The notes beneath the pieces are model-generated. The model was not told where the DNA came from. It saw nothing but the letters and a program-made list of their open reading frames with translations, and did not search any database. This document shows positions 1 to 64,000 of a stretch of 64,000 nucleotides of DNA, piece after piece. Made by a program: the position numbers and the translations under genes. The stretch is taken from contig NZ_FNEQ01000004.1 of assembly GCF_900100205.1 (NCBI RefSeq), positions 248,001-312,000 of the forward strand, given 5' to 3'. The first letter of the stretch is position 1. Every line of letters starts with the position of its first letter. The stretch is from Duganella sp. OV510 (GTDB taxonomy: Bacteria; Pseudomonadota; Gammaproteobacteria; Burkholderiales; Burkholderiaceae_D).

Positions 1-100
1 TCTTCGCACGAGCTAAGCCGGCTTGCGTATGCTCCAAGAGCAAATCACACTCCATCTCCGCCACGGCGGCAAGCATCGTCAGCATCATCTTGCCGGTGCA
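1..100 (-). pseudogene. Fragment of a serine recombinase (Tn3-type resolvase/invertase)
   Basis: Read on the minus strand, the first 100 bases encode a run containing LTMLAAVAEMECDLLLEHTQ followed by AGLARAK. This matches the conserved end of the catalytic domain of Tn3-family resolvases and invertases (the family pattern is MLxxxAEfERdLixERTqAGLArAr). The frame continues past the left edge of the window, so the C-terminal helix-turn-helix part, if present, lies outside. On its N-terminal side the match stops near position 100, where sequence of another character begins, so the catalytic serine region is missing. I read it as a relic left by a transposon or integrative element. The family is clear from the motif; the inactivation is inferred from the abrupt loss of homology. 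Confidence 0.7.
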
Positions 101-198
101 AAACCTGGAGTGGAGCAGGAGGCGGGGCTGCGATAGGTGGCGGAATGGGCTATGCCGGCACCGCATATGACTATGGTTGGGAATGGGATCAATTCTAA
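100..198 (+). pseudogene. C-terminal tail of a Gly-rich, bacteriocin-like small peptide gene
   Basis: The frame that ends with TAA at 196-198 reads WSGAGGGAAIGGGMGYAGTA and then YDYGWEWDQF. A Gly/Ala-rich segment with GxxxG-like spacing followed by an aromatic tail resembles the mature part of small class II bacteriocins or microcins. There is no in-frame start: upstream the frame runs straight into antisense resolvase sequence, so the leader half appears to have been removed. No immunity or export gene is visible next to it. This is a weak resemblance based on composition, not a family match. Confidence 0.3.
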
Positions 199-552
199 AA
201 CCAGAGCCGAGTTCTAGTCTGGACTTGTCGCGGCGTGCAGACAGGGCAATTTGCTGAGCAACAGCATTGCAGTGGCAAACGGATGACTGATTGGAAGTGG
301 CCCGGCAAATAAGGCGAGGGAGGCAGCGTTTCGCGCCACCTCTACAATCCAGCACCAGCGGTGGCTACACACACATGCGCCACTCGCCGCACGCGCGCTG
401 GCCTTCCAGTACAGCTCCACAATGCGCTGCAGATAGTCCAGCTGACCTTTTATAACCGCCGCGAAGGCCACAGGGCCATGGATCTGTAGAACAATGCCCG
501 GGTCAGCTGCGCTGACATCCAATGCGGAGACATGCATTCCGTGACTGACCTT
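199..552. other. Stretch without a convincing gene next to the resolvase scar
   Basis: I see no confident gene here. One minus-strand open frame (214-537, 107 codons) starts with plausible, mixed-composition residues but becomes Cys- and Trp-rich in the middle and lacks any recognisable domain, signal peptide or good ribosome binding site. The stretch lies between mobile-element debris and a small conserved-looking gene, and is best read as degraded or accessory DNA. Confidence 0.4.
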
Positions 553-672
553 CTACTTCTGCTTAGCCGAGAGCGCTTGCAGTATCGACTGCGGGATTTC
601 GCGACAGCCGCAAGCTTTCGAGTGAGCCACGTGCCACTCGACGCGCTGCTGCAACGTCGGATTTTTCGGCAT
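553..672 (-). CDS. Very small conserved-type hypothetical protein (39 aa)
   Basis: The 39-residue product starts MPKNPTLQQRVEWHVAHSKA and continues CGCREIPQSILQAL. The pattern RVEWHxxHxxxCGCRxIPxSI looks like a real small protein: two His and two Cys with regular spacing could bind a metal, and the composition is unlike the Arg/Ser-rich shadow frames beside it. A longer upstream start exists, but the added residues look non-coding. I recall similar short proteins in Oxalobacteraceae but cannot name a function. Confidence 0.45.
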   Translation of the reverse strand: MPKNPTLQQRVEWHVAHSKACGCREIPQSILQALSAKQK

Positions 673-697
673 ACGATGTTGCTCATGCCAAGCCCTA

Positions 698-1009
698 TTA
701 GTTTTCCCCATCGTAAGCCTCAAGAGCGGCGGGAAGTGCGCTAATCGCAACAGCGCCAACTGCGGGCAATCCAATCAACACAGCACTCAACACCTCCTGC
801 CTCGACGCGCCGTGGGTCTTCGCTGACAGTACATGAAAAGGAATTCCCGAGGTATTGCCTGTCGCAGCAAGGACTGCAATATAGGCCAGTTCTTCGGTTT
901 TCTTATCCAGGGTACTGGCCTCATCCAGGCCTTTTACCGCCTGCATCCACGCCTGTGCGTGCGCCGGCGCTTCCTGCATAAACAATGAAAATGCTTTTGA
1001 TATGCTCAT
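698..1009 (-). CDS. Carboxymuconolactone decarboxylase/AhpD-like protein
   Basis: This 103-residue protein has the all-helical AhpD/CMD fold pattern: an N-terminal helix pair, then TEELAYIAVLAATGNTSGIP, then the helix GASRQEVLSAVLIGLPAVGA. Where AhpD-type peroxidases carry the redox CxxC-x3-H, this protein has SGIPFHV, so it lacks the redox cysteines and is not expected to be a disulfide reductase. Such SGIPFHV variants are a known subgroup annotated only as CMD-family proteins. A GGAG ribosome binding site precedes the ATG. It is divergent from the gene at 1228, with possible operator repeats between them. Confidence 0.8.
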   Translation of the reverse strand: MSISKAFSLFMQEAPAHAQAWMQAVKGLDEASTLDKKTEELAYIAVLAATGNTSGIPFHVLSAKTHGASRQEVLSAVLIGLPAVGAVAISALPAALEAYDGEN

Positions 1010-1069
1010 CGTTGTTCTCCGTTGATTATTCTCGTTACCGTAATTCCATCATCACCGCTTTTGCTATCC

Positions 1070-1147
1070 AGATCACTTTTGTGATTGAAACGATAAATTG
1101 TGCTCGTCTGAAAAGTTGTTATAGTCACTTTTCCTGACGTAGTCACT
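1070..1147. promoter_or_regulatory. Possible operator repeats between divergent genes
   Basis: The divergent intergenic region contains an inverted repeat ATCAC-TTTT-GTGAT near 1072-1085 and two direct copies of TAGTCACT at 1122-1129 and 1140-1147, 18 bp apart. Half-sites sharing TCACTTTT recur. The arrangement suggests a regulator binding site, but no regulator gene is adjacent and no match to a known motif is claimed. Confidence 0.3.
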
Positions 1148-1227
1148 GGCGCCCAGCCATTGCGCCCCACTGTGACTTCTGATTCTCACCCAAGCCCGTG
1201 AGCATTTTTTGATACGAGGTGAGAATC

Positions 1228-1431
1228 ATGCAACCAAGACTAAACCATCAATTCGCCCAAGTGGTAGAGCAGGCCATCGTGCTCGAAGCACTCAGTGGCG
1301 CCGCGACCGCGTGGGCCTATCTGGCTGCTTACGGCGTGCCGAAAGAAACCATCCTGCGCGTGCTGTCCACCGCATCGGTCCGGCGCAAGACAGACAATCC
1401 TTCCTCCAACGCCATCGAAAACTGCCGCTGA
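1228..1431 (+). CDS. Small conserved-type hypothetical protein (67 aa)
   Basis: The start at 1228 is chosen because GAGGTGAG lies at 1216-1223, a good ribosome binding distance upstream; a GTG start three codons earlier would fall inside that site. The product begins MQPRLNHQFAQVVEQAIVLE and includes GAATAWAYLAAYGVPKETIL followed by RVLSTASVRR. The helical centre followed by a basic RVL-x(4)-RR segment looks like small single-gene proteins seen in Oxalobacteraceae, apparently of unknown function. No signal peptide or membrane segment is apparent. Confidence 0.55.
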   Translation: MQPRLNHQFAQVVEQAIVLEALSGAATAWAYLAAYGVPKETILRVLSTASVRRKTDNPSSNAIENCR

Positions 1432-1435
1432 GCGC

Positions 1436-2224
1436 TCATGGGCCGATCGCGTATTTCTTCGACAAGGCGTCCACCTGCTGCGCGCCGTGGGCGCCGATCC
1501 AGTTCCACACCGCTTCCACTTGCTCGCGGTTGCGCTGATAGTAGTGGCGGTTGGCGCCCAGCCACATCGATGAGACGCGTACCGGCTTGTCCAGCCGCGT
1601 CACCTGCTTGCCGTAGCGCTTGGCGACGTAGGGATCGAGCGCGGCCGGCGTCATCAACGCCAGCGTGAAGCCGTCTACCCGCTTCAGGCGCAGCTTGTCC
1701 AGATTGTTCCAAGAGCTGAAACTGCCGTCGTCGACATGCAGGCCGGCGGCCTTCAGATATTCGGCCAGGATGGTGCCCTGGTTCACCGCCAGCACATGCG
1801 TCTTGAAATAGCTGGCCGGATCAGTATCGGCTGACAATCGATCACTGGAACGCACAAAGACATACGCCATGGTCCGCAATGCGCGGCGATGATCGGGTTC
1901 GCCGTTGACACTGGTGGCAATCAGATAACCAGCCTTATCATCAGCCGGCGTATCGGCTGGGGCGATGTCGATCACGCCACTGGTCAGCGCCAGGCGCACG
2001 CGCGCCACCGGTAGCCGCACCAGCTCGACCTGGCAGCCGACGCTGCGGAAAGCCTCACGGAACAATTCCACCAGCACGCCGGGCTTGACCGGGACGTCGC
2101 CGCCGTTGCCCATGTAGTATGGCGCGCGCTCACGGTCGGAATAGCCGATGCGCACCGGCATGCAAGGCGCTGCGGCGCGTGCACCGGTGCAGGCCAGTAA
2201 CAATAAAACGATGCAGTACTTCAT
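1436..2224 (-). CDS. Periplasmic solute-binding-like protein (SBP_bac_3 type)
   Basis: This 262-residue protein has a Sec signal peptide (MKYCIVLLLLACTGARAAA). It is followed by the pattern of extracellular solute-binding proteins family 3: VRIGYSDRERAPYYMGNGGD near the mature N-terminus, then FREAFRSVGCQVELVRLPVA, and a second lobe with the typical NQGTILAEYLKAAG strand-helix. No permease or ATPase gene lies beside it, so it is an orphan binding protein of the kind common in this family of bacteria, with unknown ligand. An alternative reading as a lipoprotein (LLLLAC) is less likely because Ala-rich processing sites follow. Confidence 0.75.
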   Translation of the reverse strand: MKYCIVLLLLACTGARAAAPCMPVRIGYSDRERAPYYMGNGGDVPVKPGVLVELFREAFRSVGCQVELVRLPVARVRLALTSGVIDIAPADTPADDKAGYLIATSVNGEPDHRRALRTMAYVFVRSSDRLSADTDPASYFKTHVLAVNQGTILAEYLKAAGLHVDDGSFSSWNNLDKLRLKRVDGFTLALMTPAALDPYVAKRYGKQVTRLDKPVRVSSMWLGANRHYYQRNREQVEAVWNWIGAHGAQQVDALSKKYAIGP

Positions 2225-2287
2225 GCCACGAGTATAGCGGCTGATAGGCTACACTTGTCAGATCTTTATTCTTGACGGAGATGCCAG

Positions 2288-3169
2288 ATGAACCGTAAGA
2301 CTGCTGCCGATTTCGATCCGGAAGTGCTGAAGCTGTTCGATCAATACGTACACGGCCGCATCAGCCGTCGTGACTTCCTGTCGTCGGCCACGCGCTACGC
2401 GGTGGGTGGCGTGACGGCGGCCGGCCTGCTGACCGCGCTGAGCCCGAGCTTCGCCGCGCCGGTGATTACGTCGGACGACAAGCGCGTCAACGCCCGCTAT
2501 GTCGAACTGCCTTCGCCGCAGGGCAATGGTACGGTGCGCGGTTATCTGGTGTCGCCGGCGGGCGCCAAGGGCAAGCTGCCGTTGGTGCTGGTGGTACATG
2601 AGAATCGCGGCCTGAATCCGCATATCGAGGATATCGCGCGCCGCGTTGCGCTGGACGGCTTTATCGCATTCGCGCCGGATGCGTTGCATACGCTGGGCGG
2701 CTATCCCGGCGATGAAGACAAGGCCCGCGCGCTGTTCGGCAAGCTGGACCAGGTCAAGACGCGCGCCGATTTCATCGCGGCCGCGCAGTGGCTGAAGCAG
2801 CAGCCGGAGGGCAATGGCAAGCTGGGCGTGGTGGGCTTCTGCTACGGCGGCGCCATCGCCAACTATCTGGCGACGCAGATGCCGGACTTGCTGGCGGCAG
2901 TGCCATTCTACGGATCGCAACCAAAGGCTGAAGAGGTGTCGCGCATCAAGGCCCATCTGCTGATCCACGACGCCAGCAAGGATGAACGCATCCTCGCCGG
3001 CTGGCCGAGCTATGAGGCGGCGTTGAAAGAGGCGGGTGTGAAATACGAGCACCACGTCTACCAGGGCGAGCACGGTTTTAACAACGACACCACGCCGCGC
3101 TACGACGAAGCCGCCGCCAAGCTCGCCTGGCAGCGGACCATTTCCTTCTTCCGCACCCGTTTGGCCTAA
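2288..3169 (+). CDS. Dienelactone hydrolase family protein, probably Tat-exported
   Basis: This 293-residue alpha/beta hydrolase has an N-terminal stretch with RISRRDFLSSATRY followed by a hydrophobic segment, a twin-arginine signal (SRRDFL) placed after about 25 residues, as in YghX-type proteins. The core carries the DLH nucleophile elbow GFCYGG (Cys nucleophile), a downstream catalytic-Asp segment (HDASKDERI) and the catalytic His in GEHGF. The family hydrolyses dienelactones or related esters and lactones; the real substrate is unknown. GGAGA precedes the ATG. It is divergent from the binding-protein gene with a 63-bp spacer. Confidence 0.85.
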   Translation: MNRKTAADFDPEVLKLFDQYVHGRISRRDFLSSATRYAVGGVTAAGLLTALSPSFAAPVITSDDKRVNARYVELPSPQGNGTVRGYLVSPAGAKGKLPLVLVVHENRGLNPHIEDIARRVALDGFIAFAPDALHTLGGYPGDEDKARALFGKLDQVKTRADFIAAAQWLKQQPEGNGKLGVVGFCYGGAIANYLATQMPDLLAAVPFYGSQPKAEEVSRIKAHLLIHDASKDERILAGWPSYEAALKEAGVKYEHHVYQGEHGFNNDTTPRYDEAAAKLAWQRTISFFRTRLA

Positions 3170-3178
3170 AACAAAGCT

Positions 3179-3212
3179 GCCATGACTTGGCCGCTATAGG
3201 CTGGGTCATGGC
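3179..3212. promoter_or_regulatory. 8-bp inverted repeat upstream of the HTH gene
   Basis: GCCATGAC (3179-3186) and GTCATGGC (3205-3212) form a perfect inverted repeat with an 18-bp spacer, just upstream of the small HTH regulator gene at 3235. It could be an autoregulatory operator. A terminator for the hydrolase gene is less likely because no T-run follows. Confidence 0.35.
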
Positions 3213-3234
3213 GGACACTGGCTCTGGAGCAAGC

Positions 3235-3612
3235 ATGAAAACTCTCACCACCATCACAACTTGCGATGAAGATCAGTTCATCCAATACAGCCGTCGGGTT
3301 GCGCGGCTTATCGATCAGGGGAGCGAGCTGCCGGAGGAAAGCCACATCATGTTTGGCGATCCGGCCGACTTGCTTAAACTTTTACGCGCCGATAACCGAG
3401 CCTTGTTTAGTGCGATTAAAGATCATCCTGGCTCTGTCAGCGATATCGCTGAACATCTTCAGCGTCAGCCGAACGCGGTGCAGAGAGACATCAATGAACT
3501 GGAGCGCTTTGGCATTGTGGCGATAGAAAAGCGGCTCATACCAGATCACGGTTATGTGGAAGAAGTCCACCTCACTGCCAAACGATTCAAACTCGAAGCC
3601 GACTTGATTTGA
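3235..3612 (+). CDS. Winged-helix DNA-binding protein of the TumA/HVO_A0114 type
   Basis: The 125-residue product has an N-terminal helical part with the segment HIMFGDPADLLKLLRADNRA. A winged helix follows: LFSAIKDHPGSVSDIAEHLQ, then RQPNAVQRDINELERFGIVA. This layout is that of HVO_A0114-family putative DNA-binding proteins, several of which are the antitoxin (TumA-like) of a TumE toxin pair. No TumE-like gene lies upstream or downstream here, so it is an orphan. The start at 3235 has a GGAG site; a longer frame from 3187 would run through an inverted repeat. The gene looks AT-richer than its neighbours, which fits an accessory origin. Confidence 0.6.
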   Translation: MKTLTTITTCDEDQFIQYSRRVARLIDQGSELPEESHIMFGDPADLLKLLRADNRALFSAIKDHPGSVSDIAEHLQRQPNAVQRDINELERFGIVAIEKRLIPDHGYVEEVHLTAKRFKLEADLI

Positions 3613-3636
3613 AAAGCCCCGCCTTGTGGGCGGGGC
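3612..3636 (-). terminator. Rho-independent terminator of the first alpha/beta hydrolase gene
   Basis: GCCCCGCC (3616-3623) pairs perfectly with GGCGGGGC (3629-3636) around a five-base loop. On the minus strand the stem is followed by four T (plus-strand AAAA at 3612-3615). It sits between the ends of two convergent genes and may also act weakly in the other direction. Confidence 0.7.
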
Positions 3637-3645
3637 CTGTGCACA

Positions 3646-4635
3646 TTACGATTTGGCGAAGGCCAGGAAGTCGTTGTGGAACTTGTCTTTGTGCGTGTCG
3701 GTCAGACCGTGTGGTGCGCCTGGGTAGACGATCAGTTTCGAACCTTTGACGATCTTGGCCGAGGCGATGCCGGCGGCTTTGATCGGCACGATCTGGTCAT
3801 CATCACCGTGGATGATCAGCGTTGGCTTGTCGAACTTTTTCAGGTCTTCGCGGAAGTCGGTTTCCGAGAAGGCTTTGATCGAGTCGTAGGTGTTTTTGAA
3901 GCCACCCTGCATGCCTTGGGCGTACCAGGCCTGGATGATGCCTTGCGACGGTTTGGCACCGGGACGGTTGTAGTTGTAGAACGGGCCGGAGGCGATATCC
4001 AGATACAGCTGGCCACGATCCTTGACCTGGCCGGCGCGGATGCCGTCGAACACTTCCAGTGGCAGGCCGTCGGGATTGTCAGCAGTTTTCAGCATCAGCG
4101 GAGGCACGGCCGAGATCAGGCCCAACTTGGCGATGCGTTTGGTGCCGTGACGGCCGACATAGCGTGCCACTTCGCCGCCGCCGGTTGAGAAGCCAGCCAG
4201 AATGATGTTCTTCAGATCCAGCGCTTCGATCAGTTGCGCCAGGTCGTCAGCGTAGTGGTCCATATCGTTGCCTTCCCAAGGCTGGCTCGAACGGCCGTGC
4301 CCACGGCGGTCATGGGTGATGACGCGGAAACCGTTATTCGCCAAGAAGAAGGCTGCCGATTCCCAGCTATCTGCATTCAGCGGCCAGCCGTGGCTCAGGA
4401 TCACTGGCTGGCCGTTACGTGGGCCCCAGTCCTTGTAGTAGATCTCAACGCCGTCACGGGTGGTGATGGTGCTCGCGGTCTTAGTCACTTTGCCTGCCAC
4501 AACCGGTGCGGCCTCAGCGCTGCCGCCAACCAGCGCAGCCAGAGGAATGGCGACAGCTGCCGCTGCGGCGCCAGCGCCACCAAACATTGCCGAACGACGG
4601 GACAGGCTGACTTGCTCTTGGGTATTTTTGCTCAT
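3646..4635 (-). CDS. Alpha/beta hydrolase, cofactor-free haloperoxidase type, Tat-exported (copy 1)
   Basis: This 329-residue protein begins with a twin-arginine-type leader ([11 protein letters not shown] plus an Ala-rich hydrophobic stretch ending AEAAP). The mature part is a classic non-heme chloroperoxidase/bromoperoxidase-like hydrolase: [10 protein letters not shown] oxyanion region, [10 protein letters not shown], nucleophile elbow GFSTGGGE, Asp in HGDDDQIVP and His in [10 protein letters not shown]. Family members hydrolyse esters and show perhydrolase activity; in vivo roles are mostly unknown. The mature part is almost identical to the next gene at 4764, while the leader differs clearly. 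CGGAG precedes the start. Its terminator lies at 3612-3636. Confidence 0.9.
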
Positions 4636-4737
4636 GATAGGCTCCGAATTAGTTAGTTAACGATTTAATTGCGAACGACATGTACTCAATATATATCGCA
4701 CACAATCCAATAGCAAGCTATTTTTAGAATTTTTATG

Positions 4738-4757
4738 GGGCCGCCCGCAGGCGGCCC
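4738..4757 (-). terminator. Strong hairpin behind the second hydrolase gene
   Basis: GGGCCGCC and GGCGGCCC form a perfect 8-bp stem with loop CGCA, seven bases past the stop codon of the gene at 4764-5738. No T-run follows on the minus strand, so it may stabilise the mRNA end or work only as a weak terminator. If it leaks, transcription would continue into copy 1. Confidence 0.5.
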
Positions 4758-4763
4758 ACCTGA

Positions 4764-5738
4764 TTACGACTTGGCGAAGGCCAGGAAGTCGTTGTGGAAC
4801 TTGTCTTTGTGCGTGTCGGTCAGACCGTGTGGTGCGCCTGGGTAGACGATCAGTTTCGCACCTTTGACGATCTTGGCCGAGGCGATGCCGGCGGCTTTGA
4901 TCGGCACGATCTGGTCGTCATCACCGTGGATGACCAGCGTTGGCTTGTCGAATTTTTTCAGATCTTCGCGGAAGTCGGTTTCCGAGAAGGCCTTGATCGA
5001 GTCGTAGGTGTTTTTGAAGCCACCCTGCATGCCTTGGGCGTACCAGGCCTGGATGATGCCTTGCGATGGTTTCGCGCCAGGACGGTTGTAGTTGTAGAAC
5101 GGGCCGGAGGCGATATCCAGGTACAGCTGGCCACGATCCTTCACCTGGCCGGCGCGGATGCCGTCAAACACTTCCAGCGGCAGGCCGTCCGGATTGTCAG
5201 CAGTTTTCAGCATCAGCGGCGGCACGGCCGAGATCAGGCCCAGCTTGGCGATGCGTTTGGTGCCGTGACGGCCAACATAGCGTGCCACTTCGCCGCCGCC
5301 GGTTGAGAAGCCAGCCAGAATGATGTTCTTCAGATCCAGCGCTTCGATCAGTTGCGCCAGGTCGTCAGCGTAGTGGTCCATATCGTTGCCTTCCCAAGGC
5401 TGGCTCGAACGGCCGTGCCCACGGCGGTCATGGGTGATGACGCGGAAACCGTTATTCGCCAGGAAGAAGGCTGCCGATTCCCAGCTATCCGCATTCAGCG
5501 GCCAGCCGTGACTCAGGATCACTGGCTGGCCGTTACGCGGGCCCCAGTCCTTGTAGTAGATCTCAACGCCGTCGCGGGTGGTGATGGTACTCGCGGTCTT
5601 GGTCACCGGACCGGTGGTGGCGGCTTGCGCTTCGGAAGCGTTGCCCAGCGCGGCCAGCGGCAGGGCCACGGCAGCAGCAGCGGCGCCGACAGAGCTGAAG
5701 AATGCGTTGCGGCGGGACAGGTTGACGGTTGTGTTCAT
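4764..5738 (-). CDS. Alpha/beta hydrolase, cofactor-free haloperoxidase type, Tat-exported (copy 2)
   Basis: This 324-residue paralogue of the gene at 3646 has its own twin-arginine leader ([13 protein letters not shown]) and processing region (NASEAQAA). From the segment [20 protein letters not shown] onward the two proteins differ only at a couple of positions I can see (for example LVIHGD versus LIIHGD and VKGAK versus VKGSK). The DNA differs at scattered silent sites. Catalytic motifs [14 protein letters not shown] and GAPHGL are intact. The gene is divergent from the LysR gene at 5892, a common layout for a regulator and its target. AAGGAAG precedes the ATG. Confidence 0.9.
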
Positions 5739-5891
5739 GATCTTCTTCCTTTTAGTCTATGTATGGATATGCAGTAGTTGTGCTACAGTCATTTCGTTCT
5801 GCAGCTGCGATGGAGTGAATCTTAGGCCCCGCAAAACGTTTGTGGAACAGACAACACTGCAAGCCCACTTTGCAAAAATGCAGACCCCCTC

Positions 5892-6794
5892 ATGCCAACT
5901 AGCAACGACTTCGACTGGAATGACATCCCGCTGATCCTCGCGCTCGCCCGTAGCGGCAGCATGAGCGCCACCGGCCGCCAGTTGGGCGTCGATGCCTCGA
6001 CCATCAGCCGCCGCATCGCCGCCGCCGAGAAGGCGCTGAAACTGCGCCTGTTCATCCGCGACAACACCGGCTACCAGCTGACCGACGCCGGCCAAGTCTT
6101 CGTCGAGCATGGCGAGGCGGTCTACGGCAACGTCCAGAGCATGCTGCAAGCCTCGTCGCAGGAGGCCGACGCCACCGCCGGCCCGGTCAACATTACCTCG
6201 ATCGACTTCCTGTTCGATTACTGGCTGCTGGAACACGTCCCTGCCCTGCACGTCCAGCATCCCCATCTGCAACTGACGCTGCAGGCGGAAAACCAGAATC
6301 TCTCCTTCACCCGCCGCGAGGCCGATTTCGCGCTGCGTCTGGGCAAGCCAAGCGAAGACGCAGCGCTGGTGATGCGCAAGCTGGGCGACATGGGCTTCGC
6401 TGTCTACGGCCATGAAAAGTTCGCCGGCACGCCGCGCGGCTGCTGGGGCACGCAGCCGTGGATCGCCTATGACGACGCGCTGTCCGGCACCGGCGAGATG
6501 CAATGGCTGGCAGCGATGGAACCACAGCCACGCAAGGTGCTCAAGGTGAACAGCCTGAGCACGATGGTGCGCGCCGCCCGCGCCGGCGTCGGCATGGCGC
6601 TGCTGCCGTGCATCATGGGACAGCAGGAAGGCCTGCTGCGCATCGGCGCCACGGTCGAAGTGCAACGTGATATCTGGCTGCTCAGCCACCGCGACGCCGG
6701 TGGCATCGCCCGCTTTAAAACCGTCTCCGCCTGGCTGTCGCAGGTCTATACTGCCAACGAACACCTGTTGTGCGGCGCAGCTTTAAACCCTTAA
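5892..6794 (+). CDS. LysR-family transcriptional regulator
   Basis: This 300-residue LysR protein has its HTH in residues about 8-65 (LALARSGSMSATGRQLGVDA then STISRRIAAAEKALKLRLF), followed by the substrate-binding domain (VNITSIDFLFDYWLLEHVP and onward). It is transcribed away from the duplicated hydrolase genes across a 153-bp gap that contains a small inverted repeat GTAG-N5-CTAC near 5775, a plausible part of a LysR site. The likely target is therefore the hydrolase gene at 4764, by context only. The effector is unknown. Confidence 0.88.
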   Translation: MPTSNDFDWNDIPLILALARSGSMSATGRQLGVDASTISRRIAAAEKALKLRLFIRDNTGYQLTDAGQVFVEHGEAVYGNVQSMLQASSQEADATAGPVNITSIDFLFDYWLLEHVPALHVQHPHLQLTLQAENQNLSFTRREADFALRLGKPSEDAALVMRKLGDMGFAVYGHEKFAGTPRGCWGTQPWIAYDDALSGTGEMQWLAAMEPQPRKVLKVNSLSTMVRAARAGVGMALLPCIMGQQEGLLRIGATVEVQRDIWLLSHRDAGGIARFKTVSAWLSQVYTANEHLLCGAALNP

Positions 6795-6907
6795 AACGCA
6801 TTCTGCCCCCCGTTTTTTGCAGTTCGTCACATCCCGGTGGATGGACGGATAGCCCTTGTCTATAGTTCACTCAACGCAACGAACTAACCACCCACAAGGA
6901 GCTCAAA

Positions 6908-7090
6908 ATGAACATCGCAAAAAACATGGAAATCATCTTCGCCGCTGCTGTCGTTGTTGTCAGCGCCACCTCGTTCGCTACCGCTGCGGTCAACCCGCCA
7001 GTCATCAACATCAAGGCTGACTCGGTGAGCATCCCTAGCGTGACGGTCACTGCCAAGCGCCTGACCGCTGCTGAAAAAGCAGCCCTGTAA
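6908..7090 (+). CDS. Small exported peptide (60 aa) preceding a GIN-domain gene
   Basis: A 60-residue product has a signal-like N-terminus (MNIAKNMEIIFAAAVVVVSA ending TSFATAAV) and a short mature part, VINIKADSVSIPSVTVTAKR followed by LTAAEKAAL. A good ribosome binding site (AAGGAG) precedes it. It ends 25 bp before the GIN-domain gene and probably shares its transcript. Short secreted proteins with a V-x-V-T-A-K-R core are familiar in Oxalobacteraceae but I know of no assigned function. Confidence 0.7.
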   Translation: MNIAKNMEIIFAAAVVVVSATSFATAAVNPPVINIKADSVSIPSVTVTAKRLTAAEKAAL

Positions 7091-7115
7091 TTCACACCCG
7101 ACGACGGAGCGCATC

Positions 7116-7883
7116 ATGAAAAAATATCTGAAGGCCGCGATGCTGGCGACGGTACTGGGCAGCGGCGCATACGCCGCGCAGGCCGCCGAGGTGATCAGCG
7201 AGAGCCGCAGCGTTGATGCGCGCGCCGTGAAAATCGAACTGGACGGCGTCATCAGCCTCAAGGTAAAGCAAGGCCCGACTGCGTCGCTGACGATCTACGG
7301 TGAACCGGACGCAGTAAAAAAAGTGGTGGTCGAACAGAGCGGCGAAACGCTGCACATCGGCACCAGCAAGATGAACAACATCAGCTTCGGCAACAAGCGC
7401 GAACTGCGCGCCGAACTGACGCTGCCGAATCTGCGCACACTGACTTCCGGCGGTGTCGGCGCCACCGAAATCAGTGGCTTCAACGGCGACAATCTGCGCC
7501 TGGCACTGGAGGGCGCGGGCTCGGTGAAAGTCGATGCGCAGTACCGCAATATCGATGCGCGTCTCGGCGGCGTGGGTGGCATGACCATCAACGGCGGCAA
7601 GAGCGACAACGTCGACTTGCAGTTGAACGGCGCCGGCCGCATCGAGGTGGTCGGCCAGACCAGGCAACTGAACGCCAGCCTTGGCGGCGTAGGCAGCCTG
7701 GATGCGGAGCAGCTGCACGCGGACGCCATCGACGTCCGGATGAGCGGCCTGGGTAGCGCGGCGCTGTACGCGAAAACCAGCGCCAGTCTGAAATTAACGG
7801 GCATGGGTTCGGCCAAGGTGTATGGCAACCCTACCAATCGTAACGCCAGCGCACGCGGCATGGGCAACGTGAGCTGGCAGTAA
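7116..7883 (+). CDS. GIN-domain (DUF2807) secreted beta-helix protein
   Basis: The 255-residue protein has a Sec signal (MKKYLKAAMLATVLGSGAYA). Repeating short beta strands with Gly/Ser turns follow: LDGVISLKVKQGPTASLTIY, LTSGGVGATEISGFNGDNLR, LEGAGSVKVDAQ, LGGVGGMTING, LNGAGRIEVVGQ and LSGLGSAALY-type units. These are the signature of the putative auto-transporter adhesin head GIN domain, a right-handed beta-helix. The protein probably acts in the periplasm or at the surface; the ligand is unknown. It is downstream of the small peptide gene and followed by a terminator. Confidence 0.85.
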   Translation: MKKYLKAAMLATVLGSGAYAAQAAEVISESRSVDARAVKIELDGVISLKVKQGPTASLTIYGEPDAVKKVVVEQSGETLHIGTSKMNNISFGNKRELRAELTLPNLRTLTSGGVGATEISGFNGDNLRLALEGAGSVKVDAQYRNIDARLGGVGGMTINGGKSDNVDLQLNGAGRIEVVGQTRQLNASLGGVGSLDAEQLHADAIDVRMSGLGSAALYAKTSASLKLTGMGSAKVYGNPTNRNASARGMGNVSWQ

Positions 7884-7937
7884 GGAACGCTCCGGCCTGC
7901 GTGGCCGGGCTATCGGAAACACATGGGTGTGTTTTTA

Positions 7938-7975
7938 CCGTCCAAAAGGGGCCTCCCTTTCGGACGGTTTTTTTT
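7938..7975 (+). terminator. Rho-independent terminator of the peptide-GIN operon
   Basis: CCGTCCAAAAGG (7938-7949) pairs with CCTTTCGGACGG (7956-7967) with one mismatch, followed by eight T (7968-7975). On the minus strand no T-run follows, so it ends the plus-strand operon and not the Tad operon. Confidence 0.85.
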
Positions 7976-8879
7976 AGTGCGCCTGCATCATGCGGTAGAC
8001 CTGTATGGCAGCGGGGCCGATCAGCACCAGCATCAGCGTCGGGAAGATGCAGAAGACCAGCGGGAACAACAGCTTCAGCGCGATCTTGGCGGCGGCTTCC
8101 TCTGCCAGCACGCTGCGCTTGCCGCGCAGATTATCGGAATGGATGCGCAGCGAATCGCCCATGCTGGTACCGAAGCGCTCCGACTGAATCAGCATCGCCA
8201 CCAGCGTGTCGACATCCTCCACGCCGCTGCGCAAGGCCAGGTTGCGCAAGGCGCGTTCCTTGGTGAATCCGGCGCGCATCTCCATCAGCACCAGTTGCAG
8301 CTCCTGCGCCAGCGCCATGCTCTTGATGTGGATCTCGCCCGCCACCTTGGCCAGCGCGCGTTCCAGGCTCAGGCCCGCCTCCACGCAAACGGTGAGCAGG
8401 TCGAGCGCATCGGGAAAGTTTTCGAATATCTCGCGGCTGCGCGTCGCCGCCTTGTGCGCCAGCACCGCGTTGGGCAGGTAGTAGCCTATGCCAGCAAACA
8501 TCAGCAGCAGGGGCATCCATCCCTTTTGCAGCGCCAGCGCACCGATGGCAGGCAACACGAGCGCCAGCAAGGTCTTGGTGGCGAAGTACAATGATGGCGC
8601 CGATGCGCTGCGCCAGCCGGCGTTCATGAAGCGTGTGCGTAGCGGCGACTTCTCCCAGCCGTCCTCCGGCAGCGACAAGCGTGAAAACGGCTGCGCCACC
8701 TGTGCCACCTTTTCCACCCAGCCGGTGCTGGCCACATCGGGCGTGGCAGCGGTGGGTTCGATCACCTCGTTCAGCCGCTCGCGCAAGGCCACCGGCGAAA
8801 ACGCCAGCAGCGCCGCCACCGCAATGCCAGCAGCGACCACGAACACTATCGCCAGGAATATGATCTGCGAGCCACCCAT
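7974..8879 (-). CDS. tadC: Tad pilus inner-membrane protein TadC
   Basis: This 301-residue protein of the T2SSF (GspF-like) family has a TM segment near the N-terminus, the cytoplasmic helical domain with FPDALDLLTVCVEAGLSLER (the conserved P-D-A-L-D-L-L of TadC), and two C-terminal TM segments (LLFPLVFCIFPTLMLVLIGP). With TadB it forms the inner-membrane platform that transmits the TadA ATPase motion to Flp pilin assembly. It is the last gene of the minus-strand Tad operon. Its stop codon is 12 bp from the upstream tadB end region in operon order, and no tadD, tadE, tadF or tadG follows. Confidence 0.92.
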   Translation of the reverse strand: MGGSQIIFLAIVFVVAAGIAVAALLAFSPVALRERLNEVIEPTAATPDVASTGWVEKVAQVAQPFSRLSLPEDGWEKSPLRTRFMNAGWRSASAPSLYFATKTLLALVLPAIGALALQKGWMPLLLMFAGIGYYLPNAVLAHKAATRSREIFENFPDALDLLTVCVEAGLSLERALAKVAGEIHIKSMALAQELQLVLMEMRAGFTKERALRNLALRSGVEDVDTLVAMLIQSERFGTSMGDSLRIHSDNLRGKRSVLAEEAAAKIALKLLFPLVFCIFPTLMLVLIGPAAIQVYRMMQAH

Positions 8880-8891
8880 GCTGTCCTCCGT

Positions 8892-9869
8892 TCAGACGCG
8901 GATGCGTATCAGCTTGCGCATCCACAGCACGCCACTCACTGCCACCGCCAGCGAATACCACATCAATTTGACACCGACAGGATCTGTCCACAACACGCGC
9001 ACATAGGCCGGATTGGCCAACGCCATCAGCGCCATCACGCCAAGCGGCAGCAGGCACAGCACCCAGGCCGACATGCGGCCTTCGGCAGACATTACCCTCA
9101 CCTGCGACAACAACTTCAGGCGCGCGCGTATCAGGCGGCTGATATTGCCGAACACCTCGGCCAGGTTGCCGCCCGATTCGCGCTGGATCAGCACCGCGAT
9201 CACCAGGTAACGCAGATCGGTCAGCGGCACGCGCAATGCCAGGTTGTGCAAGGCTTCATTCATCGGCACGCCATAGTTGATTTCCTCGTAGGCGAACTTG
9301 AATTCGGCGGCGATAGGATCGGGCATCTCTTCGCCGACCATCTGCATCACGTTGGCGAAGGAATGGCCGGCGCGCAGCGCGCGGCCGAGGAAGTCGGCCG
9401 CTTCAGGCAATTGCTCCTCCAGTTTGTGCAGGCGCGCGGCACGGATGCGCATCAACGTCAGCCAAGGCAATCCGGCAGCCAGCAGCAGTGTGCCGATGGC
9501 GGGCAACCACGGCATGCCGATGATCTTTGGCAGCAGCAGGCCTGCCGCCATCAGCATGAGCGAACAGCCAAGGAACTGCGCCACCGACCAACGCACACCA
9601 GCCTGCAATAGCAGGCGGTCCAGCGCTGCCAGGCGGCCAATGCGGCGCAGCTGTTTTTCCAGCGCGGGATGGCGGCTGTAGGTGCGGCGCTTGAGGATAT
9701 CCACGCGCTCGATACCGCCCTGCCCGGACGCAGCCATCATGCGCAAACGCCGCGATATACGCCGCGCGGCGCCGCCATGCGCACCGGACCACCACAGCCA
9801 GCCGCCCTCTATCATCAGGATCACAGCCGCAAACAGCAGCACGACGAATGCGGTGAAGATGCCGTCCAT
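8892..9869 (-). CDS. tadB: Tad pilus inner-membrane protein TadB
   Basis: This 325-residue T2SSF-family protein has an N-terminal TM segment, two central TM segments (LGCSLMLMAAGLLLPKIIGM region), the cytoplasmic domain with LPEAADFLGRALRAGHSFAN, and C-terminal TM segments. The P-E-A-x-D-x-L-x-R-A-L-R-A-G-x-S pattern is the TadB hallmark. It lies between tadA and tadC with a 5-bp gap to tadA, consistent with translational coupling. It acts as the platform partner of TadC. Confidence 0.92.
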   Translation of the reverse strand: MDGIFTAFVVLLFAAVILMIEGGWLWWSGAHGGAARRISRRLRMMAASGQGGIERVDILKRRTYSRHPALEKQLRRIGRLAALDRLLLQAGVRWSVAQFLGCSLMLMAAGLLLPKIIGMPWLPAIGTLLLAAGLPWLTLMRIRAARLHKLEEQLPEAADFLGRALRAGHSFANVMQMVGEEMPDPIAAEFKFAYEEINYGVPMNEALHNLALRVPLTDLRYLVIAVLIQRESGGNLAEVFGNISRLIRARLKLLSQVRVMSAEGRMSAWVLCLLPLGVMALMALANPAYVRVLWTDPVGVKLMWYSLAVAVSGVLWMRKLIRIRV

Positions 9870-9874
9870 GGTGC

Positions 9875-11224
9875 TTACTCGTAGATCTTGTCGGGATCGA
9901 ACACCGCGTCCGGCACCGGCACGCCAAACATGCGCAGGCGGTCGGCAAAGCGGGGCCGCACACCGGTGGCGGAAAACTGTCCCTGCACCTTGCCATGCAC
10001 GTCCACACCTTTCTGCTCGAAGCGGAAAATCTCGTGCATGGCGATCACCTCCCCTTCCATGCCGGTGACCTCTTGCAGGCTGACTAGCTTGCGCGTGCCA
10101 TCGGTCAGGCGCGACACCTGCATCACCACCGTGACGGCGGAGCAGATCTGCTGCCGTGTCGCGCGCGGCGTCAGATTCACACCAGCCATGCCCACCATAT
10201 TCTCCAGCCGCGACAGCGCATCGCGCGGCGTGTTGGAGTGGATGGTGGCCAGCGAGCCTTCATGGCCGGTGTTCATCGCCTGCAGCATATCCAGCGCCTC
10301 CGGCCCGCGTACCTCGCCGAGGATGATGCGGTCCGGCCGCATGCGCAACGCGTTGCGCACCAGCGAGCGCTGATTCACTTCGCCCTTGCCTTCGATATTC
10401 GGCGGCCGCGTTTCAAGCCGCACCACATGCGGCTGGCGCAGCGCCAGTTCAGCCGCATCCTCAATCGTGACGATGCGCTCGTGCGCGGGAATAAAGCCGG
10501 ATAGAACATTCAACATGGTGGTCTTGCCGGAGCCGGTGCCGCCAGATACCAGGATATTGATCTTTGCCTGGCCCAGCGCTTTCAGCACCTCCACCATCGG
10601 CGGCGTCAGGCTGCGGAAGTCCAGCAGGTTGTCGATGCTGAGCGGGTTGACCGCAAAGCGGCGTATCGACAGGATCGGTCCATCGATCGCCAGCGGCGGA
10701 ATGATGGCGTTGACGCGCGAGCCATCCGGCAAGCGCGCATCGACCATCGGGCTGGATTCGTCCACCCGCCGGCCCACGCGCGAAACGATCTTTTCAATGA
10801 TCTTCATCAGGTGGGCGTTATCGTTGAAGGTCGTCTCGGTCAGTTCCAGCTTGCCCGCGCGTTCGACATACACCCTGGCCGCCGTGTTGACCAGGATGTC
10901 GGACACGCCAGGGTCGGCCAACAGCGGCTCCAGCGGCCCAAAGCCCAGCATCTCGTGCTGGATGTCCAGCACCAGGTTGTGCCGCTCATGCTGATTGAGC
11001 ACGATGCGCTCATCCTCGATGATGCGCTGGACCAGCAGCGCCAGCTCGTGCTTGAACTGCTCCGGTGTCAGCCGCTTCAGCCGTTCCAGGTCGATGCGAT
11101 CGAGGATAGTCTGGTGCATGCTCTTCTTCAGATCCTGGTAGGCTGCGGCAGCCAGGCCCGGAAGGCCATTGGCGGCGCGGCCCTCGTCCGCATGTGACAG
11201 GCGTTCGCGTAAGCTCATCATCAT
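9875..11224 (-). CDS. tadA: Tad pilus assembly ATPase TadA/CpaF
   Basis: This 449-residue hexameric secretion ATPase has an N-terminal domain with [19 protein letters not shown], Walker [10 protein letters not shown] at about 228-236, the Asp-box/Walker B region [20 protein letters not shown], and the His box [13 protein letters not shown]. It energises Flp pilus extension (and in some relatives retraction) at the cytoplasmic face. The start ATG overlaps the tadZ stop by four bases, so the two are probably translationally coupled. Length and motifs match CpaF/TadA closely. Confidence 0.95.
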
Positions 11225-12393
11225 CCTCCATCGTTGCGGCCAAAGATGCGATCAAATAGCCCTTTGCTCTCGGCGACGCGACGTGCCGCCACCAGTTCCA
11301 CCAGTTCCGCCAGGCTGCGCGCCACGGCGCTGGCGCGCGACAGCTGCAGCACCGGTATTCCCTGATTGACGGAGTCCGTCGCGGACAGGTAATCATTGGG
11401 CACCGTGTGCACCACATCCGCGCCCAGCGCCTGCTCCAGATCCATCAGGCGCAGCTTGCCGCCCTTCTCGTAGCGGTTGACGATGAGCCGCGTGCGCTCG
11501 CTCGGATAGCCCAGCGAGCGGAAAATGTCCAGCAGGCGGCGGCCGTCGCGGATATCCGGCAGCGCCAGTTGCAGCACCGGATAGATGGTGTCCGCCTGGT
11601 CCAGCGCACGTAGCGAAATGGCGTCGATCTGCCGGCCGACATCCAGCACCACGAAGTCATAGTGCTGGCGCGCGATGCGCAGGATGGTATCCATATGTTC
11701 CGGCTTCATGTCGACCGTGCGGTTGGGATCATCCGCTGCCGCCAACACGCCGAAATTGGAGGCCACGTGAACCAGGCAGGAATCGAGGAAGGCGCCATCC
11801 ATGCGGCTGATCTGCGCGCAGATGTCGGACAGCGTCATCGCCGGCTTCTGGTCCGACACATACAGCGTGGCGTCGCCGAACTGGCCGTGCAGGTCGATCA
11901 GCAACACCTTCTTGTCCGCCAGCGCGGCCAGCGCGTAGCCGAAGTTGGTCGATAAAAAGGTCGCGCCGCTCCCCCCCTTGCAGGAAATGAAGGCCAGCAC
12001 CTTGCCCTCGCGGACGGGACTCAGGCCGGTCGCCACCTCGATCCGGTCCATCGCCTCGTGGAAAGCGCGGTGTACCAGCGGCAGCGGCAGCACTTCGCGC
12101 ATGCCGGCGCGCATGGCGCGTATCAGCAAGTCCTGTTGCGGGTCGCGCGTCAGCAGCATGAAAGTGGCCGATGGATACTGCTTGCCCAGGCGTTCAACCA
12201 GGTCGCCTTCTTCGCCGGCGATGTCGCTGGCGTCCAGCACCACCAGCTCCGGCATTTCGGACAGCGGGCGTTCCACCGCATCGCGCAGGCCGTTGCGCGA
12301 CGCTACCAGTTGCACCGCCGGCATGCGTGCCGATCCTTGCGCCGCGAGCTCCGCGTGCAGCAGGCTGTCCTTGCTGACCATCAGCGCTTTCAT
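11221..12393 (-). CDS. tadZ: Pilus localisation ATPase TadZ/CpaE
   Basis: This 390-residue protein has an N-terminal atypical receiver-like domain (about 1-125, with ELVVLDASDIAGEEGDLVER). A MinD/ParA-type domain beginning AFISCKGGSGATFLSTNFGY follows. The P-loop reads KGGSGATF, without the usual GKT lysine, which is typical for TadZ. TadZ places the pilus machine at the pole or septum. The gene overlaps its neighbours by four bases on both sides. Confidence 0.9.
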   Translation of the reverse strand: MKALMVSKDSLLHAELAAQGSARMPAVQLVASRNGLRDAVERPLSEMPELVVLDASDIAGEEGDLVERLGKQYPSATFMLLTRDPQQDLLIRAMRAGMREVLPLPLVHRAFHEAMDRIEVATGLSPVREGKVLAFISCKGGSGATFLSTNFGYALAALADKKVLLIDLHGQFGDATLYVSDQKPAMTLSDICAQISRMDGAFLDSCLVHVASNFGVLAAADDPNRTVDMKPEHMDTILRIARQHYDFVVLDVGRQIDAISLRALDQADTIYPVLQLALPDIRDGRRLLDIFRSLGYPSERTRLIVNRYEKGGKLRLMDLEQALGADVVHTVPNDYLSATDSVNQGIPVLQLSRASAVARSLAELVELVAARRVAESKGLFDRIFGRNDGG

Positions 12394-12647
12394 TTGGCGG
12401 CTCCACTCACCAGCGCTGGCTGCTGTGCCTCGCCGCTGGCTTTCTGATAGCGTTCGTAAGCGGCACGCGCGGCGCGACCGTCCATGCCCGCCACCGGATC
12501 GGTGTTATGGGCGGCGGCGGGATCGGCCACCTGTTGCATCAGCGCCGTGCGCGTATCGAGGCCAAAGCGGCTGTCCCAGTGTGGCGTGGTGCTGGTGCAG
12601 GCGGACAAGGCGCCGGCCAGCAGTATCGGTAGGTAACGCATCATCAC
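12390..12647 (-). CDS. Small Tad-locus lipoprotein
   Basis: The 85-residue product has a lipoprotein signal (MRYLPILLAGALSAC, lipobox L-S-A-C). The short mature part HWDSRFGLDTRTALMQQVAD and DPVAGMDGRAARAAYERYQK follows. The pattern F-G-x-x-x-R-x-A-x-x-Q-Q-x-x-x-P and PVAGxDGxAAxxAxxRY is that of the short lipoproteins found between rcpA and tadZ in betaproteobacterial Tad loci. It may act as a pilotin or outer-membrane partner for the secretin. Exact naming (RcpB-like or CpaD-like) is uncertain. Confidence 0.75.
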   Translation of the reverse strand: MMMRYLPILLAGALSACTSTTPHWDSRFGLDTRTALMQQVADPAAAHNTDPVAGMDGRAARAAYERYQKASGEAQQPALVSGAAK

Positions 12648-14080
12648 TCCTTGCTGGAAGGTTCCGGCGCGCCTTCCATGCGGCCGCCCAGGAACAGGCT
12701 GGTACGGCCTGGCGTGGTGACGCTGTCAGTCGGCAGTTGGTAGTTGGCGGGTAGCGGCCGCACCAGATGCGGCGTTACGACAAACAGCAGCTCGGTGCGG
12801 TCCTGCTGGAAGTCGGTGCTGCGGAACAGCGCGCCCAGCACCGGCAGTTCGCCGAGAATGGGCAGACCGTGGATGTTGGAACTCTGGCTGTTCCTGATCA
12901 GGCCACCAATGGCGAAGCTTTGGCCGTCGTACAACTCCACCGTGGTGCTGGCGCGGCGCGTGGTGAACAGCGGCAGCACGGCGGTGCCGGAGAAGCCTGC
13001 GGCCGAGATGCCGATGCCTTCACGCGATATCTCGGACACTTCCGGCGCCACGCGCAGATTGATGCGGCCGCCCGCCAGCACGGTGGGCGTGAAGCGCAAG
13101 CCAACACCGAATTCCTTTTCATCCAGCGTGACCTTGTTGTTGTCCTGCGCGACCGGCACCAGGATGCGGCCACCGGCGAGGAAGCTGCCCTCCTGGCCAC
13201 TGACCGCCATCACCGTCGGCTCGGCCAGCATGCGCACCAGCGCATCTTTCTTGTCTGCGGCGATGGCGCCGCGTGAGCCGATTCTCAGCAGGCCTTTCAG
13301 CGTGTCACTGACAAGGCTGGTGGTCAGACTGCTGGCCCAGCTGCCACCGCCAAAACGCAGCGACACATTGGCTTCCAGCTTGTCCAGCAGTGACTTGGAC
13401 ACTTCCGCGATTTTCACCTCCAGCATCACTTGCTGCGGCGCGCCGACATTGAGGAAATTGACGATGCGGGCGCTGGCCTGCGCGGCGGCGCTGCTGGCCG
13501 ATTGCGCCGAGGCGGACGTACCCTCGCTGCGCTTGCCATCCAGCGCCAGCGGCTGGGCCGGACGCCGCACGAAGGCGGTGGCCAGTTCCAGCACGCGCGC
13601 GGCGGTGGGCGCATCATCGACGGTGCCGCTGATGACCAGCGTGTCACCGGCGGCGCTGACGTGGATATCCTTCTGCTCAGGCATCAGCGCGGCAAGGGCC
13701 TGCTGCAAGGCACCGGGATCGATACCGACGATCACTTCCACAACGTTGCACAAGCCGCTGCGACCCTGCACGATCATATTGCTGCTGCCGATGTCGACGC
13801 CAACCACATACAGCGTATCCGGCGCCACCAGCATCGCCTGCAGCACCGCTGGGTTGCCGATGCTGCGTGCCTGCACTGTTTCCGGCATGCGCATCAGCGT
13901 TGATTTTCCGGGTTGCAGCGTCAGGTTGATCGGCTGCGCCGCCTGGCCGGTGCAACGCAGGCTGCCGCTATCGGCAGGCGCCGGCTCGGGCCGGGGTTGC
14001 GCGGCGACCGGTGCCGCCCGTAATGGTGCGGCCAGCGTCAGGGCGGCGCATAGCGCCCAAGCATGGAGGTGGCGGTCCAT
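12644..14080 (-). CDS. rcpA: Tad secretin RcpA/CpaC
   Basis: This secretin of about 478 residues starts at MDRHLHAWALCAALTLAAPL, a clear signal peptide. A longer frame from 14134 would overlap cpaB and begin with a basic, non-signal stretch. Domains in order: pilus-formation N domain (INLTLQPGKSTLMRMPETVQ), BON-like segment (HVSAAGDTLVISGTVDDAPT), then the secretin domain with VMLEVKIAEVSKSLLDKLEA and LPILGELPVLGALFRSTDFQ. It forms the outer-membrane pore for the Flp pilus. It overlaps the lipoprotein gene by four bases. Confidence 0.92.
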   Translation of the reverse strand: MDRHLHAWALCAALTLAAPLRAAPVAAQPRPEPAPADSGSLRCTGQAAQPINLTLQPGKSTLMRMPETVQARSIGNPAVLQAMLVAPDTLYVVGVDIGSSNMIVQGRSGLCNVVEVIVGIDPGALQQALAALMPEQKDIHVSAAGDTLVISGTVDDAPTAARVLELATAFVRRPAQPLALDGKRSEGTSASAQSASSAAAQASARIVNFLNVGAPQQVMLEVKIAEVSKSLLDKLEANVSLRFGGGSWASSLTTSLVSDTLKGLLRIGSRGAIAADKKDALVRMLAEPTVMAVSGQEGSFLAGGRILVPVAQDNNKVTLDEKEFGVGLRFTPTVLAGGRINLRVAPEVSEISREGIGISAAGFSGTAVLPLFTTRRASTTVELYDGQSFAIGGLIRNSQSSNIHGLPILGELPVLGALFRSTDFQQDRTELLFVVTPHLVRPLPANYQLPTDSVTTPGRTSLFLGGRMEGAPEPSSKE

Positions 14081-14087
14081 GGCGCGC

Positions 14088-14939
14088 TCACAGGCATTCC
14101 TGCGAGCGCTGCGCGCCCGCGATGACACCGACACAGAACTGTGTACGTTGCGCTGTGGCCGCGACCTGCACCTGCGGCCGCGCCACCGGCGTCAGCGCAG
14201 TTGCAGTGGCCGGCGACGCCGGCGCAGCAGCAACCGCTACCTGCTGCCGCGCATGCGTGCCAAGCAGCGTGCCCTTGGTAGCGCCATCCGTGGTACCGGG
14301 GCGGGGATCGACCTGGTTGCGCAGCACCAGTGACAAGGTGCCGACGCTGCGCGCCAGGTCCAGGTTCTCGGCCTGTTCCGGCGTCACCTCCAGCGTCACC
14401 GCGTTGACCACGCGCGGCCTGGTCTCATCGCGTCCCACTTCCTGCGCTACCGCCAGCACCAGTATCCGCTCCAGCACGATCTTGGAGATGGCGCTGTCAT
14501 TGGCCTGTGTGTTGACAATGATGTCGACGAAGTTCCCCGGCAGCGCGAATCCCGCCACGCCCACCACATCGTTGACGCGCACAGTGATGGCGCGCTTGCC
14601 CTCTGCAATCAGCGCCGACAGGCCGCCCAGCGTGCCGGAAGGCGCCAGCTTGGCGTCGCTCAGCGGCTCGTCACGCAGCACGCTGGTTTTCAGCACGCGG
14701 CCAACCAGCTTGCTGGTATCGGTCAGCGCGCCGCGCGGCAGACTGTCCGCCGGCCAGTCGATCTGCCGGAGCATCTCTGGCGTCAGCCGCTGGCCCAGGC
14801 TGACGTCTGCTGCCGCCACCACAATCTTGTTGGATGCGCCCGGCGTCTGCCGCAGCAGCCAGCGCGAAGCCAGCGCCACCGCCGCCAGTCCGAACACGAT
14901 GGCCAAGGCCATCATCAACACTGCGCGCCGGTTCTTCAT
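14088..14939 (-). CDS. cpaB: Tad pilus assembly protein CpaB/RcpC
   Basis: This 283-residue protein has an N-terminal membrane anchor (VLMMALAIVFGLAAVALASR), then a SAF domain (VVAAADVSLGQRLTPEMLRQ) and the CpaB core (ITVRVNDVVGVAGFALPGNF and VDIIVN). CpaB/RcpC lies in the periplasm and is thought to link pilus and secretin. The C-terminal tail is Ala/Thr/Val-rich, low in complexity and ends with a Cys pair (FCVGVIAGAQRSQECL), unusual for the family and possibly a disulfide clip. Confidence 0.88.
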   Translation of the reverse strand: MKNRRAVLMMALAIVFGLAAVALASRWLLRQTPGASNKIVVAAADVSLGQRLTPEMLRQIDWPADSLPRGALTDTSKLVGRVLKTSVLRDEPLSDAKLAPSGTLGGLSALIAEGKRAITVRVNDVVGVAGFALPGNFVDIIVNTQANDSAISKIVLERILVLAVAQEVGRDETRPRVVNAVTLEVTPEQAENLDLARSVGTLSLVLRNQVDPRPGTTDGATKGTLLGTHARQQVAVAAAPASPATATALTPVARPQVQVAATAQRTQFCVGVIAGAQRSQECL

Positions 14940-16303
14940 GCTATCCGAGGCTCCACAACATCGTCCACCGTACGCGTTCCGGCATCGGCAAACATGCTGA
15001 CCCAGGCCTGCTCCAGCGTCGCCACCGACAGCCGCGCCGGTTCGCCGAGGTAGCCGGCAAAGTCGGCCACGCGTCCGATAATCTCGCGCGGGTAGCAGGC
15101 CAGCAGAGGCAGGGCGCTGCCCGCGTGCAGTTCATCGAGCAGATAGCGCAGCGCTGTCTCGTCATACGCCACGCCCATGCTCAGGCACTGCTGGCGGAAT
15201 AGCGTGCGATAGCTGGCGGTGCCCAGCGCGCCAACTGGAATCTTGTAGCCGACGCGACGCAGCGCTGCCTCGTCCAGCAGCATCGATGGCGACTGGCTGG
15301 TGGCAAATACCAGCCGCAGGCGGCACGGTACATGGAAATGATAGCTGCCCGCCAGCGACAGCACGCTGCGGCCCGCCTCCTGCGCTTGCGCAAAGCGGTC
15401 CAGCAGTTCGGCGGCCGGCATGCGCTGGCGCCCCAGGTCGTCGACGATCAGCAGGCCGTTGTTGGCCTTCATCTGCGGCGGCGCGCGGTAGCAGCCGCTG
15501 GCCGCATCCAGTTGCAGGTCCAGCATGGCCGCATCCAGCGCGCCATCCAGCACCACCACGGGACGCTGGCACAGTACCCAGCGCGGATCGCTGCTGCGCC
15601 GCTCAGGCGACGGTTGCGACAAGCGCGCCTGGCGTGGCGACGGCGGACGATGCACCGCCGCGTCATGCACCTGCACGATATCCTGTCCCACCACCACGGC
15701 GTGCGGCACCGCCACCAGGCCTTGCAGCAGGCCGCCCAGGCGGCGCGCCAGCAGCGACTTGCCGCTGCCGGAGGGACCGTACAGCAGCATGCTGCGGCCG
15801 GCGTGCATGGCAGCGCCCAGCATGCGCTGCACCGCTGGCGCCAGGAAGTCGTCGGAGAATTCAGCCGCCAGTTCCTCGGCGCCCGGCGGTGGCGCCTGCA
15901 AGGCCTGGCGTTCGACCATGGCGCGATAGGCTTCCAGCGTCACCGGCGCCGGCCCCGCATACGGGCAACGTTCCAGCCACGCACTGGCGCGCTGCTTGCC
16001 GGTGCTGGTCAGCTGATATTGAACGTCGATGTCGGAGTCGCCGCGCCACGCCACTTCCGCCACGTGTTCGGCCACCATGAAATCGAGCACTTCGCGCAGC
16101 ACATTGATTGACAGGTGCAGCCGGGTGGTCAGCACCGGCAGGTGGCTCTTGCCGCCCAGGTACAGCGCCTTCGCGGCCAGTTCGACAATCAACTGCTGCG
16201 GCAGGCCGGTGTCGCGCACCGATTTCGGCTGCGGCGGCAACACGGACTCCGGCTCGGCGTCAAGCAGCTGGGTGTAAGGGAATGGTGGTTCCAGGGCAAG
16301 CAT
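14936..16303 (-). CDS. AAA+ ATPase encoded within the Tad operon
   Basis: The 455-residue protein starts at 16303, where GCGGAG lies eight bases upstream; a longer frame would run into the tadV end. The N-terminal third contains a winged-helix-like stretch (HLSINVLREVLDFMVAEHVA). The AAA+ core has Walker A in LLYGPSGSGKSLLARRLGGL, Walker B in NGLLIVDDLGRQ and a sensor segment (LRLVFATSQSP). Related genes are annotated only as ATPases with chaperone activity. Position between tadV and cpaB, and a four-base overlap with cpaB, tie it to the pilus operon. It is additional to TadA and TadZ; its role is unknown. Confidence 0.8.
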   Translation of the reverse strand: MLALEPPFPYTQLLDAEPESVLPPQPKSVRDTGLPQQLIVELAAKALYLGGKSHLPVLTTRLHLSINVLREVLDFMVAEHVAEVAWRGDSDIDVQYQLTSTGKQRASAWLERCPYAGPAPVTLEAYRAMVERQALQAPPPGAEELAAEFSDDFLAPAVQRMLGAAMHAGRSMLLYGPSGSGKSLLARRLGGLLQGLVAVPHAVVVGQDIVQVHDAAVHRPPSPRQARLSQPSPERRSSDPRWVLCQRPVVVLDGALDAAMLDLQLDAASGCYRAPPQMKANNGLLIVDDLGRQRMPAAELLDRFAQAQEAGRSVLSLAGSYHFHVPCRLRLVFATSQSPSMLLDEAALRRVGYKIPVGALGTASYRTLFRQQCLSMGVAYDETALRYLLDELHAGSALPLLACYPREIIGRVADFAGYLGEPARLSVATLEQAWVSMFADAGTRTVDDVVEPRIA

Positions 16304-16388
16304 CGTAATCTCCGCAAGGAAATAGTTCGGCGTGGAATCAAGTCTATCCACCTGTGCCGTGTGGACATTGACTTGAAGCAAGCTCTGT

Positions 16389-16919
16389 TCAGCGATGCGT
16401 CGAGACGATGAAACCGACCGTGGCCAGCGCCACCGCCACGCCATATGGGATGCCGCCCGCGCTGGCTGACGGCGGCAAAGGAACCGGCAGCAGCGGCACG
16501 CCGAGCAGGCGCAGCAGCAGTGGCTTGCAGATCAACGCCAGGTTGCGCATGCCCTGCCGCCAGCGGCCGCTGAATAGCAGCAGTGTCAGCGCCATCACGC
16601 CGCCGGTGACATACGCCAGCGCGGCGATTTTCAACGCCGCGCCCGGCCCGGTAAAGCTGCCAACCATGGCCATCAGCTTGACATCACCGGCGGCCATGCC
16701 GCGCAGCAGGTACAGCGGCAGGAATAAAAAAAAACCGGCCATGGCGCCGGCGAACCAGTGCGATAGCGGCGCCCACGGTGGTCCGGCGAGCAGGTGCAGC
16801 AGCAGCGCCAGCACCAGGCCGCTGAGGATCAGCACGTTAGGAATCTTGCGCATGGCCAGATCGGTCAGCGCCGCCTGGGCAACCAGGCAGATCAGGATTA
16901 CTTCGATGGCGTTCAACAT
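16389..16919 (-). CDS. tadV: Prepilin peptidase TadV/CpaA
   Basis: This 176-residue integral membrane aspartyl protease shows the first catalytic Asp in TDLAMRKIPNVL and the second in AAGDVKLMA (the GxGD-like motif with Ala in the first position, common in TadV). Hydrophobic segments alternate throughout. It removes the short leader of Flp pilin and of TadE/F pseudopilins. It is the second gene of the operon, behind a hairpin that follows flp. Confidence 0.9.
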   Translation of the reverse strand: MLNAIEVILICLVAQAALTDLAMRKIPNVLILSGLVLALLLHLLAGPPWAPLSHWFAGAMAGFFLFLPLYLLRGMAAGDVKLMAMVGSFTGPGAALKIAALAYVTGGVMALTLLLFSGRWRQGMRNLALICKPLLLRLLGVPLLPVPLPPSASAGGIPYGVAVALATVGFIVSTHR

Positions 16920-16933
16920 GAGGAGGCTCCGCG

Positions 16934-16968
16934 AAAAGGCTTTCCAGCCTGGCTGCGACTGGAAAGCC
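16934..16968 (-). terminator. Attenuator-type hairpin between flp and tadV
   Basis: GGCTTTCCAG (16938-16947) and CTGGAAAGCC (16959-16968) pair perfectly over 10 bp with an 11-base loop. On the minus strand the stem is followed by TTTT. It stands just after the flp stop and just before tadV, the place where partial termination would keep pilin mRNA high relative to assembly genes. Confidence 0.8.
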
Positions 16969-16975
16969 CTGGTGC

Positions 16976-17155
16976 TTACGGATTCTTGATGTGATCGGCG
17001 ATGGCCTCGAAGGCATCGCCCAGCGCCGGCCCCAGATAGGCAAACGCCGTCATCACGGCGGTTACCATGGTTGCCGCGATCAGGCCGTATTCGATGGCCG
17101 TGATCCCATCTTCGTCACGCGCAAACTCCTTTGCCATTGCAATCAGCGAGTTCAT
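16976..17155 (-). CDS. flp: Flp-type pilin (major Tad pilus subunit)
   Basis: The 59-residue product begins MNSLIAMAKEFARDEDG. The type IVb prepilin motif follows: cleavage after Gly18, then ITAIEYGLIAATMVTAVMTA with Glu5 and Tyr6 of the mature protein, a hydrophobic alpha-helix, and a short tail LGPALGDAFEAIADHIKNP. AAGGAG precedes the ATG. It heads the operon as usual and is followed by the attenuator hairpin. All features are read from the sequence; the family assignment is firm. Confidence 0.95.
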   Translation of the reverse strand: MNSLIAMAKEFARDEDGITAIEYGLIAATMVTAVMTAFAYLGPALGDAFEAIADHIKNP

Positions 17156-17411
17156 GTCGTACTCCTTGGGTTAGTCCATAAAAAAACCTCTGGCGCGTTC
17201 CGCTGCACCATTGCTTTCAACTATACGGACGCTGCATTTATTGGAGTTGATGAGACGCAAGTTTTCCGTGTGGAATCTTTTTTAGTCTATGATGAAGATG
17301 AGTGTCGGAAAAAGATCGCATTCTTTCGGAATGTAAGTTTTTTTTCGCACACATGAATTGCCTCAATTGCAAAAAGCTATTATCCTGATCAGCTGTTTTT
17401 TGGAAAGGCAA
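17156..17411. promoter_or_regulatory. AT-rich divergent control region of flp and the GGDEF gene
   Basis: This 256-bp stretch is clearly AT-richer than its surroundings and must hold the promoters of the Tad operon (minus) and of the diguanylate cyclase gene (plus). I see no clear sigma-54 or strong sigma-70 boxes and no convincing operator. The shared region would allow co-control of pilus and c-di-GMP genes. Confidence 0.4.
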
Positions 17412-18455
17412 ATGGATTCCCTACTGAAACACATGGTGGACATGACCGGTCACCGTGATCACACGATGCTCGACATCTCGGTGATTTCGGCGGTGCAGGA
17501 GCTTGCCCGCGCCAGTCAGGTCCGTGTGCTTACTCTGGCGACAGTCAGGGGAAAGGTGTTTGTCCGTCCGCGCGCTGTCATCCGTAACGGTGAACCGGCA
17601 CGCATGGTTGATACCACCGACCAGCAACATCCCGGCGATCCGGTCGAGCGTTACCCGGCGCTGGCGCAATGCATCGCCCGCCATGAATCCGGCGCCGATG
17701 TCGCCAACGAAGCCGACGAGCACACGCTGTGGCTGCCAATCTGGTTGGGTGACAAGGCGGATACCTGCCTGGAAATCGTCAATCCGACGCCATACACCAG
17801 TGAAACCATCCACGTCATCGGCGGCATCGTCAGTGTCTACCGCAATTTCCAGAACCTGCTGGATTACAGCGAACGCGATTCGCTGACCGGCCTGCTGAAC
17901 CGCAAGACGTTTGACGACCAGCTGTCCAAGATGCTGGCCGCCAGCACCGAGCAGGACGCCATCACGCTGCCGGGCGAGCCGGAACGCCGGGCCCACTGTG
18001 ACGAAGAAAAGCAATGGCTGGCCGTGGTGGACGTCGACCATTTCAAGCACGTTAACGACCGTTTCGGCCATTTGTACGGCGATGAGGTGCTGATCCTGAT
18101 CGCCAACCTGCTGACCTCGTCATTCCGCGCGCAAGACCGCGTGTTCCGTTTCGGCGGCGAGGAATTTGTCGTGCTGCTGCGTTCGGCCACCTTGGACAAT
18201 GCCAAGAAAATCATCGAGCGCTTCCGCATGAACGTGGCGGCGCATGACTTCCCGCAAGTTGGCAAGGTGACGGTGAGTGTGGGCTTTGTCAGCATCAGCG
18301 CGCTGGAAGCGCCGGTGATCATTCTTGGCCACGCCGACCAGGCGCTGTACTACGCCAAGAGCCATGGCCGCAATCTGGTGTGCCACTACGACGAGCTGGT
18401 CAGCGGCGGCCTGCTGCAGGCCATCGAATCCAACGATACCGCCGAATTCTTCTAA
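17412..18455 (+). CDS. Diguanylate cyclase (GGDEF domain)
   Basis: The 347-residue protein starts at 17412 (GGAAAGG upstream). The N-terminal half (about 1-165) is GAF-like with no TM segment, so it senses in the cytoplasm. The C-terminal GGDEF domain has an intact FGGEEF active site and an inhibitory I-site RxxD (RAQD) five residues before it, plus the conserved ERDSLTGLLNRKTFD entry and DVDHFKHVNDRFGH metal site. It is therefore expected to make c-di-GMP with product inhibition. It is divergent from flp and convergent with an HD-GYP gene. Confidence 0.9.
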   Translation: MDSLLKHMVDMTGHRDHTMLDISVISAVQELARASQVRVLTLATVRGKVFVRPRAVIRNGEPARMVDTTDQQHPGDPVERYPALAQCIARHESGADVANEADEHTLWLPIWLGDKADTCLEIVNPTPYTSETIHVIGGIVSVYRNFQNLLDYSERDSLTGLLNRKTFDDQLSKMLAASTEQDAITLPGEPERRAHCDEEKQWLAVVDVDHFKHVNDRFGHLYGDEVLILIANLLTSSFRAQDRVFRFGGEEFVVLLRSATLDNAKKIIERFRMNVAAHDFPQVGKVTVSVGFVSISALEAPVIILGHADQALYYAKSHGRNLVCHYDELVSGGLLQAIESNDTAEFF

Positions 18456-19672
18456 GCGACGCTGAGGAAGCGCATCGGATCGACATTCCACTTGGCCGGC
18501 GATTCGTGGCCGACAATCTTGTCGCCGCCGCCAAAGCCCAATCCGCGCGACAAATCAATGGTTTCCGGCTTGATGTAGACGTTCTTCTTGGTGTGGAAGA
18601 ACACATTGACCTTGGGCGCCAGCAGATTGGTTTCATGCGGCTCGATCACCACGCCCAGGCGCCCCGATTCCAGCAGCACCATCGTGCCCACCGGATAAAT
18701 CCCCACGCAGCGCATGAATTCCTGCGCATATTGCGGATTGAAATGGAACTTGCTCCACTCATAAATCTTGCGTAGCGCCGCTGCCGCCGGCATGCCCTTG
18801 TGATAGCACCGATCGGCGGTAATGGCGTCGTACACGTCGACAATAGCGGCCATCTGCGCCAATTCGCTGATCTGGTCATTGGCCTGCTTGCCCGGATAGC
18901 CGCTGCCGTCGCGGCGCTCGTGGTGGTGCAGCGTGATATCCAGCGGAATCGGGCCGATCTCCGGCGATTGCTTCAGGATGTTGTAGCCATCTTCCGGATG
19001 CTTCTTGATGACGGCGAACTCCTCGTCGGTCAGCGGCCCCGGCTTGTTGAGGATGTGATCCGGCACCAGCGCCTTGCCGGTATCATGCAGCAAGCCGCCC
19101 AGGCCGGCCTGGTGAGTGATGTCGGCCGGCAGGTTGCGTGAGCGGCAAAACGCCACCAGCAGCGTGCACACGCTGACCGAGTGCAGGAAAGTGTAGTCGT
19201 CCTTGTTCTTGATGCGCAGCAGGCCGACCAGCGCGCCCGGATTGCGCAGGATGGACTCGGTAATATTTTGCACCACCGGTTGTACCTGGTCCAGCTCGAT
19301 GGCCTTGCCGAGGCGCGCATCCTGCATCACACTACGCACCAGCGTCGACGCCTGGTGGCGGATCTGCACCGCGCGCTGCATTTCTTCGCCCAGCGACACG
19401 CGCGTCTGCACCGGCGCCTTGGCCACCATCTCGACGATTTCGCGCTCGGTGGCAGCTTGCGCTTCGGCCAGCGTCGGCGCATCCTCAATGTCCAGGCCCT
19501 TGGAACTGTCTATGACAACATCGTGGATGCCAGCGTTGAGGATCTTGCGGATTTCATCGTCGCTGGACAGCAGAAAACGGTTGCGGACAAATGGGTGGGT
19601 CATCCAGTCGCAGCTCAGGTCGTGGATATACATGCCGATTTTAAGCTGGGAGGAATCGACTTTCTTTAACAT
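18452..19672 (-). CDS. HD-GYP domain c-di-GMP phosphodiesterase
   Basis: The 406-residue protein starts at MLKKVDSSQLKIGMYIHDLS (DUF3391 domain, about 1-130); an upstream in-frame ATG at 19684 would add four residues. The HD-GYP domain carries LLHDTGKALVPDHILNKPG and HHERRDGSGYPGK, so the metal ligands and the GYP signature are complete. It degrades c-di-GMP to pGpG/GMP. Its 3' end overlaps the diguanylate cyclase gene by four bases in convergent orientation. Confidence 0.9.
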   Translation of the reverse strand: MLKKVDSSQLKIGMYIHDLSCDWMTHPFVRNRFLLSSDDEIRKILNAGIHDVVIDSSKGLDIEDAPTLAEAQAATEREIVEMVAKAPVQTRVSLGEEMQRAVQIRHQASTLVRSVMQDARLGKAIELDQVQPVVQNITESILRNPGALVGLLRIKNKDDYTFLHSVSVCTLLVAFCRSRNLPADITHQAGLGGLLHDTGKALVPDHILNKPGPLTDEEFAVIKKHPEDGYNILKQSPEIGPIPLDITLHHHERRDGSGYPGKQANDQISELAQMAAIVDVYDAITADRCYHKGMPAAAALRKIYEWSKFHFNPQYAQEFMRCVGIYPVGTMVLLESGRLGVVIEPHETNLLAPKVNVFFHTKKNVYIKPETIDLSRGLGFGGGDKIVGHESPAKWNVDPMRFLSVA

Positions 19673-19757
19673 ACGAATACCCATCAAATAGAAGCTGGAC
19701 ACTACCCCGTCATGCATCCAGTATAACAAAACGTTTCCTACCGAAATTTAAATTTAC

Positions 19758-20690
19758 ATGGAACTACGCCAGCTGCGTTATTTTGTTGCTATCGTCGATC
19801 ACGGTTCGCTGTCGCGCGCGGCGCTGATCCTGCACGTCGCCCAACCCGCGCTGACCCAGCAATTGCGCCAGCTGGAGGCGGAATTGGGCGTGCAGTTGCT
19901 GCACCGGACCGCCCAGGGCGTGCTCAGCACCGATGCCGGCAAGGTCTTCTACGAACACGCCCAGGCCATCCTCAAGCAGGTGGCAGACGCGCGCTCGGCG
20001 GTGGCGCAATCGGCCGAGCGGCCCAGCGGCAGCGTCACGCTGGGACTGCCGCACAGCATCTCCGGCGCGCTGGCCCTGCCCTTGCTGACCGCGACCCGTG
20101 CCCAATATCCCGAGATCACACTGCAGCTGACCGAAGAGCTGACCGGCAATCTGAGCGACCAGCTGAAGTCCGGTCGCGTCAACCTGGCCGTGCTGTTTGA
20201 CGATGGCCAGCTGAGCCAGTTCGCCACCGCGCCGCTGGCGGAAGAGGAACTCCATTTCATCTGCCGCGCCGATGCAGCGTACGCCAGAGGTGAGCATTCA
20301 CTTACACTACAACAGGCATTGGCGACCACATTAATCTTGCCTGGCCTGCAACACGGCGTGCGGCCACGGATCGAAAGCGTGGCGCGCGCGGCCGGACTCA
20401 GCGTCGGTAATGTGATCGAAATCAACTCCATTGCCATCCTCAAGTCCGCGCTGCTGGCGGACATGGGCGCGACCCTGCTGCCATCGGCACCTGTCCTGGA
20501 CGAATTGCAGCGTGGCGCCTTGCGCGCGCAGCGCATCCATACCCCCTCGATTTCCCGCACAGTTGTATTGTGTTCTTCACGCAACATTCCGCTGACCAAC
20601 GCTGCCGCCGCAATCAGCAAGCTGGTGGGACAGGTCAGCGCGCAACTGATCAGTTCCGGAACGTGGCCGGGAACGCACACGCTGGAGTAG
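19758..20690 (+). CDS. LysR-family transcriptional regulator (Nac/CbbR-like group)
   Basis: This 310-residue regulator has its HTH at the start (MELRQLRYFVAIVDHGSLSR then AALILHVAQPALTQQLRQLE) and a LysR effector domain beginning SVTLGLPHSI. Sequence around the HTH (LHVAQPALTQQLRQLEAELG) is typical of the Nac/TsaR-like branch. It is not divergent from an obvious target: upstream lies the HD-GYP gene, downstream an unknown secreted protein. The ligand is unknown. Confidence 0.85.
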   Translation: MELRQLRYFVAIVDHGSLSRAALILHVAQPALTQQLRQLEAELGVQLLHRTAQGVLSTDAGKVFYEHAQAILKQVADARSAVAQSAERPSGSVTLGLPHSISGALALPLLTATRAQYPEITLQLTEELTGNLSDQLKSGRVNLAVLFDDGQLSQFATAPLAEEELHFICRADAAYARGEHSLTLQQALATTLILPGLQHGVRPRIESVARAAGLSVGNVIEINSIAILKSALLADMGATLLPSAPVLDELQRGALRAQRIHTPSISRTVVLCSSRNIPLTNAAAAISKLVGQVSAQLISSGTWPGTHTLE

Positions 20691-20697
20691 ACGGTAA

Positions 20698-20718
20698 ATT
20701 TCCATATGGAAATATAAT
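20698..20718. promoter_or_regulatory. Palindromic operator overlapping a -10 box
   Basis: ATTTCCATATGGAAAT (20698-20713) is a perfect 16-bp palindrome. A TATAAT hexamer begins at its last base (20713-20718), 27 bp before the start codon of the secreted-protein gene at 20745. The overlap is what a repressor operator would look like; the regulator is unknown. The LysR gene upstream is one candidate, by context. Confidence 0.5.
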
Positions 20719-20744
20719 AGTGAGGTTAATCAGAAAGGAACCTC

Positions 20745-21875
20745 ATGTCCCACCGTCTCCGCCTGCTGGCGCTGAGCCTACTTTGCAGCAGCGCCCACGC
20801 CGCCACGCCGTACAATCCCTATTTAATGAAGCAGCCGTTTTTCGAGCTGATCGAGCGCGAAGCTACCGACCCGCTCGAACTTGGCGACATTGACGTTGCT
20901 ATCCTTACCACTGCCGACCAATGCGATCCGAAGATCAAGAAAACCTTCTTCGGCAGCTCAGCGGGCAGCAACCAGCAACTGGTGCAGTCATGGATCTGCA
21001 CCGGCTTCGCCGCCAGCGCCACCGATCCTGAACAGAAGCTGGCGATGCACCCGATTACCATCGACACGTATCCAGACCAGCCATCCCCGGTACCGGCCAC
21101 GGTGGCCGAGCTGGGCGAGCGCGCTGGCACGCGGCGCTATATCGCCCTGGTCGACTGGCGTGTGAGTGATTTTGTCACCCCGGTCAATTGCGGCTTCTTC
21201 TGCACATTCCGTCTGAATACGCCGATGGAGATCGCGGTGGTCGACCGCCAGCGCGGGAAAACCGTCTGGCATGCGCGCTATGTCAACCAGGGCGGTTATT
21301 CAGGCACCAAGTACGACCCGAAAGAAGCGTTTTATGCCGGCGCCGCCAACATCCAGCATGCGCTGAGCCAACTGGTCAGCAGCGAAAAAGCCCGCCGCGC
21401 ACTGGCCGATGCCGGCATCAGCTCGGTCCCTGCGCTGCAACCTGGCGCGCTGGCGCTGGCCCCGGCCGCCAACCTGATCTTCATCAATGACAGCCGCAGC
21501 AGCCCGCGCCACGAAACCTATATCCACGAGATCCCCACCACCTTCTCGTTGAAAAAGATGGATGACAGCGACGACAAGGCCGCACGCTTCATGCCAAGCT
21601 ATCACGGCTATCTGGCGTTCACGCTCCCGCCCGGAAAATACAAGCTGAAGGTTGGCAAGAGCGAACGGCTGATCGATGTCACCGCCGATAGCAAGCCGCT
21701 CTACTTGAGCGAAACCAAGGACTTGTTCGGCGGCGGCTCCTCGACCGATGAAGTAGCGGAAGCCAAGTTGCTGAACCTGTTCGGCGATGCGGCCAACTGG
21801 GCGTTGCCCGAGGCTACGCCGGCAGCGGCCAGCAAGAACCGTCCGCTACGCTGGGCGCCACAGATCGCCCCGTAG
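20745..21875 (+). CDS. Secreted protein of unknown function (376 aa)
   Basis: The protein has a Sec signal (MSHRLRLLALSLLCSSAHAA) and no other membrane segment. The N-terminal half includes QPFFELIEREATDPLELGDI and two Cys-containing stretches (TADQCDPK; VNCGFFCTF). A C-terminal beta-rich domain includes HGYLAFTLPPGKYKLKVGKS, which resembles the small lipoprotein-type DUF2846-like fold (a Gly-x-x-x-LKVG strand). I do not recognise the family and assign no function. AAAGGAA precedes the start and a palindromic promoter lies upstream. Confidence 0.6.
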   Translation: MSHRLRLLALSLLCSSAHAATPYNPYLMKQPFFELIEREATDPLELGDIDVAILTTADQCDPKIKKTFFGSSAGSNQQLVQSWICTGFAASATDPEQKLAMHPITIDTYPDQPSPVPATVAELGERAGTRRYIALVDWRVSDFVTPVNCGFFCTFRLNTPMEIAVVDRQRGKTVWHARYVNQGGYSGTKYDPKEAFYAGAANIQHALSQLVSSEKARRALADAGISSVPALQPGALALAPAANLIFINDSRSSPRHETYIHEIPTTFSLKKMDDSDDKAARFMPSYHGYLAFTLPPGKYKLKVGKSERLIDVTADSKPLYLSETKDLFGGGSSTDEVAEAKLLNLFGDAANWALPEATPAAASKNRPLRWAPQIAP

Positions 21876-22048
21876 AGCCATCACTTTTTCTTATACCCCT
21901 ATCGGCATTCGGTATTTCCGTATACGTCAACTCGCGCCCATACTGGGAGTCAGCCGCCAACCAGGCGGCATGACGGCTTGAGCCTGGCACGTCCACCCGG
22001 CGTTTCCCTGTTCGAGCACGATCCAATGACAAAAACGGAGACACCGCC

Positions 22049-25000
22049 ATGCCAGACGGCACCAGCTCGCTCACGTCCGTGAGCCTCGACGACAAATACA
22101 CTTCCACCAACGGCAAGATCTTCCTGTCCGGCATCCAGGCGCTGGTGCGCCTGCCGATGATTCAGCACGTGCGAGACAAGACCGCCGGCCTGCATACCGC
22201 CGGCTTCATTTCGGGCTATCGCGGTTCGCCGCTGGGCGGCCTGGATGAGAACCTGTGGAAGGCCAAGCCGCACCTGGAAACGCACAATGTGCAGTTCGTG
22301 CCGGGTGTGAACGAAGACCTGGCGGCGACAGCGGTGTGGGGCTCGCAGCAGGTGGACCTGATTGGCGAATCGAAGTACGACGGCGTGTTCGCGATGTGGT
22401 ACGGTAAAGGCCCTGGCGTCGACCGGTGCGGCGATGTATTCAAGCACATGAACCACGCCGGTACGGCGAAACACGGCGGCGTGCTGCTGGTGGCGGGCGA
22501 CGACCACGGCGCGTATTCGTCCACGCTGCCGCACCAGTCGGACCACATCTTCTCGGCCTGCATGGTGCCGGTGCTCTACCCTTGCAATGTGCAGGAATAC
22601 CTGGACCTGGGCGTGCATGGCTGGGCCATGTCGCGCTTCTCCGGCTGCGCGGTGGCTTTCAAGGCGCTGGCGGACACGGTGGAATCGTCGGCCTCGATCG
22701 ACGCCGATCCGTTCCGCGTCGACGTCAAGATACCGAAAGACTTCGTCATGCCGCCCGGCGGCCTGAATGCCCGCCTGTCCTCCGTGCCGCTGGGCCAGCA
22801 GGCACGCAATCAGGAAGCGCTGATGCAGGACTACAAAATCTACGCCGCGCTGGCCTATGCGCGCGAGAACAAGCTGAATCACACCACCATCGATTCGAAG
22901 GATGCGAAGCTGGGCATCATCGCCTCCGGCAAATCGTATCTGGACGTGCTGGAAGCGCTGGAAGAACTGGGCATCGATGAAGCGATGGCCGCCGAGGTTG
23001 GCCTGCGCCTGTTCAAGGTGGCGATGCCATGGCCGCTGGAGCCGGACAGCGTACGCGAGTTTGCCCAAGGCCTTGATGAGATTCTGGTGGTGGAAGAGAA
23101 GCGCCAGTTCGTCGAATACCAGCTAAAGGAACAGCTGTACAACTGGCGCGACGATGTGCGTCCACGCGTGATCGGCAAGTTCGACGACAAGGGCGAATGG
23201 GTGGCGCCGCGCGGTGAATGGCTGCTGCCGCCGAAGGCTGACTTCTCGGTATCGCAGGTGGCACGCGTGATCGCCAGCCGCGTCGCGCGCTACATCAGCG
23301 ATGCGCACATCGAGCAGCAGATCAAGGCTCGCCTGACCTTCCTCGATGAGAAGGATGCGGTGCTGAAGAAGGCCATCAATACACCTTTCCGTCCAGCGTT
23401 CTACTGCTCCGGATGCCCGCACAATACCTCGACCAAGGTGCCGGACGGTTCGTTCGCATTGGCCGGCATCGGCTGTCACGTGATGGCCACCTCGATCTAC
23501 CCCGAGTACAACAAGCTGACCACGCACATGGGCGGCGAAGGTGCGCCATGGATCGGCCAGGCCGCGTTCTCGAAAGTGCCGCACGTGTTCCAGAATCTCG
23601 GCGACGGCACCTACTTCCACTCCGGCTACCTGGCGATCCGCGCGGCGGTGGCGGCGCGCGTGAACATCACTTACAAGATCCTCTACAACGACGCGGTGGC
23701 CATGACCGGCGGCCAGCCGGTGGACGGCCAGACCTCGGTGCCGATGATCGCGCAACAGATGGCAGCTGAAGGCGTCAAGCGCATCGCGCTGGTGACGGAA
23801 GACCTGGCGCGCTACACCGACCGCAGCGCCCTGCCCGCCATCGTCTCGCTGCACGACCGCAAAGACATGGATGCAGTGCAGCGCGAGCTACGAGAAATTT
23901 CCGGCGTATCGGTACTGATCTACGACCAGACCTGCGCCGCCGAGAAACGCCGCCGCCGTAAAACCGGCGCGTATCCGGACATCGCCAAGCGCATGGTCAT
24001 CAACGAAGCCGTATGCGAAGGCTGCGGCGACTGCGGCATTCAATCGAACTGCGTGTCCATCCTGCCGAAGGAAACGGAATTCGGCCGCAAGCGCACCATC
24101 GATCAATCGTCCTGCAACAAGGACTACTCGTGCGTGAAAGGCTTCTGCCCAAGCTTCGTCACGGTGGAAGGCGGCGCGCTGAAAAAAACCAAGGCTGGCG
24201 CCACGCAAACCGATGACGGCTGGGATGCGCTGCCCGCGCCTGTGCTGCCGGAGTGCGATCATCCGTACAACATCCTCATCAACGGCATTGGCGGCACCGG
24301 CGTCATCACCGTCGGCGCGCTGATGGGCATGGCCGCGCACATCGAAGGCAAAGGCGCATCGGTGCTGGACATGACCGGCATGTCGCAGAAAAACGGCTCG
24401 GTCACGTCGCACGTGAAGATCGCGCGCACGCCATCGCACTTGCGTGCGCAACGGATCGCCACCGGTGAGGCGGACGTCATCCTCGGCTGCGACATGCTGA
24501 CTGCCGGCGCCGCCGACGCGGTATCGAAGATGCGTCCGGGCCGCACGCTGGCCATCGTCAACCTGCACGAACAGCCACCCGGCACCTTCGCGCAAAACGC
24601 CGACTGGCAATACCCGGCCGCCGATGTGCGCGCGCTGATCGAGGAATCGGTCGGCGACGGCGCGGCGGACTTCATCGACGCCACCAAGCTGGCCACCGCC
24701 TTGATGGGTGATTCGATCGCCGCCAACCTGTTCATGCTGGGCTACGCCTGGCAACGCGGCCGCATCCCGCTGAAAGAAGAATCGCTGCTGCGCGCGATTG
24801 AACTGAATGGCGTGGCCGTCGGCTCGAACAAGAAGAGCTTCCTGTGGGGCCGCCGCGCCGCCGTGGACCTGAAGCGCGTCGAACGCGTGGCAACGCCAGC
24901 GCAGCCTATCGTGCTGCAAATGCCGCAAAGCCTGGACAGCATCGTCGCCAAGCGCATGGAATTCCTCACCGCGTATCAGAACGCCGCCTATGCCAACACC

Positions 25001-25567
25001 TATTCGGAACTGGTGGCACAAGTACGCGCGCGCGAAACGGCGCTGGGCCTGAACAACAAGCTGTCCACCGCAGTCGCCAAGTACTATTTCAAGCTGATGG
25101 CCTACAAGGACGAATACGAAGTGGCGCGCCTGTACACCGATGGCCGCTTCGTCGAACAGCTCAAGCAGCAATTCGAGGGCAACTTCAGCGTGAAGTTCAA
25201 CCTGGCGCCACCACTGTTTGCCAAGAAGGACGGCAAGGGCCATCTGGTAAAGGCGGAATTCGGCTCGTGGATGTGGGGCGCTTTCAAGCTGCTAGCCAAA
25301 TTCAAGGGTCTGCGCGGCGGCGCCTTCGACCTCTTCGGCTACACCGAAGAGCGCAAGATGGAGCGCGCGCTGATCGCCGAATACCGCGACATGGTGATGA
25401 CGCTGACCGGGCAGCTGAACGCGGACAACCACGCCACCGCTGTGGACCTGGCCTCGCTACCGGAGAAGGTGCGCGGCTTTGGCCACGTGAAGGAAGCCGC
25501 CGTCGCCACCTTCCGCGCCGACAAGACCCGCCTGCTGACGCAATTTGCCGAACAGCGCGCCGCCTGA
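22049..25567 (+). CDS. Indolepyruvate ferredoxin oxidoreductase, fused alpha-beta type
   Basis: The 1172-residue enzyme oxidatively decarboxylates aryl- (indole-) pyruvate and possibly branched-chain 2-oxo acids to acyl-CoA with ferredoxin. Visible parts in order: alpha-like transketolase domain (TAGFISGYRGSPLGGLDENL), TPP-binding domain near residue 517 (LGDGTYFHSG and NDAVAMTGGQP), iron-sulfur cysteines near residue 655 (CEGCGDCGIQSNC, CNKDYSC), and a gamma/IorB-type domain (INGIGGTGVITVGALMGMAA). The fused, long form is usual in betaproteobacteria. A repeat hairpin lies after the stop codon, so it probably does not form one transcript with icmF. Confidence 0.92.
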   Translation: MPDGTSSLTSVSLDDKYTSTNGKIFLSGIQALVRLPMIQHVRDKTAGLHTAGFISGYRGSPLGGLDENLWKAKPHLETHNVQFVPGVNEDLAATAVWGSQQVDLIGESKYDGVFAMWYGKGPGVDRCGDVFKHMNHAGTAKHGGVLLVAGDDHGAYSSTLPHQSDHIFSACMVPVLYPCNVQEYLDLGVHGWAMSRFSGCAVAFKALADTVESSASIDADPFRVDVKIPKDFVMPPGGLNARLSSVPLGQQARNQEALMQDYKIYAALAYARENKLNHTTIDSKDAKLGIIASGKSYLDVLEALEELGIDEAMAAEVGLRLFKVAMPWPLEPDSVREFAQGLDEILVVEEKRQFVEYQLKEQLYNWRDDVRPRVIGKFDDKGEWVAPRGEWLLPPKADFSVSQVARVIASRVARYISDAHIEQQIKARLTFLDEKDAVLKKAINTPFRPAFYCSGCPHNTSTKVPDGSFALAGIGCHVMATSIYPEYNKLTTHMGGEGAPWIGQAAFSKVPHVFQNLGDGTYFHSGYLAIRAAVAARVNITYKILYNDAVAMTGGQPVDGQTSVPMIAQQMAAEGVKRIALVTEDLARYTDRSALPAIVSLHDRKDMDAVQRELREISGVSVLIYDQTCAAEKRRRRKTGAYPDIAKRMVINEAVCEGCGDCGIQSNCVSILPKETEFGRKRTIDQSSCNKDYSCVKGFCPSFVTVEGGALKKTKAGATQTDDGWDALPAPVLPECDHPYNILINGIGGTGVITVGALMGMAAHIEGKGASVLDMTGMSQKNGSVTSHVKIARTPSHLRAQRIATGEADVILGCDMLTAGAADAVSKMRPGRTLAIVNLHEQPPGTFAQNADWQYPAADVRALIEESVGDGAADFIDATKLATALMGDSIAANLFMLGYAWQRGRIPLKEESLLRAIELNGVAVGSNKKSFLWGRRAAVDLKRVERVATPAQPIVLQMPQSLDSIVAKRMEFLTAYQNAAYANTYSELVAQVRARETALGLNNKLSTAVAKYYFKLMAYKDEYEVARLYTDGRFVEQLKQQFEGNFSVKFNLAPPLFAKKDGKGHLVKAEFGSWMWGAFKLLAKFKGLRGGAFDLFGYTEERKMERALIAEYRDMVMTLTGQLNADNHATAVDLASLPEKVRGFGHVKEAAVATFRADKTRLLTQFAEQRAA

Positions 25568-25573
25568 GCCGTC

Positions 25574-25591
25574 TTCCCGCGCACGCGGGAA
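25574..25591. repeat. Short GC inverted-repeat (REP-like) element, half copy
   Basis: TTCCCGCG-CA-CGCGGGAA is a perfect inverted repeat 7 bp after the oxidoreductase stop codon, followed by ACCCAT. The core and the flank match those of the elements at 37591 and 55724. No T-run follows, so it is more likely a REP-like repeat than a classical terminator. Confidence 0.65.
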
Positions 25592-25602
25592 CCCATACAC
25601 AT

Positions 25603-25629
25603 TTGACGTTTACGTAAACGTCATATAAT
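25603..25629 (+). promoter_or_regulatory. icmF promoter with a 20-bp perfect palindrome
   Basis: TGACGTTTAC followed directly by GTAAACGTCA (25604-25623) is perfectly palindromic. It overlaps a TTGACG hexamer (25603-25608) and directly precedes TATAAT (25624-25629). The sequence resembles operators reported for LiuR-type MerR-family regulators of branched-chain amino acid and acyl-CoA catabolism (from memory), which would suit the mutase gene. The 15-bp spacing between the boxes is short, so the exact -35 box is uncertain. Confidence 0.7.
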
Positions 25630-25655
25630 GAACAAAAAAATTATCAGGGACACCA

Positions 25656-28600
25656 ATGAACGACCTCTCGACTCCGAACATCGCGGCCGTCGCTGACCAG
25701 CCGCCGCGCGTAGCGAACAAAATCCGCTTCGTCACGGCGGCCTCGCTGTTCGACGGCCACGACGCCTCGATCAACATCATGCGCCGCATCCTGCAATCGA
25801 ACGGCGTGGAAGTCATCCACCTCGGCCACAACCGCTCGGTGGATGAAGTGGTCACCGCCGCACTGGCGGAAGACGTGCAAGGCATTGCCATCTCCAGCTA
25901 CCAGGGCGGCCACGTTGAATACTTTAAATACATGATCGACCTGCTGCGCCAGCGCGGCGGTGCACACATCAAGGTGTTTGGCGGCGGCGGCGGTGTCATC
26001 GTCCCGCATGAAATCGAAGAACTGCACGCTTACGGCGTCACCAGGATCTTCAGCCCGGAAGATGGCCAGCGCATGGGCCTCGTCGGCATGATCCAGTGGA
26101 TGGTGCAGCAGTGCGACATCGACCTGTCGCAATACTCCCCTACTTCGCTGGCACCGCTGCGTGAAGGCGACGACATCGCCACCCACCACCGCCCATTGGC
26201 GCAACTGATCACCGCACTCGAAAACGAAAAGGCCGCGCCGCCGCTGCGCGCCGAACTGCTGGCCGCTGCCGAAGGCCTGCCAGTGCCCACGCTGGGCATC
26301 ACCGGCACCGGTGGCGCCGGTAAATCCTCGCTGACCGATGAACTGATACGCCGCATCCGTCTCGACCAGGGCGATGCCTTGAACATCGCCGTGATCTCCA
26401 TCGACCCATCGCGCCGCAAATCCGGCGGCGCATTGCTGGGCGACCGCATCCGCATGAACGCCATCAATCCTTGGGCCGGCCAGTCACGCGTATTTATGCG
26501 CTCGCTGGCCACGCGCGAAGCCGGCTCAGAGATTTCGCAAGCGCTGCCGGACGTCGTCGCCGCCTGCAAGGTGGCCGGCTTTGATCTGGTCATCGTTGAA
26601 ACCTCCGGCATCGGCCAGGGCGACGCCGCCATCGTGCCGCACGTCGACGTGTCGATGTATGTGATGACGCCGGAGTTCGGCGCCGCCTCGCAGCTGGAAA
26701 AAATCGACATGCTCGATTTCGCCGACTTCATCGCCATCAACAAGTTTGACCGTAAAGGCGCGCAGGATGCGCTGCGCGACGTCGCCAAGCAATACCAGCG
26801 CAACCGCGAACTGTGGAGCAAACGTCCGGAAGAAATGCCGGTCTACGGCACGCAAGCCTCGCGCTTCAATGACGACGGCGTCACCGCGCTGTATCAAGGC
26901 TTGCTGCCCAAGCTGGCGGAATTAGGCCTGCGCGCGCAGCCATCGAAGCTGCCGGTCAGTGATATCCGCCACTCCAGCGGCAAGAACGTCATCGTGCCGC
27001 CGGCGCGCGCACGCTACCTGGCGGAGATCGCCGACACCGTGCGCGGCTACCATCGCCATACGCGCAAGCAGGTCACGCTGGCGCGCGAGCGTCAGCAGCT
27101 CAGCGAAACCAGGCGCATGCTGGCCATCGCCAACAAGACCGCAGACCTGGACGACCTGATCGCCGAGCGCGACACCGATATGGACGCCGGCGCCAGGAAA
27201 CTGCTGGCGCAATGGCCCGACATGCAAGCGGCCTACAGCGGCGACGACTACGTGGTCAAGATCCGCGACAAGGAAATCCGCACACGTCTGGTGCAGCACA
27301 CGCTGTCCGGCACGCGCATCCGCAAGGTAGCGTTGCCACGCTATGAAGACCATGGCGAAATCCTGCGCTTCCTGATGCTGGAAAACGTGCCGGGCTCCTT
27401 CCCCTTCACTGCCGGCGTGTTCGCCTTCAAGCGCGAAGGTGAAGACCCGACCCGCATGTTCGCCGGCGAAGGCGACGCCTTCCGTACCAACCGCCGCTTC
27501 AAACTGGTCTCCACCGGCATGGACGCCAAGCGTTTGTCGACCGCGTTCGACTCGGTGACGCTGTACGGCGCCGATCCCGCGCTGCGTCCGGACATCTACG
27601 GCAAGGTCGGCAACTCCGGCGTCTCCATCGCCACGCTGGACGACATGAAAGTGCTGTACGACGGCTTCAACCTGTGCAGCCCAAGCACCTCGGTATCGAT
27701 GACCATCAACGGCCCGGCGCCAACGATTCTGGCGATGTTCATGAACACTGCGATCGACCAGCAGATCGCCAGATTCGCCGAAGAGAACAAGCGCCAGCCG
27801 AGCGCCGACGAAGCCGCCAAGATCAAGGCATGGGTGCTGCAAAACGTGCGCGGCACCGTGCAGGCGGACATCCTCAAGGAAGACCAGGGCCAGAACACCT
27901 GCATCTTCTCCACCGAGTTCTCGCTGAAAGTGATGGGCGATATCCAGGAATACTTCGTCCACCACCAGGTGCGCAACTTCTACTCGGTATCGATCTCCGG
28001 CTACCACATCGCCGAAGCCGGCGCGAACCCGATCTCTCAACTGGCGTTCACGCTGTCGAACGGCTTCACGTTCGTGGAAGCCTACCTGGCACGCGGCATG
28101 CACATCGACGACTTCGCGCCCAACCTGTCGTTCTTCTTCTCCAACGGCATGGACCCGGAATACACGGTACTGGGCCGCGTCGCCCGCCGCATCTGGGCTA
28201 TCGCCATGCGCGACAAATACGGCGCCAACGACCGTTCGCAGAAACTCAAATACCACGTGCAGACCTCGGGCCGTTCGCTGCACGCGCAGGAGATCGACTT
28301 CAACGACATCCGCACCACACTGCAAGCGCTGATCGCCATCTACGACAACTGCAACTCGTTGCACACCAACGCCTACGACGAAGCCATTACCACACCGACC
28401 GACGAATCGGTGCGCAGGGCATTAGCAATTCAACTGATCATCAACCGCGAATGGGGCCTGGCCAAGAACGAAAATCCGAATCAGGGCTCGTTCATCATGG
28501 ACGAACTGACCGACATGGTGGAAGAAGCCGTGCTGCAGGAATTCGAACGCATCGCCGAACGCGGCGGCGTGCTGGGCGCGATGGAAACCGGCTACCAGCG

Positions 28601-28949
28601 CGGCAAGATTCAGGAGGAATCAATGCTGTACGAGCACCAGAAGCACGACGGCACCCTGCCCATCATCGGCGTCAACACCTTCCGCAATCCGAAAGGTGCG
28701 GAAGCACCGGCGCAGATCGAACTGGCACGCTCCACCGACGACGAAAAGCAATCGCAGCTCAACCGCCTGGAAGACTTCCACAAGCGCCACGCGGCAGAAG
28801 CCCCGCAAGCACTGGCCGCCTTGCAGCAAGCCGCCATCGACAACGCCAACGTATTCGATAAACTGATGGAAGCCGTCCGCGTCTGCTCCCTCGGCCAGAT
28901 CACCACCGCGCTATTCGAAGTCGGCGGCCAGTATCGCCGCAATATGTAG
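25656..28949 (+). CDS. icmF: Fused isobutyryl-CoA mutase IcmF (B12-dependent)
   Basis: This 1097-residue fusion interconverts isobutyryl-CoA and n-butyryl-CoA (some members act on pivalyl- or isovaleryl-CoA). Order: cobalamin-binding domain at about 20-150 ([13 protein letters not shown], the His that coordinates cobalt); MeaI-type G-protein chaperone with Walker [10 protein letters not shown] near 217-225 and NKFD near 361; then the substrate-binding mutase barrel from about 560 to the end. This domain order is specific for IcmF and excludes methylmalonyl-CoA mutase. AGGGA lies upstream of the ATG. The palindromic promoter suggests control by an acyl-CoA regulator. Confidence 0.95.
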
Positions 28950-28968
28950 GACCTCTCGCCGGACTACA

Positions 28969-29400
28969 TTATTTGAAATGTGGCCCGGCACCTTCTTCTG
29001 CCATCGCATCCTGCGCGTTACGCAACGGGCAGGCTTTCAGTGACAGGCATCCGCAGCCGATGCAGCCATCAAGCTGGTCGCGCAGCTGGGTGAGGGTCTT
29101 GATACGGTCTTCCAGCTCCTGTTTCCAGGCTGCGGATAAGCGGCGCCAGTCGGCGACGGTGGGTGTCCGGCCGGACGGTAGCGCGTCAAGCGCTTTGGCG
29201 ATTTCGGCCAGCGGCAGGCCGACGCGTTGCGCGACCTTGATGACGGCCAGCCGGCGTAGCACCGAGCGCGCGTAGCGGCGCTGGTTGCCGCTGCTGCGGA
29301 CCGACTGTATCAATCCCTTGGCTTCGTAAAAATGCAGCGCGGAGACGGCGACGCCGGAGCGTTCCGCCAGCTCGCCTACACTCAGTTCGTTTGGAATCAT
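28969..29400 (-). CDS. soxR: Redox-sensing MerR-family regulator SoxR
   Basis: The 143-residue protein starts at [20 protein letters not shown]. It has the MerR HTH ([20 protein letters not shown] then [15 protein letters not shown]), a dimer helix, and the [2Fe-2S] cluster motif [12 protein letters not shown] (Cys-x2-Cys-x-Cys-x5-Cys) near the C-terminus. It is activated by redox-cycling compounds or cluster oxidation. It is divergent from a RidA-family gene whose promoter carries a SoxR box. A longer start at 29460 would run through that promoter and is rejected. Confidence 0.93.
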
Positions 29401-29408
29401 GAAATCCC

Positions 29409-29439
29409 TTGACCTCAAGTTAAGTTGAGATTTTATAGT
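29409..29439 (+). promoter_or_regulatory. SoxR box and MerR-type promoter of the RidA gene
   Basis: CCTCAAGTTAAGTTGAGA (29413-29430) matches the SoxR consensus CCTCAAGTTAACTTGAGG with two differences. It lies between TTGACC (29409-29414) and TATAGT (29434-29439). The spacer is 19 bp, the overlong spacing that SoxR-type activators correct. The promoter reads toward the gene at 29469 and lies just ahead of soxR, so it may also control soxR. Confidence 0.88.
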
Positions 29440-29468
29440 GTCCACACATTTACTGCACAAAGGACACC

Positions 29469-29873
29469 ATGAAATTCATCAATCCTGAAGATTTGTATGA
29501 TCCACGGCCAAATGGTTATAGCCATGTTGTGGTCGCGGATGCACCGGCGCGCATTATCTATATCGCTGGACAAGGCGGTGAAAACGCACATGGCGAGTTA
29601 TCAGAGGAATTTGGCGAGCAGGTGGAACAAGCCCTGCACAATCTGCGTGCCGCGCTTGCAGCGGCCAGTGCGGCGCACACCGATGTGGCGAAGGTCACGG
29701 CACTGATCGTGGACCATAGCGAAGCACGTCTCGCCATCTTCAGCAAGGCTTTGCGCGCAATGTGGAGCGAGCACCCGGCACCGGCGTGCACGCTGATTCC
29801 GGTGCCGCGCCTGGCGCTGGACGGCATGCTGTTCGAAATAGACGCGACTGTCGTTCAGCAGGAGATTTATTGA
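29469..29873 (+). CDS. RidA-family (YjgF/YER057c) protein
   Basis: The 134-residue protein starts [20 protein letters not shown] and has the fold pattern of the YjgF family. There is a strand AGQGG, the segment [20 protein letters not shown] and the C-terminal strand [10 protein letters not shown]. RidA proteins hydrolyse reactive enamines/imines or bind small metabolites. The Arg of canonical RidA (in the C-terminal part, before EIDA) is not clearly present, so this may be a non-canonical Rid subgroup. A SoxR box in its promoter implies induction by redox stress. Confidence 0.85.
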
Positions 29874-30268
29874 GCGTGGCAGCGCTCGGCGCGATAGAAG
29901 TAGAAGTTATCGAAGTTGATAAACTCCGTCGATGCGTCAAAGCGGTAGCTGATCTCGCGCCGCTTCTCGTTATAACCGGTCAGGCCACCGATATGCTTGG
30001 GCAGCTGTTCCTTGTATAACTCCGCAGGGAACGGCGCTTTGCCGCCGACCGTAACGATCAATACATCGCCGTCGCGCCGCCAGGAACCGGGATTGTAGAA
30101 ATCGAAGCCACCCTTGAATACCAGGCTGCCGTCGGACTGCAACAGCATGCACATGGTCGGAAACTCCGTACCGGTATTTTCCAGAACCTGCGTAGTACGA
30201 ACGGAAGGCATGCTTGAGCAGCCGCTCAACAGCAAGAGAAAAGATCCATACGCCAGATAAGGTTTCAT
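29867..30268 (-). CDS. Lipoprotein of unknown function
   Basis: The 133-residue protein starts MKPYLAYGSFLLLLSGCSS, with a lipobox at the Cys of L-S-G-C. The mature part contains MCMLLQSDGSLVFKGGFDFY then NPGSWRRDGDVLIVTVGG and an aromatic C-terminus (INFDNFYFYRAERC). No family is recognised. The 3' end overlaps the RidA gene by seven bases, convergently. The start at about 30268 is preferred over an upstream alternative because it opens the lipoprotein signal. Confidence 0.7.
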   Translation of the reverse strand: MKPYLAYGSFLLLLSGCSSMPSVRTTQVLENTGTEFPTMCMLLQSDGSLVFKGGFDFYNPGSWRRDGDVLIVTVGGKAPFPAELYKEQLPKHIGGLTGYNEKRREISYRFDASTEFINFDNFYFYRAERCHAQ

Positions 30269-30395
30269 GCATCGGCCAGAAAAAAGTATCAAAGCATTAC
30301 TTTACCTTATCAGAACTGATCTGAATCAAACAGAAAGCCTATGATTTCCCGCCTGGCTTCCTATACTGGCTGAATAGGCTAAGCAGGAGGCATAC

Positions 30396-30635
30396 ATGGT
30401 CACGATACAAATTTCCCTTCCAGACGATTTGGTGCGGGACGCCACTGAGCTGGGGCTGCTGGATGCAAGCAATCTGGAAGCGATCTTACGGAGCGAAATT
30501 CGAGAACACGCTTTTCAAAGCTTATTGAGCATTGCACCAAGATTAGCAGCAGCCGGCGTGCAACCCTTGAGTGAAGAAGAGGTGGTCGCAGAAGTACGCG
30601 CGGCAAGGGCAGAGCAATATGCGTCTGGTACTTGA
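30396..30635 (+). CDS. Antitoxin of a VapBC-type toxin-antitoxin pair
   Basis: The 79-residue product starts MVTIQISLPDDLVRDATELG and is short, charged and helix-rich, with a C-terminal tail SEEEVVAEVRAARAEQYASG that could wrap the toxin. AGGAGG lies upstream. Its stop lies 14 bp inside the PIN-domain gene, a typical co-translated TA arrangement. The pair looks AT-richer than the surrounding GC-rich genes. Antitoxin identity rests on size, arrangement and the partner. Confidence 0.8.
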   Translation: MVTIQISLPDDLVRDATELGLLDASNLEAILRSEIREHAFQSLLSIAPRLAAAGVQPLSEEEVVAEVRAARAEQYASGT

Positions 30636-31050
30636 CACAAATGTCGTCGTCTCAGCATTTGTGGCGCAAGGTGCGCCACACCATTTACTGCAAATGGCAG
30701 CCAGAAATCATATTGCAATCTGCGCGAGCGTAGAACTCTTGTCCGAGCTGAAGGTGGTGCTTGGTCGAAAAAGGATCGTGTCACGGCTACAGCGTATGCA
30801 GCGCCATCCAGATGAGGTGATGCGAAAATATACGGCGATCTCCTCCATCGTACGCGCGCCGCCGCCATACCCTCACATTGCACGAGATCCCAAAGATGAT
30901 ATGGTGCTCGCCTGCGCACTCGCTGCAAAAGCAACAGCAATCGTCACGGGAGACAACGATCTTCTAGTCATCCAACAATATCAGGGTATGCAGATACTGC
31001 GACCCAGGCAAGCCTTGCAAAAAGTGATGTTTAGAACCGGCTTTCCATGA
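30619..31050 (+). CDS. PIN-domain toxin (VapC-like, putative ribonuclease)
   Basis: The 143-residue protein starts MRLVLDTNVVVSAFVAQGAP with the first catalytic Asp (LDTNVVVSAF). ASVELLSEL supplies the conserved acidic residue, and DPKDDMVLACALAAKATAIV followed by TGDNDLL supplies the remaining catalytic Asp residues. This is the COG1569-type PIN toxin, a Mg-dependent RNase. The start overlaps the antitoxin gene by 17 bases. Its 3' end overlaps the convergent LacI gene by 20 bases. Confidence 0.85.
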   Translation: MRLVLDTNVVVSAFVAQGAPHHLLQMAARNHIAICASVELLSELKVVLGRKRIVSRLQRMQRHPDEVMRKYTAISSIVRAPPPYPHIARDPKDDMVLACALAAKATAIVTGDNDLLVIQQYQGMQILRPRQALQKVMFRTGFP

Positions 31051-32050
31051 TCTGGCCCACAGTGGCGCCTTCCAGCAATACTGGTTGCCACAGTTCCTGC
31101 AATTCGCTGGCGGGCGTGCCGTCGACCAGTGCCAGCAGCATGTCGACCATGCGCGCGCCGGCTTTGCGCGGGTCCGGCTGGTCGATGGTGGTGACGTTGG
31201 CGCCAGCCAGCGTATCGGCCATGCTGCCCCAGACGATGACGGAGATGTCCGTGCCAATCGCCACACCCGCATCAAGCAAGGCGCGCACCGCGCCAACGCC
31301 GGACAGGTGGTTATCGACGATCACCGCCGTCGGACGCGGCGCGCACGCCAGCAGTTGCTGCATGGCCTGGTAGCCGCTGCGGCGATCCAGCGTGTTGTCG
31401 ATCAGGTAGCGTGGATCGGCACTGAGGCCCGCCTCCGCCAGCGAGGCGACAAAGCTGTCCTTGCGCTGACGGGCGAAGTTCAATTCCAGCGGTGCGCTGA
31501 TCAAAGCCAGGCGCTGATGGCCCAATCCCAGCAACCGCTGCATCGCCAGACGAACGCCGGCGTCGTTGTCGTAGTCGAACCACGCATACGGCGCTTTCAG
31601 CGCCGTGCGGCCATGCGCGACAAACGGGAATTTGGCTTTGCTGAGGAAGGCGATGCGCTCGTCGTGCACCAGCGTGCGCCCCACCACCAGGCCGTCGACG
31701 CGGCGTCCGCGCACGATCTGCTGATATGCGGGCTGCTCCGCCGCCGGCGACACCGGCGCGATGATCAGGCTTTTGCTGACGTCCTCCAGCGCGGCCGACA
31801 TGCCAGCCACCACGTCGAGGAACATCGGATCGCCCAGGTCCGTCGGCAGCAGCGGATAAATGATGCCGAAGACGTTGGTGCGTCCCAGCGCCAGCGAGCG
31901 CGCCATCGGATTCGGCTGGTAGCCGACCTCCTGGGCCGCTTTCAGCACGCGCTCGCGCGTGCGCACATTCACCTCGGGGTAACCGTTTAACGCGCGGCTC
32001 ACCGTGGTCTTGGACATGCCAAGGTGATGTGCGAGATGCGCGAGGTTCAT
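31031..32050 (-). CDS. LacI-family transcriptional repressor
   Basis: This 339-residue protein has an N-terminal LacI HTH (MNLAHLAHHLGMSKTTVSRA then LNGYPEVNVRTRERVLKAAQ) with the hinge ARSLALGRTNVFGII. A periplasmic-binding-protein-like sugar domain follows (VDGLVVGRT, VVDNHLSGVGAVRALLDAG-type segments). The target is unknown: no transporter or sugar enzyme is divergent from it, and the trehalose operon downstream lies on the same strand with its own genes running away from it. The promoter side is short (32051-32147). Confidence 0.88.
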   Translation of the reverse strand: MNLAHLAHHLGMSKTTVSRALNGYPEVNVRTRERVLKAAQEVGYQPNPMARSLALGRTNVFGIIYPLLPTDLGDPMFLDVVAGMSAALEDVSKSLIIAPVSPAAEQPAYQQIVRGRRVDGLVVGRTLVHDERIAFLSKAKFPFVAHGRTALKAPYAWFDYDNDAGVRLAMQRLLGLGHQRLALISAPLELNFARQRKDSFVASLAEAGLSADPRYLIDNTLDRRSGYQAMQQLLACAPRPTAVIVDNHLSGVGAVRALLDAGVAIGTDISVIVWGSMADTLAGANVTTIDQPDPRKAGARMVDMLLALVDGTPASELQELWQPVLLEGATVGQIMESRF

Positions 32051-32147
32051 AGCTGATTGTTCAATGTTGACCGCTGATTATAGCGTTCGCCTCGAACCCG
32101 CCGCCACCTGATCGGCTCACCTTGTAAAGAAATACAACATCATAAGG

Positions 32148-33959
32148 CTATACCACGCTGTCCCACGGAACTGACAGCCGCATGGCGCAGTTGATCAGCC
32201 CCACCATCGAGTAGGTCTGCGGGAAGTTGCCCCACATTTCACCGGTCACCGGATGGGTGTCTTCGGACAGCAGGCCGAGATGGTTGCGCGCCTTCAGCAT
32301 GGTCTCGAAGATGGCGCGCGCCTCGTCCTTGCGGCCAATACGCGCCAGCGCGTCGATGCGCCAGAAGGTGCAGATATTGAAGGCGGTTTCCGGCTTGCCG
32401 AAATCGTCCGGTGCTTCATAACGGCGCATATAGGGGCCGTCGCACAGCGATTCCTCCAGCGCCTTGACGGTGGCAATGAAGCGCGGGTCTTTGGGATCGA
32501 TGATGTTGACCTCGGCCATCAGCAGCACGCTGGCATCGAGATCGCGCCCGCCCAGGCTTTCGGCGAAGGCCTGGCGCTCCTCGCTCCACGAGTCGCGCAG
32601 CAGCGGCACGCGGATCTGCTCCGCACGCTCCTGCCAGTATGCATGGCGATCATCCAGACCCAGCGCCAGCGCGATCTTGGCCAGGCGGTCGCAGGCAGCC
32701 CAGCTCATCAGCATCGACGAGGTATGGACACGGGCACGCGTGCGCAGTTCCCACATGCCGGCGTCCGGCTGGTCGTGCACCCGGAACGCCTGTTCGCCCA
32801 CCGCTTCCAGATGGCGGAACTCGGCCACGCCGGCGCGGTTCAGCAGGCGGTGATCGAGGAAGGCTTGCGCCGCACCCAGCACCACATTGCCATAGACGTC
32901 GTGCTGGAAGTGTTCCTGCGCCTGGTTGCCCACCCGTACCGGGCGGTGGCCGCGGTAGCCGGGCAGGTTGTCGACCGTTGATTCCGGCAGCAGTTCCTCC
33001 AGTCCGATGCCGTACAGCGGCTGGATATGGCCGCCCTTGGAGCGCGCCACGATGTTGCTCAGCCAGCGCAGGTATTCCTCCATGGTGCCGACCTCGGACA
33101 GGCTGTTGAGCGCGCGCACCACAAAGAAGGCGTCCCGCAGCCAGCAGTAGCGGTAGTCCCAGTTGCGGGCGCTGCCGGGCGCCTCAGGCACGCTGGTGGT
33201 CATGGCGGCGATGATGGCGCCGGTGTCCTCGTACAACGACATCTTGAGCGTGATGGCGGCGCGTATCACCACGTCCTGCCATTCATAGGGCAGCGCCAGG
33301 CGGCGGCTCCACGTACGCCAGTAATTGATGGTTTCCTTCTCGAAGCGACGACAGACGTCCTCGATGCCATCGTTCAGCGTTTCGTCCGGACCGAGGGTGA
33401 AATTCAGCCCGCCGTTGACCAGGAACCACGATTCGGACAGCAGGTGGCTGAGCGAGGCGTCGGTGTTCAGCCGCAGCGTCTGTTCCGCGCCGACATAGCG
33501 GATATGGTGGCTGCCGCGCGTAACCACCGGCGCCTCGCTGCCCCAGTTGAAACGCGGCCGCAGTTTGACACGGATGCGCACCGCGCTGTTCAGCAGGCGG
33601 ATACGGCGGATCAGCATCAGGGGCCGGAACATGCGGTCGCGGCTGGTGAAGCGTGGCGCAAAATCGCTGATCTCGATGCCGGCGCCGCGTGCGTCGCTCA
33701 GGCGGGTGCGCAACACCGCGGTGTTGGGATCATAGAACTGTTCGGTCTTGACGCAGTCTTCCAGTTCAATGCTCCACAGGCCGCCTTTTTCGGTGTCGTC
33801 GAGCAGCGCGTTGAACACCGGGTCGCCATCGAAGCGCGGCAGGCAGCACCAGACGATGCTGCCGCGCTGGTCGACCATTGCGTTGTATGAACAGTTGCCG
33901 ATGACGCCGCAGTTCAGCGAGGCTTCGGTCGGGAGGGCGGTGGCGGAATGGTCGGTCAT
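32148..33959 (-). CDS. Glycoside hydrolase family 15 protein
   Basis: The 603-residue protein has an N-terminal beta-sandwich (about 1-230) and a GH15 (alpha/alpha)6 barrel with PGSARNWDYRYCWLRDAFFV. Acidic catalytic residues lie in DAGMWELR and GLLSEDTHPVTGEMWGNFPQ. GH15 enzymes act on alpha-linked glucans or trehalose. Here it ends the otsA-otsB-GH15 operon, which favours a role in trehalose or glycogen turnover (trehalase-like). The start ATG overlaps the otsB stop by four bases. Confidence 0.9.
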   Translation of the reverse strand: MTDHSATALPTEASLNCGVIGNCSYNAMVDQRGSIVWCCLPRFDGDPVFNALLDDTEKGGLWSIELEDCVKTEQFYDPNTAVLRTRLSDARGAGIEISDFAPRFTSRDRMFRPLMLIRRIRLLNSAVRIRVKLRPRFNWGSEAPVVTRGSHHIRYVGAEQTLRLNTDASLSHLLSESWFLVNGGLNFTLGPDETLNDGIEDVCRRFEKETINYWRTWSRRLALPYEWQDVVIRAAITLKMSLYEDTGAIIAAMTTSVPEAPGSARNWDYRYCWLRDAFFVVRALNSLSEVGTMEEYLRWLSNIVARSKGGHIQPLYGIGLEELLPESTVDNLPGYRGHRPVRVGNQAQEHFQHDVYGNVVLGAAQAFLDHRLLNRAGVAEFRHLEAVGEQAFRVHDQPDAGMWELRTRARVHTSSMLMSWAACDRLAKIALALGLDDRHAYWQERAEQIRVPLLRDSWSEERQAFAESLGGRDLDASVLLMAEVNIIDPKDPRFIATVKALEESLCDGPYMRRYEAPDDFGKPETAFNICTFWRIDALARIGRKDEARAIFETMLKARNHLGLLSEDTHPVTGEMWGNFPQTYSMVGLINCAMRLSVPWDSVV

Positions 33960-34732
33960 ATAGGGTCTCCTTGCAGAATGGCGGCTTGCGCCAGCAGCGC
34001 ATGCAGCGCCTGCGGCTGGGCCAGACGGTGATGGGCGGCACTGTCGCCGGCGCCGACCTTGACGCCGATGCCGCCGACTTGCTGGGCGTAGATGATGGCG
34101 GCTTCATCGGTGGTGTCATCGCCGATGAACACCGGACGGTGGCCCTTGAATGGCGGCTCTTGCAGGAACGCGGCCAGCACCGCCCCCTTGTCGATGCCGG
34201 CCGGCTTCAGTTCCAGCACCATTTTCCCGTGCAGCAGCACGGTGCCCGGACAGGCCGCCAGCGCCGCGCGCATGGCCTGCAGGCAGACGGATTCCAGCGC
34301 CGGCGCCAGCCGGTAGTGCAAGGCCAGGGCGCCGCGCTTTTCTTCCAGCAGCAAGCCGTCGTGGGCGGCGACCAGCGACCGCAGATGCGGCCGGGCCGGC
34401 TCCAGCGACGGCGTGCTGGCGTAGTGCCAAACGCCGTTGGCGTCGCGCCGTTCGGCACCATGGACGCCCGCCGCCGCCAGCGTCAATGGTGCCAGCATGG
34501 CGTCGATCTGCGCCACCGGGCGGCCGCTGACGATGGCCAGCCGGCCGTCGAGTTGCGCCGCCACCGCAGCCAGCAGCTGCGCCAGGCCGGGTGCCACCAC
34601 CACTGCATCCGGGCTGGCCGCCAGCTCGACCAGCGTGCCGTCGAAATCCAGGAACAGGGCGCAGTCGCGCCAGTCATCCGGCAGCGTGAAGTCGCGGGCG
34701 GGCTGACCGGGGAGGGACAGGGAGGCGCGCAT
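33956..34732 (-). CDS. otsB: Trehalose-6-phosphate phosphatase OtsB
   Basis: The 258-residue HAD-type phosphatase has motif I LFLDFDGTLVELA (DxDGT), the SGRP loop in LAIVSGRPVAQIDAM and motif IV GDDTTDEAAI. It removes phosphate from trehalose-6-phosphate to give trehalose. It lies between otsA (2-bp gap) and the GH15 gene (overlap), so all three are probably one transcript. Length and motifs are normal. Confidence 0.92.
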   Translation of the reverse strand: MRASLSLPGQPARDFTLPDDWRDCALFLDFDGTLVELAASPDAVVVAPGLAQLLAAVAAQLDGRLAIVSGRPVAQIDAMLAPLTLAAAGVHGAERRDANGVWHYASTPSLEPARPHLRSLVAAHDGLLLEEKRGALALHYRLAPALESVCLQAMRAALAACPGTVLLHGKMVLELKPAGIDKGAVLAAFLQEPPFKGHRPVFIGDDTTDEAAIIYAQQVGGIGVKVGAGDSAAHHRLAQPQALHALLAQAAILQGDPI

Positions 34733-34734
34733 GG

Positions 34735-37002
34735 TCAGCCCACCCGCCGCAGTCCGCCACGGCTGTGGGCGCGGATCTTCTGCATGACTTTTTCGCGCTT
34801 GCGCAGCCGTGCGGCGTCCAGCAGCATGTGGCCCGCCCAGCGGTAGACATTGAAACGGCGCACCCGGTCGCGCATGGCGCGCATGCGTTCACGCTGTTCG
34901 CTGACCGGCATGGTGAGGCCGCGGTACAAGGCCTCGGCGCCCTGTTCGATGTGGTAGGGATTGATGATCAAGGCCTCGTGCAGCTCGCGCGCGGCACCGG
35001 TGAACTGGCTGAGCACCAGTGCCCCGCCTTCATCATCGCGGGCGGCGAGGTATTCCTTGGCCACCAGATTCATGCCGTCGTGCAGGCTGGTCACCATGCA
35101 CACTTCGCTGGCGCGGAAGTAGCGCTGCAGGTCCTCCTGTTCGTGATGCTCGATCTTGAGGATGATCGGCGGTGCACTGGCGCCGGCGTAACGCTCGTTG
35201 ATGGCGGCCGCCAGCTGGCGCACGCGCTGCTCAAAGCTCATGTACTCCTCCAGGTCGGAGCGGCTCGGCGCGGCGATCTGCACCAGGCTGAAACGGCCCA
35301 CCATGCCGGGATGCAATTCCAACATGCGCTCGACCGCCTGGAAGCGCTCCAGGATGCCCTTGGTGTAGTCGAGGCGGTCGACGCCAAAGCCCAGCAGGTG
35401 ATCGCGCGGCACGCCGAGGTAATCGCGGATCTCGCGGTGGCACTGCTCCACCGGAGCGAGGTCGGGATAGTCCGGCCAGGCGATCGAGATCGGATAGTCT
35501 TCCACCTGCGTCAGTTCGCCGCCATAGGAGATGGTCGAGGCTTCCTGTTCGATGCGCGTCTCCAGGTAGCGGTCGACGGTGTCGAGGAAGTTCTTGCGGT
35601 GGAATGGGGTGTGGAAGCCGAGGATGGTGCTGCCCAGCATGCCGTCCAGGATCTCTTCGCGCCACGGGCAAATGCCGAACGATTCCGAGTTGGGCCAGGG
35701 AATGTGCCAGAAGGTGATGATGGTGGCTTTCGGCAGCGCTTCGCGCACCATGCGCGGCAGCAGGGCGAAGTGGTAGTCCTGCACCAGCACCACCGGGTTG
35801 TCGCTGCGCGCCTCGGCGATCACCGCGTCGGCGAAGCGACGGTTGACCTTGACGTATTCAGCCCAGTCGGCGCTGCGAAACACCGGCCGCACATGGGCGA
35901 TATGGCACAGCGGCCACAATCCTTCGTTGGCGAAGCCATAGTAATAGCCCTGCTCTTCCTGCTTGGTCAGCCAGACGCGCCGCAGCGTGTAGCGCGGATT
36001 GTCCGGCGGCACCGGCACATGATCGTTGCGGTCGACGGTTTCCTTGTCGGCGCTGCCGGCGCCGTGGGCGATCCACGTGCCGGAGCAGGCCCGCATCACC
36101 GCTTCGACAGCGGTCACCAGGCCGCTGGCCGGACGGCGCACGCGGATGGTGCCGTCGGCTGCCGCGTCATGGATGTACGGTTCACGGTTGGATACCACCA
36201 GCACCTCATCGCCGGCCAGGTCTTGCTGCAGCAGCGACTTGAGTTTTTCCGGCGCCCAGTCGGCAGCACCGGACTCGCCGCTGCTGCGCTGGCGCTCCTC
36301 GTGATACTCCTCCATCAAGCCGCGCAGTTCGCCGATCAGCGGTTCCATCTCAGGCGACGGCGCAGCACTCGGCGCGCGCGCGCTGCGGCCCAGTTGGCCA
36401 CGCAGCACATCCTTCACGCCAGCCAGCCAGCCGCGCCAGCTGAGATGCGACACCACCAGCGTCAGCACCGAGATGGCCACTGCCAGCAGCGCGAAAAAGC
36501 CCAGCACGTATTTCGTGGTTTCAGCGCTGCGGCGTTCGATGAAGCTCATATCGTGCACCAGGATCAGGCGGCCGAACACGCTGGCGTCGTCGCGGATTTG
36601 CGTTTCAGCCACATGCACCGGGCCGCGCGGCAAGCGCACCAGCGACCGGCGCTTGCTGCCGTCGGCCGGTTCGTTCCAGCAGCCCAGCGACGCCGGGTAG
36701 CTGGCGCTCTGGTACAGCAACTTCTCGTTGCTGTCGCAGTAGGCCAGTGCGAACAGGCGTTCGTCCTGGACCGCGCTGTCGAACAGACGCTTGATACGGA
36801 CCCGGTCGTTGGCCTGCACGTATTCGCGCAGCGGCAGTTGCAGCGTGGATGCCAGCAACTGCGAGCGGTTGTCGAGGTCGCGCACCGACCAGCGCAGGGT
36901 CAGGCTGTCCATCAGTGGCACGAGGATGTAGGCGAACAGGCCGAGAAGAACGGCCAGTGGCAGGATGAAGCGGAGCGATAGTTTGAATGAGCGTGACAAC
37001 AT
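34735..37002 (-). CDS. otsA: Membrane-anchored trehalose-6-phosphate synthase with sensor-like N-terminus
   Basis: This 755-residue protein has an unusual layout. TM1 is at about 11-31 ([20 protein letters not shown]). A periplasmic segment at 32-163 includes [20 protein letters not shown] and [21 protein letters not shown]2 is at 164-186, then a charged linker to about 265. The GT20 synthase follows to the end, with [50 protein letters not shown] and [12 protein letters not shown]. Typical OtsA is a soluble enzyme of about 470-500 residues, so the first 265 residues are an addition. The TM-periplasm-TM module looks like sensor domains of signalling proteins. The catalytic part makes T6P from UDP-glucose and glucose-6-phosphate. 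Confidence 0.9.
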
Positions 37003-37213
37003 GACGGGCTTCCGTGACCTGGAAACCTTATTGTTTCATTCCAGGCACGTGCTTCAATGTTCGCCAACGCACGATGGCTGGCAATTTGCTGCATTGCAGC
37101 TAACTTTTATCGGTCGGCAATGCCCCAGCCCCGTGGTGAGCGCGCCGGCCTTGCGTTTTTTATTTTTATGGCCTAATCTGCAATAAATGCATCATCCTGC
37201 CTGAAGGATTGCC
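37003..37213. promoter_or_regulatory. Divergent promoter region of otsA and a coiled-coil gene
   Basis: These 211 bases separate two divergent genes and carry a local AT-rich tract (around 37156-37170) in an otherwise mixed background. I see no clear operator or consensus promoter pair. AAGGA lies just ahead of the plus-strand gene. Confidence 0.35.
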
Positions 37214-37549
37214 ATGGCCACCTTGTCCGTCAACGCGTTGCAAGCATCGGTTGCACAAGCTGAAAGGCAGGTGCAGCAAGACCGTGTCCGCGTCAACCAG
37301 GATACCAGCCGGCTGGATGCCAGCCGCGATCAGCTGGCCAGGGACAAGCAAAAGCTGGCCGACAATCAGCGCGACAGCGACCAGGCCACCCAGGCGGCGG
37401 AAAAGCCACTGCCCACCGTCAACCTCAGCCGCGCGATCGAAAACCCGCCACGCGCGCAGCAGGTGCTGCCGGCCGATCTGACCGCGCCTAAGCCTCAGGT
37501 CAATACGCTGGGGCAGACCATCGGCAAGTTCATCAACGTTACCGCCTGA
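37214..37549 (+). CDS. Small coiled-coil protein of unknown function
   Basis: The 111-residue product starts MATLSVNALQASVAQAERQV. It continues with a long heptad-like helix rich in Gln, Asp, Arg and Leu (QDRVRVNQDTSRLDASRDQL), then a Pro-containing tail ending LGQTIGKFINVTA. There is no signal peptide or membrane segment. An AAGGA site precedes the ATG. It looks like a structural or scaffold protein; no family is recognised. The same-type repeat element at 37591 follows it. Confidence 0.65.
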   Translation: MATLSVNALQASVAQAERQVQQDRVRVNQDTSRLDASRDQLARDKQKLADNQRDSDQATQAAEKPLPTVNLSRAIENPPRAQQVLPADLTAPKPQVNTLGQTIGKFINVTA

Positions 37550-37590
37550 ACCCACACCAACGTCATATAACGTGTGCTCACCAATTCAGC

Positions 37591-37616
37591 GTGGGTTCCT
37601 GCCTATGCGGGCACGA
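37591..37616. repeat. REP-like element copy forming the end of the MBL-fold gene
   Basis: Read on the minus strand the element is GTCGTGCCCGCATAGGCAGG followed by AACCCAC, a degenerate copy of the element at 55724 (GTCGTTCCCGC... type). The last codons (V-V-P-A-stop) of the gene at 37603-38670 lie inside it. Confidence 0.6.
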
Positions 37617-38670
37617 CTGCGTCCTGGCCTACCAGCGCCTCCCACCATTTCACCTCCGCATGTGGCTGAAGAATATCCAGCGGCTGGCCGATTTCCGGCG
37701 TGGCGATCGGCAGGCGGCGCTCGGCCGCCAGCTGGGTGATGCGGTCGAACGGATCATGCCAGGCATGCAGCGACAAATCGAAGGTGCCGTTATGTATCGG
37801 TAGCAGTACCTTGCCGCGCAGGTCGATATGCGCCTGCAACGATTCTTCCGGCTGCATATGTACGTCCGGCCATTGCGGATCGTAGGCGCCGGTTTCCACC
37901 ATGGTCAGGTCGAACGGGCCGTAGCGGCGGCCGATTTCCTTAAAGCCGTCGAAATAACCGCTATCTCCGCTGAAAAACAGCCGAACATCGCGGTCTTCTA
38001 TGACAAACGACGCCCACAGCGTCTTGTTGCGGTCGCCCAGGCCACGGCCGGAGAAATGCTGCGCCGGCGTCGCCACCAGCTTCAGGCCTGCGACATAGGT
38101 CGATTGCCACCAGCCCAGCTGCTGCACCTTGGACGCCGGGATGCCCCAGGCAATCAGGCGGTCGCCGACGCCCAGCGTGGTGATGAAGTGCTCAGTCTTG
38201 GCCGCCAGCTTTTTCACGGCAGCGTAATCCAGGTGGTCGTAATGGTCGTGCGACAGGATCACGCCCTTGATCGGCGGCAGGTCGTCGATGCTGATCGGCG
38301 GCTGGTGGAAGCGCTGCGGACCGGCCCACTGCACCGGCGAGGCGCGCTCGGAAAATACCGGGTCGGTCAGCCAGAACTGGCCATTCAGTTTCAGCAGCAC
38401 GGTCGAGTGGCCCAGGCGGAACAGGCTGCGATCCGGAGCATCCAATAACTGCTGCTGCGTGATCGCGTGAACGGGAATCGGGAGCGCCGGCACCGTGTCT
38501 TTCGGCTTGTCGAAAGCAAAGCGCAGCATGATGCCCAGCGTCTTGAAGAAGCCCATCTTGTGCATCCGCACCGGATTGCGGAAACGGCCATCGCGCGAGC
38601 GCGGCGCACTGGGGACGGACAAGCCGTCCAGGCTATCTACAGCAGACTCGGCGATAACAGATGGATTCAT
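37603..38670 (-). CDS. MBL-fold metallo-hydrolase (UlaG/NAPE-PLD-like)
   Basis: The 355-residue protein starts at MNPSVIAESAVDSLDGLSVP. It shows the NAPE-PLD/UlaG-like pattern: RLGHSTVLLKLNGQFWLTDP, then the metal motif SHDHYDHLDYAAV (HxHxDH), FFSGDSGYFDGF and a late His segment (LLPIHNGTFDLSLHAW). The family includes phospholipase-D-like and lactonase-like metal hydrolases; the substrate is unknown. It is divergent from a TetR gene with a palindromic operator between, so that regulator probably represses it. The last four codons lie in a repeat element. Confidence 0.85.
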   Translation of the reverse strand: MNPSVIAESAVDSLDGLSVPSAPRSRDGRFRNPVRMHKMGFFKTLGIMLRFAFDKPKDTVPALPIPVHAITQQQLLDAPDRSLFRLGHSTVLLKLNGQFWLTDPVFSERASPVQWAGPQRFHQPPISIDDLPPIKGVILSHDHYDHLDYAAVKKLAAKTEHFITTLGVGDRLIAWGIPASKVQQLGWWQSTYVAGLKLVATPAQHFSGRGLGDRNKTLWASFVIEDRDVRLFFSGDSGYFDGFKEIGRRYGPFDLTMVETGAYDPQWPDVHMQPEESLQAHIDLRGKVLLPIHNGTFDLSLHAWHDPFDRITQLAAERRLPIATPEIGQPLDILQPHAEVKWWEALVGQDAVVPA

Positions 38671-38698
38671 GGTGGCGCTCCAGTAATTTAAAATGTAC

Positions 38699-38713
38699 AC
38701 TACACAGTGTAGT
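38699..38713. promoter_or_regulatory. TetR-type palindromic operator
   Basis: ACTACAC-A-GTGTAGT is a perfect 15-bp palindrome, halfway between the divergent MBL-fold and TetR genes. A degenerate second copy (ACTAGCCGGTGTA) occurs near 38733-38745, close to the TetR start. Two sites flanking the promoters fit auto- and cross-regulation by the TetR protein at 38757. Confidence 0.75.
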
Positions 38714-38756
38714 TCTAATTTTTTGAAAAGTAAACTAGCCGGTGTAAAATAAAAGC

Positions 38757-39365
38757 ATGAACGCGCCTATCAAACTGACCGACCGCAAGCGGCAAGCAAT
38801 TGTCGAAGCCGCCATCGCCGAATTCCGCGCCAGCGGTTTCGAATCCACCAGCATGGACAAGATTGCCGCCACGGCCGGCGTTTCCAAGCGCACCGTCTAC
38901 AACCATTTCCCAAGTAAAGACGAACTGTTCGCGCAAATATTGCATGAGCTGTGGTGCAGCATCGGCGCCATGCAGCCGCCGCCCTACGCGCCGGCGGTTC
39001 CGCTGCGCCAGCAATTGCTGGATTTACTGGGTAAAAAGATGGAGATGCTGCAGGATGGCTACTTCCTCGACCTGGCGCGCGTCGCCATTGCCGAGGCCAT
39101 CCACTCACCCGAGCGGGCGCAGGAAATGGTAGCCCGCCTGAGCGTGAAGGAAGAAGCGGTCACCACCTGGCTGCGCGCCGCCCAGGCCGACGGCAAGCTG
39201 GTGCGCGCCGGTGATCCGGAACTGGCGTCGCAAATACTGCAAGGCCAGCTGAAAACCTTCGCCTTCTGGCCGCAAGTGACGATGAACCAGCCGCCGCTCA
39301 GCGCAGACATGCAGCGCAAGGTGGTGGAGGCGGCAGTCGAGATGTTCCTGGCCTACGCCGACTAG
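38757..39365 (+). CDS. TetR/AcrR-family transcriptional regulator
   Basis: This 202-residue regulator has an HTH in KRQAIVEAAIAEFRASGFES then TSMDKIAATAGVSKRTVYNH, followed by FPSKDELFAQ (the TetR F-x-S-K-x-x-L-F signature). A C-terminal ligand domain follows. It is divergent from the MBL-fold hydrolase, with a perfect palindrome between them. It probably represses both genes until a small lipophilic ligand binds; the ligand is not predictable. Confidence 0.9.
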   Translation: MNAPIKLTDRKRQAIVEAAIAEFRASGFESTSMDKIAATAGVSKRTVYNHFPSKDELFAQILHELWCSIGAMQPPPYAPAVPLRQQLLDLLGKKMEMLQDGYFLDLARVAIAEAIHSPERAQEMVARLSVKEEAVTTWLRAAQADGKLVRAGDPELASQILQGQLKTFAFWPQVTMNQPPLSADMQRKVVEAAVEMFLAYAD

Positions 39366-39372
39366 GCCGAAC

Positions 39373-40464
39373 TCAGGCGAACGCCACCGCATAAATCGGC
39401 GGCAAGGTGGTGCTGATGGTCTGCCACTGGCCGCCGCCATCCTCCGACAGCCACGCCCCGCCGGTAGTCGAGCCCATCAGCAACACCTGGCCGTCATCGC
39501 TGACCGCCAGCCCATGCCGGTACACCAGGTCATAACAATGCTGATGCGGCAGGCCGCCGCGCCAGGCGACAAAGCTCTTGCCGCCATCGGTAGTGCGCGT
39601 CACCGCCAGCGAGGCGTGCGGCGGAATCCGCTTGCTGTCCGCCTCGGCCGGCACAAACCAGGCCGTCTCGCCATCCTGTGGATGCACGGCAGTGACAAAG
39701 CCGAAGTTGGGCACCGGCGCTGGCGGCCTCACCTCGGTCCACAGCGCGCCATTGTCGACGCTGCGCCAGATGCCGTTGTGATGCTGGCACCACAGCTTGT
39801 CCGGCTCGCCGGGACAGCGCACGATGCAATGCGGGTCCTGCACGGTTTCAGAACCGGCCAGTTCCGGCGGCATATAGGTAGCCAGCATGCCCTTGGCGCG
39901 CAAGGCCCAGCTGGCGCCGCCATCATTGGTCAGCCAGGCGCCGCCGCAGGAGATGCCCACCAACACCGAGTTGCTGTCGCGCGGATCGACGCAGATGCTA
40001 TGGATGCCCGGCACATCATAGCCACCGCCCATCCACTGCGCGCGCTCCGGCACGTTCCACAAGGCCTCCACCAGCTGCCAGCTATCGCCGCGATCATCCG
40101 AGCGGAACAGGCCACCGGGCAAGGTGCCGGCCCACAGCACGCCCGGCTGGTCCGGGCCGCCTGCCGCCAGCGACCAGATCTGCCGCACCTTCCACTCCAC
40201 CGGATCGTTGCTGTCTTCTGGCTTGAGCGGAAACGCCGGCGCCGCCACCTCCACCCAGTCCTTGCTACCGGCGTCGCGCCGGTGCAGCTTGGCGCCGAAG
40301 TGGCCGAGGTTCAGCGCCGCGTACAGCGTGCCGTCGCGCCGGTCCGGCAAGATCATCGACACCGGATCGCCCAGAAAATGTTGCCGGTCCAGCAGCCACG
40401 CCTCATGCGTGCGGGAGATTTCAAACAAACCTTTGCGCGTGGCGATATAGCCGCGATCGGACAT
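39373..40464 (-). CDS. BNR/Asp-box beta-propeller protein
   Basis: The 363-residue cytoplasmic-type protein (no signal peptide) has repeated Asp-box motifs: SDDRGDSW, TNDGGASW, SVDNGALW, TTDGGKSF and SEDGGGQW, each followed by a beta blade. It resembles WD40/YVTN/BNR-type glycosidase-like proteins, also called exo-alpha-sialidase-like, without clear sialidase active-site residues. Two bases separate it from a MoaD-like gene upstream, so the two are co-transcribed and probably coupled. The substrate is unknown. Confidence 0.82.
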   Translation of the reverse strand: MSDRGYIATRKGLFEISRTHEAWLLDRQHFLGDPVSMILPDRRDGTLYAALNLGHFGAKLHRRDAGSKDWVEVAAPAFPLKPEDSNDPVEWKVRQIWSLAAGGPDQPGVLWAGTLPGGLFRSDDRGDSWQLVEALWNVPERAQWMGGGYDVPGIHSICVDPRDSNSVLVGISCGGAWLTNDGGASWALRAKGMLATYMPPELAGSETVQDPHCIVRCPGEPDKLWCQHHNGIWRSVDNGALWTEVRPPAPVPNFGFVTAVHPQDGETAWFVPAEADSKRIPPHASLAVTRTTDGGKSFVAWRGGLPHQHCYDLVYRHGLAVSDDGQVLLMGSTTGGAWLSEDGGGQWQTISTTLPPIYAVAFA

Positions 40465-40466
40465 GG

Positions 40467-40736
40467 TCAGCCTCCTGACAGAGCTTGCAAGATATACACC
40501 TGGGAATGGGGAGTGAGCGCATCATCAAGCCGCTGGCGTTCGCGGGTGCGCTGGCCATCGATGAAGATCACCACGTTCTCGCGCAGGTGTCCCTGCTCGT
40601 CGAGCACATAGCCGCGCAGCCGTGGATGATCGGCAAAGCACGCGTCCAGGGCAGCGCGTAGATCGGCCGCAGTGGTCTCCACCTGCGGCACGGTCATGAA
40701 GCGCCCTAATTGTTGTGTGAAGTTGAGCTGCGCCAT
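40467..40736 (-). CDS. MoaD/ThiS-family beta-grasp protein
   Basis: The 89-residue protein starts MAQLNFTQQLGRFMTVPQVE and ends SGG, the C-terminal Gly-Gly of activatable ubiquitin-like MoaD/ThiS carriers. The beta-grasp pattern ENVVIFIDGQR and SQVYILQALSGG is clear. Molybdopterin synthase partner MoaE, or an E1-like MoeB/ThiF, is not in the window. The adjacent beta-propeller gene is the only partner seen, suggesting a small protein-modification or sulfur-carrier system of unknown purpose. Confidence 0.8.
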   Translation of the reverse strand: MAQLNFTQQLGRFMTVPQVETTAADLRAALDACFADHPRLRGYVLDEQGHLRENVVIFIDGQRTRERQRLDDALTPHSQVYILQALSGG

Positions 40737-40797
40737 GCGCACTGATTCTATGCCGATTAGCGCTAAAATGAAATCGCCTCAACCAACGGAGCCCTGC

Positions 40798-41103
40798 ATG
40801 TCGATTACGCCGGAAGAACTGGAACTGCTGATGCAGGAAGTGGAGAAGGAAGACCCGATCGATTTCGCCGACCTGCCGTTTGACGAACACGATTTGCGCG
40901 GCCTGATCTCCAACCATCTGTGCGAGATGGCCGACGCCATGGAGAGCTTCAGCGAAGAAGACAAGCACCTGACGCTGCTGGCCGTGGCGGCCAAGCTGGT
41001 GCTGGAAAACATGGTGCTCAACATTCAGCTGCTGCGCCGCCATGGCGTGCCGCTGAGCGACACCACGGAGGCGCTGTTGCAGCGCCTCCGCAAGAAAGAT
41101 TAG
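40798..41103 (+). CDS. Small acidic hypothetical protein
   Basis: The 101-residue product starts at MSITPEELELLMQEVEKEDP (ACGGAG upstream) and is acidic and helical, with a conserved-looking centre (LRGLISNHLCEMADAMESFS) and C-terminal LENMVLNIQLLRRHG. A start 30 bases earlier is possible. No signal peptide or membrane segment. I do not recognise the family. It is divergent from the MoaD-like gene and convergent with the AhpD-like gene, with a four-base overlap at the end. Confidence 0.6.
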   Translation: MSITPEELELLMQEVEKEDPIDFADLPFDEHDLRGLISNHLCEMADAMESFSEEDKHLTLLAVAAKLVLENMVLNIQLLRRHGVPLSDTTEALLQRLRKKD

Positions 41104-41636
41104 CCGGCGCGCGGGAAATCAATCTCGGTCACATTCACCCGGTTGAACAGATTGGTGAAGGTGATGGCGGTGATGGCCAGCAAAGTGTCGACGATCTGCG
41201 CGTCGCTGTAGCCGGCTTCCTTGACAGCAACCACCACATTGCCAGCGACATCGCCGCTGGTGGTGACCACGCTGTGCACAAACGCTGCCAGCGCATCCAG
41301 GCGTGCATCGCCACTCGGCTCGCCATGGCGCACGCCGAGGATGGCCTCACCGCTCAGCCCGGCCTTGCCGCCCATCAGCGTGTGCGCGGCCAGGCAATAA
41401 TCACAGCCGGCATCCTGGCTGACGGCCAGCTTGACCACTTCGATTTCCTTGGCGCTCAAACTGCTTTTACGCAGCGCACCATCCAGATTCAGCGCGGCTT
41501 CCAGCGCCACCGGGCTGTTGCTGCCGATGCCCAGGTAGGCGTTCGGCACCTTGCCGATGGCGCCCTTGATGGCGGTGAACAGTTGGGCGGCGTGGCCGGT
41601 GGCTTCCGAAGCAGCTTGGGTGAATAAGCGGGACAT
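41100..41636 (-). CDS. AhpD-family (carboxymuconolactone decarboxylase-like) protein with CxxC
   Basis: The 178-residue protein starts MSRLFTQAASEATGHAAQLF. It has the redox motif GCDYCLAAHTLMG (CxxC with a downstream His), typical of peroxidase-related AhpD-like proteins, so it is probably a thiol-dependent hydroperoxide reductase. The remaining helical layout is normal. It is divergent from an AraC regulator gene, which likely controls it. The other CMD-type protein at 698 lacks these cysteines. Confidence 0.88.
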   Translation of the reverse strand: MSRLFTQAASEATGHAAQLFTAIKGAIGKVPNAYLGIGSNSPVALEAALNLDGALRKSSLSAKEIEVVKLAVSQDAGCDYCLAAHTLMGGKAGLSGEAILGVRHGEPSGDARLDALAAFVHSVVTTSGDVAGNVVVAVKEAGYSDAQIVDTLLAITAITFTNLFNRVNVTEIDFPRAG

Positions 41637-41710
41637 GATCTGTTTCCTTTCAAAGTGAATTGGTATGGACACAGTGTAAGCAGCGCAGCTGCGATGGTGA
41701 ATATCCCAAA

Positions 41711-41730
41711 TGCTCTATAATTTGCTCTAT
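41711..41730. promoter_or_regulatory. Direct-repeat site between the AhpD-like and AraC genes
   Basis: Two copies of TGCTCTAT (41711-41718 and 41723-41730), 12 bp apart, lie just before the AraC start at 41748. Direct repeats close to one helical turn apart suit AraC-family binding, so autoregulation or control of the divergent AhpD-like gene is plausible. Confidence 0.45.
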
Positions 41731-41747
41731 CGTCTCATCTGCTGCTT

Positions 41748-42647
41748 ATGGACCCGCTCAGCCACCTGCTCTCCCTGTATCCCGTGCGTACCGCGCTGGA
41801 TGTCCGCTGCCACTTTGGCGCCCCCTGGGTACTCAACCACGCTGGCACGCCGCGCGGCGTCGCTCCCTACCACCTGATCGTGCGCGGCGAAGCCCAGGCC
41901 GACGGCCTGATGCTGCAAACCGGCGATATCATCGTCTTTCCGCATGGCGGCGCCCATCAGCTGCACATCGGCGACACGGCACACGCCACGCCGTCGCACA
42001 GCGCACCCGGCCTGCTGCGCCTGGAGACCAATGAAGGCGACGGCCCGCAGACCGACATCCTGTGCGGTGAATTCCATTTCGACGCTGACGGCAGCGCCGG
42101 CCTGCTGGCCGCCCTGCCGGAAGTGCTGGTGGTGCGCACCTCCGGCCGGCCGGACGCGCAAAGTCTGCGCTACTTGTTACGCATGCTGCAGGAAGAAGCG
42201 GAAACGCCGCGCGGCGGCTCGGAAGCCGTCATCCGCCAGCTCGCCTCGGCCCTGTTCACGCTATTGATACGCACCTGGCTGGAGCAAACGCTGGCGGTGC
42301 CCGGCCTGTTTGGCGTGCTGGCCGAACGCCGTCTGCAAGCGGCCATGAACGGCATGCTGACCGCGCCGGAAAAACCATGGACGCTGGAAGACCTGGCCGA
42401 CACCAGCCACATGTCGCGCGCCACCTTCGCCCGCCTGTTCAAGCAGGCCGCCAACGCCACGCCGGCCGAGGTGCTGACGCAACTACGCATGGCGCGCGCC
42501 GCCCGCCTGCTGGACGACGGCCGCCAGGCCGGCGATGTGGCAGAAGCAGTCGGCTACCAGTCGGAAGCGGCGTTCAACCGCGCCTTCAAGCGCCTGTATG
42601 GGGTGGGGCCGGGAGCTTACAAACGCCACGCCAGACACAGTGGGTGA
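41748..42647 (+). CDS. AraC-family regulator with cupin-type ligand domain
   Basis: This 299-residue regulator has an N-terminal cupin-like domain (HLIVRGEAQADGLMLQTGDI then IVFPHGGAHQLHIGD). Two C-terminal HTH motifs follow (TLEDLADTSHMSRATFARLF, and VAEAVGYQSEAAFNRAFKRL). This matches the AraC branch with an AraC-cupin (cupin_6) sensor. It is divergent from the AhpD-like gene, whose expression it probably controls in response to an unknown, possibly oxidative, signal. Confidence 0.9.
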   Translation: MDPLSHLLSLYPVRTALDVRCHFGAPWVLNHAGTPRGVAPYHLIVRGEAQADGLMLQTGDIIVFPHGGAHQLHIGDTAHATPSHSAPGLLRLETNEGDGPQTDILCGEFHFDADGSAGLLAALPEVLVVRTSGRPDAQSLRYLLRMLQEEAETPRGGSEAVIRQLASALFTLLIRTWLEQTLAVPGLFGVLAERRLQAAMNGMLTAPEKPWTLEDLADTSHMSRATFARLFKQAANATPAEVLTQLRMARAARLLDDGRQAGDVAEAVGYQSEAAFNRAFKRLYGVGPGAYKRHARHSG

Positions 42648-42659
42648 CAATTGGTGATA

Positions 42660-42683
42660 TTTACATAGGGTTACATATGTAAA
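42660..42683. promoter_or_regulatory. Inverted repeat upstream of the DUF4214 gene
   Basis: TTTACATA (42660-42667) and TATGTAAA (42676-42683) form a perfect 8-bp inverted repeat with an 8-bp spacer, 31 bp before the start codon at 42715. The shorter unit TTACATA also recurs directly. It is a candidate operator; no known motif is claimed. Confidence 0.5.
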
Positions 42684-42714
42684 AATTTAGCACCCTCATT
42701 CACCGCACCTCATC

Positions 42715-44184
42715 ATGGCCATCATCGACATCAACCTCAGCAGCAAACTCGTCAACGGACTCGGCTCAAACAACGAACTGTCGACGACGATGGCTGAAGA
42801 GCTCGGCTTGTTTTTTCAGGCGGCCTATACTTTCTCGTCAACTCATCCCTACTATTCCACCTACTCGCTAGTGGGCAACAACCTGCGCTTGAACTATTCC
42901 GATGACGGATACAGCAGCTATAGCGGCGTTGCGTTAGCCGACCCGAATGCGCTTAGCGGCAGTGCTTCAGCGACCAACCTGGAACAATATTTCCCATCCT
43001 ATTACCGTCTGACGGCAAGCGGCAATCTGAACTACCATTACGAGGCTACCGCCAACGGTCCCAACATACAGGGGACGGGCGGTACGCTGACAGCAGCCGC
43101 CATCCAGACCCTGCTCCCCTCCTACAGCCCCAATTACGACAGCAACCTTGGCAATGTAATCTTGGGGATACGCGGCAATGTCACGCTATCACCCAACAGT
43201 GACATCAGCGGCGTGGTCACCACACTGACCGGCTCTGCCGACCGACTACTGACATCGAGCACGCTGACCGGAAATTTCAACATCAGCGGCAACGCCACCA
43301 ATATCGCCCAGAACCTTGGAACGCTGTCGGTGTCCGGCACCGCGACCTCGTACATCGAAAAATACGCCGACGGCAGCGGCGTCAGTCTGTCCAATATTGC
43401 GTTTGCAGTCACCGGCGACACCACCATCGATAACAAACTGCTGGCCAATCCAAACAATCTGCCAGCCGACGATGTCATCAACGTGACGCTGGGCGCAGCA
43501 CCATTCAGCGCCTGGGTGATCGCCAGCGGCGCCGGCAACGATAAGATCAGCATCAAGGGCGGCGCGAGCAGCTTGTCGGTCAATGCTGGCACAGGCAACG
43601 ATATGATCACGCTGGGCGACAGCAACCACGTCGTCGACGGCGGCGCCGGCACCGATACAGTGGTGTTCAACGGCGTCAGGTCCGCGTACAGTGTCAGCAA
43701 GACGGTCAATGGTTACGCGGTGCTCTCCAGCGGTGGCACCGACACGCTGAACGGCGTCGAGCGACTGCATTTCAGCGACACCACGCTTGCGCTGGACATC
43801 AACGGTAATGGCGGTCAAGTGTATCGCCTGTATCAGGCGGCCTTCAATCGAACGCCGGACAACGGCGGTCTGGGTTTTTGGATCAATGCCATGGACAGTG
43901 GGGCCACACTGAAAGACATCGCCCTTGAATTTACCAAGAGCGGCGAATTTCGATCCATGTACGGCGGCGCCAACCCAGACAATACGACCTTCCTGGACAA
44001 GCTGTACCACAACGTTCTGCATCGCGCCGGTGACCAGAGCGGCTTCGATTTCTGGCTGGGCCACCTGAACTCGGGCACGCTGACACAGGCAGCTGCGCTG
44101 GCGGAGTTTGGCGAAAGTGCGGAAAATCAAGCCACGCTGATCAGCGTGATCGGTAACGGCTTCACCTATACGCCTTACGGTTAA
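42715..44184 (+). CDS. RTX-like protein with C-terminal DUF4214 domains
   Basis: The 489-residue protein has no signal peptide. The first ~230 residues are Ser/Thr/Asn-rich without clear domain. A short Ca-binding-type repeat section follows (SGAGNDKISIKGGASSLSVN, then GDSNHVVDGGAGTDTVVFNG), and then DUF4214 pairs (VYRLYQAAFNRTPDNGGLGF with WINAMDSG; LYHNVLHRAGDQSGFDFWLG with HLNSG). Such proteins are often secreted by type I systems and surface-attached. The ribosome binding site is weak. No export genes adjoin it. Confidence 0.82.
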   Translation: MAIIDINLSSKLVNGLGSNNELSTTMAEELGLFFQAAYTFSSTHPYYSTYSLVGNNLRLNYSDDGYSSYSGVALADPNALSGSASATNLEQYFPSYYRLTASGNLNYHYEATANGPNIQGTGGTLTAAAIQTLLPSYSPNYDSNLGNVILGIRGNVTLSPNSDISGVVTTLTGSADRLLTSSTLTGNFNISGNATNIAQNLGTLSVSGTATSYIEKYADGSGVSLSNIAFAVTGDTTIDNKLLANPNNLPADDVINVTLGAAPFSAWVIASGAGNDKISIKGGASSLSVNAGTGNDMITLGDSNHVVDGGAGTDTVVFNGVRSAYSVSKTVNGYAVLSSGGTDTLNGVERLHFSDTTLALDINGNGGQVYRLYQAAFNRTPDNGGLGFWINAMDSGATLKDIALEFTKSGEFRSMYGGANPDNTTFLDKLYHNVLHRAGDQSGFDFWLGHLNSGTLTQAAALAEFGESAENQATLISVIGNGFTYTPYG

Positions 44185-44468
44185 GCCAAGCTGGCAGCCG
44201 GTGCCTGCAGGATGAGGTCGGTCTCGGCAATGGCAACGCAGGGCAGGATGTAGCCTTCGCGCTTTTCGTCCGGGCTGAGGCCCGGCCAGTCGATCTGGTA
44301 GCGCACCGTGCCGCTGGTGGACAGGCAGATGCAGGTGCGGCAGGTGCCATTGCGGCAGGAGCTGGGCAGGCGGATGCCGGCCTTGTCGGCCGCCTGTAGC
44401 ACCGTGTCCGGCGCCGTGGCGTCAAAACTCCATCCCTGCCCTGCCAGCGTTACCTTCATGCCCGCCAT
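44181..44468 (-). CDS. [2Fe-2S] ferredoxin
   Basis: The protein of up to 95 residues has the plant-type ferredoxin ligand set: SSCRNGTCRTCICLSTSG with three clustered Cys and a final Cys in YILPCVAIAETDL (C-x4-C-x2-C...C). Starts at 44468 and 44459 are both possible (MAGMKVTL); neither has a strong ribosome binding site. It follows the PAS-MCP gene on the same strand, but a hairpin lies between. It could be an electron donor to an oxygenase; the partner is not evident. Confidence 0.88.
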   Translation of the reverse strand: MAGMKVTLAGQGWSFDATAPDTVLQAADKAGIRLPSSCRNGTCRTCICLSTSGTVRYQIDWPGLSPDEKREGYILPCVAIAETDLILQAPAASLA

Positions 44469-44470
44469 CC

Positions 44471-44495
44471 CATATTGCCTGTGAAAGGCAATATG
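44471..44495 (-). promoter_or_regulatory. Perfect 9-bp hairpin between the MCP stop and the ferredoxin start
   Basis: CATATTGCC (44471-44479) and GGCAATATG (44487-44495) form a 9-bp perfect inverted repeat around a 7-base loop. It starts three bases past the MCP stop and ends two bases before the ferredoxin ATG. No T-run follows, so an operator or a translational control hairpin covering the start is more likely than a terminator. Confidence 0.55.
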
Positions 44496-44498
44496 ATA

Positions 44499-46163
44499 TC
44501 AATGCAGCTGCAATTGCGGCTTGCTGCTGACAGGCGGACGCGATGGCTGGCCGCCAACCGGGCGGTTGCGCAGCGCTGCGCTGGCGTTCTGCTGCAGCTT
44601 GAACACCGAAATCGCCTGGCACACAAAGCGCGCCTGCACCGCCAGGTTGCCAGCCGCTGCGGCGGCCTCCTCCACCAGCGCGGCGTTCTGCTGCGTGATG
44701 TCGTCGATCTTGATGACCGCCTCGTTGACCTGGCCGATGCCGTTGCTTTGCTCACGCGTCGAGTTGGAAATCTCCGTCATCACTTTCGACACGCGGCACA
44801 CCGACTCGATCACCTCGTTCATGGTGACGCCAGCGCTGTTGGTCAGCGTGGTGCCGGCCTGCACCTTCTGGATCGAGGTGTCGATCAGTTCCTTGATTTC
44901 CTTGGCGGCCGTGGCAGAACGCTGCGCCAGCCCGCGCACCTCGGACGCCACCACCGCGAAGCCGCGTCCCTGCTCGCCGGCGCGCGCTGCTTCCACCGCC
45001 GCGTTCAAGGCCAGAATATTGGTCTGGAAGGCGATGCCGTCGATCAGGCCGATGATGTCCAGAATCTTGTTGGACGACGCGCTGATATCGCTCATCGTCG
45101 TCACCACCTGCGAGACAATGCTGCCACCTTGCGTCGCTACCTCGCGCGCGCGCTCGGCCAGTTCGTTGGCGCTGGCAACATTGGTGGCGCTCTGCTGCAC
45201 TGTGGCCGTCAGCTGCTCCATGCTGGACGCGGTCTGCTGCAGGCTGGAGGCCTGCGATTCGGTGCGGCCTGACAAATCCATATTGCCATCGGCAATTTCA
45301 TCGGTGGCCACCGAGATCTGGTCGAAGTTGGCGCGTACGTCGCCGATGATGCTGTGCAGGTTGATATTGGTCTGCCGCAGCGCCGCCAGCAGCTGGCCGA
45401 CTTCATCGTCGCGCTGGATTTCAATCTTGGCGGTCAGGTCGCCGCCGGCCATCATGCGCGCTGCCTTGGTCGCCTGCCGCAACGGCAGCGCCACATTCAC
45501 ATACAGGTTGCGGCCAAACGCCAGCATGCCCAGCATGGCGACGATGGCGAGGCCGCCCAGCCAGTTGTGCGCCTTGGCCACGCTGGCATCGTCCATCAAC
45601 ATCAGCGCCAGCGCTACGACGGCGAGCACGCCGACCAGCAGCGTGGTGGCGGCGGCGATCTGCGTCGGCAGCGAGGTACGCGTCATTTCGCGGATGCGCG
45701 CCGGCAGGCCGGTTGACACCGCACGGCCCTTGACGATGCGCAGCTTGCGCGGATTGCCATTCTTGATTTCGCGATACACCGCATCGGTTTCGCGCACCTG
45801 CTCGCGTGACGGCTTGGTGCGCACCGACAGGTAGCCGACCGGCTTGCCGTTCTCGATCACCGGCGTCACATTCGCCAGCACCCAATAGAAATCACCGTTC
45901 TTGCAGCGATTCTTGACCAGGCCGGTCCACGGCATGCCGTCCTTGATGGTGCTCCACAAGTCCGCAAACGCTTCCACCGGCATGTCAGGATGGCGCACCA
46001 CATTTTGCGGCGCGCCCATCAACTCTTCTTCAGTGAAGCCGCTGACTTCAATAAAGTAAGGATTGGCGTAATTGATGTTGCCCTGCAAATCAGTGGTGGA
46101 GACGATGGTCTTGCCATCCTCCATAATGTATTCATTCTGCGTGACCGGGGTGTTTACGCGCAT
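44499..46163 (-). CDS. PAS-containing methyl-accepting chemotaxis protein (Aer-like)
   Basis: The 554-residue receptor has an N-terminal PAS domain at about 10-120 ([20 protein letters not shown] then [20 protein letters not shown]), in the manner of Aer-type redox/energy sensors. Two TM segments lie near 175-220, then HAMP, then the signalling tip ([20 protein letters not shown] then [20 protein letters not shown]). The sensor is cytoplasmic, reading internal state. The C-terminus is Pro/Gln-rich and lacks a typical pentapeptide for CheR docking. There are no che core genes (cheA/W/Y) nearby. Confidence 0.92.
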
Positions 46164-46365
46164 GACCGCTCCTTTTTAACTGCTTACGGAAAGAGTAGGA
46201 GGCGAACCGGGGCTTTGGGGGCGCCACAGGCCGCAATGGCCTGTGTATGCAGAATAGGAGCAATACCGGTGAAAGATGTTCACCAATTGTCGCAACGCCG
46301 CAAATTTATCGAACTGATACAACAGCTATCCGGTCAGGTTTAGAATGCCGACAAAGGAGCCAGCC

Positions 46366-47217
46366 ATGCCACGTTTCATCCGCCACACCAAGGTCTTCGT
46401 GGTCACCGTTGCCGCAGCTTGCAGCGCACAAGCCGCCGACTGGAGCGACACCGCGCTCAGCTACCGTTACGGCACCCGCTACGCCGAGCCTTTCAACAGC
46501 AAGGACATCGACAAGCACATCGTCAACCTCAGCTATGTGTCCGGCTACCAGTACGGGAAAAACTTCTTCAGCATCGACTGGCTGATGTCATCCACCGACG
46601 ATCCCTCGTCGCCAAGCGGCGGCCGCGCGCGCGAAGCGTATGCGCTGTACCGCCACACGCTGGACCTGGGCAAGCTGACCGGCGCCAGCTACGCCTTCGG
46701 CCCGCTGCGCGGCATCGGCGTCACCGCCGGCTTCGACCTCAACCGCAAGAACGACGCCGGCTACAATTCACGCAAGCGCATGCTGGTGGCCGGCCCGACG
46801 CTGATGCTGGAGGTGCCCGGCTTCCTGGATATCAGCCTGCTGGCCATCTGGGAGTCCAACGCGCCGTACAACGACTTCACGCAACAGGGCACGGCGCGCT
46901 ACCGTTACCGCACCCACCCGATGCTCAGCGCCGCCTGGTCGATTCCATTCACCGCCGGCCTGCCGCTGGAGTTCAATGGCTACGCCAACTACATCGCCGC
47001 CAAGGGACGCAACGAATTCGGCGGCGGCACCGCGCCGGAAACGAATATCGATGCGCAAGTCATGTACGACCTGAGCGCCCGCATCGGCGCACCGAAGAAC
47101 CGCTTCAAGGTCGGCATCGCCTATCAGTACTGGCACAACAAGTTTGGCAATCCGACCAGAAACAATCCTGGCGCCACCGCCAGAACGCCGATGGTGCGCG
47201 CCGAATACCACTTCTGA
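46366..47217 (+). CDS. Outer-membrane protein, nucleoside-specific channel Tsx-like
   Basis: The 283-residue protein has a signal peptide (MPRFIRHTKVFVVTVAAACS ending AQAAD). Amphipathic strands follow (WSDTALSYRYGTRYAEPFN; HIVNLSYVSGYQYGKNFFSI; VRAEYHF end with terminal Phe), the pattern of a 12-strand Tsx-type barrel (DUF5020/OM-channel). Terminal Phe is the BAM recognition signature. An AAGGAG site precedes it at 46366, so a seven-codon longer start is less likely. A role in uptake of nucleosides or small metabolites is inferred. Confidence 0.82.
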   Translation: MPRFIRHTKVFVVTVAAACSAQAADWSDTALSYRYGTRYAEPFNSKDIDKHIVNLSYVSGYQYGKNFFSIDWLMSSTDDPSSPSGGRAREAYALYRHTLDLGKLTGASYAFGPLRGIGVTAGFDLNRKNDAGYNSRKRMLVAGPTLMLEVPGFLDISLLAIWESNAPYNDFTQQGTARYRYRTHPMLSAAWSIPFTAGLPLEFNGYANYIAAKGRNEFGGGTAPETNIDAQVMYDLSARIGAPKNRFKVGIAYQYWHNKFGNPTRNNPGATARTPMVRAEYHF

Positions 47218-47329
47218 CGTTTCTGTGCGACAGCGCACGCAGCGCGCACCGAAGCCATTTGCCAAATCCGCGCATTCGCGGCAAAGTATCTCTCCACGCC
47301 ATGCATCCTGCGATGCGGGGGAGACAATC

Positions 47330-47725
47330 ATGAAGCTTTTGCAATGCGCCGTGATCGCCGCAGCTGGCGTGACGGCTTATGCCAGCGCGCAAACACCCGG
47401 CCAGGATCAAGGGGTGCCCACCGTGACGCGCGGCGCGCCCACCTATGAGCCGTATATCCCGCCGGCGCTGCGCAAGCCGCTGCGCGACGCCGGTGCCAGC
47501 GCGGTGCTGCTGCGCTACCAGCCGATGCAAAAGCTGAGGAAACGTTTTGACGCCGCCGACCTCGACGGTAACGGCATGCTGAGCCGCGACGAAGCGCGCA
47601 GCGCCGGCCTGGGCGTGGTCGACAAGAACTTCGACCACATCGACACCACCCGCCGAGGCAAAGTCAGCTTTGACGATTTACAGACCTACCTGATCCAGCG
47701 CCGCGAAGAAGCGCACTCGCGTTAA
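47330..47725 (+). CDS. Secreted EF-hand protein
   Basis: The 131-residue protein starts at MKLLQCAVIAAAGVTAYASA (signal peptide). A proper EF-hand loop (DAADLDGNGMLSRDEAR) follows, then a degenerate second one (IDTTRRGKVSFDDL). A longer open frame through the preceding gene is rejected. It probably binds Ca2+ in the periplasm. The gene end overlaps by four bases with the convergent kinase gene. Confidence 0.8.
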   Translation: MKLLQCAVIAAAGVTAYASAQTPGQDQGVPTVTRGAPTYEPYIPPALRKPLRDAGASAVLLRYQPMQKLRKRFDAADLDGNGMLSRDEARSAGLGVVDKNFDHIDTTRRGKVSFDDLQTYLIQRREEAHSR

Positions 47726-48900
47726 GCAGGCGGCGCGTCGCGTCGCGGCAGCGTCAGGCTGAACACCGCGCCCTCGCCCGGCGTGCTGTGCAGCGTCAGG
47801 CTGCCTTCGTGGACCTCCGCCAGCTGGCGCGAGATGTACAGGCCCAGGCCCAGACCGGCCGGCGCATCGCTGCCGACGCCGCGCTCGTACGGCTCAAAAA
47901 TCTTCGCCTGGTTTTCCGGCGCGACACCGGGACCGCAATCGCGCACGTCCACGCGTGCCCAGTCCTGCTCCACCGTCAGGCTGACGCTGACCGGCTGCTG
48001 GCAGCCGTAGCGCATCGCATTGGTCAGCAGGTTGACCACGATCTGCTCGATACGGAACTCATCCCACCAGCCGCTGACCGGCGTGCTGGCCTCCAGCGTG
48101 ATGCTGGTGCCGGCGGTGGTGGCTTGCGGCGTCAGATCATGCACCACCCGGCGCAACAGGCCGGACAGCTCCACCCAGCCCGGCCGCAGCGACAGCTTGC
48201 CGCTGCGGATGCGCGACACATCCAGCATGTCGTCGATCAGCCGGATGATGCTCTGGATCTGGCGGTCGTCACGCGCCACCATGCGCTGCAACTGTTCGGC
48301 GCCGAAGGCGGCCATATTGCCGCGCTCCAGCTGCATCTTGCGCAGCTGGGTTTCCAGGTACAGCGTATTCAGCGGCGTGCGCATCTCGTGCGACACCATC
48401 GACATGAATTCATCGCGCATCAGCAGCGCGCGCTCCAGCTGCGCCTGCATCTCGGCCTGCTGCTGGCGCGCCAGCTCCAGCGCCTCGACCTGGCGGCGCA
48501 TCGCCTCGCGCGCCTCGTACAGCGCCACGAACACCTGCACCTTGCCCTTCACCGCACGTGGATCGAGCGGCTTGTACAGCACATCCACCGCGCCTGCCTC
48601 ATAGCCCTTGAACGAATAGTTCAGCTCCTTGCCGGCCGCTGTTACGAAGACGATCGGGATCTGTCGTGTCTTCTCGGTGCCGCGCATCAGCTCGGCCAGC
48701 TCGAAACCATCCATGCCCGGCATCTGCACATCGAGGAAAGCCATGGCGAAGTCGTGTTGCAGCAACAGCGCCAGCGCCTCCTCGCCGGAGCCGGCCTGGA
48801 ACACCTCGCGCCCGTCGCCGCGTATCAGGGCATTCAGCGCTTGCAGGTTCTCCGGCAGATCGTCGACGATCAGCAGTTTGGTGGGGGATGCGTCTTGCAT
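47722..48900 (-). CDS. Receiver-histidine kinase fusion protein
   Basis: The 392-residue cytoplasmic protein has an N-terminal receiver (about 8-125, LLIVDDLPENLQALNALIRG, phosphorylated Asp in MAFLDVQMPGMDGF) and a coiled-coil linker. HisKA (MVSHEMRTPLNTLYLETQLR) and HATPase_c with LGLGLYISRQLAEVHEG follow. It is the fourth gene of a cluster with hybrid kinase, cheR and cheB (start overlaps the cheB stop), forming a signalling unit with a receiver as input. Confidence 0.9.
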   Translation of the reverse strand: MQDASPTKLLIVDDLPENLQALNALIRGDGREVFQAGSGEEALALLLQHDFAMAFLDVQMPGMDGFELAELMRGTEKTRQIPIVFVTAAGKELNYSFKGYEAGAVDVLYKPLDPRAVKGKVQVFVALYEAREAMRRQVEALELARQQQAEMQAQLERALLMRDEFMSMVSHEMRTPLNTLYLETQLRKMQLERGNMAAFGAEQLQRMVARDDRQIQSIIRLIDDMLDVSRIRSGKLSLRPGWVELSGLLRRVVHDLTPQATTAGTSITLEASTPVSGWWDEFRIEQIVVNLLTNAMRYGCQQPVSVSLTVEQDWARVDVRDCGPGVAPENQAKIFEPYERGVGSDAPAGLGLGLYISRQLAEVHEGSLTLHSTPGEGAVFSLTLPRRDAPPA

Positions 48901-49502
48901 TAATTGTTCTCCAGCATCATCAACAGGGTGTGTATCTCATCCAACGGCAAAATCAGGTCCGGCTGGCGCAGCCGGATGGCTTCCCGCGGCATGGTCGGCA
49001 CTTCGGCCTCCTGCGGGTCCTGCACCACGGTCAGGCCGCCTGCCGCGCCAATCGCGGCCAGCCCGGCGGCGCCATCGTGATTGGCGCCAGTCAGCAGCAC
49101 GCCGACCAGACCAGGGCCATAGGCATCGGCTGCGGATTCCATCAAATAGTCAATCGCCGGACGGGCAAAATGCAAGGGTGCTTCGCAGCTCAGCGAGAAA
49201 CTGCGGTCGCGTTCCACCGACAGATGGTAGCCCGAACCAGCGAAGTATAGCGTTCCGGAAGACACTTCTTCCTTGTCGCGCGCTTCGCGTACAGGCAATT
49301 TCATGCGCTGCTGGAATACCCCGGCAAGGTGGCTCTGGCGTCCATCCGGAATGTGCAGCACCGCCACCATGGCGCAATGATAATCTGCCGGCAGGCCGGG
49401 CAGCAGGCGCAGCAGGGCGCCGACGCCGCCGGCCGAGGCGCCGATCACCACCGCCTCCACCTTGCGGTCTGCCAATGCTGCCTGGATATGCGAGGTGCTC
49501 AT
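48900..49502 (-). CDS. cheB: CheB-type methylesterase domain protein (no receiver)
   Basis: The 200-residue protein starts MSTSHIQAALADRKVEAVVI. It holds only the methylesterase domain: catalytic Ser in IGASAGGVGALL, His in VLHIPDGRQSHL, Asp in LLTGANHDGAAGL. The receiver domain of canonical CheB is missing, so activity is not controlled by its own phosphorylation. A longer frame starting at 49616 overlaps cheR and is rejected. It lies between cheR (2-bp gap) and the kinase gene. Confidence 0.88.
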   Translation of the reverse strand: MSTSHIQAALADRKVEAVVIGASAGGVGALLRLLPGLPADYHCAMVAVLHIPDGRQSHLAGVFQQRMKLPVREARDKEEVSSGTLYFAGSGYHLSVERDRSFSLSCEAPLHFARPAIDYLMESAADAYGPGLVGVLLTGANHDGAAGLAAIGAAGGLTVVQDPQEAEVPTMPREAIRLRQPDLILPLDEIHTLLMMLENN

Positions 49503-49504
49503 GA

Positions 49505-50323
49505 TCAACGCTTGCGGAACAGGCGCTCGCGCTTGAGGACGGGCTCGAAGCTCGGTCCGTAGGCGGAAAAGTCGATGCTTTCCTTGCTGCCCAGGCCGAG
49601 GAAGCCGCGATGGCACAGCGATTCGTGGAACAGGCCGAAGGCGCGCTCCTGCAACTTCTTCTTGAAATAAATCATCACATTGCGGCAGCTGATCAGATGC
49701 GTTTCAGCAAACACCGCGTCGGTGGCCAGGCTGTGGTCGGCAAAGGTGACGTTCTCGCACAGCGCACTGTCGAACAGCGCGGCGTTGTAGGCGGCCGTGT
49801 AGTAGTCGGAAAAGCTGCGCGTGCCGCCGGCCTGCTGGTAGTTATGCGTGTACTCGCGCATCGCCTCCAGCGGAAACACGCCCTTGCGTGCCTTCTCCAG
49901 CGACTGCGGGTTGATGTCGGTGGCGTAGATCATGCTGCGTTCCAGCAGGCCTTCTTCCTTGAGCAGGATGGCCATCGAATACACTTCCTCGCCGGTGCTG
50001 CAGCCGGCGATCCAGATCTTCAGCGACGGATAGGTGCGCAACACCGGCACCACATGCTCGCGCAAGGCGGCAAAGTAGGTCGGGTCGCGGAACATCGAGG
50101 TTACCGGTATCGTCAGGTATTGCAGCAGCTGGCTGAAGGCGGCCGGTTCATGGATGATGCGCGCCTGGAGCGCCGAGATGCTGTCGCAGTCCATCTCGCG
50201 CATCGCGTGCAGCACGCGGCGCTTTTGCGAAGCGCCGGTGTAGTCGCGGAAATCGTAGCTGTACTTCATGTAGATCGCTTCGATCAACATCCTCAGCTCG
50301 ATATCGGTGTCGCTGTGATGCAT
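49505..50323 (-). CDS. cheR: CheR-type protein-glutamate methyltransferase
   Basis: The 272-residue SAM-dependent methyltransferase starts MHHSDTDIELRMLIEAIYMK. It has SAM motif IWIAGCSTGEEVYSMAILLK, the second motif YATDINPQSLEKARKGVFPL and the NVMIYF catalytic segment. It methylates receptor glutamates or an equivalent target. Placed between the large hybrid kinase (1-bp gap) and cheB in a cluster lacking cheA/cheW, it probably serves a non-flagellar signalling module. Confidence 0.9.
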   Translation of the reverse strand: MHHSDTDIELRMLIEAIYMKYSYDFRDYTGASQKRRVLHAMREMDCDSISALQARIIHEPAAFSQLLQYLTIPVTSMFRDPTYFAALREHVVPVLRTYPSLKIWIAGCSTGEEVYSMAILLKEEGLLERSMIYATDINPQSLEKARKGVFPLEAMREYTHNYQQAGGTRSFSDYYTAAYNAALFDSALCENVTFADHSLATDAVFAETHLISCRNVMIYFKKKLQERAFGLFHESLCHRGFLGLGSKESIDFSAYGPSFEPVLKRERLFRKR

Positions 50324-50324
50324 A

Positions 50325-53300
50325 TCAGCTCCGTTCGGCGTTCGGCATCCAGACGCGCAGCAGCGAATACAGGCGTGACAGATCAATCGGCTTGGCCAGG
50401 TAGTCGCTGGCGCCGGCCGCCAGGCACTGCTCCTGGTCGTCCTTCATCGCCTTGGCGGTGATGGCGATCACCGGCAGGCGAGCGAAGCGCGGGTCGTCGC
50501 GCAGGCGGCGCGTGGCTTCCAGGCCGTCCATGCCCGGCATCATCACGTCCATCAGCACCAGGTCGATATCGGCCACGGTATCGAGTTTTTCCAGTGCTTC
50601 GTAACCGTTGCGGCCGACTTCCACCAGCGCACCTTTCTGTTCCAGCGCGCTGGTCAGGGCGAAGATGTTGCGCACATCGTCGTCCACCAGCAGGATGCGG
50701 CGGCCTTCAAATACGCGGTCGCGCGCACGCACCGTCTTCAGCATGCGCTGGCGTTCGCTGGACAGGTCGGCTTCCACCTTGTGCAGGAACAGCGTCACTT
50801 CATCCAGCAGGCGCTCCGGCGAACGGGCGCCCTTGATGATGATCGAGCGCGAGTATTTGTGCAGGTCGGCTTCCTCGGCGCGCGACAGGTTGCGGCCGGT
50901 GTAGACGATCACCGGCGGGAACGCCGCCAGCGATTCGCCCGCCATGCGTTGCAGCAGTTCGTTGCCCTGCATGTCCGGCAGCTTGAGGTCGATAATCATG
51001 CAGTCGTAGACGGTGGTGCGCAGCAGCGCCAGCGCTTCCTCGCCGCTGCCGACAGCGACGATTTCAACATCATCGTCAGAGATCAGCTGCACCACGCTGT
51101 CGCGCTGGCGGTCGTCATCTTCCACCAGCAGCACGCGCTTGATCTTCTGCGTCAGCTTGGTTTCGATGCGGCGGAACACTTCCATCAGCTGCTCGCGCGT
51201 GGTCGGCTTCAGCGCGTAGCCGATCGCGCCCAGGTGCAGCGCGGCTTCGCCGTTGTCGGAACCGGATACCACGTGCACCGGGATATGGCGGGTTTGCGCA
51301 TCGTCCTTCAGCAGTTGCAGCACCGACAGGCCGGAGCGGTCCGGCAGGCGGATGTCCAGCATGATCGCGTCCGGCCGGTATTCGCGCGCCAGCGTCAGGC
51401 CTTCATCGGCGTCGAAAGCGACCAGGCAGAGGTACTGCTTCTCGTGCGCCAGGTCGTACAGGATGCGGGCAAACGTGGCGTCATCCTCCACTACCAATAC
51501 CAGGCGGCCGCGCGGTTCTTCGCCGGCCTGCAACAGCAGGCGGTCATCGTCGAAGGCGCGCGGCACCGGCACGGTCGGCGCCGGCGTTGGCGCCGGGACG
51601 TCCGGCAGCGGCGCATGGATGATTTCCACTGCGGCGGCATTGTTGTCCGAGGTCGAACTGCCGGCACGCGGGCCCGGCTCCGGCGCGGTCCAAGCCAGCG
51701 GCAGCGTCAGCGTGAAGCAGCTGCCCTTGCCCGGCTCGCTGACCAGGCTGATGCTGCCGCCCAGCAGTTGCGCCAGGTCGCGCGAAATCGACAGGCCCAG
51801 GCCGGTGCCGCCATACTTGCGGCTGGTGGTGCCATCGGCCTGCTGGAAGGCGTTGAAGATGCCTTGCTGGTCTTCGGCACGGATGCCGATGCCGGTGTCC
51901 TGCACCGAAAACGCCACCTGGCCGGCGCCGGCCGGCTGCGCCGTCAGCGTGATCTGGCCGCTGCTGGTGAATTTCAGCGCGTTCGACAGCAGGTTTTTCA
52001 ATATCTGCTCCAGGCGCTGGCGGTCGGTGACCATGTGCTCGTTCAGACCTTCGGCCACCTTCATCTGGAAGGCCAGCTTCTTTTGCTGCGCCAGCGGCTC
52101 GAACACCATGGCCATGCCTTCAACCACGTGGCGCACCGGCATATTCTCCGGCACCAGGTCCAGCTTGCCGGCTTCGACCTTGGAGATGTCGAGAATGTCG
52201 TTGATCAGGTTCAGCAGGTCGTTGCCGGCTGAATAGATGGTGTTGGCGAAGCGCACCTGTTCTTCGTTCAGGTTGCCCTGGCCGTTTTCCGCCAGCAGCT
52301 TGGCCAGGATCAGCGAGCTATTCAACGGCGTGCGCAGCTCGTGCGACATATTCGCCAGGAACTGCGATTTGTACTGGCTGGCGCGCTCCAGGTCGCGCGC
52401 GCGCTCTTCCAGGTCTTGCTGGGCCTTCAGCAGTTCGGCATTCTTCTGGTCCAGTGCCACGCCCTGCTCGTTCAGCTGTTCGTTGGTCTGCTCCAGTTCG
52501 GCCTTCTGGTTTTCCAGGCTGGCCTGGGATTCTTCCAGCACGCGCGACTGTTCTTCCAGCTCTTCGTTGGCGGTGCGCAGCTCTTCCTGCTGCACCTGCA
52601 ATTCCTCGTTCAGCTGCTGGGTTTCGGCCAGCACTTCCTGCAGGCGCTGGCGCGAATGGCTGGCCTCGATGGCGCTGCCGATATTGCCTTTCACCAGCGT
52701 CAGCAGGTCGACATCGCGCTCGGTGATCGGGCGCAACAGGCCCAGCTCGATGACGCCGTTAATATCGCCATCGCTGTCGACCGGCGCCAGCAGCACGCTG
52801 GCCGGCGCGCCGCCGCCCAAGCCGGAGGCGACCTGGATGTAATCGGATGGCAGCGGCTCCAGGCGGATCACGCGGCGTTCCAGGGCCGCCTGTGCCACCA
52901 GGCTCTCGGCCGGCTTGAACTGCTGGTCGCGCTGCTCCCAGGCATCGCTGAAACCGTAGGACGCGACGCGGCGGAAGCTGCCGTCCGGCGCGCGCAGGTA
53001 GAGCGCACCGACCACCACGCCCATGTAGCGCGCCAGGAATTGCAGCAGCGTTTGCGACAGCTGCGGCAACGCCAGCTGGCCGATGCCCTGCTGCGCCAGC
53101 TCGCTCTGGCCGGTGCGCAGCCAGGCCTGCTGTTGCAACAGCTTGGCGTGCTCGGCGTGGTCGTCCAGCGCGCGCGTGTAGACGCGCGACAAGCCGGTCA
53201 GCTCGCGGCGGCCGAACCAGGCCAGCACGCCACCCACACCCAGCGTCAGCAGCAGATACACCACCGCCACCGTGGTGGTAACGGTACGCGATTCGTCATT

Positions 53301-53828
53301 GCGCTCCTGGCGCATGCGGACTTCGGTATTGACGAACAATTCCAGCTGGCGGCGGATCTCGTCAAACTGCGCCTTGCCGCGCGCGGTCTTGATCGGGCCG
53401 GTGACATCGCCGCTGGCGGCGCGCAAACGTATCATTTCCTGGGCATACAAGTCCCATTGCTGCTGCTGGTATTGAATCGTGCGCAGCCGGTCGACCTGGG
53501 TCGGATTGTCCTTGACCAGCACCATCAGGCCGTCGATATTGGCGGCCACACGCGGCTTGGAGACGATATACGGCTGCAGGAAGGACTCATCGCCGGCCAG
53601 CAGGTAGCCGCGCATGCCGGTTTCCATGTCGACCATTTCCTTGCCTATCTGATTGGCGTTGCCGATTACCCGTTCGCTGTGCTCGACCCAGTTCATCGTA
53701 GTTATCAGATAAGCAAGCAGGATAACAAACACGCCTGCGCTGACAACCCCTGCGGCCAGCGGCAAGGTAACGTTACGAACAAGGATGCGACGGAAACCGC
53801 GGTCGTCCATCATGGTGGAATTTGGCAT
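50325..53828 (-). CDS. Membrane hybrid histidine kinase with CHASE3, GAF and three receivers
   Basis: The 1167-residue protein has TM1 at about 19-45, a CHASE3 domain at about 46-190 (MVDMETGMRGYLLAGDESFL) and TM2 near 188-207. Next come GAF-like at about 240-385, a long coiled coil at 390-480, HisKA (FLANMSHELRTPLNSSLILA) and HATPase. Three receivers end the protein (LVVEDDATFA, LVEDDDRQRD, LVDDDVRNIF, each with its own Asp). It senses an extracytoplasmic signal. It is the first gene of the hybrid kinase-cheR-cheB-kinase cluster, which is probably one operon. The number of receivers suggests phosphorelay or docking of several partners. Confidence 0.93.
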   Translation of the reverse strand: MPNSTMMDDRGFRRILVRNVTLPLAAGVVSAGVFVILLAYLITTMNWVEHSERVIGNANQIGKEMVDMETGMRGYLLAGDESFLQPYIVSKPRVAANIDGLMVLVKDNPTQVDRLRTIQYQQQQWDLYAQEMIRLRAASGDVTGPIKTARGKAQFDEIRRQLELFVNTEVRMRQERNDESRTVTTTVAVVYLLLTLGVGGVLAWFGRRELTGLSRVYTRALDDHAEHAKLLQQQAWLRTGQSELAQQGIGQLALPQLSQTLLQFLARYMGVVVGALYLRAPDGSFRRVASYGFSDAWEQRDQQFKPAESLVAQAALERRVIRLEPLPSDYIQVASGLGGGAPASVLLAPVDSDGDINGVIELGLLRPITERDVDLLTLVKGNIGSAIEASHSRQRLQEVLAETQQLNEELQVQQEELRTANEELEEQSRVLEESQASLENQKAELEQTNEQLNEQGVALDQKNAELLKAQQDLEERARDLERASQYKSQFLANMSHELRTPLNSSLILAKLLAENGQGNLNEEQVRFANTIYSAGNDLLNLINDILDISKVEAGKLDLVPENMPVRHVVEGMAMVFEPLAQQKKLAFQMKVAEGLNEHMVTDRQRLEQILKNLLSNALKFTSSGQITLTAQPAGAGQVAFSVQDTGIGIRAEDQQGIFNAFQQADGTTSRKYGGTGLGLSISRDLAQLLGGSISLVSEPGKGSCFTLTLPLAWTAPEPGPRAGSSTSDNNAAAVEIIHAPLPDVPAPTPAPTVPVPRAFDDDRLLLQAGEEPRGRLVLVVEDDATFARILYDLAHEKQYLCLVAFDADEGLTLAREYRPDAIMLDIRLPDRSGLSVLQLLKDDAQTRHIPVHVVSGSDNGEAALHLGAIGYALKPTTREQLMEVFRRIETKLTQKIKRVLLVEDDDRQRDSVVQLISDDDVEIVAVGSGEEALALLRTTVYDCMIIDLKLPDMQGNELLQRMAGESLAAFPPVIVYTGRNLSRAEEADLHKYSRSIIIKGARSPERLLDEVTLFLHKVEADLSSERQRMLKTVRARDRVFEGRRILLVDDDVRNIFALTSALEQKGALVEVGRNGYEALEKLDTVADIDLVLMDVMMPGMDGLEATRRLRDDPRFARLPVIAITAKAMKDDQEQCLAAGASDYLAKPIDLSRLYSLLRVWMPNAERS

Positions 53829-53846
53829 GGTCTGGGCCAGATTAAC

Positions 53847-53871
53847 TTGAGAATCGATAAGTTTATCTCAA
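53847..53871. promoter_or_regulatory. Inverted repeat upstream of the hybrid kinase gene
   Basis: TTGAGA (53847-53852) and TCTCAA (53866-53871) are an inverted repeat with a 13-bp spacer, 18 bp upstream of the hybrid kinase start (53828), within an AT-rich stretch. It may be an operator or part of the promoter; no motif match is claimed. Confidence 0.35.
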
Positions 53872-53903
53872 ACACAAGTCTTACCACGGCTGATTTCAAT
53901 CGT

Positions 53904-53932
53904 GCGTGAGGGAAATAACATATCCCCCACGC
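53904..53932 (-). terminator. Hairpin after the TauD-type gene
   Basis: GCGTGAGGG (53904-53912) pairs with CCCCCACGC (53924-53932), one G-T pair allowed, with an 11-base loop. It is 9 bp past the TauD-type stop. There is no T-run in minus-strand orientation, so it is only terminator-like. Confidence 0.4.
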
Positions 53933-53941
53933 AAATTTTCG

Positions 53942-54724
53942 CTAAGCGGCCTGTTTTTCACCGTTATCGTGCCAGATGACGCCGTCGGCACGGACGGTGG
54001 TGCGGTTGAGGATGCGGCGGGTGTTCGGCGTGATCGGCGTCGCCTTGTGAGCGACACGCAGGTTGTCGGCCACCACCACGTCGCCCGGCAGCCAGTGGTG
54101 GCGGTAAGTGGCGCCGTCACGCGAATAGTGCCGGTCGACCGCTTCCATCAGCGCGCGCGAGTGGTCGGGGCCGTGGCCCAGCACGCCGGCGGTGAGGCCG
54201 ATGTTCAGGTACAGCGCCGGCACACCGGTTTTCGGATGCTTCAGCACCAGCGGATGCATCACGCCGTTGCGGTGCGCCGTGTGCAGGCCATCGAATTCCT
54301 GCTGGATGTCCGGCTGCAGCTCGGCATACGCCTGTTGCAAGTCGGTGAACAGCGTGTCGCCGCCCTCCTCGGACTGCACTTCCGAGTACCAGAAGCTGAT
54401 CGGCGTCGGATCCTCGCGGAACGAACCATCCGAATGCCAGTAGCGGCCGACCTCGACGTGGCCATCCTCCGGACGGCTGGCGACGCGGAAGATCTCCGGC
54501 CAGCCCTGCAACTGGCCGCGCATCGTCGGGAAAGTCTCCAGGCTGCCAAACAGGCGGCTGGCAGCGATCTGTTCCGGCGGCGTGAACGACTGGTCGCGTA
54601 TCACCAGCATGCCATATTGCAGTAGCGCGGCACGCAGCTGTTGCGCCATGCTGTCATCTGCCAAGCGCAAATCGGCACCGCTGATTTCAGCGCCAAAACC
54701 AACAGAAAGTGGGGTGATGTTCAT
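53942..54724 (-). CDS. TauD/TfdA-family dioxygenase (Fe(II)/2-oxoglutarate)
   Basis: The 260-residue enzyme has the Fe(II)/2OG facial triad: H-x-D in WHSDGSFREDPTPISF and the distal His in DNLRVAHKATP. The 2OG-binding Arg is in the C-terminal RRILNRTTV. Family members hydroxylate taurine, 2,4-D and related acids; the real substrate is unknown. It is divergent from a LysR gene with paired inverted repeats between. TAGGAG lies upstream of the ATG. Confidence 0.9.
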   Translation of the reverse strand: MNITPLSVGFGAEISGADLRLADDSMAQQLRAALLQYGMLVIRDQSFTPPEQIAASRLFGSLETFPTMRGQLQGWPEIFRVASRPEDGHVEVGRYWHSDGSFREDPTPISFWYSEVQSEEGGDTLFTDLQQAYAELQPDIQQEFDGLHTAHRNGVMHPLVLKHPKTGVPALYLNIGLTAGVLGHGPDHSRALMEAVDRHYSRDGATYRHHWLPGDVVVADNLRVAHKATPITPNTRRILNRTTVRADGVIWHDNGEKQAA

Positions 54725-54792
54725 ACTAATCTCCTAAAGCATTTGAGTATGAAATGACTATAATCCCGCACCGATCTGCTGATAAGATAGTC
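54721..54792. promoter_or_regulatory. Inverted repeats in the TauD/LysR divergent promoter
   Basis: Two separate inverted repeats occur: TCATACT (54721-54727) with AGTATGA (54746-54752), and GACTAT (54756-54761) with ATAGTC (54787-54792). They lie between the divergent TauD-type and LysR genes, so one may be a LysR binding site. The first extends over the TauD start codon. Confidence 0.45.
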
Positions 54793-54826
54793 AAATTCGC
54801 TTACACCTTTGCGCAGGACGCAACAT

Positions 54827-55780
54827 ATGGATAGATTCGCGGAATTGAAAGCTTTCTGTTTGGTCGCCAGCAATGGCGGCTTTTCGGCTGCCGCGCGCCA
54901 GCTGGGCGTGGCCACCTCGTCGGTGACGCGGCTGGTGGATGCGCTGGAACAGCGCCTCGATACGCCGCTGCTGAACCGCTCGACGCGCAGCATCACGCTG
55001 ACCGACAGCGGCCGCAACTACTTCGATCACGCCACACACATCCTGGCGGCGCTGGACGAAGCCGATGACGCCGCCGCCGGCCGCGACGCCGAACCGGCCG
55101 GAACGTTGCGCATCGCCGCCCCGGTCACGCTGGCGATCCGCTACATCGCGCCCTTGCTGCCTGAACTGCGGCGCCTTTATCCACGGCTGGAACTTGATTT
55201 GCGCCTCAGCGACGCCATGAGCAATATGGTCGATGAGGCGATCGACGTCGCCATCCGTATCGGCAACCCGGAGCAGCAGCCCAACCTGATCGCCCGCAAG
55301 CTGGCAGGCCATAGGCGCCACATTGTCGCCAGCCCGGCCTACCTGGCGGAACACGGCGCGCCACCGGCGCCAGACGCGCTCAGCCAGCACAACTGCCTGC
55401 TGTTCGCCTACGGCGGCAATCGCGCCACCTGGCGCCTGCGCAATGCCGACCTGGCCACGGAGGTTGATGTCAGCGGCAGCCTGCAAGTCAACAATTCGGA
55501 GATGCTGCGACAGGCGGCGCTGGGAGGATTGGGCCTGGCACTGCTGCCGGGCTGGCTGGTGCAAGCCGACCTGGACGCCGGCAGGCTGGTGGCCGTGCTC
55601 GGCGAGTACCAGGCCAATCCTGGGGAGATGGATGTGGGAATTTATGCGGTGTACCCGGCCAACCGGCGTGGCGCATCGAAGATACGCGTGTTCACCGACC
55701 TGCTGGCCGAGTCCCTCAGCAACGCTCCCGCCCACGCGGGAGTCCATGCGGAGCATGGATTTCCGCGTGCGCCGGAATAA
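54827..55780 (+). CDS. LysR-family transcriptional regulator with a repeat-derived C-terminus
   Basis: The 317-residue regulator starts at MDRFAELKAFCLVASNGGFS and has the LysR HTH (AAARQLGVATSSVTRLVDAL) and effector domain (RIAAPVTLAIRYIAPLLPEL). It is divergent from the TauD-type dioxygenase, its likely target. The last ~18 residues (APAHAGVHAEHGFPRAPE) are encoded by a repeat element at 55724-55783 and are unlikely to be part of the original fold; the regulator probably lost its own stop codon when the element inserted. Confidence 0.9.
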   Translation: MDRFAELKAFCLVASNGGFSAAARQLGVATSSVTRLVDALEQRLDTPLLNRSTRSITLTDSGRNYFDHATHILAALDEADDAAAGRDAEPAGTLRIAAPVTLAIRYIAPLLPELRRLYPRLELDLRLSDAMSNMVDEAIDVAIRIGNPEQQPNLIARKLAGHRRHIVASPAYLAEHGAPPAPDALSQHNCLLFAYGGNRATWRLRNADLATEVDVSGSLQVNNSEMLRQAALGGLGLALLPGWLVQADLDAGRLVAVLGEYQANPGEMDVGIYAVYPANRRGASKIRVFTDLLAESLSNAPAHAGVHAEHGFPRAPE

Positions 55781-55783
55781 CGG
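55724..55783. repeat. REP-like element, full-length copy
   Basis: CTCCCGCCCACGCGGGAG is followed by a short arm CATGCGGAGCATGG and then TTTCCGCGTGCGCCGGAATA. Two hairpins flank a small central palindrome, about 60 bp in all. Half copies occur at 25574 and 37591. It forms the 3' end of the LysR gene and lies four bases before the cytochrome gene end. Confidence 0.75.
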
Positions 55784-55786
55784 GCT

Positions 55787-57133
55787 TTAGTGCTTGCCCT
55801 CGGCGTCGATCTGCTTGCGGATCTTCGCTACCTGGCCGGCGTTGGCCGCCGATGCCTGGTTGCCCCAGTTTTGACGGACGAAGGTCACCAATTGCGCGGT
55901 TTCCTCATCCGACAAACGCCACGCGAAGCCCGGCATGCCCAGCTCCGACGGTGCGCCCTTGGTGGAAGGCAGCTTGCTGCCCGCCAGGATCAGGCGGATC
56001 AGCGAGGTCGGATCATCCGACAGCACTGATGGATTGCCCGCCAGCGCCGGGAACACCTTGGCGTTGGAGACAGCATCCGTGCGATGGCAGGCCGCGCAGT
56101 TGTCCAGATACAGCTGCGCCCCGCGATTTTCCTCGCGTCCGGCGCGCAGTGCCTTGGCGGTGACATCGCTAACCGCATAACGCGCCTTCTCGTCCGGTCC
56201 GGGCGTCAGCGACTTCAGGTAAGTCGCCATCGCCTTCAGATCCTCCGGCGTCATTGCCTGCGTGCTGTGCGCCACCACATCGGCCATCGGCGAACCGACC
56301 ACGGCAGAGTGCGCGTTACGCGCCTTGCTCAGCGTATCGACGATATCCTGCTCGCTCCAGCGCCCCAGGCCACCGGCCGGATTGCCGCGCAGGTTGACCG
56401 CCAGCCAGCCATCGATGACCGGACCTCCGGACAGGAACAGCGGATTCGACTCGTCCTGCGCCAGTTCCTGCTGCGTCGCCGCGCGCGGCGTATGGCAAGC
56501 GCCACAGTGCCCCAGCGACTGCACCAGGTAAGCACCGCGCGCCAGTGCTTCGCTCTGGTACTTGCTCAGCACCAGCGGCTCGACAGCAGGTGCGTAGGTC
56601 TTGCGCCAGATCGCCAGCGGCCAGTTGATCGACAACGGCCAGGCAATCGCATGTCCCTTGTTGGCAGACGCTACCGGCTGCACGCCATGCATGAAGTAGG
56701 CGTAAAGCGCGCGCATGTCGTCATCGGTCACCTTGGCGTACGATGGATACGGCATGGCCGGATACAGCGTCGCCCCCGAAGGCGCAATGCCATGCCGCAC
56801 GGCGCGGTCGAAGTCGTTCAGGCTGTAGTTGCCGATGCCGCTCGCCTTGTCCGGCGTGATGTTGGAACTGTAGATCGCGCCGATCGGCGTCGCCATCGAC
56901 AGGCCACCGGCAAACTGCTTGCCGTTCGGCGCCGTGTGGCAGGCCACGCAGTCCGCCGCCACCGCCAGGTAACGGCCTTTCTCGATCAGCTGCGCATCCG
57001 GCGCCGATAGGTTGAACGTACCGGGGCCGATGTCCTTGGTGGCAGTTGCCTGCGAAGCGTAGATGAACGCACCCGCCACGCCAACCACCACCACACCGGC
57101 GACGACCAGCAAACCTTTTGTCATATTGTTCAT
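55787..57133 (-). CDS. Triheme cytochrome c subunit of a membrane dehydrogenase
   Basis: The 448-residue protein has an N-terminal anchor (GLLVVAGVVVVGVAGAFIYA) and three heme-c motifs, CVACH near residue 62, CGACH near 210 and CAACH near 346, each followed by its own domain. This is the cytochrome subunit of gluconate- or alcohol-dehydrogenase-type complexes, passing electrons from the flavoprotein to quinone. Its start (AAGGAG) lies 12 bp after the GMC gene stop. Confidence 0.92.
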   Translation of the reverse strand: MNNMTKGLLVVAGVVVVGVAGAFIYASQATATKDIGPGTFNLSAPDAQLIEKGRYLAVAADCVACHTAPNGKQFAGGLSMATPIGAIYSSNITPDKASGIGNYSLNDFDRAVRHGIAPSGATLYPAMPYPSYAKVTDDDMRALYAYFMHGVQPVASANKGHAIAWPLSINWPLAIWRKTYAPAVEPLVLSKYQSEALARGAYLVQSLGHCGACHTPRAATQQELAQDESNPLFLSGGPVIDGWLAVNLRGNPAGGLGRWSEQDIVDTLSKARNAHSAVVGSPMADVVAHSTQAMTPEDLKAMATYLKSLTPGPDEKARYAVSDVTAKALRAGREENRGAQLYLDNCAACHRTDAVSNAKVFPALAGNPSVLSDDPTSLIRLILAGSKLPSTKGAPSELGMPGFAWRLSDEETAQLVTFVRQNWGNQASAANAGQVAKIRKQIDAEGKH

Positions 57134-57145
57134 GTCGTCGTCTCC

Positions 57146-58927
57146 TTACGCCTGCACCAGCGGGCCTGGGTTCTTCAGATACAGCTCGCGGACCGCCTTG
57201 GCGCACCAGTAGGTCAGCGCGCCAACCATGCCGGTCGGGTTGTAGCCGTTGTTTTGCGGGAAGGCGTTCGCGCCCGGTGCGAACACATTCGACACATCCC
57301 ACGATTGCAGATAGCGGTTCAGCGCCGAGGTCTTCGGATCGCTGCCCATGATGGCGCCGCCGCAGGTGTGGGTCGACTGGTACTGCGTGACGTTGTAGTG
57401 GTCGCCGTCCTTCTTGGCGTCGCCCTTGATCGCTTTCGGGCCGAGCACCTTGCACATGTCCGACGCTTTCTCCACCAGGTACTGCGACGCCTTGATCTCG
57501 TTGTCATGCCAGTCGAAAGTCATGCGCAGCAGCGGACGGCCGAAGGCATCCTTGTAGGTCGGGTCCAGGCTCAGGTAGGCGTCCTGGTAGGCCATGCACG
57601 AACCCTGCACTTCGTAGTAGAACGAATGGCGGAAGGCTTCCTTGACGCCTTTCTTCCAGCCGCTGCCCCAGTTCGGCACGCCCGGCGCGGTGGCGATGCC
57701 ACGCACCGGACCGCCGCCCGGCTGGCGTGCCCAGACGATGCCGCCGCCGATGAAGCCGGTCTTGGCGCTGTCGTTGCGGTTGCCGTTCAAATCGTCGATG
57801 GTGGTGCCGCCGCCGCCGATGCCCATGAACTGGTTGGCCTGCACGGTTTCATCGAAGAACAGCGAAACGCGGTTCAGGTTCTGGTACGAATAATTGCGGC
57901 CGATGGTGCCGGTGTTGCTGACCGGGTCATACGGCACGCCGATTCCCGACAACAGCATCAGGTGCACATTGAACAGCGAGAACGCACACAGCAGCACGAT
58001 ATCGGCCGGCTGCTCGGTTTCACGGCCCTGCGCGTCGAGGTAGGTAACGCCGGTGGCCTTCTTCTTGTCGGCGGTCAGGTTGACCTTCATCACTTGCGCC
58101 AGCGTGCGCAGCTCGAAGCCCTTGCGGCCACGCAGCACCGGCAGGATGCAGGCGTTCGGGCTGGCCTTCGAGTAGTTCAGGCAGCCATAGTCGGAACAGA
58201 AGCCGCAGAAATTACACGGCCCCATCTGGCAGCCGTACGGATTCACATACGGGCCGGATGCGTTCGACGCCGGAATCGGATACGGGTGATAGCCCATCTC
58301 GCGCGCCGCCTTGTAGAACAGTTCGCCACCGAGGTAATTTGGATTCGGCGGCAGCGCGAATTCACGTGCACGCGAACCTTCAAACGGATTGCCGCCTTCC
58401 ACCACCTTGCCGTTGATGACGCCGGCCTTGCCCGAGGTGCCGCACACGTATTCAAAATGGTCGAAGTGCGGCTCCAGTTCTTCATAAGTGACCGGGAAGT
58501 CCTGGATGGTCATCTCTTTTGGAATGAACTTCTTGCCATAGCGCTGCTCGATATTGCTGCGCACCTTGAAGTCTTCCGGCAGTGCGCGGAAGTGGCAGCC
58601 GGACCAGTGGCTGCCGGCGCCGCCGACGCCGGTGCCGGGTTTGAACGAGCCCATCTGGCGATACGGCACGGCGGAGTCATTCACGCCATGACGGATGGTC
58701 ACGGTTTCCTTGTTCAGCGATTGCAGGTATTTACGGTGCACCGAGCCTTCCAGCTCATCCACCACGCGCGGATAGGCGAAGTCCGGCTGCGTGTCGCGGT
58801 CCGGACCACGCTCCAGGCACACCACATTCAGGCCGGCGTCAGTCAGCTCCTTGGCCATGATGGCGCCAGTCCAGCCCATGCCGACAATCACGGCGTCTAC
58901 TTTGTTTTTTACGATAGTCATAATCAT
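57146..58927 (-). CDS. GMC-family FAD dehydrogenase, large subunit
   Basis: The 593-residue protein has the N-terminal FAD Rossmann motif (VIVGMGWTGAIMAKELTDAG) and a GMC C-terminal part (FAPGANAFPQNNGYNPTGMV). It oxidises an aldose, alcohol or sugar acid at the periplasmic face and, by subunit set, matches the membrane gluconate 2-dehydrogenase/sorbitol dehydrogenase type. No signal peptide of its own: it would be exported together with the Tat-carrying small subunit encoded just upstream. Confidence 0.92.
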   Translation of the reverse strand: MIMTIVKNKVDAVIVGMGWTGAIMAKELTDAGLNVVCLERGPDRDTQPDFAYPRVVDELEGSVHRKYLQSLNKETVTIRHGVNDSAVPYRQMGSFKPGTGVGGAGSHWSGCHFRALPEDFKVRSNIEQRYGKKFIPKEMTIQDFPVTYEELEPHFDHFEYVCGTSGKAGVINGKVVEGGNPFEGSRAREFALPPNPNYLGGELFYKAAREMGYHPYPIPASNASGPYVNPYGCQMGPCNFCGFCSDYGCLNYSKASPNACILPVLRGRKGFELRTLAQVMKVNLTADKKKATGVTYLDAQGRETEQPADIVLLCAFSLFNVHLMLLSGIGVPYDPVSNTGTIGRNYSYQNLNRVSLFFDETVQANQFMGIGGGGTTIDDLNGNRNDSAKTGFIGGGIVWARQPGGGPVRGIATAPGVPNWGSGWKKGVKEAFRHSFYYEVQGSCMAYQDAYLSLDPTYKDAFGRPLLRMTFDWHDNEIKASQYLVEKASDMCKVLGPKAIKGDAKKDGDHYNVTQYQSTHTCGGAIMGSDPKTSALNRYLQSWDVSNVFAPGANAFPQNNGYNPTGMVGALTYWCAKAVRELYLKNPGPLVQA

Positions 58928-59655
58928 TAACCCCTGCGTCCAGCCAGATCGACCGGGCCGATCGGATACGGTTTGTCACGAACTTCCACCCAGTCCAGAT
59001 AGTCGGCGCGCATGCCGGGATAGCCGATCATCTTCCACGCGCCCATGTCCTTGTTGCCGCCGTGTTTAGGATCGGCGAAATAGCCGTTGCGCGTCTCGTT
59101 CAGCAGGTTGGTGAAGAACAGTTTGGCCGAAATATCTTCCAGCTTCAGCTTGCCGCCTTCGCAGCCCTTGAGGATTTCTTCCTGCTGCTTGCGGTCCAGG
59201 TCGGCAAACGCCTTGCCGCCGAACTGCGAGGCGCAATAGCCATCAACGTTCTTGATGCCGACGCGGAGGATGTCGCGCAGCGGCAGCTTGCCCTGGTAGC
59301 CGAACTCCGGCTTGGCGCTGACGTACGGGCCTTGCATATACCAGATATCGCCAGCCGCATAGGGCGTCTGCATATGGCGGTCGAGGAATTCCAGCACACC
59401 CAGCTCGATGGCGCCGGGACCGTGCTCGTCATGCGGAATCAAACGATCCACTGCGGCGCTGAGGAACTTCCACTCAGTTTGATTAAAGAACGCCGGCGTG
59501 TAAGTATTCGGCTTGCCCTCCGGTGCGTTGGCGTCGGCCGCCGTGGCCGGCTGCAGCGCGCGCACCACACCGGTGGCGGCAGCCGCGCCAATCGGCACGA
59601 ACATCATGGTTTTGATCAGGCTCCGCCGCGACGGCGACTGTGTGTCGTCAGACAT
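58927..59655 (-). CDS. Gluconate 2-dehydrogenase subunit 3 family protein
   Basis: The 242-residue protein starts with a twin-arginine signal (PSRRSLIKTMMFVPIGAAAA) and contains the subunit-3 pattern (FFNQTEWKFLSAAVDRLIPH). This small subunit carries the flavoprotein through the Tat system. It is the first gene of the three-gene operon small subunit-GMC-cytochrome, with its stop overlapping the GMC start. Confidence 0.9.
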   Translation of the reverse strand: MSDDTQSPSRRSLIKTMMFVPIGAAAATGVVRALQPATAADANAPEGKPNTYTPAFFNQTEWKFLSAAVDRLIPHDEHGPGAIELGVLEFLDRHMQTPYAAGDIWYMQGPYVSAKPEFGYQGKLPLRDILRVGIKNVDGYCASQFGGKAFADLDRKQQEEILKGCEGGKLKLEDISAKLFFTNLLNETRNGYFADPKHGGNKDMGAWKMIGYPGMRADYLDWVEVRDKPYPIGPVDLAGRRG

Positions 59656-59680
59656 GTCTTTCTCCTCGGTTTATAAGACT

Positions 59681-60361
59681 TCAGGGTTGCTGCGCGCTGC
59701 GCGCTTCCCATCGGTAGCCGACCCCGTAGACGGCCGAAATCGCTTCGGCCAGGCCAGCTTCTTCCAGTTTCCGGCGCAGGTTCTTCACATGCGTATCGAT
59801 CGTGCGGTCATGCACGATGCGCCGGTCCTCGTACACCCAGCTGCGCAAGTCATCACGTGACAAGGCCTTGCCGGGCGCATCGCGCAAACGTTTCAGCAAG
59901 CGCAGCTCCACCGGCGTCAGCGCCAGTTCCCTGCCATGCACGAAAGCGCGCATGCCCTGGTCGTCGATCTGCAAGCCCGGCTGCGGCGTGCCGGCCGGGC
60001 GGCGCCGCAGCACCGCCCTGACCCTGGCCACCACTTCGCGCGGGCTGAAGGGCTTGCAGATGTAATCGTCGGCGCCACTGTCGAGGCCGTCGAGACGGTC
60101 CTCTTCCTGCGCGCGCGCGGTCATCATGATGACCGGTATATCGCTGTTGGCGCGCAAGGCGCGGCACAGGCTCAGGCCATCCATGCCGGGCAGCATCCAG
60201 TCCAGCAGGATCAGGTCGACATCGCCGCCGGCCACCGTGGCCTGCACCGACAGGCCGTCGTGCAGGGCGCTGGCGCGATAGCCGGCCGCCTGCAAATAGC
60301 TGACCAGCAGGCGCGCCAGGCGCTGTTCATCTTCGACCACCAGTACGTGCTGCGGCTTCAT
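59681..60361 (-). CDS. baeR: Response regulator BaeR-like (OmpR family)
   Basis: The 226-residue protein starts MKPQHVLVVEDEQRLARLLV at 60361 and has a receiver (phospho-Asp in DLILLDWMLPGMDGLS, Lys in DYICKPFSPREVV) and an OmpR winged helix (LTPVELRLLKRLRDAPGKAL; DTHVKNLRRKLEEAG). The start overlaps the kinase stop by one base (TGATG), a co-translated pair. The symbol rests on the paired kinase resembling BaeS. An upstream in-frame extension is rejected. Confidence 0.88.
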   Translation of the reverse strand: MKPQHVLVVEDEQRLARLLVSYLQAAGYRASALHDGLSVQATVAGGDVDLILLDWMLPGMDGLSLCRALRANSDIPVIMMTARAQEEDRLDGLDSGADDYICKPFSPREVVARVRAVLRRRPAGTPQPGLQIDDQGMRAFVHGRELALTPVELRLLKRLRDAPGKALSRDDLRSWVYEDRRIVHDRTIDTHVKNLRRKLEEAGLAEAISAVYGVGYRWEARSAQQP

Positions 60362-61767
60362 CAGGATTCTCCCGCCAGCGGCAAGGTGATGCGGATCGAC
60401 AGGCCGCGTGGCACGGCGGTGTGGGTATGCGTGGCGGTGATGCTGCCGCCATGCGCCTCGACGATGCTGCGGCAGATCGACAGGCCCAGGCCGCTGCCGC
60501 CGGTGGCGCGGCTGCGTGCGCGGTCGCCGCGCCAGAAGCGTTCGAACAGCATCGGCAGGCCGGCATCGCTGACGCCGACGCCGTTGTCGGACAAGGTCAG
60601 CACCGCCTGACTGCGCAAGGTGTGCAGACCGATGCCCAGCTGGGTGGCGCCATCGGCATGCCGCAGCGTGTTGTTGAACAGGTTGCGCAGCAGCTGGCGC
60701 AGGCGCACGGTATCGCCGTCGACCATCATCACCTCCGGGCTGTCGACGATGATTTCCATGCCGGCTTGCGCCAGCGGCTCGCCCCACTTGTGGATTTCAT
60801 TGCGCAGCAGTGCGGCCAGGTCGAGCGGCTCGCGGCGGTAATTGAAGGCGCCCACTTCGGACAGCGTGATCTGGCGCATATCGTCCACCAGCCGGCTTAG
60901 TGTGGCGACCTCGTCCAACAATGCCTGCAGGCTGTCATTGTTGATCGGCTCGATGCCATCCTCCATCGCTTCCAGCTGCGCCTGCAAGACGGACAGCGGT
61001 GTGCGCAGCTCGTGCGAGATGTCGGCCATGAAGTGGCGGCGCAGCGCCTCGTTACTTTCCAGCGTGGCCACCATCAAATTGAAGTTGCGCGCCAGCGTGC
61101 CCAGCTCATCGCGTTGCGCGTGCGGCACACGCACGCCGTAATCGCCTTCGGCCACCTTCGACGCTGCGGCGATCAGGCGCCGCGTTGGCGCCACAAAGCT
61201 GCGCGCCAGCAGGATCGCTGCCAGCGCCGCCAGCACCAGTGTCGCCAGGCCGATGAACAGGCTGTCGCGCTGCTGCTGCGTCTGGAAAGTCAGTTCGGCT
61301 TCTTCCTGCAAGCCGCGTAGCGGCGCACCGGCCAGCGTGCCGACCGCCACGCCGTTGACCAGCACCGGCTGGTAGCGCAGGTCGTCGCCGGTTTGCAGGT
61401 TGCCGGCCAGATGGTTGCCCTGCATATCGTACAGACCCAAACGGCGCGGGGCTTTGTCGGGAACAGCGTAGTAGATGGAATCGCCGCCGGGACGCGGCGA
61501 CGTCGCGCGCTCGCGGCCGATGGCGCCGGTGTAGCGCTCCCAGGCGGCGCGGTTGTGCCGGATGAAGTCCCAGTTGCCGTGCTCCTGGTAGGCCTGCGCG
61601 AACTCATAGGCCATCGCTTCCATGCGGCGCGCCTCGACTTCGTTCAGGTAACCCTGGAAGCCGCGCTTGAAACTCCAGCGCGTGCCCAGCCCTACCCCCA
61701 CCGCCGTCAACACACTGACGATCAGCAAGGAAAGAAACAAGCGGGCAGTGATACCGATCTTGACCAT
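60361..61767 (-). CDS. baeS: Sensor histidine kinase BaeS-like
   Basis: The 468-residue kinase has TM1 at about 8-28 and a periplasmic part with YEFAQAYQEHGNWDFIRHNR, similar to BaeS (FxRGF...HGNWxFxxxN). TM2 near 180-200, HAMP, HisKA (FMADISHELRTPLSVLQAQL) and HATPase (GSGLGLSICRSIVEAHGGSI) follow. BaeSR responds to envelope stress and to indole-like or toxic compounds. The typical target mdtABC is not in the window. Confidence 0.88.
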   Translation of the reverse strand: MVKIGITARLFLSLLIVSVLTAVGVGLGTRWSFKRGFQGYLNEVEARRMEAMAYEFAQAYQEHGNWDFIRHNRAAWERYTGAIGRERATSPRPGGDSIYYAVPDKAPRRLGLYDMQGNHLAGNLQTGDDLRYQPVLVNGVAVGTLAGAPLRGLQEEAELTFQTQQQRDSLFIGLATLVLAALAAILLARSFVAPTRRLIAAASKVAEGDYGVRVPHAQRDELGTLARNFNLMVATLESNEALRRHFMADISHELRTPLSVLQAQLEAMEDGIEPINNDSLQALLDEVATLSRLVDDMRQITLSEVGAFNYRREPLDLAALLRNEIHKWGEPLAQAGMEIIVDSPEVMMVDGDTVRLRQLLRNLFNNTLRHADGATQLGIGLHTLRSQAVLTLSDNGVGVSDAGLPMLFERFWRGDRARSRATGGSGLGLSICRSIVEAHGGSITATHTHTAVPRGLSIRITLPLAGES

Positions 61768-61867
61768 CAGGCCATTTAGCCACGACGGCAGGCCGCCTTC
61801 AAGCGTGCTGGCGGAAACTACCGTAATTCTTCACAGAAACTCCACATTGTTGTGGAAGTGTATAGTG

Positions 61868-64000
61868 TCAGCCGCGCGGCAACGTTACAGCAAAGACAAC
61901 GTGCGGCGCATCATAGCGGTAAACGATGTCGCCGCCGTGCTGCTGCACGATCTGCTGCGCGATGTGCAGGCCAAGACCCAGACCGCCACGGTTACGTACA
62001 TTCCCGACCGAGGCGTGCTTTAGCGGACTGTACAGCGTGGGCAGCAGCTCGGCCGGTATCGCCGGCGCCACGTTGCGCACTTCCAGCAGTACCGCGTCGT
62101 CGCGCTCCGTCATCAGCACCTCGATCGTCTCGCCATGCGTGCCATGATGGCGGGCGTTGCTGACCAGGTTGCTCACCACCTGCATCATGCGGTCGCCGTC
62201 AACCTCGGCCACCAGCGCGGCCGGCAGGCTGGCGTCGATGCGCAATTCCGCGTAGGCGGTGCGCACTTCATCCAGCAAATCCTGCAGCAGCGGCACCAGG
62301 TCGACCTGGCTGCGCGCCAGGCCCAGGCCTAGGCCGCCGTTGATGCGGCTCATGTCCAGCACCTGGCTGATCAGGCGCTCCATGCGCGTGCTGGAGGCCT
62401 GGATGCGGCTGCTCATGGTGCTGGCGGCGCCGCCATGTTGCAGCACCGTGGCCGCCATATTGATCGAATGCAGCGGGCCGCGCAGGTCATGGCCCAGCAT
62501 TGCCAGCAGCTGCGCGCGGGCGCGGTCCGTCTCTACATGTTTGGCGACGCTGGCGCGGTGCATCTCGCCCAGCAGCTGGCTGGCTGCCAGCTTTTCAGCT
62601 GCATCCCACGACACGGCGCGGCCACGCACCATTTCGCGCCACTCGTCGAAGGAACCGCGTGGCGTCAGGCGCGGGCCCAGCGGGCCGATGCGCACGACTT
62701 TTTCCGGACGACCGGCCCAGCAGATGGTGTGGATCTGTTCGCGGCGCAAAGCCAGCAACCAGCCCGAGGTGGCGGGATCGAAGCGCAATGCCAGCAAGCC
62801 GGCCCACGGCGCCAGCAGCGGCCGGATCTGCGGCGGCCAGTCACCAACGGCGGTGTACTCGACCAGGTCATGGCCCTCTGCCGGCAACGACGCCACGATG
62901 TGCGCGGCCAAATCAGCGCTGATATCGCCATGCACCACCAGCTTACCGTACTGGGTAACAATCAATGCCTCGGCCTGCAAGGACTCGCACAGCGCCGGCG
63001 CATGTTCCAGCAGCGCGCGGGCGGGCTCGTCGTGGTGCAGCAGGGTCTCCATGACGCGCGTGCGCACCTCGGCCGACCGCTCGACCAGCCTGGCATTCGC
63101 GCGCGCTTCCATCGACTGCACCAGCGAAGCAATCACCTGCGCCATCACATCGGCTGCCATGCGCACCGAGTACGGCACCTGCAACGGTGACATATGGTGA
63201 CAGGCCAGCAAGCCCCACAGGCGACCAGCAACCACGATCGACACGCTCATCGATGCGCCTACGCCCATATTCTGCAAATACTCGATGTGGATCGGCGAGA
63301 CGCTGCGCAGCACGCTATGGCTCAGGTCCAGCGGCACATCGCCGGGACGGCCCAGCAGCGGCGATGGCGTGTAGTTGATGTCGGCAATCAGCCGCAGCGT
63401 GTTGATGATGTACAGCCGACGCGCCTGCGCTGGAATGTCGCTGGCCGGATAGCGGCGGCCCAGGTAGGGTTCCAGGTCCTCGCGGCGCGACTCGGCAGTG
63501 ACGTCGCCGCTGTCGTCCAGGTGGAAGCGGTAGGCCATCACGCGGTCGAAGCCGGTGATGGCGCGCACCTGGTCGGTTGCCAGCTGCAACAGCGCGTCGA
63601 TGGATTTCTGTCGCTTCAAGCGATCGATGGCGGCGTGCGCCTTCAGTGCAAAGGCGGCGACGGTGTCGCTCGGCGTGTCGCGGCGCTCAAATTCGATGAT
63701 CAGGCGGGCGTGGTAAACATGCACGATGCAATCAAACCGCACCGCGCCAACGCTGACTTCCAGCGCAGTGGCCGGCGCCTCGCCGTCCTCGACGCCATCC
63801 AGGCATTCGGCCACAGCCTGATGGACTTCGGCCGGCAGCGGCAGCGCAGCCAGTGGCGTGTTTAACACAAGTTTCAAATTCAACAACTGCGGGCTGTTGT
63901 CGCTCCAGCCCAACAGAATACCGTCGGCGTCGAAAGCCAGCAACGCGCCATGCGGCTGCACGCTGCCAGGAATGTGGATAGGCTCATCCGCACAATTGTC
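61868..64000 (-). CDS. bphP: Bacteriophytochrome histidine kinase (5' end outside the window)
   Basis: The reading frame runs from the stop at 61868 to the right edge and continues beyond. The visible N-terminus reads DNCADEPIHIPGSVQPHGAL, where the Cys in NC-x2-EPIHIPG matches the biliverdin-binding cysteine of bacteriophytochromes. PAS, GAF (YPASDIPAQARRLYI, SVSPIHIEYLQNMGV) and PHY (tongue PRGSFDEW) follow, and then HisKA (LAMLGHDLRGPLHSIN) and HATPase (GLGLGLHIAQQIVQQHGGDI). It senses red/far-red light and phosphorylates a response regulator. The start codon and any heme oxygenase gene lie outside. Only the first residues are missing. Confidence 0.93.
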   Translation of the reverse strand, partial: DNCADEPIHIPGSVQPHGALLAFDADGILLGWSDNSPQLLNLKLVLNTPLAALPLPAEVHQAVAECLDGVEDGEAPATALEVSVGAVRFDCIVHVYHARLIIEFERRDTPSDTVAAFALKAHAAIDRLKRQKSIDALLQLATDQVRAITGFDRVMAYRFHLDDSGDVTAESRREDLEPYLGRRYPASDIPAQARRLYIINTLRLIADINYTPSPLLGRPGDVPLDLSHSVLRSVSPIHIEYLQNMGVGASMSVSIVVAGRLWGLLACHHMSPLQVPYSVRMAADVMAQVIASLVQSMEARANARLVERSAEVRTRVMETLLHHDEPARALLEHAPALCESLQAEALIVTQYGKLVVHGDISADLAAHIVASLPAEGHDLVEYTAVGDWPPQIRPLLAPWAGLLALRFDPATSGWLLALRREQIHTICWAGRPEKVVRIGPLGPRLTPRGSFDEWREMVRGRAVSWDAAEKLAASQLLGEMHRASVAKHVETDRARAQLLAMLGHDLRGPLHSINMAATVLQHGGAASTMSSRIQASSTRMERLISQVLDMSRINGGLGLGLARSQVDLVPLLQDLLDEVRTAYAELRIDASLPAALVAEVDGDRMMQVVSNLVSNARHHGTHGETIEVLMTERDDAVLLEVRNVAPAIPAELLPTLYSPLKHASVGNVRNRGGLGLGLHIAQQIVQQHGGDIVYRYDAPHVVFAVTLPRG

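Follow-up and report, generated by a model that had tools for sequence, protein, structure and literature searches.

A trehalose-6-phosphate synthase fused to a predicted periplasmic PDC/PAS-type sensor domain as a putative membrane receptor-enzyme

In Duganella sp. OV510 a single gene encodes an OtsA-type GT20 enzyme joined to two transmembrane (TM) segments, a predicted periplasmic PDC/PAS-type domain and a HAMP-like linker (Table 1). The gene lies in a 64,000-nucleotide stretch of contig NZ_FNEQ01000004.1 that was analysed as a whole and is referred to as the window. It is moderately probable that the fused OtsA is a one-piece membrane receptor-enzyme, in which sensing by the outside PDC domain is relayed inward to set the synthesis of trehalose-6-phosphate (T6P). 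The modular receptor-enzyme reading is well supported, and the putative sensor likely alters GT20 activity. Topology, fold, intact active-site motifs, gene order, conservation and modularity were each obtained by prediction or comparison.

Table 1. Features of the fused otsA gene and its operon, in window coordinates
Feature	Residues	Coordinates	Strand	Basis
Fused otsA, TM1 - periplasmic PDC/PAS-like domain - TM2 - HAMP-like linker - GT20		34735..37002	-	755 aa, ATG start
TM1	12-30	36913..36969	-	Kyte-Doolittle peak; runs unbroken into helix 2-63 of the model
Periplasmic PDC/PAS-like sensor domain (predicted)	35-152	36547..36900	-	AlphaFold2 models and fold matches
Cys89, putative disulfide partner	89	36736..36738	-	invariant 77/77
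Cys108, putative disulfide partner	108	36679..36681	-	invariant 77/77
Sensor exit motif D151-x-S153...R158	151-158	36529..36552	-	D151, S153 and R158 invariant 77/77
TM2	166-184	36451..36507	-	Kyte-Doolittle peak and model
First HAMP-like helix (AS1-like)	186-202	36397..36447	-	no indels S188-G202 in 77/77; model helix to residue 200
Variable-length connector	203-220	36343..36396	-	alignment spacing; low pLDDT
Second HAMP-like helix (AS2-like), from P221-E	221-244	36271..36342	-	spacing and model helix
Enzyme-proximal helix W249...G264	249-264	36211..36258	-	indel-free 77/77; retained in sensor-less relatives
GT20 domain	266-729	34816..36207	-	PF00982 E 6.8e-115, 384.9 bits (cut-off 32.5), profile 2-470 of 473
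otsB, trehalose-6-phosphate phosphatase		33956..34732	-	TIGR00685 140 bits, cut-off 68
GH15 protein, trehalase-like		32148..33959	-	PF00723; trehalase-like N-terminal domain PF19291 above Pfam cut-off

Gene organization and membrane topology

A Shine-Dalgarno-like sequence, GGAAG, lies a short way upstream of the otsA start codon. otsB follows after a gap of 2 bases, and otsB and the GH15 gene overlap by 4 bases. A preliminary description of the window had placed the fused enzyme at the head of an otsA-otsB-GH15 operon, which gene order, spacing and domain matches bear out. The GH15 protein is likely a trehalase, although it stays under the NCBIfam trehalase cut-offs (at best 309 vs 820).

A LacI-family regulator is encoded 97 bases beyond the GH15 gene on the same strand (window 31031-32050, minus strand). 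It was rejected as a conserved operon member since a homologue was found at just 1/80 related loci (L037). The 3' end of a gene for a PIN_3-domain protein (window 30571-31050, plus strand) overlaps the lacI 3' end by 20 bases. Upstream of otsA, window 37088-37158 holds two terminator-like stem-loops on the plus strand where shuffles expect 0.4, and a promoter scan of the upstream region found no sigma-70-like site.

Hydropathy analysis separates TM1 and TM2 by about 135 residues, in agreement with the preliminary description of two TM segments around an outside part of ~130 residues. The N-terminus of the fused OtsA is positively charged and several positive residues also lie C-terminal to TM2. 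By the positive-inside rule, which is well established for membrane topology, these charges make N-in, loop-out, C-in the natural topology.

The periplasmic part is predicted to fold as a PDC/PAS-type sensor domain

The N-terminal part was modelled with AlphaFold2 using 77 N-termini, namely those of the window protein and of 76 of the 80 named loci described below (L033, L077, L091 and L104 were omitted). Mean pLDDT of the model is 86, and 10-residue blocks across residues 21-160 reach 93-97 except for 79 at 111-120. The model contains helices at residues 2-63, 67-80 and 153-200, the last of which holds TM2, and the periplasmic part has strands at 83-90, 95-98, 121-124, 127-138 and 141-151. 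A full-length model from 38 sequences reproduces the N-terminal elements. Both models speak against an unfolded anchor, which the preliminary description had named, combined with a lack of effect on the enzyme, as a refutation of its reading.

Structural comparison of the outside part with VIA-align gave the WalK extracellular domain as best crystal match (4ywz, Z 11.9, 123 residues, rmsd 2.9 A). Further matches were a LapD orthologue (4u64, Z 10.9), CusS (10.6), LuxQ (10.1), CitA (10.0) and DcuS (9.8), and the chemoreceptor TlpB was also among the top matches. The top row itself, 9a5d (Z 12.6), stems from integrative modelling of WalK, not from a crystal, and its TM helices may add to the score. 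Foldseek puts the same domain kinds first; its sole match at E <=0.001 is again 9a5d, and its crystal-structure matches begin at E 1.8e-3 (CitA).

Sequence searches of the same region gave little. The N-terminal part of the window protein matches no Pfam family at E 0.1, Cache included. At this threshold the 77 members match 16 Pfam families; CHASE4 is matched by 7/77, the window protein not among them (best E 2.6e-4), and the commonest, Adeno_E3B, by 35/77 (best E 2.8e-4). The matches other than CHASE4, such as Adeno_E3B, look like noise. A sequence profile search of the PDB with the N-terminus returned two matches (E 0.21 and 1.5), neither of them informative. Judged by sequence, the outside domain is nearly an orphan. 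The models and their structural matches predict that the outside part of the fused OtsA folds as a PDC/PAS-type (single-Cache-type) sensor. The preliminary description had called it sensor-like, and the nearest solved matches are indeed sensor domains of kinases and chemoreceptors.

Every one of the 77 rows has exactly two cysteines in the periplasmic part. C89 ends the first strand and C108 sits in the loop following the second strand, positions that make a disulfide between them plausible. R82 is likewise invariant (77/77). Junctions between PAS domains and their linkers are known to carry a D-x-[ST] element, and an element of this kind precedes TM2 here. Among the folded parts of the fused OtsA, conservation is lowest in the PAS core, with a mean top-residue frequency of 0.50 compared with 0.65-0.72 in the TM1, first-helix and TM2 parts and 0.78 in the GT20 part.

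Outside GT20 proteins, the N-terminal profile matched a PAS-HATPase-response-regulator hybrid kinase (E 1.9e-4) and a dCache_3-PAS-GGDEF-EAL protein (E 6.6e-4) in the phylum and order samples at E 0.001. Both proteins are sensors, and their matches span profile positions 138-231 and 97-234. Because they cover mainly the exit helix, TM2 and linker, they point only weakly to kinship of the sensors.

The linker between TM2 and the enzyme

Spacing along the linker is constant in 77/77 members from D151 to S188 (37 residues), from S188 to G202 (14) and from W249 to G264 (15). P221 and W249 are 26 residues apart in 73/77 and 28 in the window protein itself. The bulk of the length variation falls between G202 and P221 (15 to 33 residues), where the connector of a HAMP domain would sit. 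Model and spacing together place two helices of near-constant length and a connector directly after TM2, as would be expected of a HAMP unit. Pfam HAMP (PF00672) was matched by 0/77 members at E 0.1. Since a connector of 15-33 residues exceeds the usual HAMP connector length, the linker is called HAMP-like only. Residues 191-250 have low pLDDT (43-58) in the full-length model. With this low pLDDT, the variable connector and the exceptional P221-W249 spacing of the window protein, any relay via the linker need not be rigid. The conserved spacing is the strongest hint of coupling between sensor and enzyme.

The enzyme part is an OtsA-type GT20 domain

In an alignment of the enzyme part with 5jij, the solved OtsA of M. 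thermoresistibile (E 2e-86), the active-site motifs are retained, including DGMNLVAKE. Donor and acceptor are held by these motifs. The near-complete PF00982 match and the OtsA motifs uphold the full GT20 domain of the preliminary description. The protein scores 408.5 bits with the NCBIfam OtsA equivalog TIGR02400, below the cut-off of 564.85, and is labelled OtsA-type rather than typical OtsA for this reason. It also scores below the cut-offs of the bifunctional OtsA/OtsB model (474 vs 634) and of glucosylglycerol-phosphate synthase TIGR02398 (289 vs 569 bits). The GT20 part is predicted to be an OtsA-type trehalose-6-phosphate synthase. In the full-length model the linker enters strand 267-270, which leads into the SNREP loop.

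The fused protein is the sole GT20 of the source genome, and neither TreY nor TreS was found there above cut-off (best 62 vs 499 and 264 vs 678 bits). For these two reasons the fused OtsA may well be the only route of this cell to trehalose.

Distribution of the fusion

The named loci are the best 80 of at least 565 confirmed relatives found in a scan. Because the query contained the N-terminus, they were selected for it; unselected counts of the fusion come from samples of whole genomes (family, order and phylum). Two TM segments and the same layout are found in 80/80 loci, these being the best 80 of at least 565, and a frame-fusion artefact is excluded by this identical layout. L063 and L064 show a third, marginal TM peak. 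Fusion-bearing records are labelled Janthinobacterium, Massilia, Noviherbaspirillum, Herminiimonas, Paucimonas, Ramlibacter, Sulfurisoma, Geobacter and Smithella. Fusion-bearing MAGs, whose labels can be wrong, are labelled Acidobacteria, Bdellovibrionales, Oligoflexia and Verrucomicrobia.

With the source genome counted each time, the N-terminal profile matched 52/145 sampled genomes of the source family (21/44 genera), 31/399 of the source order and 5/398 of the source phylum. Of the 52 matches, those in G047 and G060 are confined to the linker, and G017, G021 and G071 are in pieces; one match in the order sample (G827) is a GGDEF-EAL protein and one in the phylum sample (G574) a kinase. The fusion is present in 4/8 sampled genomes of the source genus, the source genome again counted. 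GT20 itself occurs in 82/145 genomes of the family and 144/397 of the phylum. The profile apparently overlooks divergent members such as G504 (L121), which was found via GT20, has the same layout and is absent from the phylum-sample matches. In some families the fused form occurs often, but it is in the minority across all samples taken together. The preliminary description had named a recent fusion unique to this strain as a possibility and proposed a survey for the same fusion. The fusion recurs widely, so it is neither recent nor unique; a recent or strain-specific origin is excluded by the family, order and phylum survey together with the GT20 clade described below.

Within the source genome no second protein with the same sensor was found at E up to 10, and the N-terminus had no match among PLSDB plasmids. 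OtsB matches are present at 70/80 loci and GH15 matches at 50/80, including some fragments where contigs end. In much of the Geobacter/Smithella group, GH15 lies upstream of otsA.

At L091 (1137-4514) an OtsB match (3792-4478) lies in frame inside the sensor-OtsA open frame, so that sensor, OtsA and OtsB are apparently joined in one triple fusion; a fusion of this kind could also account for the long open frames of G707 (1042) and G944 (1004). At L104 (4768-8220) the fused otsA frame is ~400 residues longer before TM1, through start choice or a further fusion.

A single GT20 clade with sensor-less relatives

A profile of the fused-clade GT20 gave a clean separation into two groups, with 795-990 bits for the fused and sensor-less proteins listed from L001-L031 and L112-L123 versus 231-295 for 16 other GT20 proteins. 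A FastTree phylogeny of 116 GT20 domains was built with midpoint rooting (121 were found; three repeats and two short ones were dropped). Fused-type GT20 is monophyletic in this tree with a local support of 0.954, relative to a narrow outgroup of 16 proteins all from the source family.

At least three sensor-less, TM-less proteins fall within the clade at three separate places: L117 (G047), L118 (G060) and L119 (G006). They were spotted through frame lengths and linker-only matches, and L119 also lies within L134. Each retains the W-x-(P/A)...LL helix and GT20, the latter by Pfam for L118 and L119. Inspection by eye of L118 and L119 revealed otsB-like frames after the gene and unrelated open frames before it. 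These three proteins look like natural deletions of the sensor. The clade suggests that the fusion had one origin and that several lineages lost the sensor. On this comparison the sensor is a module, without which the enzyme can be kept, and the sensor-less relatives are ready-made natural controls.

Some other GT20 proteins of the source family (L003, L007 and L009) have an N-terminal HAD-phosphatase-like domain, as seen by eye in the translations. This fusion perhaps serves glucosylglycerol. Open frames of similar length occur at L004-L006, L008, L010 and L011.

Proposed mechanism and alternatives

In the proposed mechanism, the periplasmic PDC domain between TM1 and TM2 would detect an outside small molecule or a redox or physical state. 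The change would travel along the D-x-S exit helix and TM2 to the two-helix HAMP-like linker, which would determine how the cytoplasmic GT20 protomers lie relative to one another and, through this, the rate of T6P synthesis. OtsB would then complete trehalose, and the GH15 protein would probably turn it over. We infer the coupling through the dimer, the direction and size of the effect, and the signal. The cue might be a ligand, a physical state or a redox change read by the cysteine pair. Osmolarity or desiccation, the examples given in the preliminary description, would be a reasonable guess in view of the biology of trehalose. According to the accessible part of PMC6879718, OtsA enzymes assemble into dimers or tetramers, and catalysis involves the movement of a helix in their N-terminal domain. 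Because the linker enters the first strand of this domain, which leads to the SNREP loop, a mechanical path from linker to enzyme exists. The chances are about evenly balanced that the fused proteins constitute a widespread class of transmembrane receptor with a stress sugar instead of a signal as output, in which a ligand-sensing or disulfide-sensitive PDC domain gates T6P synthesis in one polypeptide and from which several lineages reverted to an ungated enzyme.

The main rival to the receptor-enzyme reading is that the folded PDC domain only anchors and dimerises the enzyme at the inner membrane, with no switching of activity. T6P production might, for instance, be kept near OtsB or a transporter. 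We regard such a tether as possible but rather unlikely. Sensor-less relatives that retain part of the linker and the enzyme are consistent with it, as are the faster evolution of the PAS core than of the remainder and the connector, which is variable in length and predicted with low confidence. An anchor alone, however, needs neither a folded outside domain with invariant R82, C89, C108, D151, S153 and R158 nor an indel-free exit helix into TM2. Cache-type folds are moreover the dominant known extracellular sensors of prokaryotes in the accessible text of a survey (PMC4822843).

It is improbable that the GT20 domain makes another product, for example glucosylglycerol phosphate, and that the protein is not a T6P synthase. 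This would agree with the scores under the NCBIfam cut-offs for OtsA, OtsA/OtsB and glucosylglycerol-phosphate synthase, and the fused clade is distant from the remaining GT20 proteins retrieved from the source family. Conversely, the OtsA models outscore the glucosylglycerol-phosphate synthase model well, the motifs agree with those of the solved OtsA, and the gene 2 bases downstream encodes a trehalose phosphatase, with an OtsB match at 70/80 loci. Signalling could also run from inside to outside, substrate occupancy of GT20 changing the periplasmic domain, which would act on a periplasmic partner. The close structural match to 4u64 (Z 10.9) would fit such an arrangement, being the periplasmic output domain of an orthologue of LapD, an inside-out receptor. 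Most of the other structural matches listed are instead described as sensor or ligand-binding domains, and we consider this direction of signalling very improbable.

Comparison with known systems

Accounts of trehalose synthesis in bacteria usually ascribe its control to transcription and to metabolites of the cytosol. If the receptor-enzyme reading is true, a PDC sensor on the enzyme that starts the pathway would let an outside cue act directly and quickly on the making of a compatible solute. The recurrence of the fusion in many bacteria suggests that an outside cue may directly set trehalose production. Titles and abstract starts among the matches listed in our literature searches included no membrane-bound or sensor-fused OtsA. 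Within these searches the sensor-OtsA class is undescribed; domain databases may well list the architecture.

The soluble OtsA of E. coli and mycobacteria resembles the fused OtsA in its whole GT20 domain, its active-site motifs and its adjacency to otsB. Solved OtsA chains are mostly 455-515 residues without such an extension, whereas the fused OtsA adds a membrane sensor half and belongs to a GT20 clade of its own. Allostery of mycobacterial OtsA involves cytosolic metabolites at the protomer interface, as far as the accessible part of PMC6879718 describes it. In the available portion of PMC2700814, Geobacter sulfurreducens GSU2337 is described as sharing 37% identity with the M. tuberculosis enzyme over one domain and is paired with the T6P phosphatase GSU2336. 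The likeness lies in the OtsA-type domain and the T6P phosphatase, records labelled Geobacter carry the fusion, and GSU2337 may be a member of the fused form. The otsA of Glaciimonas (Oxalobacteraceae) is given as 1,413 bases in the portion available of PMC10618363, and by that length is unfused.

The outputs of Cache sensors named in the accessible text of the survey are kinases, chemoreceptors, c-di-GMP enzymes, cyclases, phosphatases, transcription factors and channels (PMC4822843). The survey derived its models from proteins whose outputs are signalling ones (PMC4822843), so metabolic outputs could have been missed. The PDC/single-Cache sensors of WalK, CitA, DcuS, CusS and LuxQ share with the fused OtsA a long helix from TM1, a PAS-like core and an exit helix into TM2. 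The fused OtsA differs from them in having a biosynthetic glycosyltransferase as its output, an invariant cysteine pair and no Pfam Cache match. HAMP-linked receptor-enzymes include receptor GGDEF proteins and adenylate cyclases. They too combine an outside sensor, two TM segments, a two-helix linker and an inside enzyme. In contrast, the product of the fused OtsA is the precursor of a compatible solute, not a second messenger, and its linker is without a Pfam HAMP match. The receptor-enzyme reading, if true, would add a biosynthetic enzyme to the known outputs of extracytoplasmic Cache sensors.
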